A stretch of DNA of 30,233 nucleotides from the IMG/VR virus record IMGVR_UViG_3300044691_000117, positions 1 to 30,233 of that record; one strand, written 5' to 3'. This document shows positions 1 through 30,233 of the stretch, in pieces. Position numbers and translations under genes: made by a program. Each line of letters starts with the position of its first letter. Position 1 is the stretch's first letter. Below the pieces are notes generated by a model that saw only the letters and a list, made by a program, of their open reading frames with translations, was not told where the DNA came from and did not search any database. This DNA is from a virus.

Positions 1-2
1 CC

Positions 3-290
3 ATACAGGCCAAGGTCGCCGAGGCTTATGGCCTCACGACCGCCGATATTCTTTCGCCTCGCCGTATCTATCGATTATCGTTTGCCAGGCATGTCGCGAT
101 GTATCTTTCAAGGCAGATGACGCCGTCGTTCGGCCTTCCTGAAATCGGACGGCGCTTCGGCGGCAGAGACCATACGACGGTCCTTCACGCCGTTCACCAC
201 ATCGGCCAGTTGGTCAAGATCGATCCGAGCTTCGCCGCTAAAATCGACGCGCTCAGGGCTGCGATCATCGCCGAGAGGGCAGAGCCATGA
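3..290 (+). CDS. DnaA domain IV-like DNA-binding protein, 5' end missing
   Basis: The frame is open from the left edge and stops with TGA at 288-290, giving 95 visible residues. The part GGRDHTTVLHAV closely matches the DnaA signature (G-R-D-H-S/T-T-V-x-H-A) of the helix-turn-helix that reads DnaA boxes. The preceding stretch (Y-G-L-T-T-A-D-I-L-S-P-R-R) matches the start of domain IV, where arginines contact DNA. No AAA+ ATPase part is visible, but the gene is cut, so a longer protein cannot be excluded. In phages such stand-alone domain IV proteins are thought to bind DnaA boxes at an origin or on the host chromosome; that role is inference here. It lies at the head of a replication operon, and its stop overlaps the next small frame as ATGA (287-290). 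Confidence 0.8.
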   Translation: MQAKVAEAYGLTTADILSPRRIYRLSFARHVAMYLSRQMTPSFGLPEIGRRFGGRDHTTVLHAVHHIGQLVKIDPSFAAKIDALRAAIIAERAEP

Positions 291-415
291 CTCGCATCAT
301 CAGGATTTTCACCGCCAGGATCTTACAGCGCTTAGGGAAACTGTGCCTCCGTATGGGCGCTGCCTACCTCGATCTCGCTAGGGCTATCGCCCCATGGCTA
401 GAGAAGCGGCCATGA
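287..415 (+). CDS. Small basic hypothetical protein (42 aa)
   Basis: This short frame starts with ATG at 287, overlapping the upstream stop as ATGA, and ends with TGA at 413-415, overlapping the methyltransferase ATG (412) in the same way. The chain of two ATGA overlaps is the main evidence that it is translated. The 42-residue product is basic and rich in Arg, Leu and Ile (begins MTRIIRIFTAR) with a possible amphipathic or weak membrane helix. I recognise no family. It may serve mainly to couple translation between its neighbours. Confidence 0.5.
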   Translation: MTRIIRIFTARILQRLGKLCLRMGAAYLDLARAIAPWLEKRP

Positions 416-996
416 CTGAGGACGTGCGCATGACGTGGCCCTTCGCCCCCCTTGTCCCTATGTCATATGAGGTTTTATCGGTCGATCCGCCGTGGCGATT
501 CCGAACATGGAGCGAAACTAACCAAGCCAAGTCTGCGAGTCGTCATTACGATTTGATGATGATCGACGATATCAAAGCGCTGCCCGTCGGGCAACTGGCG
601 CAGGGCGATTGCCTGCTTTTGCTATGGGCTACTGCTCCGATGTTGCCGCAAGCGCTCGATTGCATGAAGGCATGGGGTTTTGCCTACAAATCTACGATGG
701 TCTGGCGCAAGGTCACGGCGAGCGGCAAGGTCCGCATGGCAACCGGATATTGGGCGCGCTCGATGCATGAGCAAGTGCTGATCGGTTGCATCGGCAAACC
801 GCGAAAATTCTCCGCGTTCCCTTCACTGTTCGATGGCCTCGCACGAGAGCACAGCCGCAAGCCTGACGAATTTTTCAATCTGGTTGCCAAACATACCGCC
901 GGTCTCCGTCGCGCCGATGTCTTCGGCCGCCAGACGCGATCCGGTTGGGATTGCTTCGGTCACGAGTCCACCAAATACGATGAAGCCGCCGAGTAA
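412..996 (+). CDS. MT-A70 family N6-adenine methyltransferase
   Basis: The protein (194 aa) carries the DPPW catalytic motif at residues 25-28 (VDPPWRF), typical of MT-A70-type S-adenosylmethionine-dependent adenine methyltransferases. The rest of the fold also fits the family: LLLLWATAPMLPQAL, then W-G-F-x-Y-K-S-T-M-V-W-x-K, then a late region with EHSRKPDEF as in MT-A70 proteins. It should add a methyl group to N6 of adenine in DNA. Phage versions commonly alter phage DNA so that host restriction enzymes do not cut it; this role is inferred. ATG at 412 is preferred over the in-frame ATG at 394 because it forms an ATGA overlap with the upstream stop and the conserved region begins soon after. 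No restriction enzyme gene is nearby, so it is an orphan methyltransferase. Confidence 0.9.
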   Translation: MTEDVRMTWPFAPLVPMSYEVLSVDPPWRFRTWSETNQAKSASRHYDLMMIDDIKALPVGQLAQGDCLLLLWATAPMLPQALDCMKAWGFAYKSTMVWRKVTASGKVRMATGYWARSMHEQVLIGCIGKPRKFSAFPSLFDGLAREHSRKPDEFFNLVAKHTAGLRRADVFGRQTRSGWDCFGHESTKYDEAAE

Positions 997-1017
997 ATCA
1001 CAAACAGGAGGTGTCCC

Positions 1018-1593
1018 TTGCCCAGAGCCGCAAAGAAGATCGAAGACCAGATTGAAGAAACCGAACAACCGCCGGTCCCGCCGGATCATAACGGCGAGAT
1101 GGAACTGACCGAAGCGGAAAAGCGCTCGCTGCTCGTCAACGGCCTCGCCGAGATCGAGCGCCATGTCGTGGAAAAGGATCGCGTCGTCGCGCTGATCCGC
1201 TCCTCGCGCAAGCGCCTCGTCGCCAATGGCTTCAAGCCAAAGCTGATCGACTATGCGCTCCGCTTGCGCAAGAACGACGAGGCTGAAGAGATCGAGCACC
1301 GCCGCGCGGAGGCCGAGATCGCCCGCTTCCTCAATCACCCGATCGGCACCCAACCGGAATTGCCGTTCAACGTTGTGGACCGGACGCCGGCGGTTGATCG
1401 CGCGTTCATTGAAGGAGAAATAGCTGGCAGCGAGGGACAACCCTGCGCCTGCCCGCACGTTCCCGGTCCAATCGAACAGGCCTGGATCAAGGGATGGGGC
1501 CAAGGCCAGGAAACCCTTATGTCCGCGTTCAAGAAGCTCGAGGCCAAGGCGGAAGCCGAGGCTGCGGACGAAGAGGAAGGCGAAGACGCTTGA
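1018..1593 (+). CDS. GapR-like plus ribosome-modulation-factor-like fusion protein
   Basis: A TTG start at 1018 follows a near-perfect ribosome site, AGGAGGT at 1006-1012, with 5 bases spacing. The 191-aa product has three parts. Residues 1-25 are polar. Residues about 30-90 form a charged helical region (LTEAEKRSLLVNGLAEIERH, later KRLVANGFKPK and LRLRKND) resembling the GapR/DUF2312 nucleoid protein family. Residues about 125-165 hold a G-x-x-A-G-x-E-G-x-P pattern, Cys residues, and W-I-K-G-W-G-Q-G, like the ribosome modulation factor (RMF-like) domain of alphaproteobacteria. The C-terminus is acidic (AEAADEEEGEDA). Both domain calls rest on visual resemblance only. A role in DNA or ribosome binding is inference. 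It lies in the replication operon and overlaps the resolvase start. Confidence 0.55.
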   Translation: MPRAAKKIEDQIEETEQPPVPPDHNGEMELTEAEKRSLLVNGLAEIERHVVEKDRVVALIRSSRKRLVANGFKPKLIDYALRLRKNDEAEEIEHRRAEAEIARFLNHPIGTQPELPFNVVDRTPAVDRAFIEGEIAGSEGQPCACPHVPGPIEQAWIKGWGQGQETLMSAFKKLEAKAEAEAADEEEGEDA

Positions 1594-2117
1594 TCATAGC
1601 CGGATTCGACATCGCCACCACAACCGGCGCTGCGGTTCTCCGTGGCAGTACGGTTTTGCATGTCGAAGCCTTCCGCTCGCCGGGCACCGCTGACGGGCTC
1701 GTGTTCAGGAATTTCCGCCGCTGGTTCCGAAACATCCTGACTGGCCACCATGTCGAGCGCGTGGCGATCGAGCAACCCCTCGTCACCAACATCACCGCGC
1801 CCGACACAAGGCCACGGGCGCGTCCCGGCGAAACCCATAACCCCATCACCATGAAAACCTATCTGCGCCTGTACGGCCTCCGCGCGCACGCTGTGGAGCT
1901 ATGCGAGCGGCTCGGCGTCGATTGTATAGAAGTGCATCAGGGGACATGGCGGAAATCCTTCACCGGCAACGGCCGGGCCACCAAAGAGCAAACGCTGCTG
2001 ATCGCACAGCGGATCGTGCCGGGGCTGAAATCCAAGGACATTGCCGACGCGATCGGGGTGGCCTGGCATTTGAATGGCGAGCTCGCCCAGCAAAAACTGT
2101 TCGGAGACGCTGCATGA
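1590..2117 (+). CDS. RuvC-like Holliday junction resolvase
   Basis: The 175-aa protein begins with IIAGFDIATTTGAAV, the RuvC-type first strand with its catalytic Asp. VAIEQP supplies the second acidic residue and DIADAIGVAWH the C-terminal acidic pair, in the order expected of RNase H-fold resolvases. It should cut four-way DNA junctions made during phage recombination and replication, clearing branches before packaging. An ATG-only reading would start at 1494, deep inside the previous gene. A TTG at 1590 overlapping the upstream stop as TTGA fits much better: it begins right at the conserved strand and has a GAGGAAGG ribosome site about 10 bases upstream. It ends in an ATGA overlap with the next gene. 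Confidence 0.82.
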   Translation: MIIAGFDIATTTGAAVLRGSTVLHVEAFRSPGTADGLVFRNFRRWFRNILTGHHVERVAIEQPLVTNITAPDTRPRARPGETHNPITMKTYLRLYGLRAHAVELCERLGVDCIEVHQGTWRKSFTGNGRATKEQTLLIAQRIVPGLKSKDIADAIGVAWHLNGELAQQKLFGDAA

Positions 2118-2791
2118 CCACGTTTAGCGTCAAAAACTTTGAGAAATTCCAGCACTACAAGGACCGTTCTCCGCCTTGGATTAAGCTCTACAACGAGTTG
2201 CTTGACGACTACGAATTTGGGCTGTTGCCGGACGCTAGCAAGATGCATCTTGTTGCTATCTGGTTGCTAGCAAGTCGCTCCGAAAACAAAATACCATTCG
2301 ATCCGGCATGGGTTGCGAGGCGCATTAACGCCACCGAACAGGTCAACTTGAGGCTACTGGCTGATCGCGGATTTATTCTTTTAGATCAACCGCTACATAC
2401 TGCGGAGCAAGTTGCTAGCGAGCCGATAGCAGAACGCTTGCCCAGAGGAGAGGGACAAGTAGAGGATATAGAACAGGAGAGGGAGAAGCGCGATGCCGCG
2501 CTCCCGCTAGGGGATGTTCCAGCTCGGAAGGAGCGGCGTCAATCGAAAAGGGCAACCACCTTTCCCGAGGATTTTTTGCTCACCGAGCCACGCCGAAAAT
2601 ATGCTGCCGATCACGGCTTCACGGGGATCGGAGCAGAGCGCATGTTCGAGGCCTTTCGTAACCACCATCAGTCGAAGGGGACTGTCTTTGCGGATTGGGA
2701 TGCTGGTTGGCGCAAGTGGGTCAGCAACCAGGTTGCCTTCAATGAACAGCGGACTAACCGCGTCAGTGGCGGCATGGACCCGCGGTTTTGA
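2114..2791 (+). CDS. DnaT/replisome organizer-like replication protein
   Basis: The ATG at 2114 overlaps the resolvase stop (ATGA). The 225-aa product has an N-terminal region of about 85 residues (Y-K-D-R-S-P-P-W-I-K-L-Y, then M-H-L-V-A-I-W-L-L-A and N-K-I-P-F-D) that resembles the helix-turn-helix of phage replication initiation proteins. A charged linker follows at about 95-150. The C-terminal part (FPEDFLLTEPRRKYAADHGF, then FRNHHQSKGTVFADWDAGWR) is typical of the DnaT-like single-strand DNA-binding domain that helps load helicase. The gene sits directly before the primase and helicase genes, as in many phage replication operons. The likely role is origin binding and helicase loading. The specific origin is not identified. 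Confidence 0.75.
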   Translation: MTTFSVKNFEKFQHYKDRSPPWIKLYNELLDDYEFGLLPDASKMHLVAIWLLASRSENKIPFDPAWVARRINATEQVNLRLLADRGFILLDQPLHTAEQVASEPIAERLPRGEGQVEDIEQEREKRDAALPLGDVPARKERRQSKRATTFPEDFLLTEPRRKYAADHGFTGIGAERMFEAFRNHHQSKGTVFADWDAGWRKWVSNQVAFNEQRTNRVSGGMDPRF

Positions 2792-3081
2792 AAACCGCCG
2801 ACGATATCCTTCGGGAGTTTCGGATCGTTTCGCGGACGGGAAACGCGGGACGGTTCAAAACGCAATGCCCGCAATGCTCATTCCTGCGGAAAAAGAAAAA
2901 CATGCGCTGCCTAAGCGTCAAGATCGATACCGAGGGCGTGCAGTTTTGCTGCCACCACTGCAAATTCAAGGGCGGAGCTTTCTATGATAGCAAAGATACT
3001 TGGGCCAATCGGGACCAAAGCAATCGAAAGCCGCGGGCTGTGCCCGGAGACGGTCGCTCGGTTCGGAGTTTATACCGCTAA
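2788..3081 (+). CDS. CHC2-type zinc-finger primase N-terminal protein
   Basis: TTG at 2788 overlaps the upstream stop as TTGA, the same style as the TTG start at 1590. The 97-aa product shows a zinc-ribbon with two Cys pairs, C-P-Q-C and C-C-H-H-C about 28 residues apart, followed by KFKGGA, like the CHC2 zinc-binding domain that lets phage T7-type primases read their DNA template signal. In T7 gp4 this domain is fused to the Toprim primase. Here the frame changes: the Toprim-helicase starts at 2984 in another frame, and the last 30 residues of this ORF lie over it and look like noise. It could be a separate subunit, or the first part of one protein joined by a +1 frameshift or a sequence error. 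Confidence 0.7.
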   Translation: MKTADDILREFRIVSRTGNAGRFKTQCPQCSFLRKKKNMRCLSVKIDTEGVQFCCHHCKFKGGAFYDSKDTWANRDQSNRKPRAVPGDGRSVRSLYR

Positions 3082-4492
3082 ACGAAACGCGGACGGCGAA
3101 GTTGTGCCGGACGCCGCTGGCAACATCGTTACATTCCCATTCGATGAGCACGGCGTCACGGTTGCGGAAAAATATCGCGCGCCGGGAAAGAAGTTCTGGC
3201 AACGCACTGGCGGCCGCAAGACGTTTTGGAATTCGGACGCGCTCGACGATCCGGCGCTACTCGACGGACGGATGGCGCTGATTATCACCGAGGGCGAGCT
3301 TGACGCTTTGACCGCGATTGATTGCGGTTTCCCGCTCACCGTGTCGGTGCCGGACGGAGCGCCACCGGCACTGAAGGAAGGCGCGGACAAGATTGTGTCA
3401 TTGGAAAACGAAGGTACAAAATTCGATTACATGTTGAACAACAAGGCGCGGCTGAAAGCGATCAAGCGGTTTGTGATTGCTGTAGATAACGATGCGCCTG
3501 GCCAGCGGCTCGCGTCCGAATTGGTGCGTCGACTATCGGCTTCGCGTTGCCGTTTCGTGATCTACCCGGAAGGCTGCAAGGATCTGAATGACGTGCTGAT
3601 GAAGCACGGGCCGCAGACAGTCACGGCGGTTCTCAACGGGGCCAAGGATTATCCGGTCAAAGGCGTTTATCGTTTCGACGATTACCCCGACAAAAAACAA
3701 ATCGAGACGTTTTCGACCGGATGGGAAACCGTCGATCAGATATTCAAACCGTTCGTGCCGTCGTTCACGGTTGTTACCGGCGTGCCGGGTCATGGCAAAA
3801 GTTCGTGGCTGATGAATTTGCTGGTAAACCTAGCGGAGTTGCACGGCTGGAAGTCCGCAGTGTTTTCGCCAGAGATGCCGGTCGTTCCGCATTTGCGCGA
3901 CAAGATGCGGCGCATCGCGGGCCGTCGTGCCGTCCCGTATATCCACAAAGATTGCCTCGCCGATATCGACCGGTGGCTCGGCGAGCATTTCCTTTTCATC
4001 GATCATCAGGATGACGACGATTCCGATATGACGCTGGATTGGCTACTCGACCGCGCCGAGGATGCTGTGTTTCGTTATGGCATCAGGGCCTTGGTCATCG
4101 ATCCGTGGAATGAAGTCGATCACGCCAAGCGGCGCGATGAAACCATGACCGAGTATATCGCCCGCGGAGTTCGCGAACTGAAAAAGTTCGGCCGCAAATA
4201 TGAACTGGCTGTGTTTGTGGTGGTGCATCCTACCAAGGATGTTGGCAAGGACGGCAAGAGTCGCGTGCCGAGTTTGTACGATTGCGACGGCAGTGCGACA
4301 TGGTTTAACAAGCCGGACGTGGGGATCGTGATCGACCGGCCCGACGCTCGGATTGACGAGAGCACAATCTACGTAAGCAAAATCCGCTTCGAAGGCACCG
4401 GCGAAAAGGGCTCCGTCAAAATGAAATTCGACCGCGAAACATCGCGTTACGAATTGCTCGACCACAATCCGCAGCTCGACATGATCGCATGA
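2984..4492 (+). CDS. Toprim primase / DnaB-type replicative helicase
   Basis: This 502-aa protein has a Toprim domain with the acidic Glu in IITEGELDAL (E103) and the DND triad at residues 168-170 (VDNDAPG), which hold the metal ions for primer synthesis. A RecA/DnaB-type helicase core follows with Walker A GVPGHGKSS at 266-274 (Lys272) and a Walker B-like ALVIDPWNEVD. Later motifs (VFVVVHPTKD and SKIRFEGTGEKG) match the T7 gp4/Twinkle order. It should unwind DNA and lay down primers at the phage fork. ATG 2984 has GGCGGAG six bases upstream. It overlaps the zinc-finger ORF by 98 bases, so the zinc domain seems to be translated separately or joined by a frameshift. Confidence 0.92.
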   Translation: MIAKILGPIGTKAIESRGLCPETVARFGVYTAKRNADGEVVPDAAGNIVTFPFDEHGVTVAEKYRAPGKKFWQRTGGRKTFWNSDALDDPALLDGRMALIITEGELDALTAIDCGFPLTVSVPDGAPPALKEGADKIVSLENEGTKFDYMLNNKARLKAIKRFVIAVDNDAPGQRLASELVRRLSASRCRFVIYPEGCKDLNDVLMKHGPQTVTAVLNGAKDYPVKGVYRFDDYPDKKQIETFSTGWETVDQIFKPFVPSFTVVTGVPGHGKSSWLMNLLVNLAELHGWKSAVFSPEMPVVPHLRDKMRRIAGRRAVPYIHKDCLADIDRWLGEHFLFIDHQDDDDSDMTLDWLLDRAEDAVFRYGIRALVIDPWNEVDHAKRRDETMTEYIARGVRELKKFGRKYELAVFVVVHPTKDVGKDGKSRVPSLYDCDGSATWFNKPDVGIVIDRPDARIDESTIYVSKIRFEGTGEKGSVKMKFDRETSRYELLDHNPQLDMIA

Positions 4493-4504
4493 GGGGGAAA
4501 ATGA

Positions 4505-5272
4505 ATGGGCGAGAATAGCAAAATCGAGTGGACCACGCACTCATGGAATCCTTGGCTTGGGTGCCAGAAAGTATCGGCTGGCTGTGATCATTGCTATGCG
4601 GAAGCGCTGATGGACAAACGCTACCACAGGGTCGAATGGGGTCCGCACGGCGAGCGCAAGCGCACCAGCGCAGCGAATTGGAAGCTGCCATTGCGGTGGG
4701 CCAAGACAGTGCGGGCTACAGGCGAGCGTCCGCGCGTGTTCTGTGCGTCTTTGGCTGACGTGTTCGATAATCAAGCGCCTGATGTTTGGCGCTCCGATCT
4801 GTTCGCGTTGATCGAGGAAACGCCAGAGCTTGATTGGTTGCTGCTTACCAAGCGGCCGGAAAACATCGGCAAGATGCTTTGGCCGAAGTGGGATTTGAAA
4901 ATTCCGAGCAACATCTGGCTCGGCACCACCTGCGAGGATCAAGCGGCATTTGATCGTCGCTGGCCCATTCTTCAGCAATTTCACGTTCGCGTTCGGTTCA
5001 TCAGCTACGAGCCTGCGATCGGCGAATTGACGATGGCGAAGCATACGATCAAGCCGGATTGGCTGATCTGTGGAGGCGAGTCCGGTCAAGGTCATCGCGC
5101 GATGCCGGCGCACTGGGCCTACCGGATCATGGACGAATGCGTGGGAAATTTCGTTCCGTTCTTCTTCAAGCAGATGGCCGGCAAGAAGCCGATCCCCGAT
5201 GATTTGCTCGTCAGACAATTTCCAATGCCGCTTGTACCGCGTCCAACTTCGCTCGCATCACTGGGAATTTGA
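4505..5272 (+). CDS. Phage Gp37/Gp68 family protein (DUF5131)
   Basis: The 255-aa protein opens with MGENSKIEWTTHSWNPWLGC, the hallmark of the phage Gp37/Gp68 family (DUF5131). Three cysteines follow as C20-x6-C27-x2-C30 (GCQKVSAGCDHCYAE), resembling the iron-sulfur triad of radical SAM enzymes, though spaced unlike the usual CxxxCxxC. Other family marks are VFCASLADVFD, WLLLTKRPEN, WLGTTCEDQ and ICGGESGQGHRAM. The chemical reaction is unknown; a radical-type nucleic-acid reaction has been suggested only by fold similarity. ATG at 4505 is chosen because the ATG at 4501 reaches a stop after five codons. GAGGGGG at 4491-4497 serves as ribosome site. Confidence 0.85.
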   Translation: MGENSKIEWTTHSWNPWLGCQKVSAGCDHCYAEALMDKRYHRVEWGPHGERKRTSAANWKLPLRWAKTVRATGERPRVFCASLADVFDNQAPDVWRSDLFALIEETPELDWLLLTKRPENIGKMLWPKWDLKIPSNIWLGTTCEDQAAFDRRWPILQQFHVRVRFISYEPAIGELTMAKHTIKPDWLICGGESGQGHRAMPAHWAYRIMDECVGNFVPFFFKQMAGKKPIPDDLLVRQFPMPLVPRPTSLASLGI

Positions 5273-5273
5273 A

Positions 5274-6224
5274 ATGGCCTACAGCCTGCCAAAGATCGAA
5301 TGGGACACAGAAAAAATCGTCGCTTGGGCGTACCAGGAAGAATTATCCAAGCGCCAAACCTCATCGGCAGAAGGCATCTGGGACCGCATCCTCGAGGACG
5401 GCCAGCGTGGCGGGATCGATCCGGGCCACGGCGCAGCGCAGCGCTACCCCCATTTCGGCTTGCCGGACCCGGACGCGATCGTGGTTGAAAATGCCGTGGC
5501 CTGTCTGGAGGATACCATCATCGACTGGCCGCAGAGTTTTGACGCCATCGCGGGAGACCTCGGCGCGCTGGTCACGGTCAACGACATGACGCGGCAGGGC
5601 GGGAAGGTAACGAGGCCGAAGGCCGCCGGATGGGGCAGGGCTGGCGCGAAGGCTATCAAAGCCTGGTGGGGTGACAAGGATGAACAGCCGGTCGAGGACC
5701 GCCCGCGCGATGTGCTGATGGTCGGAGGCTTGCGCACGGCGGCGCTGGTGACAATGCACGCGGTGCGCGGGACGCGGCCGGACTGGGTCGAGGAGCACCC
5801 AAAGCCCTCCATGGTATCGGCGTCCCGAGGCCCGAACGCCCATGTCGTCGGGGATTGCCGCGGGAAAAACCTCTACTCGATTGGGGCCTATTGCCCATTA
5901 AAATGGTCGCCATCGCCGCTGTCGATCATATCAAGCCGGGCCGAATATGTCGCGTGGCACCACGGGCTGGTGGAATTATCGCGCATGCTGTTGCTGGCGA
6001 AATTCTCAGCGCTGCCGCCGCGGGCCTCGGCAACCCCGTGGCTGGACCGCGACGAACAGGGCGAACCGGAATCGCATCTGAGGCCGGTTCTGCCGACGGC
6101 ATTCAACTCGGTAAGCGGGTGGGGAACGCTGCCTCTGGCGCCGTTGCGGGGGCGCATGGGACCACCGTTGCGAGCAAGGAAGGCTGGCCCGGTGCGCTAT
6201 CTCGACAAATGTGGCAATGGGTAA
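5274..6224 (+). CDS. Conserved phage hypothetical protein (316 aa)
   Basis: ATG 5274 follows the previous stop (5270-5272) with only one base between. The product has 316 residues, is rich in Trp and Pro, and shows repeated W-D/W-G motifs near the N-terminus (IEWDTEKIVAWAYQEE) and a middle region W-G-R-A-G-A-K-A-I-K-A-W-W. A C-terminal part after residue about 230 (YVAWHHGLVELSRMLLLAKF) looks helical. No signal peptide or membrane segment is clear. I do not recognise the family. Its position directly behind the DUF5131 gene suggests joint expression. Non-specific DNA-related or packaging helper roles are possible but unsupported. Confidence 0.65.
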   Translation: MAYSLPKIEWDTEKIVAWAYQEELSKRQTSSAEGIWDRILEDGQRGGIDPGHGAAQRYPHFGLPDPDAIVVENAVACLEDTIIDWPQSFDAIAGDLGALVTVNDMTRQGGKVTRPKAAGWGRAGAKAIKAWWGDKDEQPVEDRPRDVLMVGGLRTAALVTMHAVRGTRPDWVEEHPKPSMVSASRGPNAHVVGDCRGKNLYSIGAYCPLKWSPSPLSIISSRAEYVAWHHGLVELSRMLLLAKFSALPPRASATPWLDRDEQGEPESHLRPVLPTAFNSVSGWGTLPLAPLRGRMGPPLRARKAGPVRYLDKCGNG

Positions 6225-6229
6225 CTGAA

Positions 6230-6406
6230 ATGGCAACCGTTTTCGTCGTGTATCTGGAGCACGGTGACAATTTTAAGGACTGCAGCGAACCATTATTTGC
6301 TTTTGGCTCTCGCAGGAAACTCGATGCATTCATTGCCGAGCGTAAGCTGAGCGAGCCAACGGTTGATTATTTGGATGTCGAGCTCGATGTGGATGAGGAC
6401 AAATAA
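6230..6406 (+). CDS. Small hypothetical protein (58 aa)
   Basis: ATG 6230 follows the previous stop by five bases, in the context GTAACTGAAATG, which recurs at 8321-8332 before another gene. The product is 58 residues, acidic at its end (DVELDVDEDK), and begins with a beta-strand-like MATVFVVYLEHGDNF. It resembles small phage proteins of unknown role. No motif allows a functional call. Confidence 0.55.
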   Translation: MATVFVVYLEHGDNFKDCSEPLFAFGSRRKLDAFIAERKLSEPTVDYLDVELDVDEDK

Positions 6407-6555
6407 GATTACAACAGCTATGTTCAGGGCGGGTCTCAAAGCTTGGTACGATTACGACAGTAGATTTGAAAGTGAAGAGGAATTGCATGCGAGCGATGTT
6501 AGAAGCGATGATGGAAGCCCAAGCGGGCGGGTAACAAACAAACGGGAGGTTGATT
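6407..6555 (+). other. Short gap with doubtful micro-ORFs and the ribosome site for the next gene
   Basis: Two small frames could be read here: ATG 6420 to 6617 (65 aa, no ribosome site, overlapping the next gene) and ATG 6487 to 6534 (15 aa, MRAMLEAMMEAQAGG, with AGAGGAA upstream). Neither shows family features. The strong GGGAGGT at 6544-6550 is the ribosome site of the following gene. No terminator-like hairpin was seen. Confidence 0.3.
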
Positions 6556-7191
6556 ATGAGAGCAGCAAAACTTGGCGAAGCTTTGGCAGACGCGGGAATT
6601 CATCCGCGCGATGTTGAATTTGATATTGCCATCGCGAAATATCTGAATTCAGGCGGCACGATTGAGGGCGCGCTTGCTCGCCTCAATGCTGCCGCTGCGC
6701 GAATGCCGGGGATGGGCCAGGCGGCCAGTGCATATGAGTGCCACCTCACAGATGCCCAGACCCGGCAGCAAGTTGAAGATGGCGGGGCCATACCCGTTGA
6801 GCCGCAAGGCCAAAGTGCAGTTGCCCTGTCATCTTCATCCACTCCGGACAGGGAGGGCCACATTCGCGGTGCCAATCTTGGCCACCTCCCCGCTGCCCAG
6901 CCTGTCCGCGAGCCATCCCGCACCGAGCGCGGCCTGAGCTCAATCAAGCTCGTGCAGTCGACTATCCAAAAGGGATTGCTCGAACTTCGAAAGACGTCAG
7001 ACGGTCGCTCTTGGGGAGCGGTGGGCTGGCATGAACTCGACGGCATGGATAGGGACGGCGCCATTGCGCGGCTGATCAAGTCGGGCGTCAATCCCCCGAA
7101 AAATCAACACGCTGAACTTCGCTCATTCCTATCAAACAAACAGTTCGAGGAAATTTGCAATGCCGCGAAAAAGCAAAACGATTTCGTTTGA
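6556..7191 (+). CDS. Hypothetical protein upstream of the IS110-like gene
   Basis: ATG 6556 lies five bases after GGGAGGT (6544-6550), so this start is preferred over the TTG at 6550. The product has 211 residues. Residues 1-55 are helical (KLGEALADAGIHPRDVEFDI, then a G-G-T-I-E-G-A-L-A-R-L segment). Residues 60-130 are a polar, low-order linker. The C-terminal 75 residues form a compact basic region with S-W-G-A-V-G-W-H-E-L-D-G-M-D-R-D-G-A-I-A. It ends 32 bases inside the next gene, whose IS110-like product it may partner with. I cannot assign a family. Confidence 0.6.
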   Translation: MRAAKLGEALADAGIHPRDVEFDIAIAKYLNSGGTIEGALARLNAAAARMPGMGQAASAYECHLTDAQTRQQVEDGGAIPVEPQGQSAVALSSSSTPDREGHIRGANLGHLPAAQPVREPSRTERGLSSIKLVQSTIQKGLLELRKTSDGRSWGAVGWHELDGMDRDGAIARLIKSGVNPPKNQHAELRSFLSNKQFEEICNAAKKQNDFV

Positions 7192-8203
7192 CGCAAGCTT
7201 GGCGATCAAAGAATTGATCGAACTCGGCGTTCGGCGCAAGCAGTTCATCAAGGCGTCGATCCGGGTATCCAATGCATCGGGCGCGCTGGTGCGTCGCGCG
7301 CTCGGCTGGCAGATGGATTTGCCGCCTGCCGAACTGACAAAGATCAACGCCAAAGCCGCTAAGATATTATCTGCGGAAGATCCTGCCGAGTTGCCGGCCG
7401 AACTGGAGGAAATCGCAACCATCCTCGCATCCGACATTGCGAGCAGCCGCGCCATGTGTGAGCCGGCAAAGAAACAGATAGCATCGATCGAACTCGCGAT
7501 GCGCAAACTTGCACGACAATTCGAGGTATGGAAATGGGCGAAGGAAGTCCGCGGCCTCAGCGATCTGGGATTAGCCGTTGTACTTGCGGAGGCTGGCGCG
7601 CTTGATAGGTATTCGGGCAAAAATGGTTATGGCAAGCTCTGGAAGCGCCTCGGCTTGGCGCCGATCACGAAAGACGGCCAGACGAAAGCCTGCTCGACGT
7701 GGCGCAAGAGCGGCGGCCTCACCTCGGAGGAATGGCAGGACACCGGACCGAACGGGCCGAAGTACGCGCCGAAACGTAGGGCCTCGATTTTCTCTCAGGT
7801 CGGCAACCCGATCATCGGCGGCATGGGCAAAGGCTATCGGCCGCTCGTCGGCGAGGACATCGAACAGAATCCGAAGCTGAGCTATTACGAAAAGGTCTTC
7901 GTGCATCGGCTTCGCTCCGAAGCCGCGCGCGACGATGAGATGAGGCGCCCTGACACCAAGGAAGGCAAGGAGAGCTTCTCGAAATACTGCGCGTTCCGAG
8001 CGCAGCGATATACCGAAAAACGCTTGCTGAAACATCTTTGGCAGGCGTGGCGGCGGGCCAGTGTCGACATGGCTGTAAAGCCCACCAACCATGTGCCCGC
8101 CGCAGAAATCACGCCGCAAGGCGTGGGGGAGGCCAGGCAAATGGTGCCCGCAAGGGCCATTTTAAAGCTGCCTCCCCACCAATTCAGGGATGCCGCCGAG
8201 TGA
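7160..8203 (+). CDS. IS110 transposase C-terminal-like (Transposase_20-like) phage protein
   Basis: The 347-aa product has GAGGAAA about seven bases before ATG 7160. Residues about 120-175 (VRGLSDLGLAVVLAEAGALD, then KLWKRLGLAPITKDG) resemble the helix-hairpin-helix part of IS110/IS116/IS902 transposases, where the usual pattern is I-P-G-I-G-x-x-T-A-x-x-L-x-A-E-x-G and L-A-A-Y-x-G-L-x-P. Downstream come basic helices (KRRASIFSQVGNPIIGG, then FVHRLRSEAARDDEM and KRLLKHLWQAWRR) like the IS110 tail. The N-terminal 110 residues do not show the DEDD RuvC-like nuclease of a full transposase. No inverted repeats or element ends were seen. It may be a tamed transposase fragment used for DNA binding or recombination. 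The homology claim rests on inspection. Confidence 0.6.
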   Translation: MPRKSKTISFDASLAIKELIELGVRRKQFIKASIRVSNASGALVRRALGWQMDLPPAELTKINAKAAKILSAEDPAELPAELEEIATILASDIASSRAMCEPAKKQIASIELAMRKLARQFEVWKWAKEVRGLSDLGLAVVLAEAGALDRYSGKNGYGKLWKRLGLAPITKDGQTKACSTWRKSGGLTSEEWQDTGPNGPKYAPKRRASIFSQVGNPIIGGMGKGYRPLVGEDIEQNPKLSYYEKVFVHRLRSEAARDDEMRRPDTKEGKESFSKYCAFRAQRYTEKRLLKHLWQAWRRASVDMAVKPTNHVPAAEITPQGVGEARQMVPARAILKLPPHQFRDAAE

Positions 8204-8211
8204 TCGGTGGC

Positions 8212-8268
8212 GGGTGTCGGCCATCCTACGCGCGCTCCAGAAGAGCCAAGATCAACCTGCCGACACCC
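8212..8268. promoter_or_regulatory. 9-bp inverted repeat in the gap after the IS110-like gene
   Basis: GGGTGTCGG at 8212-8220 and CCGACACCC at 8260-8268 form a perfect 9-bp inverted repeat with 39 bases between, in the 126-bp gap before the gene at 8330. There is no T-run after it, so a plain intrinsic terminator is unlikely. It may be a structured leader RNA or a protein-binding site. Confidence 0.35.
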
Positions 8269-8329
8269 ATTAAATTCGCTGGCCTCCCCGCGTAACAGGC
8301 GAAGGCATTAAGTCAGAGAGGTAACTGAA

Positions 8330-8800
8330 ATGCCAATCAACCGAAGAAAGCTTCTCACGCTATTTGGACTTGGCGCTGTCCTTGGTCCGAGCGCGGTGGC
8401 GCCGATCGCGGTCGCGAGTGGAGCGAAGACGCTTCCACCAAAGTGGGGCACCATTGATCTCGTGGTCGCCAGAGGTGCCGACGGCATTCCGACAATGCTC
8501 GGCAAGGGCGATTTCATTGTCTCTTCAGAGAGGCTCAAACGAGCTCGGTTTATTTTTCGGCTCGTTCGTAATGGGCTGACGCCTGAAGAGGCATCTGCCA
8601 CATATGAATCACTTGAGCGCTCCGGTCGTCTTGACGAAGTCGCTGAAATTCTTCGCCGGGAGCTTGAAGAAGCGGGTTGGAAAAAGGTCGCAGAATGGGA
8701 GGCTGCCGCGGCGGTCATCCCGGGAGAAATAACCGCAGACGACATATCTTGGGCGGAACGCGCTATCGCGGCGATTGAAGACGGCGAGGGCCGCCCATGA
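8330..8800 (+). CDS. Hypothetical protein with Tat-like N-terminal signal
   Basis: GAGAGG lies eight bases before ATG 8330. The 156-aa product starts M-P-I-N-R-R-K-L-L-T-L-F-G-L-G-A-V-L-G, a twin-arginine (RR) followed by a hydrophobic stretch and a possible A-x-A cleavage region near residue 30. This looks like a Tat signal or a membrane anchor. The mature part is mixed alpha-beta and ends in a helical acidic tail with repeated Glu-Glu pairs. I see no enzyme motif. It could be a secreted phage protein that changes the host envelope, or the RR stretch may be chance. Confidence 0.6.
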   Translation: MPINRRKLLTLFGLGAVLGPSAVAPIAVASGAKTLPPKWGTIDLVVARGADGIPTMLGKGDFIVSSERLKRARFIFRLVRNGLTPEEASATYESLERSGRLDEVAEILRRELEEAGWKKVAEWEAAAAVIPGEITADDISWAERAIAAIEDGEGRP

Positions 8801-8994
8801 CCAAGGACCCCACCCCGAGGGCCGACGCGCTCCGCGCCATGAGGGAGCAAAAATACGGCCACATCCAAGCCACGGCCTCACCTCCGAAGCGAAAACTGGT
8901 TCCGTTCGCCGGCAAAGATGATACCGGCCGCGGCCCGGACAAGTCTAAATCGCCAAGGAAGCGGCGCAAAATCGGGCGGAAAGGCGGGCCGTAG
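8797..8994 (+). CDS. Small basic hypothetical protein (65 aa)
   Basis: ATG 8797 overlaps the previous stop as ATGA. The 65-residue product is very basic, with a Lys/Arg-rich C-terminus (KSPRKRRKIGRKGGP) and likely disordered. It might bind nucleic acid, but no domain is recognised. Confidence 0.6.
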   Translation: MTKDPTPRADALRAMREQKYGHIQATASPPKRKLVPFAGKDDTGRGPDKSKSPRKRRKIGRKGGP

Positions 8995-9008
8995 GGAGTA
9001 ACACAAAA

Positions 9009-9731
9009 ATGGCTAGAGGAATGGGTCAGCATACTCGAGATGATCGACACGCCACAATTCGACAGATGGTTTCCGATGGGAAAACCTATTCGGACATAGG
9101 GGTTCATTTCGGGATCAGCCGCGAGCGCGTGAGGCAGATCGCCGAGAAAATCGGAGCCGCATCTGTCCGAAGATGGCACCGCAAAGAGTCAGCCGCTGTA
9201 AGGCTCAGGACCCTTCGCGACGCCAACAAAACGGCTTCGAAAACGGGTTTGACTTTGGCGCGTCTGAGGGAATTGCTGGAGTATGACCGTTTTACAGGAA
9301 GATGGTTCTGGCGAGGAGCGGCTTGTAAACGTGCCGGGACATTGGCCGGGACGCTGCATCAATTTGGTTATGTCCAAATCCGCGTTGATGGTAAATTATA
9401 CATGGCCCATGTGCTTGCGTGGTTTTATTCCTTCGAATGCTGGCCCAAAAATGAGATTGACCATGTGAACGGACGTCCGAGCGATAATCGTTTGAATAAT
9501 TTGCGCCAAGCCACCCCAATGCAAAATCAAGGAAATCGTCCGGCTTCAAAGAATAATACGAGTGGGTTTAAGGGAGTTTGGAAGAACGGCAACAGATGGG
9601 TTGCTGAGGTTGCTCACGTTCGGCTTGGATCTTTCAATACGCCGGAGGAGGCCGCAGCTAAGGTCGCCGAGGCTTCTAAAATCCGGTACGGTGAATTCGC
9701 CTGCTTGGCCCTTGACGCAAGGCAAAGGTAG
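9009..9731 (+). CDS. HNH homing endonuclease with AP2 DNA-binding domain
   Basis: The 240-aa product has three parts. Residues about 12-45 contain a sigma-region-4-like helix-turn-helix (YSDIGVHFGISRERVRQIAE). Residues about 110-170 carry an HNH nuclease core with EIDHVNGRPSDNRLNNLR starting at residue 149. Residues about 180-230 (F-K-G-V-W-K-N-G-N-R-W, then LGSFNTPEEAAAKVAEASK) match the AP2/integrase-type DNA-binding domain that pairs with HNH in phage homing endonucleases. Such genes cut target DNA in genomes lacking the element and spread by repair. The fused N-terminal HTH is less usual. The start at 9009 is clear but has only a weak ribosome site. Confidence 0.88.
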   Translation: MARGMGQHTRDDRHATIRQMVSDGKTYSDIGVHFGISRERVRQIAEKIGAASVRRWHRKESAAVRLRTLRDANKTASKTGLTLARLRELLEYDRFTGRWFWRGAACKRAGTLAGTLHQFGYVQIRVDGKLYMAHVLAWFYSFECWPKNEIDHVNGRPSDNRLNNLRQATPMQNQGNRPASKNNTSGFKGVWKNGNRWVAEVAHVRLGSFNTPEEAAAKVAEASKIRYGEFACLALDARQR

Positions 9732-9825
9732 TGACAAGGTGGGAACCATCGGAATTGTTTCAGAAAAGCCCGCCCGGCCCAAAAGCCGCTGGCGGGTTTC
9801 GCGTTTCATGGGAGGCCGTGATGTG

Positions 9826-10017
9826 ATGGGCGACGTCGTCAGCTTCAAGCCACCGAAGAAGCTCTCCGGCTTCATCCCGGAACAACCGGTCTGCGGCGAA
9901 TGCATCTCGAACGGCGACGGCGGCTATATCTGCCGTGGCGGGAACTGCGCGGGCGACATCACGCCGATGGCGCTTCTGCCTCATTACAGGCCGCCCGAAG
10001 GCGACCCAGCGGCATGA
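9826..10017 (+). CDS. Small Cys-rich hypothetical protein
   Basis: GGGAGG at 9810-9815 precedes GTG 9823 and ATG 9826, either of which could start the protein; longer readings begin inside the upstream endonuclease. From ATG 9826 the product has 63 residues with C-G-E-C and C-R-G-G-N-C, four cysteines arranged like a small zinc-ribbon. It lies just before the packaging genes. No family is recognised. Confidence 0.55.
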   Translation: MGDVVSFKPPKKLSGFIPEQPVCGECISNGDGGYICRGGNCAGDITPMALLPHYRPPEGDPAA

Positions 10018-10115
10018 GGGCGTTCGTGGAACCGTTTTCACGTGAAATAAATTCCCAGCCCGTGATCGCAGGTTTGATTAGGAATCAAAGTAAATCAGAT
10101 GGCCAGAGGCGGTAA
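10014..10115 (+). CDS. Possible 33-aa peptide coupled to the terminase region
   Basis: ATG 10014 overlaps the upstream stop as ATGA and the frame runs to a TAA at 10113-10115, overlapping the start of the small terminase gene by 17 bases. The peptide (MRAFVEPFSREINSQPVIAG, 33 residues in all) has no recognised motif. The overlap pattern is the only support, and the frame spans both palindromes described below. Confidence 0.25.
   Translation: MRAFVEPFSREINSQPVIAGLIRNQSKSDGQRR
10036..10047. promoter_or_regulatory. Perfect 12-bp palindrome before the terminase genes
   Basis: TTTCACGTGAAA is its own reverse complement. It lies about 50 bases before the small terminase ATG, in a gap between the early and late genes, and resembles an operator for a dimeric regulator. 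A short TCACG/CGTGA palindrome of similar make-up lies at 13928-13939. No matching regulator gene is seen in the window. Confidence 0.45.
10073..10089. promoter_or_regulatory. TTTGATT-AGG-AATCAAA inverted repeat next to the terS start
   Basis: Two perfect 7-bp arms flank three bases, ending ten bases before ATG 10099. In RNA this could form a hairpin over or near the weak terS ribosome site. In DNA it could bind a regulator. Either would control late gene expression. Confidence 0.45.
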
Positions 10116-10434
10116 AAGACCGGGCGCCGGCAGACCAAAGGGCTCGGTTGGCAAGTCCAACGAGAGAACCAGGCGAGAAGCTGCTGAGTCCGGCGAAACG
10201 CCCCATCAATACATGCTACGGATCATGCGGGACGAAACGGCCGAAACCGAGCGGCGTGACCGGATGGCGATCGCCGCAGCGCCCTACCAGCATGCCCGGC
10301 TGGCCTCGGTCGAGCACATGGGCAAGGGCGGGGGACCGATAGAGTATTCCGATGCACGCGACCGCTTTTCACATCTCGTCGATCGCGAGGCTACCGCCAG
10401 CGAACCGGCAGAGGATAATCCAACAACTCACTGA
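10099..10434 (+). CDS. terS: Terminase small subunit
   Basis: The 111-aa product begins MARGGKRPGAGRPKGS, the basic G-x-G-R-P-K-G head common in phage small terminase and related DNA-binding proteins, followed by a helical region (HQYMLRIMRDE) and a central helix rich in Ala and Arg. It should recognise packaging sites and guide the large subunit. The identity is supported mainly by its position directly before and overlapping the large terminase gene. The ribosome site is weak, and an inverted repeat lies just upstream. Its last 83 bases overlap the next frame. Confidence 0.75.
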   Translation: MARGGKRPGAGRPKGSVGKSNERTRREAAESGETPHQYMLRIMRDETAETERRDRMAIAAAPYQHARLASVEHMGKGGGPIEYSDARDRFSHLVDREATASEPAEDNPTTH

Positions 10435-11692
10435 CACGGAGCTTGAGGAGCTTTTGCGGGATTGGGCGTTCTTTGCCCGTCCCGAGCAAGTGGCGCCGAC
10501 CGAGCGTGAATGGCGGACATGGCTGTTCCTCGCCGGTCGGGGTGCCGGCAAGACACGGGCCGGGGCGGAATGGGTGCGCGACCGGGTCAAAGCCGGCTAT
10601 GAACGGCTGGCGCTGATCGCACCGACCGCGGCGGATGCCCGCGATGTTATGGTCGAGGGCACCAGCGGCGTTCTGTCTGTTTCGTGGCAGCATGACAAGG
10701 ACCACAAGGGTAGGCTGATTGGGCTGCCCAGCTATGAACCGTCCAAACGCCGCCTGACGTGGGGCAATGGCGCCATGGCTACCTTGTTTTCGGCGGAGGA
10801 GCCGGAGCGGTTGCGCGGGCCGCAACACGACGCGATCTGGGCCGATGAATTGGCGGCTTGGAAGGAACCGCAAGACGCCTGGGACATGGCGATGTTCGGC
10901 TTGCGGCTCGGCACTGATCCGAAAGTGATGGTCTCGACCACGCCGCGGCCGATCCCGTTGCTTCGCGCATTGCTGAAGGATGAAACCTCGGTCGTCACCA
11001 AGGCGACGACCTACGCGAATAGGGCAAACCTAGCCGGCGCGTTCCTGACGCAGATCGTTTCAAAATACGAGGGGACGCGGCTCGGTCGGCAGGAACTTGC
11101 CGGCGAGCTACTCGAGGAAGCCGAGGGCGCGCTGTGGAATCGCGCCATGATCGAGCGAGCGCGGTTAACAGAGCCACCGCCAGCCTTCCGGCGCGTCGTG
11201 GTTGCGGTTGACCCGGCGGTGACCAACAAGGCCGAGTCCAACCTGACCGGCATTGTAGCGGCCGCCAGGGGCGTTGACGGGCGTGGCTATGTGCTGGCCG
11301 ATGCCTCGGGGCGATATTCGCCGGACACCTGGGCGCGCAAGGCTGTCGAACAGTTCGATTCGCTGCAGGCCGACCGCATCGTGGCGGAAGGCAACCAGGG
11401 CGGCGATCTGGTTACCCATACGATTCAGAGTGTGCGGGAGCACTGTCCGGTTACGATCGTGCACGCCAGCCGCGGCAAGCAGGCGAGGGCCGAGCCGATC
11501 GCGGCGCTCTACGAGCAGAACAAGATCAGCCACGTCGGCACGTTTCCGGAGTTGGAGGACCAGATGGCGACGTGGGAGCCATTGGGCGACCAGCCATCGC
11601 CGGATCGCATTGATGCGCTGGTGTGGGCGCTGACCGAATTGATGATCAACCTGCCGCCCTATGATTCATCTCTGGACTGGGTGAGCGGGTGA
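10352..11692 (+). CDS. terL: Terminase large subunit
   Basis: The 446-aa product has the ATPase Walker A motif FLAGRGAGKTRAGAEW (Lys67) and a Walker B-like DAIWADE with D165-E166. The nuclease part begins with VVAVDPAV (Asp287) and ends with the acidic site in DRIDALVWALTEL. It drives DNA into the capsid and cuts it. The start at 10352 lies within terS; a later start is possible, but the residues before Walker A (LTDTELEELLRDWAFFARPEQ is the family style) favour a start near here. The last residues, D-S-S-L-D-W-V-S-G, are repeated at the end of a short frame 237 bp downstream, suggesting an insertion or duplication at its 3' end. Confidence 0.95.
   Translation: MHATAFHISSIARLPPANRQRIIQQLTDTELEELLRDWAFFARPEQVAPTEREWRTWLFLAGRGAGKTRAGAEWVRDRVKAGYERLALIAPTAADARDVMVEGTSGVLSVSWQHDKDHKGRLIGLPSYEPSKRRLTWGNGAMATLFSAEEPERLRGPQHDAIWADELAAWKEPQDAWDMAMFGLRLGTDPKVMVSTTPRPIPLLRALLKDETSVVTKATTYANRANLAGAFLTQIVSKYEGTRLGRQELAGELLEEAEGALWNRAMIERARLTEPPPAFRRVVVAVDPAVTNKAESNLTGIVAAARGVDGRGYVLADASGRYSPDTWARKAVEQFDSLQADRIVAEGNQGGDLVTHTIQSVREHCPVTIVHASRGKQARAEPIAALYEQNKISHVGTFPELEDQMATWEPLGDQPSPDRIDALVWALTELMINLPPYDSSLDWVSG
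11672..11688 (+). repeat. 17-bp direct repeat, copy 1 (terL 3' end)
   Basis: CTGGACTGGGTGAGCGG here is identical to 11909-11925, exactly 237 bp downstream and in the same reading frame. It codes for L-D-W-V-S-G at the end of terL. Confidence 0.85.
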
Positions 11693-11719
11693 GGTGGCAA
11701 TCCCCTGGTCTCACGAGTC

Positions 11720-11929
11720 ATGCCGGGCACATCGCCGATATCTTTCCTCAGTGACGTTGAGAAGGTGGACGTGGTCTACTCTCTCGCTGCTGAAACAACT
11801 ATCGGCGACCTCACGACTGACCGCGTTTATAATATAGGTGGCCGATGGAGCCACACTATCTGGGTGAGTAAAGACAAAAAAGTAAGTGAATCTCTTCATG
11901 ACAGTTCGCTGGACTGGGTGAGCGGCTAG
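11720..11929 (+). CDS. Short frame ending with a copy of the TerL C-terminus
   Basis: The 69-aa frame from ATG 11720 ends D-S-S-L-D-W-V-S-G, the same nine residues as TerL, and stays in the same frame as terL after its UGA stop (11690-11692). It could be part of a 237-bp insertion that left the terL end repeated, or the tail of a longer TerL made by stop readthrough. The N-terminal 58 residues (VDVVYSLAAETTIGDLTTDR and so on) have no recognised family. The ribosome site is weak, so it may be a remnant rather than a gene. Confidence 0.4.
   Translation: MPGTSPISFLSDVEKVDVVYSLAAETTIGDLTTDRVYNIGGRWSHTIWVSKDKKVSESLHDSSLDWVSG
11909..11925 (+). repeat. 17-bp direct repeat, copy 2
   Basis: Identical to 11672-11688. 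The two copies flank 220 bp that include the 69-aa frame, giving the shape of a small insertion with a repeated end. Confidence 0.85.
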
Positions 11930-11970
11930 TTCAATCGCAGCCGCAGGAAGCAATTTCTGGGGGGTATACC

Positions 11971-12096
11971 ATGTCTGAGCAGGAAAAGCTGCCCAAGCAA
12001 TTCCCCGGCTCGCCGCAGCAGCCCGCGCCCGTTGAACCAAAGCCCAAGCCGGTGCGCAACACCGACGATCCGTCAACCAAACCTGCCACGAAATAA
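11971..12096 (+). CDS. Small Pro/Lys-rich hypothetical protein (41 aa)
   Basis: GGGGGGT lies just before ATG 11971, a strong ribosome site. The 41-residue product (starts MSEQEKLPKQFPGSPQQPAP) is rich in Pro, Lys and Gln and likely unstructured. It is separated by five bases from the next gene, so the two may be expressed together. Confidence 0.6.
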   Translation: MSEQEKLPKQFPGSPQQPAPVEPKPKPVRNTDDPSTKPATK

Positions 12097-12101
12097 TCGC
12101 C

Positions 12102-12482
12102 ATGATGATTCTTAGAGTTTTCGCAGTGCTTGCGATAGCGCTGACGCCAGCGCTTGCCCATGACAAGCACTACGCGATCAGCAAGGAGCTCCATGACTGG
12201 TTCATGGAATTAAAGAGCATCAAGGGACCGTGCTGCGCCGATGCGGACGGTGCTGTGGTCAAGGATGCCGATTGGGAAAGCAAGGATGGTCATTACAAGG
12301 TTTACTTGCCGATCGGCGGTGATGCCAAAGATGGCAGCGAATGGGTAGACGTTCCTGATGAGACTGTAGTCAAGCAGCCGAACCTCTACGGCCGCACCAT
12401 GGTGTGGACGATGTATTCATCCATGTACGGCGGTCCAGTAAGGACGGCGATCCGCTGCTTCATGCCTGGGAGCATGGGTTGA
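12102..12482 (+). CDS. Secreted or periplasmic hypothetical protein with signal peptide
   Basis: The 126-aa product starts with a classic Sec signal peptide: M-M-I-L-R, a hydrophobic core VFAVLAIAL, and a cleavage site A-L-A before H-D-K-H-Y (about residue 20). The mature part has a P-C-C pair, a G-x-Y-K-V-Y-L strand, D-G-S-E-W-V-D-V-P-D, and a conserved-looking end with R-C-F-M-P-G-S. I recall similar small proteins in Bradyrhizobium and related genomes, function unknown; this is memory, not a search. It may be a moron gene acting in the host envelope. The second ATG (12105) is an equally good start. Confidence 0.75.
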   Translation: MMILRVFAVLAIALTPALAHDKHYAISKELHDWFMELKSIKGPCCADADGAVVKDADWESKDGHYKVYLPIGGDAKDGSEWVDVPDETVVKQPNLYGRTMVWTMYSSMYGGPVRTAIRCFMPGSMG

Positions 12483-12802
12483 CAGCCGCAGCACCGTGCA
12501 GCCGCATGCGCTGGACCAGCGACGAGGACGCGGCGCTGCTGCGCATTGATACTGTGCCACGCGACTGGCTGGATTCCGTGGCCCGCGTGCTTGGGCGCAG
12601 TCCAAAGGCTATCACTAATCGCTGGTATACCCTGCATGGCGGCAGCCCCGTGAACCGCATTGAGCGCGACGCGCGTATAACTCGATTGTACGGTGACGGA
12701 GAGAAGGTCGTGTACATCCGCGCGCTGTGTGGCGTGTCGACGACCACAATCTTGTCCGCGGTGCGCGCCGCTGGGCTCGCAGTGCGCACCAACCATCGGT
12801 GA
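12479..12802 (+). CDS. SANT/Myb-like DNA-binding protein
   Basis: The 107-aa product contains M-R-W-T-S-D-E-D-A-A-L-L followed by VARVLGRSPKAITNRWYTL, the pattern of SANT/Myb-like helix-turn-helix domains (W-T-x-E-E-D ... L-G-R-S-x-x-A-x-x-x-R). A second helix-turn-helix-like part follows (RITRLYGDGEKVVYI, then GVSTTTILSAVRAAGL). It is likely a transcription regulator of the cargo or late genes. TTG at 12479 overlaps the previous stop as TTGA and has GGGAG six bases upstream; the in-frame ATG at 12506 has no ribosome site. A start at 12404 would sit inside the secreted-protein gene. Confidence 0.7.
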   Translation: MTAAAPCSRMRWTSDEDAALLRIDTVPRDWLDSVARVLGRSPKAITNRWYTLHGGSPVNRIERDARITRLYGDGEKVVYIRALCGVSTTTILSAVRAAGLAVRTNHR

Positions 12803-12807
12803 TCATA

Positions 12808-13005
12808 ATGAAATTGCACGCGACGATGGTCCCCTATTCCGGCACGGTCGGCGGCGGACTGCGGCTGATCGATGAGGACGGCCGCCTCCGTTTCATGGTG
12901 TCCATCTTCGGCGCTTCCAAGGGGATCACGAATGAACAAACGTCGGCGATTGCGAGCGCGCTGATCAAGGGCATTCCAGAGCCGATCGAGGTGCCGGAGC
13001 GCTAG
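12808..13005 (+). CDS. Small hypothetical protein (65 aa)
   Basis: ATG 12808 is preferred; a GTG at 12799 overlapping the previous stop (GTGA) is also possible. The 65-residue product reads MKLHATMVPYSGTVGGGLRL, then FMVSIFGASKGITNEQTS. It seems a small alpha-beta fold. No family recognised. Confidence 0.6.
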   Translation: MKLHATMVPYSGTVGGGLRLIDEDGRLRFMVSIFGASKGITNEQTSAIASALIKGIPEPIEVPER

Positions 13006-13029
13006 ATGGCGGGATAGGAAGGAGCAGTC

Positions 13030-13101
13030 ATGGGCGAGCTAATCGGCATGATCATCATAATCGCGGTTGTGATTTGGATCATTGTCAGGATTGGGATATG
13101 A
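13030..13101 (+). CDS. Micro membrane peptide 1 (23 aa)
   Basis: A strong ribosome site (GGAAGGAGC, about 6 bases upstream) precedes ATG 13030. The 23-residue peptide, MGELIGMIIIIAVVIWIIVR plus G-I, is almost entirely one membrane helix with a positive end. It overlaps the next gene as ATGA (13098). It heads a chain of overlapping tiny genes running to 13720. Confidence 0.6.
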   Translation: MGELIGMIIIIAVVIWIIVRIGI

Positions 13102-13274
13102 CCCCAGCCAAGATCCGCGGGTTCGGCGTCGAGATTAATGGTGTGCTGCAAAATGTGTCTTTCGAGTCTGGCGCAATTATCTCGACATGCAGACCATACG
13201 CAATGATCAGGATTTCGACGATCGCGCTACCGTCAATGAGGAAGCACACAGGCTTGGAGGCCGGTAGCAAATGA
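13098..13274 (+). CDS. Small soluble protein in micro-gene chain (58 aa)
   Basis: ATG 13098 overlaps the previous stop as ATGA, and its stop overlaps the next ATG (13271). The 58-residue product starts MTPAKIRGFGVEINGVLQNV and is basic. No membrane helix is clear. Translation coupling is the main evidence. Confidence 0.55.
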   Translation: MTPAKIRGFGVEINGVLQNVSFESGAIISTCRPYAMIRISTIALPSMRKHTGLEAGSK

Positions 13275-13330
13275 CTGTGTTGGCGATAATCGTAATTTTC
13301 TGCATCGCTGTTCACGTTCTTTTCCCGTGA
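13271..13330 (+). CDS. Micro membrane peptide 2 (19 aa)
   Basis: ATG 13271 overlaps the previous stop (ATGA) and the frame ends at TGA 13328-13330, overlapping the next GTG start as GTGA (13327-13330). The peptide MTVLAIIVIFCIAVHVLFP is a single hydrophobic helix. Confidence 0.5.
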   Translation: MTVLAIIVIFCIAVHVLFP

Positions 13331-13482
13331 CCACTTTCTTCATCTGTGTAGCTGTCTACTTCGCGATTCCAGTGGTCGGCATCTGGATTTCCGGGCGTCA
13401 GCTAATGTGGCAGGGCTGGGTGCTGTACTGCTTGCTTTGGCCCGTCTGGTGGCTGTTTGCGGGGCCGGAAGAATTGCCATGA
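13327..13482 (+). CDS. Small membrane protein (51 aa)
   Basis: GTG 13327 overlaps the previous stop and the frame ends with TGA 13480-13482, overlapping the next ATG. The product has two hydrophobic stretches, residues about 4-22 (FFICVAVYFAIPVVGIWI) and 33-46 (VLYCLLWPVWWLF), with a short charged loop. It has the size and layout of a small two-helix membrane protein such as a holin, but this is only an analogy. Confidence 0.6.
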   Translation: MTTFFICVAVYFAIPVVGIWISGRQLMWQGWVLYCLLWPVWWLFAGPEELP

Positions 13483-13643
13483 TTTTGTTCGCCGCAGCCG
13501 TGGTGGCTGGCGTGCTCTTCCTCCTCCTGATGTGGTTCATCACTCGTTGGGACGCGGCGGTCTGCGGTCCCGACGATGATGAGCACCGCGACTACCTCAG
13601 GCGATGTCACCCGCGCGACTGGTGCGCCAAGCCATGGGAATGA
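13479..13643 (+). CDS. Small membrane protein with Cys/Asp-rich tail (54 aa)
   Basis: ATG 13479 overlaps the previous stop (ATGA). The product has an N-terminal membrane helix (MILFAAAVVAGVLFLLLMWF) and a polar tail with three Cys and D-D-D-E-H-R-D. An N-terminal anchor with a soluble tail is the layout of small inner-membrane or spanin-like proteins, but no homology is claimed. The stop overlaps the next ATG. Confidence 0.6.
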   Translation: MILFAAAVVAGVLFLLLMWFITRWDAAVCGPDDDEHRDYLRRCHPRDWCAKPWE

Positions 13644-13720
13644 TCGGGCTGCTCGTATTCTCGGTCGCGATGTTCGTGATATTCATGGTATTCTCGACGA
13701 CCGCGCGGCGAGGCTTGTAG
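13640..13720 (+). CDS. Micro membrane peptide 3 (26 aa)
   Basis: ATG 13640 overlaps the previous stop (ATGA). The 26-residue peptide M-I-G-L-L-V-F-S-V-A-M-F-V-I-F-M-V-F-S ends with T-T-A-R-R-G-L, one hydrophobic helix with a basic tail. It closes the chain of overlaps. Confidence 0.5.
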   Translation: MIGLLVFSVAMFVIFMVFSTTARRGL

Positions 13721-13746
13721 CGCTATCGTCATTTTTGGAGAGTACC

Positions 13747-13887
13747 TTGGGCAAGCGCAACTGGTTCTGGGATATCGAGGAATGGCTGACTTATGACGAC
13801 GATGGGAAGGCTCATGTTCGATGGACATTCTATCTGTTCATCGCTGTACTGATACTCGGTGGAATCGTTGTGTGGTTCATCACATAA
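13747..13887 (+). CDS. Small single-span membrane protein (46 aa)
   Basis: TTG 13747 follows GGAGAG (about six bases). The 46-residue product has a polar N-terminal half (GKRNWFWDIEEWLTYDDDGK) and a C-terminal helix (YLFIAVLILGGIVVWFIT). An upstream in-frame ATG (13576) would lie over the preceding genes. It ends the micro-gene cluster, before the palindrome at 13911. Confidence 0.55.
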   Translation: MGKRNWFWDIEEWLTYDDDGKAHVRWTFYLFIAVLILGGIVVWFIT

Positions 13888-13910
13888 GCGCCACGGCGCT
13901 CGACATTCCT

Positions 13911-13956
13911 CACGTAACTTTTTTCACTCACGAACGTGACATGAAAATGTTACGTG
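13911..13956. promoter_or_regulatory. 46-bp imperfect palindrome between micro-gene cluster and virion-like genes
   Basis: Outer arms CACGTAAC (13911-13918) and GTTACGTG (13949-13956) are perfect 8-bp complements. A middle TTTTCA/TGAAAA pairing and an inner TCACG-AA-CGTGA (13928-13939) share nearly the same centre, so the whole piece can fold into one long hairpin or serve as a dimer-binding site. No T-run follows, so it is not a standard terminator. It lies in the 164-bp gap before the gene at 14052. Confidence 0.55.
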
Positions 13957-14051
13957 GCATCGACCAGTAAAATCACCGCGCAGTCTTACGCCGACAGGAC
14001 CGCGCTGTACCACCCCGTCGGCTATGAACGATAAATAAGGGATAGGACACC

Positions 14052-14402
14052 ATGGCAACACCGATCACCCTCGACGACGTCGTCGCCGCAGTCGCGGCCG
14101 AAGACACCGTAATCAACTCCGCGATTGCTTTCATCGTCAGCGTGCCCGGCCTCGTGGCCACGGCGGCAGGCGCGGCTGGCATCGACCAGACCAAAGCCAC
14201 CGCACTTGTCACAGACCTGACCAGCCAGACCAGCGCCATCGCTGCCGCGCTGGTGACGGGGACACCTGCCGCCCCCGTGCCGGTCCCGCCTCCGACACCG
14301 ACTCCGGTGCCGCCGAGCCCGCCTCCCGTGCCAACTCCGGCCGTGGCAGCCAACGCCGCCGCAGCCGTGGCGGCGATGAAGAAGAAACTCGGCATCAAGT
14401 AG
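14052..14402 (+). CDS. Ala-rich protein with Pro-rich linker (116 aa)
   Basis: Residues 1-75 form an Ala/Val-rich helical region (ITLDDVVAAVAAEDTVINSA, then GIDQTKATALVTDLTSQTSA). Residues about 76-98 are a Pro-rich linker (PVPVPPPTPTPVPPSPPPVP), and the end is a short Ala/Lys helix. It resembles the first part of the next gene product, which also has a helical head and a Pro-rich linker, so the two may share a role, perhaps in the virion. No family is firmly recognised. Confidence 0.65.
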   Translation: MATPITLDDVVAAVAAEDTVINSAIAFIVSVPGLVATAAGAAGIDQTKATALVTDLTSQTSAIAAALVTGTPAAPVPVPPPTPTPVPPSPPPVPTPAVAANAAAAVAAMKKKLGIK

Positions 14403-14427
14403 TGAACTGCTGAAGGAAGACCGTCAC

Positions 14428-15678
14428 ATGACGCAACATCGCAGGCTCCTCAACCACAACAGCAAAACCGTCACCGACCCTCTCGCCAGCCTATTGGCTG
14501 ACATACAGGGCCAGACGGGCAAGCTGCATGCGGCTGTCGAGTCTGCGACGGCGCCGCCAGCGGCGACCGATATCGCCACCAAGGTCGGGTCGATCCAAGG
14601 GACCGCCGACACCGTGAGCGCAGCAACCATGGCGATCACCAATGCGCTTGCGGCCATTTCCGCCGACGTTCAGGCTGACATCACGACCGAGATTGCTGCA
14701 CTGCGGCAGGGCGCGGCTACCCTGACCGCGGCCGCGGCGGATATCAGTACCGATGCTGACGCTATTGAGGCCGATGCGGCGACCATCGCGGCCCAAAAGG
14801 GCGCCCAAGCCTCACAACCGGCCCCACAGCCGGTTCCACCAATTCCGGCACCCATCCCCGCCCAGCCACAGCAACCGTCCCAGACGCCTCCCGTGGCCTC
14901 CAGCGGCATATCGTGGCCGAGCTTTACGGGTTCCGACCGGCTGGTCGGGGCGTCCAAGTCCGGCATGGTTGCCGTCTACGTCGATGCCGCGCTGGGCGCC
15001 GAGGCCACCCAGAACGCTGTGGATCTGCTGGCCGACGCCGACCGCATCGTCACCATGAACAATACGATCTTCGGCAAGACGCAAAAGACGCCGGTCAATG
15101 TCATCCTGTTCGCGATCGACGCCCAGACCGATGGCTCCGGTGGCGCCGATCACATGGGCTGCGACTGGAGCAGCGGGTCGGATATCGAGGTCTGCGTTTC
15201 CTATGGCGATAGCGCGCGCTGCTCCGGCCTGTTCATGGCCGAGTTGTGCGAATGCGCCATGAACAACAATCTGTGCGGGCTGTCGACCGGCGAGACATTG
15301 TCGCGCTGGTGCGCGGCGGTGGCCTCGAGCAACGCGCTGTCGGATTTTGCCACCGCGCCGACGTGGCAGCAGGATGGCCTGCAGAACTTCGTTGATGCTA
15401 CCGACCCGACTGATAACAACCCCGACTCCATCGGCTGCGGGATGGCGTTCCTCTCGTATCTGCTGCATCGCGGCGCGACCATGCCGCAGATCGCGCAAGC
15501 CATGGTCAAGCTGGGGGATGCAGGAACGCTGGCTGCGCTCTATGCGGCGCTGAAAATGGGCGACCGCGGGTTGGCGTGGCCGACGTTCGGCGCGGCCGTC
15601 AGCGCGTTGGGCAATATCACCGACGACGATCCATTCGCTCAGGTCGCGATGGCTATGCGCGCGCACGAGCATGTCTAG
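14428..15678 (+). CDS. Helical-head, Pro-linker, C-terminal globular protein (416 aa)
   Basis: AAGGAAGA precedes ATG 14428. Residues about 1-125 are Ala-rich and coiled-coil-like. Residues 128-155 are a Pro/Gln linker. Residues about 160-416 form a globular domain with GMVAVYVDAALGAEATQNA, DRIVTMNNTIFG, a short helix FMAELCECAMNN, then L-S-T-G-E-T-L-S-R-W and GCGMAFLSYLL. The arrangement recalls a widespread unnamed domain with E-L-x-E and S-x-G-E-x-L-S-R motifs that may be peptidase-like; this is from memory and not proven. A classic HExxH is absent. Its place before the LamG-like gene suggests a virion or host-surface role. Confidence 0.6.
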   Translation: MTQHRRLLNHNSKTVTDPLASLLADIQGQTGKLHAAVESATAPPAATDIATKVGSIQGTADTVSAATMAITNALAAISADVQADITTEIAALRQGAATLTAAAADISTDADAIEADAATIAAQKGAQASQPAPQPVPPIPAPIPAQPQQPSQTPPVASSGISWPSFTGSDRLVGASKSGMVAVYVDAALGAEATQNAVDLLADADRIVTMNNTIFGKTQKTPVNVILFAIDAQTDGSGGADHMGCDWSSGSDIEVCVSYGDSARCSGLFMAELCECAMNNNLCGLSTGETLSRWCAAVASSNALSDFATAPTWQQDGLQNFVDATDPTDNNPDSIGCGMAFLSYLLHRGATMPQIAQAMVKLGDAGTLAALYAALKMGDRGLAWPTFGAAVSALGNITDDDPFAQVAMAMRAHEHV

Positions 15679-16840
15679 CATCTTCGATCAGTTCTCGCTG
15701 CTCGACGATGCCCGCGCCAGGCGCCAGATCGAGGCCGCGCACGCCGCGCTGATCTTCGATCAGTGGTCGCACGATCCGGCCCGCGCCGAGCGGCAGATCG
15801 CGGCAGCACTCAATACGACATTTGACGCTGCCTATTGGCAGGACGACGTGCGCGCTCTTGCCGAGATCGACGCCGCGCTCTCGGGCGGCGGCGGCGGAAA
15901 CTATGTAGCGAAGGCGGTGCATCTAGACGGTGGCAGTTGCCTGTATTGTGGCAATCTATCCGTGTCACCGACGAACGATAAATTCACTTGTGTCTTCTTC
16001 GTCAACAATGCGACATTTAGCAACGGCGTTTTTCTAGCGGTAGATGAGTTGAACAGCCCCGCTCTTCAAGACATTTACTTTGACAGCGCGAAGGGCCTCT
16101 TGCCAGATATGGTCGATGCGACCGATCAGCTTGGGTTGATGTTCCAATCGGGACTGGCTCCGCTAACATCTCCGGGCTGGCACTCGGTTCTATTTAACTG
16201 CCAGACGAATTTTTCCGCAGGGAACAAGTTATTCCAACTGTATGTTGACGATGTCAGCGTTGGAACATTGGTCCAGGATGTGGACGCGGCCTTCGACATG
16301 CCATTCAATGGCTTGCCGATATACATCATGGGAAGCGGTCTTCAGGGCGATCTCATAGGAGATTTCAGTAATGTCTGGATCGCCCCAGGTCAGATCGTTG
16401 ATTTCAGCGTGACTGCCAATCGTCGAAAGTTCATCACTGCTGCGAACAAGCCGGTGAACTTAGGTGTTGACGGTTCTGCTCCGACCGGAGTGGCTCCGGC
16501 GATATTCTTCGCAGGTGACGACACGACGTTCGGCACGAACGCAGGGTCGGGGGGCTCGTTCAAGCTCGTGCAGTCGCTGTACACCGATGGCTCGGGAACT
16601 GGACGAAACGGTGCCGGACCTATTGCGGTTACGGGTGCGGTGGCTGGCAAGTCGGTTGCCACGGTGTGGAGCACGAGCGGTCCACACGGTCCACACGACA
16701 TCAGTGGCAGTTTCGAGTCGGTCATTTCCGTGAATGACCAGATTCAGCAGACGGCCAGCACCGATCTCTCCAGTGACTTTCTCGCTATTCAGATCGTGCA
16801 GGGCACCATGGCCAACGCCACCACAAGCCCGAGTGATTGA
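15671..16840 (+). CDS. LamG-like virion or adsorption protein with repeated N-terminus
   Basis: ATG 15671 overlaps the previous stop by 8 bases. The first 70 residues hold a three-fold degenerate repeat of about 23 residues, each with a D-x-A-R-A-x-x-Q-I-x-A-A-like core (ARARRQIEAAHAAL, then PARAERQIAAAL, then VRALAEIDAAL), followed by a Gly-rich hinge GGGGG. Residues about 80-250 look like a concanavalin A/LamG beta-sandwich (VHLDGGSCLYCGNLS, then FTCVFFVNNATF, LFQLYVDDVSVGTL). The C-terminus contains A-I-F-F-A-G-D-D-T-T-F and is Gly/Ser-rich. It probably binds sugar or forms part of the virion surface. It lies just upstream of the portal gene. Confidence 0.65.
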   Translation: MSSIFDQFSLLDDARARRQIEAAHAALIFDQWSHDPARAERQIAAALNTTFDAAYWQDDVRALAEIDAALSGGGGGNYVAKAVHLDGGSCLYCGNLSVSPTNDKFTCVFFVNNATFSNGVFLAVDELNSPALQDIYFDSAKGLLPDMVDATDQLGLMFQSGLAPLTSPGWHSVLFNCQTNFSAGNKLFQLYVDDVSVGTLVQDVDAAFDMPFNGLPIYIMGSGLQGDLIGDFSNVWIAPGQIVDFSVTANRRKFITAANKPVNLGVDGSAPTGVAPAIFFAGDDTTFGTNAGSGGSFKLVQSLYTDGSGTGRNGAGPIAVTGAVAGKSVATVWSTSGPHGPHDISGSFESVISVNDQIQQTASTDLSSDFLAIQIVQGTMANATTSPSD

Positions 16841-16850
16841 GGACTAGCCG

Positions 16851-18812
16851 ATGGCCCATCCCATTCGCTGGCTCGGCGATTCCTTGGTTAATTTCGTTAC
16901 AGGATTAGGAACACAAAAAGACCCGACCACAAATTCATTCTACCAGCTCAACCTCTTAAACCGCAACGATCTGGAGAACGCCTACCGCGGTGACTGGATC
17001 GCGCGCCGGGTGGTGGATGCGCCGGCGGAAGATGCGACGCGCGAGTGGCGCTCATGGCAGGCCAAACAGGCAGACATCGAGAAAATCGAGAACCTGGAGA
17101 AGAAGCACGACCTGCAGCGCAAGATGCGGCAGGCCATCGTGCGGGCTCGGCTGTACGGCGGCGCGGCGCTGGTGATGGGCGTCGAGAACGGCGAGATTTT
17201 TGAGCCGGTCGATCTCGACACGGTTGGTCTGAACGACCTGCGCTTTATCGCGGTGATGAACAAGTACGAGCTTTCCGCAGGCCCACGCATCTATGACGTC
17301 GAGAGCGAGTGGTACACCCGCCCGGAATACTATGCGGTGTCAACGCCGATCGAGGGTATGGACCTCGCACGGACACCGAACCTCGGCCAGGTGCAGGTGC
17401 ATCCGTCGCGCGTGATCGAGTTTTCGGGCAATGAGTTGCCTGACTGGCGCTTGGCCCCGCTCGGCGGCGGCTGGGGCGACAGCGTACTGCAGTCCATGGA
17501 CGAGATGCTCAAGGACTGGGGCCTGACCATCGGCGGCATCGCCAACATGGTCAACGACGGCAAGATGGATGTCGTGAAGATCCCGCAGCTTTCGGAGAAG
17601 CTGACCACCAGCAAGCATCTTGGTAAGCTGATCGAGCGCTTCACGCTCGCCAATCAGGCCAAGTCGTCGATCAATACGCTACTGCTCGACAAGGAAGAAG
17701 ACTGGGACCGAGTGCAGACCAATTTCAGCGGGCTGCCGAATTTGATCAACGCGCTGATGCCGATCATCGCGGGTGCGGGCGGCATCCCGGTATCGCGGCT
17801 GATGGGGCAGGCCCCCGGCAAGGGCCTCAGCCACGCCACGTCAGGCGGCGAGAGCGATCTGCGCAATTACTACGACGACGTGACATCGAAACAAAAGACG
17901 GTCTATTCGCCCGCCATGGCCACGCTGGATCAGGTCTTGGTGCGCTCGGCGCTCGGAAAATCCGATCCCTCGATCTATTACGACTGGACGCCGCTATACC
18001 AGCCCGACCCGAAGGAGTTGGCCGACATCGCCTTCGTCAAGGCGCAAGCGACCAACCTCGACGTGCAGATGGGCCTGATCAACGAGGATGCACTGCGCAA
18101 GGCCCGCGTCAATCAGCTGATCGAGGACGGCACCTATCCCGGCTTGGACGAAGCGATTGACGAGTTCGGCATGGAGCCGCCGCAGCCGACGCCGGAAGAG
18201 ATCGCCGCGCACGCCGCGCTAATGGGCAAGTCGCAGGTCGGGCCCGACGGCAAGCCGCTGCCGAAGGTGCAGAACTTGCCGGGCGAGCGGAAGGCGCTGC
18301 CTAAGCCGGATACGGCGATCACAAAGGATGCCGCGCCGCGCACCCTCTACGTTCGCCGTGATGTGCTGAACGCCGACGCCATCGTGAAGTGGGCCAAGGC
18401 GCAGGGCATCGCGACCACTTTGCCCACGAGTGATATGCACGTGACCGTGGCCTTCAGTCGCCAGCCTGTGGACTGGATGAGGGCGGAAGAGGTCTACGAC
18501 CGCGATGGTCAGCTGCTCGTGTCACCCAGCGGGGTGCGCATGGTTGAGCGCTTCGGTGATGCCAAGGACTGTGTCGTACTGCTGTTCAACTCTGGCGCAC
18601 TGTCGCGTCGCCATGATGCGCTTGCGGAGATTGGCGCGTCATGGGACTGGCCCGAGTACCAGCCACACGTGACGATCAGCTACAAGGTGCCGCAGGACTT
18701 GGATGTGACTAAGATCGAGCCGTATCGCGGCCCCATCGTGCTCGGACCCGAGATATTCGAGACGGTTAACGAGGATTGGAAATCGACGATCAAAGAGGAT
18801 GCGATGGCGTGA
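16851..18812 (+). CDS. Portal protein fused to Acb1-like anti-CBASS 2H phosphoesterase
   Basis: The 653-aa product has an N-terminal DUF1073-type portal domain (NRNDLENAYRGDWIARRVVD, then IVRARLYGGAALVMG and GIPVSRLMGQAPGKGLS). Residues about 505-645 form a second domain with two H-x-T motifs, HVTVAF (H530, T532) and HVTISY (H606, T608), the 2H phosphoesterase signature. This end (RTLYVRRDVLNADAIVKWAK) resembles Acb1, the phage enzyme that cuts cyclic oligonucleotides and blocks CBASS defence. The link between Acb1 and DUF1073 portals is established in family databases as I recall it. No internal start with a good ribosome site was seen before the second domain, so it probably stays joined to the portal. 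Confidence 0.9.
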   Translation: MAHPIRWLGDSLVNFVTGLGTQKDPTTNSFYQLNLLNRNDLENAYRGDWIARRVVDAPAEDATREWRSWQAKQADIEKIENLEKKHDLQRKMRQAIVRARLYGGAALVMGVENGEIFEPVDLDTVGLNDLRFIAVMNKYELSAGPRIYDVESEWYTRPEYYAVSTPIEGMDLARTPNLGQVQVHPSRVIEFSGNELPDWRLAPLGGGWGDSVLQSMDEMLKDWGLTIGGIANMVNDGKMDVVKIPQLSEKLTTSKHLGKLIERFTLANQAKSSINTLLLDKEEDWDRVQTNFSGLPNLINALMPIIAGAGGIPVSRLMGQAPGKGLSHATSGGESDLRNYYDDVTSKQKTVYSPAMATLDQVLVRSALGKSDPSIYYDWTPLYQPDPKELADIAFVKAQATNLDVQMGLINEDALRKARVNQLIEDGTYPGLDEAIDEFGMEPPQPTPEEIAAHAALMGKSQVGPDGKPLPKVQNLPGERKALPKPDTAITKDAAPRTLYVRRDVLNADAIVKWAKAQGIATTLPTSDMHVTVAFSRQPVDWMRAEEVYDRDGQLLVSPSGVRMVERFGDAKDCVVLLFNSGALSRRHDALAEIGASWDWPEYQPHVTISYKVPQDLDVTKIEPYRGPIVLGPEIFETVNEDWKSTIKEDAMA

Positions 18813-18825
18813 CCGAGCAAGCTAA

Positions 18826-18888
18826 ATGATCGTTGCGCAGGACAATTTCGCAGACGCAAACGGCGCGGACCTCTTAAAGGAGCAGTGA
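18826..18888 (+). CDS. Possible 20-aa peptide between portal and next gene
   Basis: ATG 18826 to TGA 18886-18888 reads MIVAQDNFADANGADLLKEQ. The D-N-F-x-D-x-N-G-x-x-L pattern resembles the start of some phage LamG-type proteins, so it may be a remnant. The ribosome site is weak. Confidence 0.2.
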   Translation: MIVAQDNFADANGADLLKEQ

Positions 18889-18891
18889 GGC

Positions 18892-19194
18892 ATGACTGTT
18901 CAAGACGACATCGCAGCCATCAACACCAGCCTGACTAGGCTGAGCGCTGACAAGGAGGCGTGCACTGGGTTTCTGACGTCCTACGTCCAGCAGTTCAACG
19001 CGCTGGCACAGTTGGAGTGGGGTGGCACCGCGACGCAGGCGAAGGTCGAGGCGGCGATGACGAGCATGGCCGCGATACTGACCACCTACGTTCATCACTT
19101 CGATGCCGTGACGATGGACTTGGCGCAGTTGAATGCTCTCGTGGCCACCGCGACTAGGCATTTGGTCTTCGCTGATGTTATCGAACTTGTGTGA
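18892..19194 (+). CDS. Helical hypothetical protein (100 aa)
   Basis: AAAGGAGC precedes ATG 18892. The 100-residue product is almost wholly helical (MTVQDDIAAINTSLTRLSAD, then VEAAMTSMAAILTTYVHHFD) and could form a coiled-coil bundle. It lies between the portal and MuF-like genes; a head-assembly role is possible but not shown. Confidence 0.6.
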   Translation: MTVQDDIAAINTSLTRLSADKEACTGFLTSYVQQFNALAQLEWGGTATQAKVEAAMTSMAAILTTYVHHFDAVTMDLAQLNALVATATRHLVFADVIELV

Positions 19195-19215
19195 AGCTTC
19201 CACGTCGCCACACGC

Positions 19216-20151
19216 ATGAGCATCCACGCGCGCTGCCTGTGCGGGCCTCCTCGCGGATTGCCGGCCATCCAAGTCCAAGACGCCGCCCGCTTCGATCCCA
19301 CCGGCACCTCGGCGATCCGAAGCAAGTTCAAGTCCGACATGGACATGCGCTGGAACAGGCTGAAGAAACTCACTGCCGCCGCGGTCGGCAAATACGGCCA
19401 GTCCAGCGTCGAGATGATACAGCATTCCATCGTCACCGGCGACGATCCGATTCTAGCGTTTCAGACCTGGCTGGACGAGGCGCTGCGGCAGGTGGTGCTC
19501 GGCTACGACGGGAGTTGGACCGCCAAGTATGTGCGGGGCGCGGCTGATGCTGGCAGCAAGCACGCTTTTGCCAACGCACCGACTGATGCAACGCCAGCCG
19601 ACCGCACGCCAGCGCTGCAAAGCCTGACCGTCACCGAGCTCCAAGGCATCGCAGAAGCCGTCAGCCAGCAATGCGTGCGCGCCTTCGGCAATGGCCTGAT
19701 GACGCATGCAAAACCGACCTCGATCGCGCAGGCTACATCCGTCGTGATCGACAAGGTCGGCAAGAGCCGCGGTCGCGCGCTCGCCGAGTTCATGGTGGTC
19801 CGCGCCCATGCCGCCGCGACACTGGACGCCTTTCGTGCCGCTGGGATTTCCCACGTCGGCACGGTGGCCGAGCGCGTGAGACCGGTGTCGCCTCCCGACG
19901 ACCTCACGCGCGATGCCAAGAAACGGAAGCATAACCTCAAGGGGCTTTATAACGTTCTAACGGCAGCCGATGATGAGGTGTGTTTTCGCTGCCAAGAAGC
20001 GTCGGATGATTCTCCCTATACGCTCGACGAGGCGGAAGAGCTTGTGCCCCTGCACATAAATTGCAGATGCGCGCTGGTGCCGGCAGATGATAGGCGCTTC
20101 GCCAGCGTGCGCGATGCTTACGATCCTGATGAAAGCGTCGCTCGTAAGTAA
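19216..20151 (+). CDS. MuF-like/SPP1 gp7-like head morphogenesis protein
   Basis: The 311-aa product has the C-terminal minor-head (MuF) pattern: residues about 200-300 carry RAHAAATLDAFRAAGISHVG, then D-D-E-V-C-F-R-C-Q-E and P-L-H-I-N-C-R-C-A-L, the Cys-pair and H-x-N-C-R-C ending typical of Mu gpF and SPP1 gp7-type proteins. It sits after the portal gene, as expected. These proteins join the portal during capsid assembly. Residues 1-190 are helical. ATG 19216 is the first ATG after an in-frame stop at 19192, but the ribosome site is poor. The last 34 bases overlap the oppositely directed gene, so its end may have been altered by that insertion. Confidence 0.75.
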   Translation: MSIHARCLCGPPRGLPAIQVQDAARFDPTGTSAIRSKFKSDMDMRWNRLKKLTAAAVGKYGQSSVEMIQHSIVTGDDPILAFQTWLDEALRQVVLGYDGSWTAKYVRGAADAGSKHAFANAPTDATPADRTPALQSLTVTELQGIAEAVSQQCVRAFGNGLMTHAKPTSIAQATSVVIDKVGKSRGRALAEFMVVRAHAAATLDAFRAAGISHVGTVAERVRPVSPPDDLTRDAKKRKHNLKGLYNVLTAADDEVCFRCQEASDDSPYTLDEAEELVPLHINCRCALVPADDRRFASVRDAYDPDESVARK

Positions 20152-20846
20152 CCAGCTTTGTTTCTGTTACTAGCCTGCTCTTTCCATGTTGCCCAACGAC
20201 AGTTGCTTAGCTCGTAGTCCCCATCTTTGTCGGGATAACGGTCTATCGAGTCTTTGTCTGGAGGACATTCGCCCATGTCAGCCAGAAAGTTTTCAAATTT
20301 GTGCCAGCGCTTGCAAACTTTTATGCCGCGCCCTCCGTGGTATTTATGGTTTTTGTCATTGTTTGAAATTTCGCAGCGCGATCTCATTGCAACCCAAGCC
20401 ACATATTCTTTTGTTCTGGATTTTCCGTGTGTAGTCGAACGTCTCTTTATAGAGATTGCATGAACCTCGCTTGCGTAACAACCGCAACTGACAGTTCTTC
20501 CAAGATTGCTGCTTGCTACAATAGTGATGTTTCCGCAGTCACATCGACACCTCCAAAGGGCACGACCACTTGGCCCAGCTTGCCGGTCAATAACTGTCAA
20601 GCGTCCAAATATTTTTCCGGTGTGATCTTTAAAATTATTCTGTCCACGTACGGCTGTTGTCTCACGTCGCAGACACCCGCAACTTTGCGTCAAGCCCGTT
20701 CGTAAAGATTTACTGTCGGCGCTCTTTTGCTTGCCGCAGTCGCATCTGCATAACCACTCAGAATTTTTCCCGCTACCTCCGCCTATTTTTTTAAGGACAA
20801 CAAGACGGCCGAAACGCTGACCACCGATATCTATTAAAGCGCCCAT
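20118..20846 (-). CDS. Homing-endonuclease-like protein on the opposite strand
   Basis: From ATG at 20846, after GGAAGGA on the - strand, the product has 242 residues. Two zinc-type modules are repeated: G-R-L-V-V-L ... W-L-C-R-C-D-C-G ... S-C-G-C and G-R-L-T-V-I ... W-R-C-R-C-D-C-G ... S-C-G-C. The C-terminal region (EYVAWVAMRSRCEISNNDKN, then YHGGRGIKVCKRWHKFENFL, DMGECPPDKDSIDRYPD and NCRWATWKEQ) is typical of phage homing endonuclease-like proteins. It is the only convincing - strand gene, it is richer in A+T than its neighbours, and it splits the head operon, so it likely arrived as a mobile element. A longer start at 20921 has no good ribosome site. Confidence 0.85.
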   Translation of the reverse strand: MGALIDIGGQRFGRLVVLKKIGGGSGKNSEWLCRCDCGKQKSADSKSLRTGLTQSCGCLRRETTAVRGQNNFKDHTGKIFGRLTVIDRQAGPSGRALWRCRCDCGNITIVASSNLGRTVSCGCYASEVHAISIKRRSTTHGKSRTKEYVAWVAMRSRCEISNNDKNHKYHGGRGIKVCKRWHKFENFLADMGECPPDKDSIDRYPDKDGDYELSNCRWATWKEQASNRNKAGYLRATLSSGS

Positions 20847-20891
20847 GAAGTTGTCCTTCCCAAAAAACAGCAAACTGCTGGATGGAAACTC

Positions 20892-20910
20892 TATGCGCGT
20901 AATACGCATA
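20892..20910. promoter_or_regulatory. Inverted repeat TATGCG-N7-CGCATA between divergent genes
   Basis: Six-base arms at 20892-20897 and 20905-20910 flank seven bases. It lies in the 112-bp gap between the - strand endonuclease start and the + strand protease-scaffold start, a natural place for a shared operator or promoter. No clear -35/-10 pair was assigned. Confidence 0.35.
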
Positions 20911-20958
20911 AAACAAGGCACTTCTTTAGGTTAGCGAATGAGAGCTAGGAAAATGCCA

Positions 20959-22692
20959 ATGAACTTATTCGATACCTTCATCATGGATTCTGTTCGTCGC
21001 ACCAGTGACGGATATCTCACGGCGTTTGCCCGCGTGGCACGAACAGGTATCCAAGAATACAAAGGCCATGAAGTGGGCAGGCCTGATATGGAGACGGTGC
21101 GCGTCTATCGTCCTGCGGAAGAAGTATTTGCGCCGGATGCTATGAAGTCGTTCGCGCATCGGCCAGTGACGCTAACCCATCCGCGTGTCCCCGTCACCGC
21201 CAAGAACTGGAAGAGGTACGCTGGCGGTCAGACTGGCGGCGAAGTGGTGAGGGACTCTGAATTTATAAGAGTCCCCCTCGTGATGATGGATTCCAACCTG
21301 ATCGATGCTTACGAGAAGGGCGGCATCAAAGAACTATCGATGGGCTACTCGACCGAGCTGAAGTGGGACAAGGGCATCACCACGGACGGCGAGGCTTACG
21401 ACGCGATCCAGACCGAGATACGCGGCAATCATCTGGCGCTAGTGCCGACAGCGCGCGGCGGCGATCAGCTTCGGATCGGTGACAAGACCTCGGCTGATGA
21501 TCCTGACGACGATGAAGATGACGACGATCTGCTAGACGCCGACCTCAGCGCCAAGGGCCGCGAGAAAGAGGCCGAGTCCGGCGCAGCGATGCCTGACGGA
21601 AGCTTTCCGATCAAATCAGCCGAGGACGTAAAGCACGCTGCAGAGGACTGGGGCCGCGCTGGCTCAAAGCCCGACGTCAAGGCCCACATCATCAAGCGCG
21701 CCAAGGCGATCGGCGCCGAGAGCTCGTTGCCGAGCACGTGGACCGGCGATGCCAGGCCGCCGGGGCGAAAATCCAAGCCAAGGCAATGGCGCGATGCCGA
21801 GAAAGGCGCGCGCGTCAAGCTCGACGATCCCGGCGATCACAACCACGGCAAGGTCGGTGTCGTGCTTGGACAACATCCCACCGATCCCAACCGAACGCGC
21901 GTCAAGTTCGGCACCATGACCACCTCTCATCCGCAGTCGTGCCTGACCGCGTATGACGCCAAGTCCACGGATTTGATTTCCTGCCCGGAGTGCGGGGCGG
22001 ATGTTCCTGCCGACGCGGACGACTGTCCGTCGTGCGGCCACGCCATGTCAACCTCAACAACCAGAGACGGAGATATCAACATGAAGACGATCACGATTGA
22101 CGGCGTTCCGGTGAACGTAGCAGACGATCAGGGCGCAGCGATCATCGATCGCCACGTCACGCAACTGAGCGAAAAGATCAAGGACCAGAAGGCCAAGATC
22201 AAGGACGCAGAGGCCGCGACTGAAAAAGCCAATCAACTGGTGAAGGATTCCCAGACCGTCATCAGCGTCAAGGACGGCGAGATCGCGGTCTTGAAGAAGA
22301 AGGTCGAGGACGCGGCGATCACGCCGGAAAAACTCGATGTCATGGTCAAGGACCGCATGGCGGTGATCGATCGCGCTGCGCTGCTACTCGACAAGAACTT
22401 CTCCTATGACGGCAAGAAGGTCGAGGACATCCGCCGCGCTGCAGCGACCAAGTATCTGGGCGATGCTGTCAAGGACATGACCGACGATCAGGTCATCGGC
22501 GTATTTCTCGCGGCCACCAAGGACGCGAAGGACAACAACAGCGGCGGTACGCAGCCGCTGCGGCGCGCGCTCAGCCACCAGACCCACACCATCAGCGATG
22601 CGGCCGCCGAGCGAGACCAGTCCTACGAGGACTCGGTCAAGCGCCTCGCCGATGCATGGAAGACGCCTGCGGCCCGCGCCGCCGCAAGCTAA
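20959..22692 (+). CDS. DUF2213-type prohead protease and scaffold fusion
   Basis: From ATG 20959 (AGGA about eight bases upstream; ATGs at 20938 and 20953 are also possible) the product has 577 residues. Residues 1-170 resemble the DUF2213 prohead protease (RRTSDGYLTAFARVARTG, KELSMGYS with S127, GNHLALVPTARGG with H158). An acidic stretch follows (DDPDDDEDDDDLL). Next comes a helical module with KAHIIKRAKAIGAESSLP, then a zinc-ribbon C-P-E-C ... C-P-S-C (from residue 342), and after about residue 375 a long coiled-coil (LSEKIKDQKAKIKDAEAA). This matches a protease joined to a scaffold that guides capsid assembly and is then removed. An internal start at 22081 could make the scaffold alone. 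Confidence 0.85.
   Translation: MNLFDTFIMDSVRRTSDGYLTAFARVARTGIQEYKGHEVGRPDMETVRVYRPAEEVFAPDAMKSFAHRPVTLTHPRVPVTAKNWKRYAGGQTGGEVVRDSEFIRVPLVMMDSNLIDAYEKGGIKELSMGYSTELKWDKGITTDGEAYDAIQTEIRGNHLALVPTARGGDQLRIGDKTSADDPDDDEDDDDLLDADLSAKGREKEAESGAAMPDGSFPIKSAEDVKHAAEDWGRAGSKPDVKAHIIKRAKAIGAESSLPSTWTGDARPPGRKSKPRQWRDAEKGARVKLDDPGDHNHGKVGVVLGQHPTDPNRTRVKFGTMTTSHPQSCLTAYDAKSTDLISCPECGADVPADADDCPSCGHAMSTSTTRDGDINMKTITIDGVPVNVADDQGAAIIDRHVTQLSEKIKDQKAKIKDAEAATEKANQLVKDSQTVISVKDGEIAVLKKKVEDAAITPEKLDVMVKDRMAVIDRAALLLDKNFSYDGKKVEDIRRAAATKYLGDAVKDMTDDQVIGVFLAATKDAKDNNSGGTQPLRRALSHQTHTISDAAAERDQSYEDSVKRLADAWKTPAARAAAS
22081..22692 (+). CDS. Possible internal scaffold protein start inside the protease-scaffold gene
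   Basis: ATG 22081 is in frame with the longer gene and is preceded by ACGGAG about eight bases upstream. Starting here gives a 203-aa protein (MKTITIDGVPVNVADDQGAA) that is nearly all coiled-coil scaffold, without protease or zinc-ribbon. Nested scaffold genes of this kind are well known in tailed phages. No direct evidence of use is seen. Confidence 0.4.
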   Translation: MKTITIDGVPVNVADDQGAAIIDRHVTQLSEKIKDQKAKIKDAEAATEKANQLVKDSQTVISVKDGEIAVLKKKVEDAAITPEKLDVMVKDRMAVIDRAALLLDKNFSYDGKKVEDIRRAAATKYLGDAVKDMTDDQVIGVFLAATKDAKDNNSGGTQPLRRALSHQTHTISDAAAERDQSYEDSVKRLADAWKTPAARAAAS

Positions 22693-22729
22693 CCCCCGTT
22701 CAATTCTTTCAATCAGGAGAAAATTCAAA

Positions 22730-23233
22730 ATGTCTCAACCAGCTCCGGTCCAGTCGACCTATACCCGATACATGACGCCCGCCATGGCTGGCATGCCTGC
22801 CAGCATGACGGGCTGGGATGTCGACACCAAACTCTGCCAGGACGATAGCTCGCCCCCGGTCGGCATCGGCTTCGGCCTCGCCGTCTCACAAGGCAATGAC
22901 TCCGATCGCGCCGCCATCCTCGGCGTGCCGAGCGGCAAGGCGTTCGTCGGTATCACCCGCGCCAGGCAGGACCAGCCCAACCTCAGCACGGTCTTCACCG
23001 ACAAATACTTCGATGGCGAGAATATGGGCGTCCACGTTCGCGGCGACATTTGGGTCGTGGCCGAAGGCGTCGTGACCGTCGGGGAGGCCGTCTATGTCAA
23101 CACCACCACAGGCGCGCTCGGGCATTCCGGCGGCACCGTGATCAATGACGCGCGCTGGATGACCTCTGCGCTCGCTGGCGGGTTCGCCGTCGTGCGGCTT
23201 GGCGTTGCCACCGGCAACTCAGACGCCGGCTAA
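22730..23233 (+). CDS. Structural cement/decoration-like protein
   Basis: AGGAGA precedes ATG 22730. The 167-aa product (M-S-Q-P-A-P-V-Q-S-T-Y, then A-M-A-G-M-P-A-S-M, and G-D-I-W-V-V-A-E-G-V-V-T-V-G-E-A-V-Y-V) resembles the cement (Gp24-like or DUF2190-like) proteins that brace phage capsids, being beta-rich and lying directly before the major capsid gene. The match is by pattern and gene order. Confidence 0.7.
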   Translation: MSQPAPVQSTYTRYMTPAMAGMPASMTGWDVDTKLCQDDSSPPVGIGFGLAVSQGNDSDRAAILGVPSGKAFVGITRARQDQPNLSTVFTDKYFDGENMGVHVRGDIWVVAEGVVTVGEAVYVNTTTGALGHSGGTVINDARWMTSALAGGFAVVRLGVATGNSDAG

Positions 23234-23265
23234 CCCCTCAACAGGAACAGAAGGAAACTTTCACC

Positions 23266-24228
23266 ATGCGTCTCAACATGTTCGATTCCCAGCAAGCGCT
23301 CGGGTTTCTGACTCAGCAGACCTCTTACATCGAGAAAGAGGTCTACAAGATCCAGTACCCCGAGATCATCTATCAGCAGCTGATCCCGATCGATACTTCG
23401 GCCAACGAGTGGGCCAAGTCCGTGACCTACTTCATCATGGACCGGGTGGGGCAGGCTGACTGGTTCGACGGCACCGCGACCGACATGCGGCTGGCCGACG
23501 TCAACCGCGACAAGCGCGAGCAGACTATCGAGATGGCCGGCATCGGCTATCGCTATACCCTTGAAGAACTCGGCCAGGCCATGATGATCCCCGGTCTCAA
23601 TCTGACCGCGGAACGTGCCGAGGCGGCGCGCTTTGCCTACGAGTCGTTCATGGACAAGATTGCCTATGTCGGCAACTCGTCCAAGAACTTCACCGGGCTG
23701 ATCAACAACGCCAACGTGACGCGGGTCAGCGCGATCGCGGATGGCACAGGTTCGTCGGCGCTGTGGTCAGCCAAGACCGCAGACCAGATGGTGCGGGACG
23801 TCCAGGGTGCTCTCACGGGCGTTTACGAGGGCTCCCTCACAGTCGAAATGGCGGACACCGTGCTCCTGCCGATCGATGCCATCAACACGCTGTCGATCTC
23901 GCGCGTTCCCAACACCATGGAGACTGCGCTGAGCTACCTGTCAAAGAACAACCTCTACACGTTCACCACCGGCGGACCTCTCACCATCCGCGGTGTGCTT
24001 GGCTTGGGGACCGCGGGCAGTGGCGGCGTTGGGCGGCTGGTCGCATACAAGAAAGACCCTCGGGTGCTCAAGATGCATATCCCGATGCCGCACAAGTTTC
24101 TGCCCGTTTGGCAGACCGGGCCGATCACGTTCGACATTCCTGGCATCTCCCGCACCGGCCCTGTCGAGATTCGCCGGCCCGGCGCGGTGCGCTATGTCGA
24201 CGGCATCACCGACGGCACCACGCCGTAA
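23266..24228 (+). CDS. Major capsid protein (DUF2184 type)
   Basis: The 320-aa product has the marks of DUF2184 major capsid proteins: YPEIIYQQLIPIDTSANEWA, MRLADVNRDKREQTIEMAGI, GYRYTLEELGQAM, and a C-terminal KMHIPMPHKFLPVWQTG. These proteins adopt the HK97 fold. AGAAGGAAA precedes ATG 23266. It follows the protease-scaffold and cement genes in the usual order. A terminator-like hairpin lies just after its stop, fitting high expression of this gene. Confidence 0.9.
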   Translation: MRLNMFDSQQALGFLTQQTSYIEKEVYKIQYPEIIYQQLIPIDTSANEWAKSVTYFIMDRVGQADWFDGTATDMRLADVNRDKREQTIEMAGIGYRYTLEELGQAMMIPGLNLTAERAEAARFAYESFMDKIAYVGNSSKNFTGLINNANVTRVSAIADGTGSSALWSAKTADQMVRDVQGALTGVYEGSLTVEMADTVLLPIDAINTLSISRVPNTMETALSYLSKNNLYTFTTGGPLTIRGVLGLGTAGSGGVGRLVAYKKDPRVLKMHIPMPHKFLPVWQTGPITFDIPGISRTGPVEIRRPGAVRYVDGITDGTTP

Positions 24229-24233
24229 TACAA

Positions 24234-24259
24234 ATGGACGGGATGAAAATTCCGTCCAT
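24234..24259 (+). terminator. Hairpin after the major capsid gene
   Basis: ATGGACGG (24234-24241) and CCGTCCAT (24252-24259) form a perfect 8-bp stem with a 10-base loop, followed by CAAGTTTTCCCC. The T-run is short, so termination may be partial, lowering expression of downstream genes. Confidence 0.55.
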
Positions 24260-24297
24260 CAAGTTTTCCCCAATTAGAAAATAGCAGGAGAGCCCCT

Positions 24298-24585
24298 TTG
24301 CGCTACGACATCCATAATCCGACGCCTGCGCGGCGCGTCATTCACGACGGCATCGAGGGCAGCCAGCGCCCGATCACGATCGAGGCCGGCGGGGATCGCA
24401 AGAACGTGGCGCTGAGCGATGCGGTGGCCAAAGACCTGATGGCGCGCGCCAAGGCGGCGAAGGACGCCGAGGTCGTGCTGACGCCATGCGAGAACAATCC
24501 GCCGGAGCCTGAGCAAAGACCTCTGGATCAGAATTCATCCGCTGGCATGCGGCCAGCGCCTCAACATCCAGGAAAGCGATCATGA
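24298..24585 (+). CDS. Small hypothetical protein after the capsid gene (95 aa)
   Basis: TTG 24298 follows GCAGGAGA, the start chosen since no ATG fits. The 95-residue product begins MRYDIHNPTPARRVIHDGIE, then KNVALSDAVAKDLMARAKAA, with a Pro-rich end. It overlaps the next gene as ATGA. A head-completion or tail role is likely by place only. Confidence 0.6.
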   Translation: MRYDIHNPTPARRVIHDGIEGSQRPITIEAGGDRKNVALSDAVAKDLMARAKAAKDAEVVLTPCENNPPEPEQRPLDQNSSAGMRPAPQHPGKRS

Positions 24586-25175
24586 CGATAGAAACAGTAA
24601 ATGCTGGCCACGCCGTCGATGCCTCTGTTGTTCGTAACTCCGGCATTAAGGAAGAATTGTCAGCCCACGGCACCTATACCGCTGAGTGCTACGGGCCGGA
24701 CGGCGAATTGAAATGGCGGGATACCATAGACAACGTGGTATGCACCGAGGGCAAGAACCTTGCATTTGATACCTTCCTCGCCGGCTCGGCTTATACTGTT
24801 ACAGGGCCTTATATGGGCCTGATCAGCTCGGTGTCGTACACGGCTGTGGCAGCGACCGACGTTGGCAGCCAGATTGATGGCACCAATGGTTGGAAGGAGG
24901 CCGGCGGCACCAATGCGCCGACTTACACCGGTGTCCGCAAGACCTGCGCATGGTCCGCAGCCTCCGCAGGGGCCAAGGCGCTGTCCTCTGCGCTCGCCTT
25001 CGCCATCACTGGCACCGGTACCATCAAGGGCAGTTTCGTGCTGTTCGGTTCTGCTGCCGTCACGACCAAGGACAACGCGGCTGGCACGCTATGGTCCGCC
25101 GGATTGTTCACCGGCGGCGACAAGACCGTGGCCAACGGCGACACAGTCAACGTGTCCTACTCCACGAGCATGTAG
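24582..25175 (+). CDS. Phage structural protein, likely tail or head surface (197 aa)
   Basis: ATG 24582 overlaps the previous stop. The 197-aa product has a mixed N-terminal part (GTYTAECYGPDGELKWRDTI) and a Gly/Ala/Thr-rich beta-type body (SYTAVAATDVGSQIDGTNGW, then ALAFAITGTGTIKGSFVLFG) that is common in phage virion proteins. No exact family is assigned. Confidence 0.65.
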   Translation: MTIETVNAGHAVDASVVRNSGIKEELSAHGTYTAECYGPDGELKWRDTIDNVVCTEGKNLAFDTFLAGSAYTVTGPYMGLISSVSYTAVAATDVGSQIDGTNGWKEAGGTNAPTYTGVRKTCAWSAASAGAKALSSALAFAITGTGTIKGSFVLFGSAAVTTKDNAAGTLWSAGLFTGGDKTVANGDTVNVSYSTSM

Positions 25176-25233
25176 GATTCTCGGCACGGCAATCCTTCGC
25201 ATCTCGTAAATCGTAAAAACGGAAAGGCGCAAC

Positions 25234-25269
25234 ATGAAAGTTTTGTATATTGCGGAGGTGCAACCGTGA
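25234..25269 (+). CDS. Possible 11-aa leader peptide
   Basis: ATG 25234 with GGAAAGGCG upstream codes for MKVLYIAEVQP and stops at 25267-25269, overlapping the next GTG start (25266) as GTGA. It may couple translation or control the next gene. The peptide has no known family. Confidence 0.35.
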   Translation: MKVLYIAEVQP

Positions 25270-25808
25270 GTCGCCAGTATTTCATGGATACGCTGGCTGA
25301 TCCTCCGCTCGCCAACCTCACGGCGGTGACGGCGACGGTCGAGACGATTCTGTGGAACGTCTCGAACTATACGCCGATCAACGCCAATGATGCGCGTCCC
25401 GGCAAAATCTACAAGATGACGGCGGGCGGCATTGTCACGTTTGCCACTACGGGGCTCATCAGCGTCACGCCGAGGATAGGATTGACCGTGGGTGCCGGGA
25501 TTACCATGGGTGTGACGCCCAACCCGGTTAACGTGCCGGGCACCATCGAAACCAACGTCCCTTGGACGATGGAATTCAACATGGTGTGCCGAACCATCGG
25601 AGCACCGGGCGCGAACTCGACCTTTATCGGCACGGGTTGGATGAACATTGCCGGACTGGCGACAGCCGGACAGGCCATTTCGATCGGGTTCGGAGGCACC
25701 GTGGCGACGGCGGATGCTTCGATCGCCACCGGCATCTGCATCGGCTGGACGTTGACCGTGGCCGGATCGATCACCCCGCAATATGCATTCATCCAGAGCA
25801 TGAACTGA
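25266..25808 (+). CDS. Hypothetical virion protein (180 aa)
   Basis: GCGGAGG precedes GTG 25266. The 180-residue product is Gly/Thr/Ala-rich and beta-like (FATTGLISVTPRIGLTVGAG, then GWMNIAGLATAGQAISIGF). It lies between two virion-like genes. No family recognised. Confidence 0.6.
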   Translation: MSRQYFMDTLADPPLANLTAVTATVETILWNVSNYTPINANDARPGKIYKMTAGGIVTFATTGLISVTPRIGLTVGAGITMGVTPNPVNVPGTIETNVPWTMEFNMVCRTIGAPGANSTFIGTGWMNIAGLATAGQAISIGFGGTVATADASIATGICIGWTLTVAGSITPQYAFIQSMN

Positions 25809-25809
25809 G

Positions 25810-27333
25810 ATGCCCCTCGGGGATCTCGGCTCGTCGGTCTTCGTCGCGGGGTTCCGTGGTCCACATCCGATGCTCGATATGTATGTTCCGTCGTCGAAGA
25901 TGGCGAAATATACCATCAGCGGGGTTACTCGTAATTCGGCCGGTGTCGCGCTTGCCGGCTGCGTTGTCGAAGTATTCGAGACAGCTTCTGGCCTATTGCG
26001 GGCCGTCACCACGTCGGACGGCGGCGGCAATTACAGCGTGGACATCACCAGTTCGGAGACTGGCCTCACTTTTTTCGTCAACGCCTATCTGAAAGGTGGC
26101 GGCGCGCCCGACCTTGCGGGGACTTCGGTTAATACCTTGATTGGAGGACCCACCATCGCTCCGCGTCTTTGGGCGTATGTAGGAGACAGTGTTACCGCCG
26201 GCACCGGGTCCACTGCCCCATTTGGTTTTCCGCAACTTGCTATTGAGCATGCCGGGACGCGAAACGTCTCGCTTTTGTCCACCACTAACGGCACCGGCGG
26301 CCTGACAATGGCGCAGGTCGCGAATAATATTCCAGCGTTTATCGCAGCGGGCGCAAAAGGCATCGTGATTCAGGGCGGCATAAATGATGCAGTTGCGAAT
26401 GGTAGTGCCGTCGGCGTATTTGCGGCTTCAGCGACTACAGCCATAGGGTACTGTACCGCTGCGGGTATTCCCTGCGTGATGATGACGACGACGCCGACTT
26501 ATGCAGGAACAACGGGCGGTATCAATACCAGTACCGTTCAGGGCCTAATCTGGCAATACGTGCAATGGGTGCAGAACAATGCTCCCGGCCTCGGCGCGAC
26601 CGTGGCTGACGCCTATACCGCTATCGTCGATACCCCAGGTCCAACTGGGCAGATGCAGGCGCAATACAGTAATACGGCAACCGGCGGCCTTGGCGATAGC
26701 GAGCATCCTGGGCCGCTCGGCCATTACGCCATCGGCGTCGTAGTCGGGGCAGCTCAGGTCGCTGCGATGGCGGGAATGTCTCAAGTCGTCAATTATGCGA
26801 CGCTAAACAATATGCATCCCAATGCCTTGAACGCCGGAAGCGGCAGTTTGCCCAATAGCTGCGCATATGCGAATTTTGGCGGAACGACGTCAACCACCTC
26901 GATCATTACAGACGTCAGCGGGTTCTTGCCGGCGGGCAAATGGGCGCAGGCTGATACGAACAACGTCAGCGGCTCTAACTCGCTGAACACCTTCCTGTAC
27001 GCGATGAACGGTTCCGACTGGACCGCTGGAGATGTGATCGCTTACGGCGGTTATTTCCAGATCGAGGATACGGTGGGCAATTACAAATCCGACCTATTCA
27101 ACAACCTTTCATATGTCAATGTCGGTCTTTTCTTCGACGGGGCGGAAATCAGCGGCATTTCGATATCGGGGCCAAGCACCGGGCCATCACTTCAAGTGTT
27201 TAAGATCGGAAGTGGTGGCGTCCTTCAAATGGGTCTGCAATACAGCTTGAAAACTGGCACCGACATCAAAATACGTATTGGCAACATGTACGTCTATAAC
27301 CTGACGAGGCTCGGGTTGCTTGGAATCGTGTAG
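25810..27333 (+). CDS. Virion protein with SGNH/GDSL hydrolase domain
   Basis: The 507-aa product has three parts. Residues about 30-90 resemble a carboxypeptidase regulatory-like beta-sandwich (YTISGVTRNSAGVALAGCVV, then G-G-G-N-Y-S-V-D-I). Residues about 120-310 form an SGNH hydrolase: G-D-S at 125-127 with catalytic Ser127, G-G-I-N-D with Asn192, and D-S-E-H-P with Asp296 and His299. The remainder is a beta-rich C-terminal domain. It likely removes acetyl or similar esters from host surface sugars at adsorption. The ribosome site at ATG 25810 is weak; coupling to the previous gene is likely. Confidence 0.85.
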   Translation: MPLGDLGSSVFVAGFRGPHPMLDMYVPSSKMAKYTISGVTRNSAGVALAGCVVEVFETASGLLRAVTTSDGGGNYSVDITSSETGLTFFVNAYLKGGGAPDLAGTSVNTLIGGPTIAPRLWAYVGDSVTAGTGSTAPFGFPQLAIEHAGTRNVSLLSTTNGTGGLTMAQVANNIPAFIAAGAKGIVIQGGINDAVANGSAVGVFAASATTAIGYCTAAGIPCVMMTTTPTYAGTTGGINTSTVQGLIWQYVQWVQNNAPGLGATVADAYTAIVDTPGPTGQMQAQYSNTATGGLGDSEHPGPLGHYAIGVVVGAAQVAAMAGMSQVVNYATLNNMHPNALNAGSGSLPNSCAYANFGGTTSTTSIITDVSGFLPAGKWAQADTNNVSGSNSLNTFLYAMNGSDWTAGDVIAYGGYFQIEDTVGNYKSDLFNNLSYVNVGLFFDGAEISGISISGPSTGPSLQVFKIGSGGVLQMGLQYSLKTGTDIKIRIGNMYVYNLTRLGLLGIV

Positions 27334-30233
27334 TGCCCGATATTTTTCTCTATCCGGGCCAAAAAGTCACCCGCGACATCATACTGCGCGCCCCGACTGC
27401 AGCCTTTGCGGCGGCTGCCGAGGCTGCCACCGCAGCTGATGCGCCTACCGAGACGATCGTAACTGCGGCGACCAATACCGAAGCCGCCAGCGCGATCGAC
27501 GCGCCGACCGAGGTCTTCGTCACCGCTGCGACCGGCACTGAGACCGCCACCGCCAGCGACGCTAGTTCCGACATTGCCACCTTCGCGGCAGCAACCGCTG
27601 TTGACGCTGCATCCTCACTGGACGCGCCGACCAACACCGCCATCATGGTGGTGACGAGTGCCGAGCCATGTGCTGGGGTCGATGCTCCATCGGCAGTCGC
27701 GAATGTTCTTGCGGCTGAGGCAGAGCCAGCCACGGCAACCGACTTGCCGAATGGCTCGGCCAACTACGCGCCAATTGCGGTTTCAGATGGCGCGTCCGCT
27801 GCCGATACGCCGTCAGAGGTTTTTGTAACTTCGGCGACGCTAACTGAAACCGCATCAGGTAACGATGTCGAGTCCGATATCGAGTCCGAGTTCGCGGCAG
27901 TTGCCGAACCTGCCACGGCCTCGGACATCCCATCGAACCTTGTAGCCTTTGCGGCGACTTCTGCCGAGGCTGGCTCGGCAATTGATAACGTCTCTGATCT
28001 CGAGACGGCAGCGGCCACCAGCCTTGAGACGGCGACGGCCGCAGACCTGCCAACCAGTGTCGCCAACGTGCTGGTCGCCTGCGCCGAGGCCGCCGCTGGC
28101 AACGATACCACGAGCGTGGTATTCACTACCGCCGCAGCGGTATCCGAGGCGGCATCTTCGACCGATACCGCATCGGAGGTCTTCACCACCGCCGCATCGG
28201 CCACCGACGCCAATGCGGCCACCGATACGCTATCCGACGTCGCCACGTTTGCGGCCACCACGGGCGAGACCGCAGCGAGTTCAGAAGCCTCCTCAGTCTC
28301 TGCCAACTTCGTCACATCTGACGCAGAGATAGCCACAGCAGCCGATCATCCGTCGGACGTTGCCACTATCCTTGCCGCAGTCGCCGATGTGGCTGCCGCT
28401 GCGTCCACCGTTGACGGGCCTGTCAATTACGCTGCGATATTCATCGCTGAAGCCGCGACAGCGACCGATACCATTGCGGACTTCGACGCGACCTTCGCAG
28501 CCGTTGCGGAAGCCGCAGCGGCGACCGATGTGGGCTCCGAGGTTTTTGTCACCGCTGCCTCGTCGTCCGAAACGGCGACGGCCATAGGCTCGGCGGATAC
28601 TATCGAGGCCTTCGCGGCCGCTGGATCTGAGGCCAGCAGTGCCATTGATGCCGTCTCCGACCTTGTCACGTTCGCAGCCGTCGGACTGGAGTCGAACGCC
28701 GCCTCCGACGCGGTCTCCAGCATTTCCGCGCTCGTTGCAGCCGAGACCGAGGCTGGCAGCGCCGCTGATGCACCGAATAATACGGCCACGCTGCTGGCCG
28801 CCAGTCTGGAGGCAACCTCAAGCTCTGACACGACGGTCGGCGTCGCCTCGGTTATTGCCTCCGGCAGCGATACCGGAACTGCGACCGAGATCGTATCCGA
28901 TGCCGCAGCCTTTGCCGCGACCGGCAGTGAGCCAGCATCCGCAACAGAGACCGTAAGCAATATCGCCGTCTTGGTTGCCGCTGAACAGGACGGCGCATCC
29001 TCGGCTGCCACCTCGGACGGGCCGACGAATTACGCCGCGATCTTCTCGGTGGAGACTGCCGCTGCGGCAGAGGTCATCGCCGGGGAGGCTGCGGAGTTCG
29101 CGGTCGATACAGACCAAGCCGTGGCGGCCGAGGCGATGTCGGCGTCTGCGGTATTAGCGGCAACGGTTGGCGAGCCAGCCTCGGCAGTTGATGCAACCGA
29201 CAGAGCTGAGACCTACGCTCTCAGCGAGGCCGACGCGGCTGCGGCCATTGAGACGGTCTCCGAGGTCTGGACTACTGCGGCAACGGTTGCCGATCCAGCG
29301 ACCGCAGCCGACAGCGTGGACCATACGACCGTCCTGTCTGCTAGTGCGGCTGAGGCTTCTACGGCTGCCGACGCGATAGATAATTCCGTGCTGTTCGCTG
29401 CGATGGCGATTGAGCCGGGATCATCGGCAGATGTCGGCTCGGCTTCGACTGCCATAGTCGCAGCACTGTCCGACTTGACGGTGGCAACAGACACGGTTTC
29501 CGAGACCGCAGTGCTGGCGGCTACCGGGACTGAGACTGCCGCAGCAACTGATATTCCAAGCAGCGTTGCCAACTACACTGGCATTTTGGTAGCCGAGCCG
29601 ATCGCGGCAAGCGACGCCCTGTCTGCTGCGGCAGTCGTCGCCACCTCCGATGCTGAGCCAACCTTGGCCAGCGACGTCGTTGCCGATATCGCCAGCGAGT
29701 TCGTCTCGACCGGCGAAGCAGTCTCGGCTTCAGACGTGGCGACCGCCGCCGCAACGCTAATCGTCACCGCTTCTGACGCCGTTTCGGCAGCAGACCATTC
29801 TACAACGATCTCTGGTGTCTCACTCTCCGTTGTCGAGCCATCGGCTGCGGTAGAAGCCTCAACGCCGGTCGTGACGTTCGGTGCAAGTGCTGCAGCAACG
29901 GCTGAGGCTGCCGACGTATCGTCTAATATCGCGATCCTCGGGGTCACTTCTAGCGAGGCAACGGTAGCCTCCGACGCCCAGACCGCTGCAGCCAATTACG
30001 CCGCGAGCCATCAGACGGAGGTAATGGCGGCAGACGACGTCGTCAGCGCCACATTTGCCTCGCTGGCCTCGATCATAGAGGCGGTAGCAGCTTCTGATAT
30101 CGTCGTAGCAACGGGCATAACATGCCAGCAGAGCGATGCAGTTGTCGCCACCGCCAGCGTGGACGCCAGCGTAACACACTTCGCTGCTGTGATGGAGACA
30201 GTGGCGGCTAGCGACATAATCATATCAGCTGGC
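27333..30233 (+). CDS. Giant Ala-rich 20-residue repeat protein, 3' end beyond window
   Basis: GTG 27333 overlaps the last base of the previous stop (TAGTG) and the frame stays open for 967 codons to the right edge. The first residues (MPDIFLYPGQKVTRDIILRA) match a head that I recall from phage and Rhizobiales proteins as I-F-L-Y-P-G-E. From about residue 30, about 47 units of a 20-residue repeat follow, with a core like E-x-A-T-A-x-D-x-x-S-x-V-A-T-F-A-A. After the first residues there is one Arg and no Lys, so the product is very acidic. It may be a tail or surface fibre or a long spacer; the function is unknown. ATG-only gene finders would miss it, and the - strand frames over it are shadows. 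Confidence 0.85.
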   Translation, partial: MPDIFLYPGQKVTRDIILRAPTAAFAAAAEAATAADAPTETIVTAATNTEAASAIDAPTEVFVTAATGTETATASDASSDIATFAAATAVDAASSLDAPTNTAIMVVTSAEPCAGVDAPSAVANVLAAEAEPATATDLPNGSANYAPIAVSDGASAADTPSEVFVTSATLTETASGNDVESDIESEFAAVAEPATASDIPSNLVAFAATSAEAGSAIDNVSDLETAAATSLETATAADLPTSVANVLVACAEAAAGNDTTSVVFTTAAAVSEAASSTDTASEVFTTAASATDANAATDTLSDVATFAATTGETAASSEASSVSANFVTSDAEIATAADHPSDVATILAAVADVAAAASTVDGPVNYAAIFIAEAATATDTIADFDATFAAVAEAAAATDVGSEVFVTAASSSETATAIGSADTIEAFAAAGSEASSAIDAVSDLVTFAAVGLESNAASDAVSSISALVAAETEAGSAADAPNNTATLLAASLEATSSSDTTVGVASVIASGSDTGTATEIVSDAAAFAATGSEPASATETVSNIAVLVAAEQDGASSAATSDGPTNYAAIFSVETAAAAEVIAGEAAEFAVDTDQAVAAEAMSASAVLAATVGEPASAVDATDRAETYALSEADAAAAIETVSEVWTTAATVADPATAADSVDHTTVLSASAAEASTAADAIDNSVLFAAMAIEPGSSADVGSASTAIVAALSDLTVATDTVSETAVLAATGTETAAATDIPSSVANYTGILVAEPIAASDALSAAAVVATSDAEPTLASDVVADIASEFVSTGEAVSASDVATAAATLIVTASDAVSAADHSTTISGVSLSVVEPSAAVEASTPVVTFGASAAATAEAADVSSNIAILGVTSSEATVASDAQTAAANYAASHQTEVMAADDVVSATFASLASIIEAVAASDIVVATGITCQQSDAVVATASVDASVTHFAAVMETVAASDIIISAG
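27420..30233 (+). repeat. About 47 tandem 60-bp (20-codon) coding repeats
   Basis: The repeat period stays near 60 bases from 27420 to the window edge, with only a few units of 19, 21 or 22 codons. DNA units have diverged strongly while the amino-acid pattern is kept, which suggests old duplication under selection for the protein shape rather than recent slippage. Confidence 0.8.

Follow-up and report, generated by a model that had tools for sequence, protein, structure and literature searches.

RESULTS

Gene content at the right end of the record

The window, that is, the whole stretch of DNA analyzed here, comprises all 30,233 bases of an IMG/VR virus record. Its right end is occupied by a gene for a highly repetitive protein, preceded by three further genes that we treat with it as a cassette; all four (starts at 24582, 25266, 25810, and 27333) come after the major head protein gene (Table 1). 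The gene directly upstream of the repeat gene, hereafter called the partner gene, matches Lipase_GDSL_2 in Pfam (4e-10) and, below threshold, CarboxypepD_reg (0.01). The products of the two genes before it have no significant family match in Pfam or PHROGs. The 180-residue protein among these is nearly trypsin silent (11% coverage by peptides of 7 to 35 residues) and has homologues in several unrelated phages. Upstream of the portal gene, we also observed a short ORF rich in Ala and Pro (14052-14402), which includes a PVPVPPPTPTPVPPSPPPVPTP linker, and, immediately before the portal gene, a 389-residue ORF (15671-16840) that has no match in PHROGs, has a low tryptic coverage of 33%, and may encode another surface protein.

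Table 1. Features of the window discussed in the text
Feature	Coordinates	Strand	Evidence or remarks
Portal protein (context)	16851..18812	+	phrog_146, 3e-127
Major head protein (context)	23266..24228	+	phrog_264, 2e-86
Further cassette-associated protein	24582..25175	+	Homologues upstream in L036, L037, L048
Conserved cassette protein, ~180-190 aa	25266..25808	+	Homologues before partner gene in L021, L033, L045, L057, L067, L071
Partner gene: CarboxypepD_reg-like domain ending PDLAGTSVNTL, then SGNH hydrolase	25810..27333	+	Pfam
Conserved adaptor-like domain of partner gene, residues ~32-112	25903..26145	+	tblastn, mostly 35-57% identity, nearly all loci
SGNH/GDSL hydrolase domain, residues 124-305	26179..26724	+	Pfam Lipase_GDSL_2
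Repeat protein gene (putative rod)	27333..30233	+	967 codons from a GTG, stop-free up to the contig end; C terminus beyond record
N-terminal bipartite motif MPDIFLYPGQKVTRDIILRAPT, putative docking peptide	27333..27398	+	Start shared with L001 and with 36 or more of 42 nonredundant loci
Tandem 20-residue repeats	27402..30233	+	43 units by segmentation (residues 24-888), then ~4 degraded ones up to the record end

A long acidic protein built of diverged 20-residue units

The initial annotation had described an open, GTG-started + strand frame composed of 20-residue units and almost devoid of Arg and Lys, and each of these points was borne out. The frame is free of stops over its 967 codons up to the end of the record. 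Unit-level segmentation (EM/DP) of its product yields 43 units, with 37 of the 42 spacings being exactly 20 residues and the other 5 being 21; approximately 47 units can be counted by eye. The segmentation score is 816, compared with 177 ± 14 (maximum, 216) in 20 shuffles, and the amino acid identity at lag 20 is 0.27 versus an expected 0.14. The unit consensus, (F/T/L)-A-A-T-x-A-E-(A/P)-A-(S/T)-A-x-D-x-(P/V)-S-(D/E)-(V/I)-A-T, agrees with the core proposed initially. E7 and D13, together with the hydrophobic columns 1 to 3 and 18 and 19, are retained across strongly diverged units, and Pro is found at positions 8 and 15 in about one-quarter of them. The protein is rich in Ala (29%), Ser, Thr, and Gly and contains 133 acidic residues versus 4 basic ones (K11, R14, R19, and R624), so that residues 20 to 967 include a single Arg and no Lys.

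At the DNA level, a single 27-base array was all that Tandem Repeats Finder reported within the ORF, indicating that the repeats are old or diverged and ruling out a recent tandem duplication as their origin. Since the units have diverged so far in DNA, it is selection on the protein that maintains the 20-residue period.

The frame is a real phage gene

Several antisense ORFs, of up to 194 residues, overlap the frame, which raises the question of whether it could be a chance product or an artifact of composition, such as a high-GC antisense effect. The frequencies at which codon positions 1, 2, and 3 are common to the repeat units are 0.48, 0.55, and 0.31, versus 0.39, 0.36, and 0.28 expected; the units thus agree at the first two positions and hardly at the third. 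The codon score of the frame (0.22 bits per codon) lies inside the range of the other genes of the window, with which its synonymous codon usage correlates at 0.83. Together, these results settle the frame and the strand and rule out antisense coding at 27333-30233. Shuffles of the frame contained a mean of 10.7 stops when position was preserved (minimum, 4) and 26 when fully randomized. The GTG start is supported because its Met aligns with the ATG start of a 216-residue ORF in another viral contig (L001) and because the GTG overlaps the TAG stop of the upstream gene. This overlap suggests that the two genes may be translationally coupled. The frame is therefore a real coding gene of the phage, the likelihood of a chance frame being negligible in light of the codon-position conservation, codon usage, homologous start, and shuffles. 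To call it hidden for want of an ATG, as was done initially, is an overstatement, as bacterial gene callers accept GTG starts.

An N-terminal motif and a partner domain recur together

The first 22 residues of the window protein, MPDIFLYPGQ-x4-DIILRAPT, are 64% identical to the start of the L001 protein (E = 2e-6) and match the regular expression used here to define a family, which we name the xDIFLYxGE...DVxLxDPT repeat-rod family. Two scans with this motif and one with PDVAGT(S/T)VNTL, the end of the upstream domain, gathered approximately 70 contigs. In at least 36 of the 42 nonredundant metagenomic phage loci, the gene right after the PDVAGT gene starts with the bipartite motif; L008 and L029 carry recognizable variants that the regular expression missed. 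The motif gene usually lies between -4 and +15 nucleotides from the stop of the partner gene. The link is reciprocal, with all of the loci found by the motif alone (L001 to L007) having the PDVAGT domain upstream, and the motif test selected only 2 of the 439 remaining ORFs on these contigs, both of which are further family members. The window itself combines the N-terminal motif at the start of the gene, the PDLAGTSVNTL partner gene upstream, and a period of 20. The pair is not always adjacent: in L031 and L062, at least one other gene comes between the partner gene and the motif gene, which lies downstream. In L008 (8899-9933; UOF80510 of ctkAd229), the motif occurs twice in tandem, as LYQGDGTPKDIVLRELP and LYAGDATPKDVVLRDPT, and the C-terminal third of the protein is strongly charged and helical looking.

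The partner domain also carries variable cargo, an SGNH hydrolase in the window and a DUF2341-LamG combination in L018. In many loci, the whole partner gene encodes only about 110 to 150 residues, leaving no room for a cargo domain.

Repeat bodies change while the period is kept

The L001 gene has a window-like N terminus, a period of 20, and the same upstream domain, but its repeats are different (QSLAVAQ...), implying that the repeat sequence is not the important feature. Between families, the repeat bodies lose sequence similarity, and most members have a period of 20, 21, or 22 residues; a few have 18 or 23 to 24 or show no clear period. Examples of units are ALTKTLDDATLSSTATAAISA (L018), GTLATTLGDLTLAAAGTETFT (L019), ALSVTEANDSITGAASVSVSA (L025), and ASLADSVAAADALTAAQTFL (L049). 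The L049 unit resembles that of the window by eye, with only a weak BLASTP match (E = 0.02, one pair), and profile comparison detected no sequence homology of the window repeats with those of L018 or L029. The repeat sequences are interchangeable, with the period staying near 20 to 22 residues. In L065, the repeats after the motif are replaced by a LamG lectin domain (PF13385, 2e-8). An acidic, Leu-rich C-terminal tail, such as EDEDEAILLLMAA, is present in 19 of the 36 complete members; the window record ends inside the repeats. The complete members found here reach at most 665 residues, and the window member is the longest at 967 codons even though it is incomplete.

The profile search proposed initially returned no family for the whole window ORF in Pfam, PHROGs, or NCBIfam. 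The ORF likewise had no match among PDB sequences up to an E value of 1, and hence none to a solved fiber, and none in 50,697 phage records, in which the family as such is represented by one match, a gene without annotation in a metagenomic genome. Two pattern scans with the N-terminal motif across 84,980 bacterial and archaeal species genomes gave no match, with variants of other spacing escaping such patterns; a plasmid match (H2) was discarded as a chance frame containing stops. Searches of open-licence papers yielded no description of the family and no experiment on a member. The repeat-rod family is thus apparently undescribed so far. Its longest member found is the window gene.

The cassette usually lies among head genes of unrelated phages

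In the P22-like locus L052, the cassette sits between the portal and scaffold genes, as it does in ctkAd229 according to its annotation; in L028, L045, and L027, it lies between the portal and the head protease. It is near tail genes in three loci (L025, L002, and L037). The adjoining portals belong to eight unrelated PHROGs (146, 156, 1216, 12082, 21, 12, 113, and 145), and within the parts analyzed, gene sharing between the window and the fetched metagenomic contigs is detectable only for the cassette and, in a few contigs, for the terminase. The cassette therefore behaves as a mobile unit of the head region. Rhizobium phage RHEph04 (L074) is a cultured phage whose head module is related. 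It encodes a protein annotated as a lysophospholipase L1-like esterase (gp13; 7946-9592) inside the head genes, after head morphogenesis genes on one side and protease genes on the other, and we saw no repeat gene at that locus.

Structure prediction

AlphaFold modeling of eight window repeats, with the other repeats as alignment rows, gave low-confidence helices (pLDDT 38.7) that are uninterpretable. For L018, modeled with 23 family sequences, the first repeats form regular β-structure, with much of residues 31 to 130 mostly at a pLDDT of 77 to 89 and strands of nine and four residues in each 21-residue unit. The model resembles pentapeptide-repeat solenoids (Z of about 10), a model class prone to an AlphaFold 2 artifact; Foldseek, including viral and PDB fold searches, found no match below 0.001. 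A similarity to a Bcep22 virion-associated protein was not significant (E = 1.6) and was dropped. Since AlphaFold 2 has been reported to yield confident but unrealistic β-solenoids for repeat sequences (PMC11795689), we take the L018 solenoid as a lead only.

DISCUSSION

The gene at 27333 probably encodes the shaft of a virion-surface rod that is docked by its N-terminal peptide, most plausibly on the head; we infer both the location and the fold. The arrangement of a conserved N terminus followed by a variable repeat shaft is that of docked fibers, and together with the lectin and hydrolase cargo, it favors a virion rod. These alternative cargo domains also suggest a place on the particle surface and an involvement of glycans. 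Moreover, the motif occurs with either repeats or LamG and the partner domain with either SGNH or LamG, as would be typical of docking modules bearing exchangeable surface cargo. The initial annotation, which had read the gene as a regular acidic rod or fiber beside an SGNH virion enzyme, thus stands as regards the long acidic repeat protein, its SGNH neighbor, and the block of virion genes, and the relatives favor a surface rod or fiber; the setting is, however, mostly one of head genes and not of tail genes. What it did not foresee is the 22-residue docking motif, the conserved upstream domain bearing the SGNH hydrolase, and the exchange of repeats at a kept period.

A position on the head is favored over one on the tail. 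SGNH domains are common on tail fibers and tailspikes, and tail or tail-fiber genes adjoin the cassette in the three loci mentioned above, so that an ordinary side or tail fiber whose gene lies near head genes by happenstance deserves consideration. We regard this as unlikely: most of the examined loci place the cassette between the portal and the scaffold, protease, or major head protein, where tail-fiber genes are rare, and the repeat protein has no PHROG tail-fiber match. Its location between portal and scaffold in the P22-like L052 and L008, along with the acidic, Leu-rich tail of about half of the complete members, could instead suit a protein that acts inside the particle or in its assembly, as a scaffold-like or ejected component, and is not exposed. 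Yet L052 and L008 possess a separate scaffold gene, and the use of lectin and hydrolase domains as other cargo is in keeping with a protein exposed at the surface, making such a role very improbable.

Whether a surface protein of this composition would fold is a further question. The abundance of Ala, Ser, Thr, and Gly, the near lack of basic residues, and the low pLDDT of the window repeats are all compatible with a protein that is mostly disordered and forms a flexible acidic spacer or brush on the virion. This is quite improbable given the strict 20-residue period and the retention of E7, D13, and the hydrophobic columns, which argue for a packed structure, and given that the period persists across families. 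As to the type of fold, the high Ala content, the low-confidence helices of the window model, and a hydrophobic periodicity that peaks near 110°, which does not favor extended strands, would agree with an α-helical repeat fiber like the φ29 head fiber instead of a β-structured rod. We find the helical alternative rather unlikely, as the sole model with repeats above a pLDDT of 70 (L018) is β there and Pro recurs at unit positions 8 and 15; hydrophobicity by itself does not decide between helix and strand.

For the virion-surface rod, a possible sequence of events can be outlined. Docking on the particle would be through the first ~22 residues, with the capsid or the products of the genes immediately upstream as the most likely sites. 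By stacking, the repeats would build a stiff and strongly acidic shaft of great length that projects from the virion and resists trypsin, with the C terminus, beyond the end of the record, bearing a tip or a second anchor. Rod and partner SGNH hydrolase might display binding and polysaccharide-modifying (probably deacylating) functions, thereby capturing the phage near the host surface or orienting it there. As the cassette is swapped between phages, the repeat sequence may drift or be replaced, whereas the period, and presumably the geometry, would be kept. On a broader scale, we speculate, at somewhat less than even confidence, that a mobile head-display cassette has spread to at least eight unrelated portal types, combining one docking peptide of ~22 residues with interchangeable rods or a lectin at a fixed period of 20 to 22, and that it was overlooked due to the lack of trypsin sites in its rods and their occurrence in uncultivated phages.

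In silico digestion of the window protein with trypsin leaves one usable peptide, MPDIFLYPGQK, or about 1% coverage. Tryptic coverage is below 20% for about one-third of the nonredundant relatives tested, compared with typically 70 to 85% for larger noncassette genes. Such rods would therefore escape standard proteomics, and the mass spectrometry of virions suggested by the initial annotation needs another protease. If our reading is true, a widespread class of phage surface rods is unnamed and has no Pfam, PHROGs, or NCBIfam model, with many members being almost invisible to tryptic proteomics. A short docking peptide portable across unrelated capsids could then serve as a handle for protein display on phages, and the constancy of the period with free sequence would amount to a natural experiment on the folding requirements of repeat rods.

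Known capsid appendages offer parallels. Fibers of the adenovirus type are trimers with a triple β-spiral shaft and a conserved N-terminal tail that binds the vertex. The adenovirus fiber consists of an N-terminal penton-binding tail, a repeat shaft, and a knob (PMC12796354); as in the family, a short and conserved N-terminal tail leads into a shaft made of short repeats, but there is no sequence relation, and the family has a period of 20 to 22 and a very different composition. The CP-δ head fiber of Orsay virus is a capsid fiber with a shaft of short β repeats, or β-bracelet (PMC7565637), similar in layout to the putative rod described here. Unlike the latter, it is pentameric, with five-residue strands and three-residue loops, an N-terminal coiled coil, and a covalent capsid link, and it has no sequence relation to the window protein. 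Both are analogues by layout and not relatives. Among phages, head appendages such as the φ29 head fiber gp8.5 and the 7-7-1 capsid fibers are thought to help early host contact (PMC7602432, PMC12796354); gp8.5 is α-helical. Against the cultured phages within the 50,697 records, the window protein has no sequence match. A further counterpart is UOF80510 of Caudoviricetes sp. ctkAd229 (MW202691), a 344-residue protein of a P22-like phage that is annotated as hypothetical and whose repeat sequence is unrelated to that of the window. It nevertheless occupies the same position after the partner gene and has the N-terminal motif, in two copies, repeats of approximately 20 residues, and the acidic, Leu-rich C terminus seen in about half of the complete family members.
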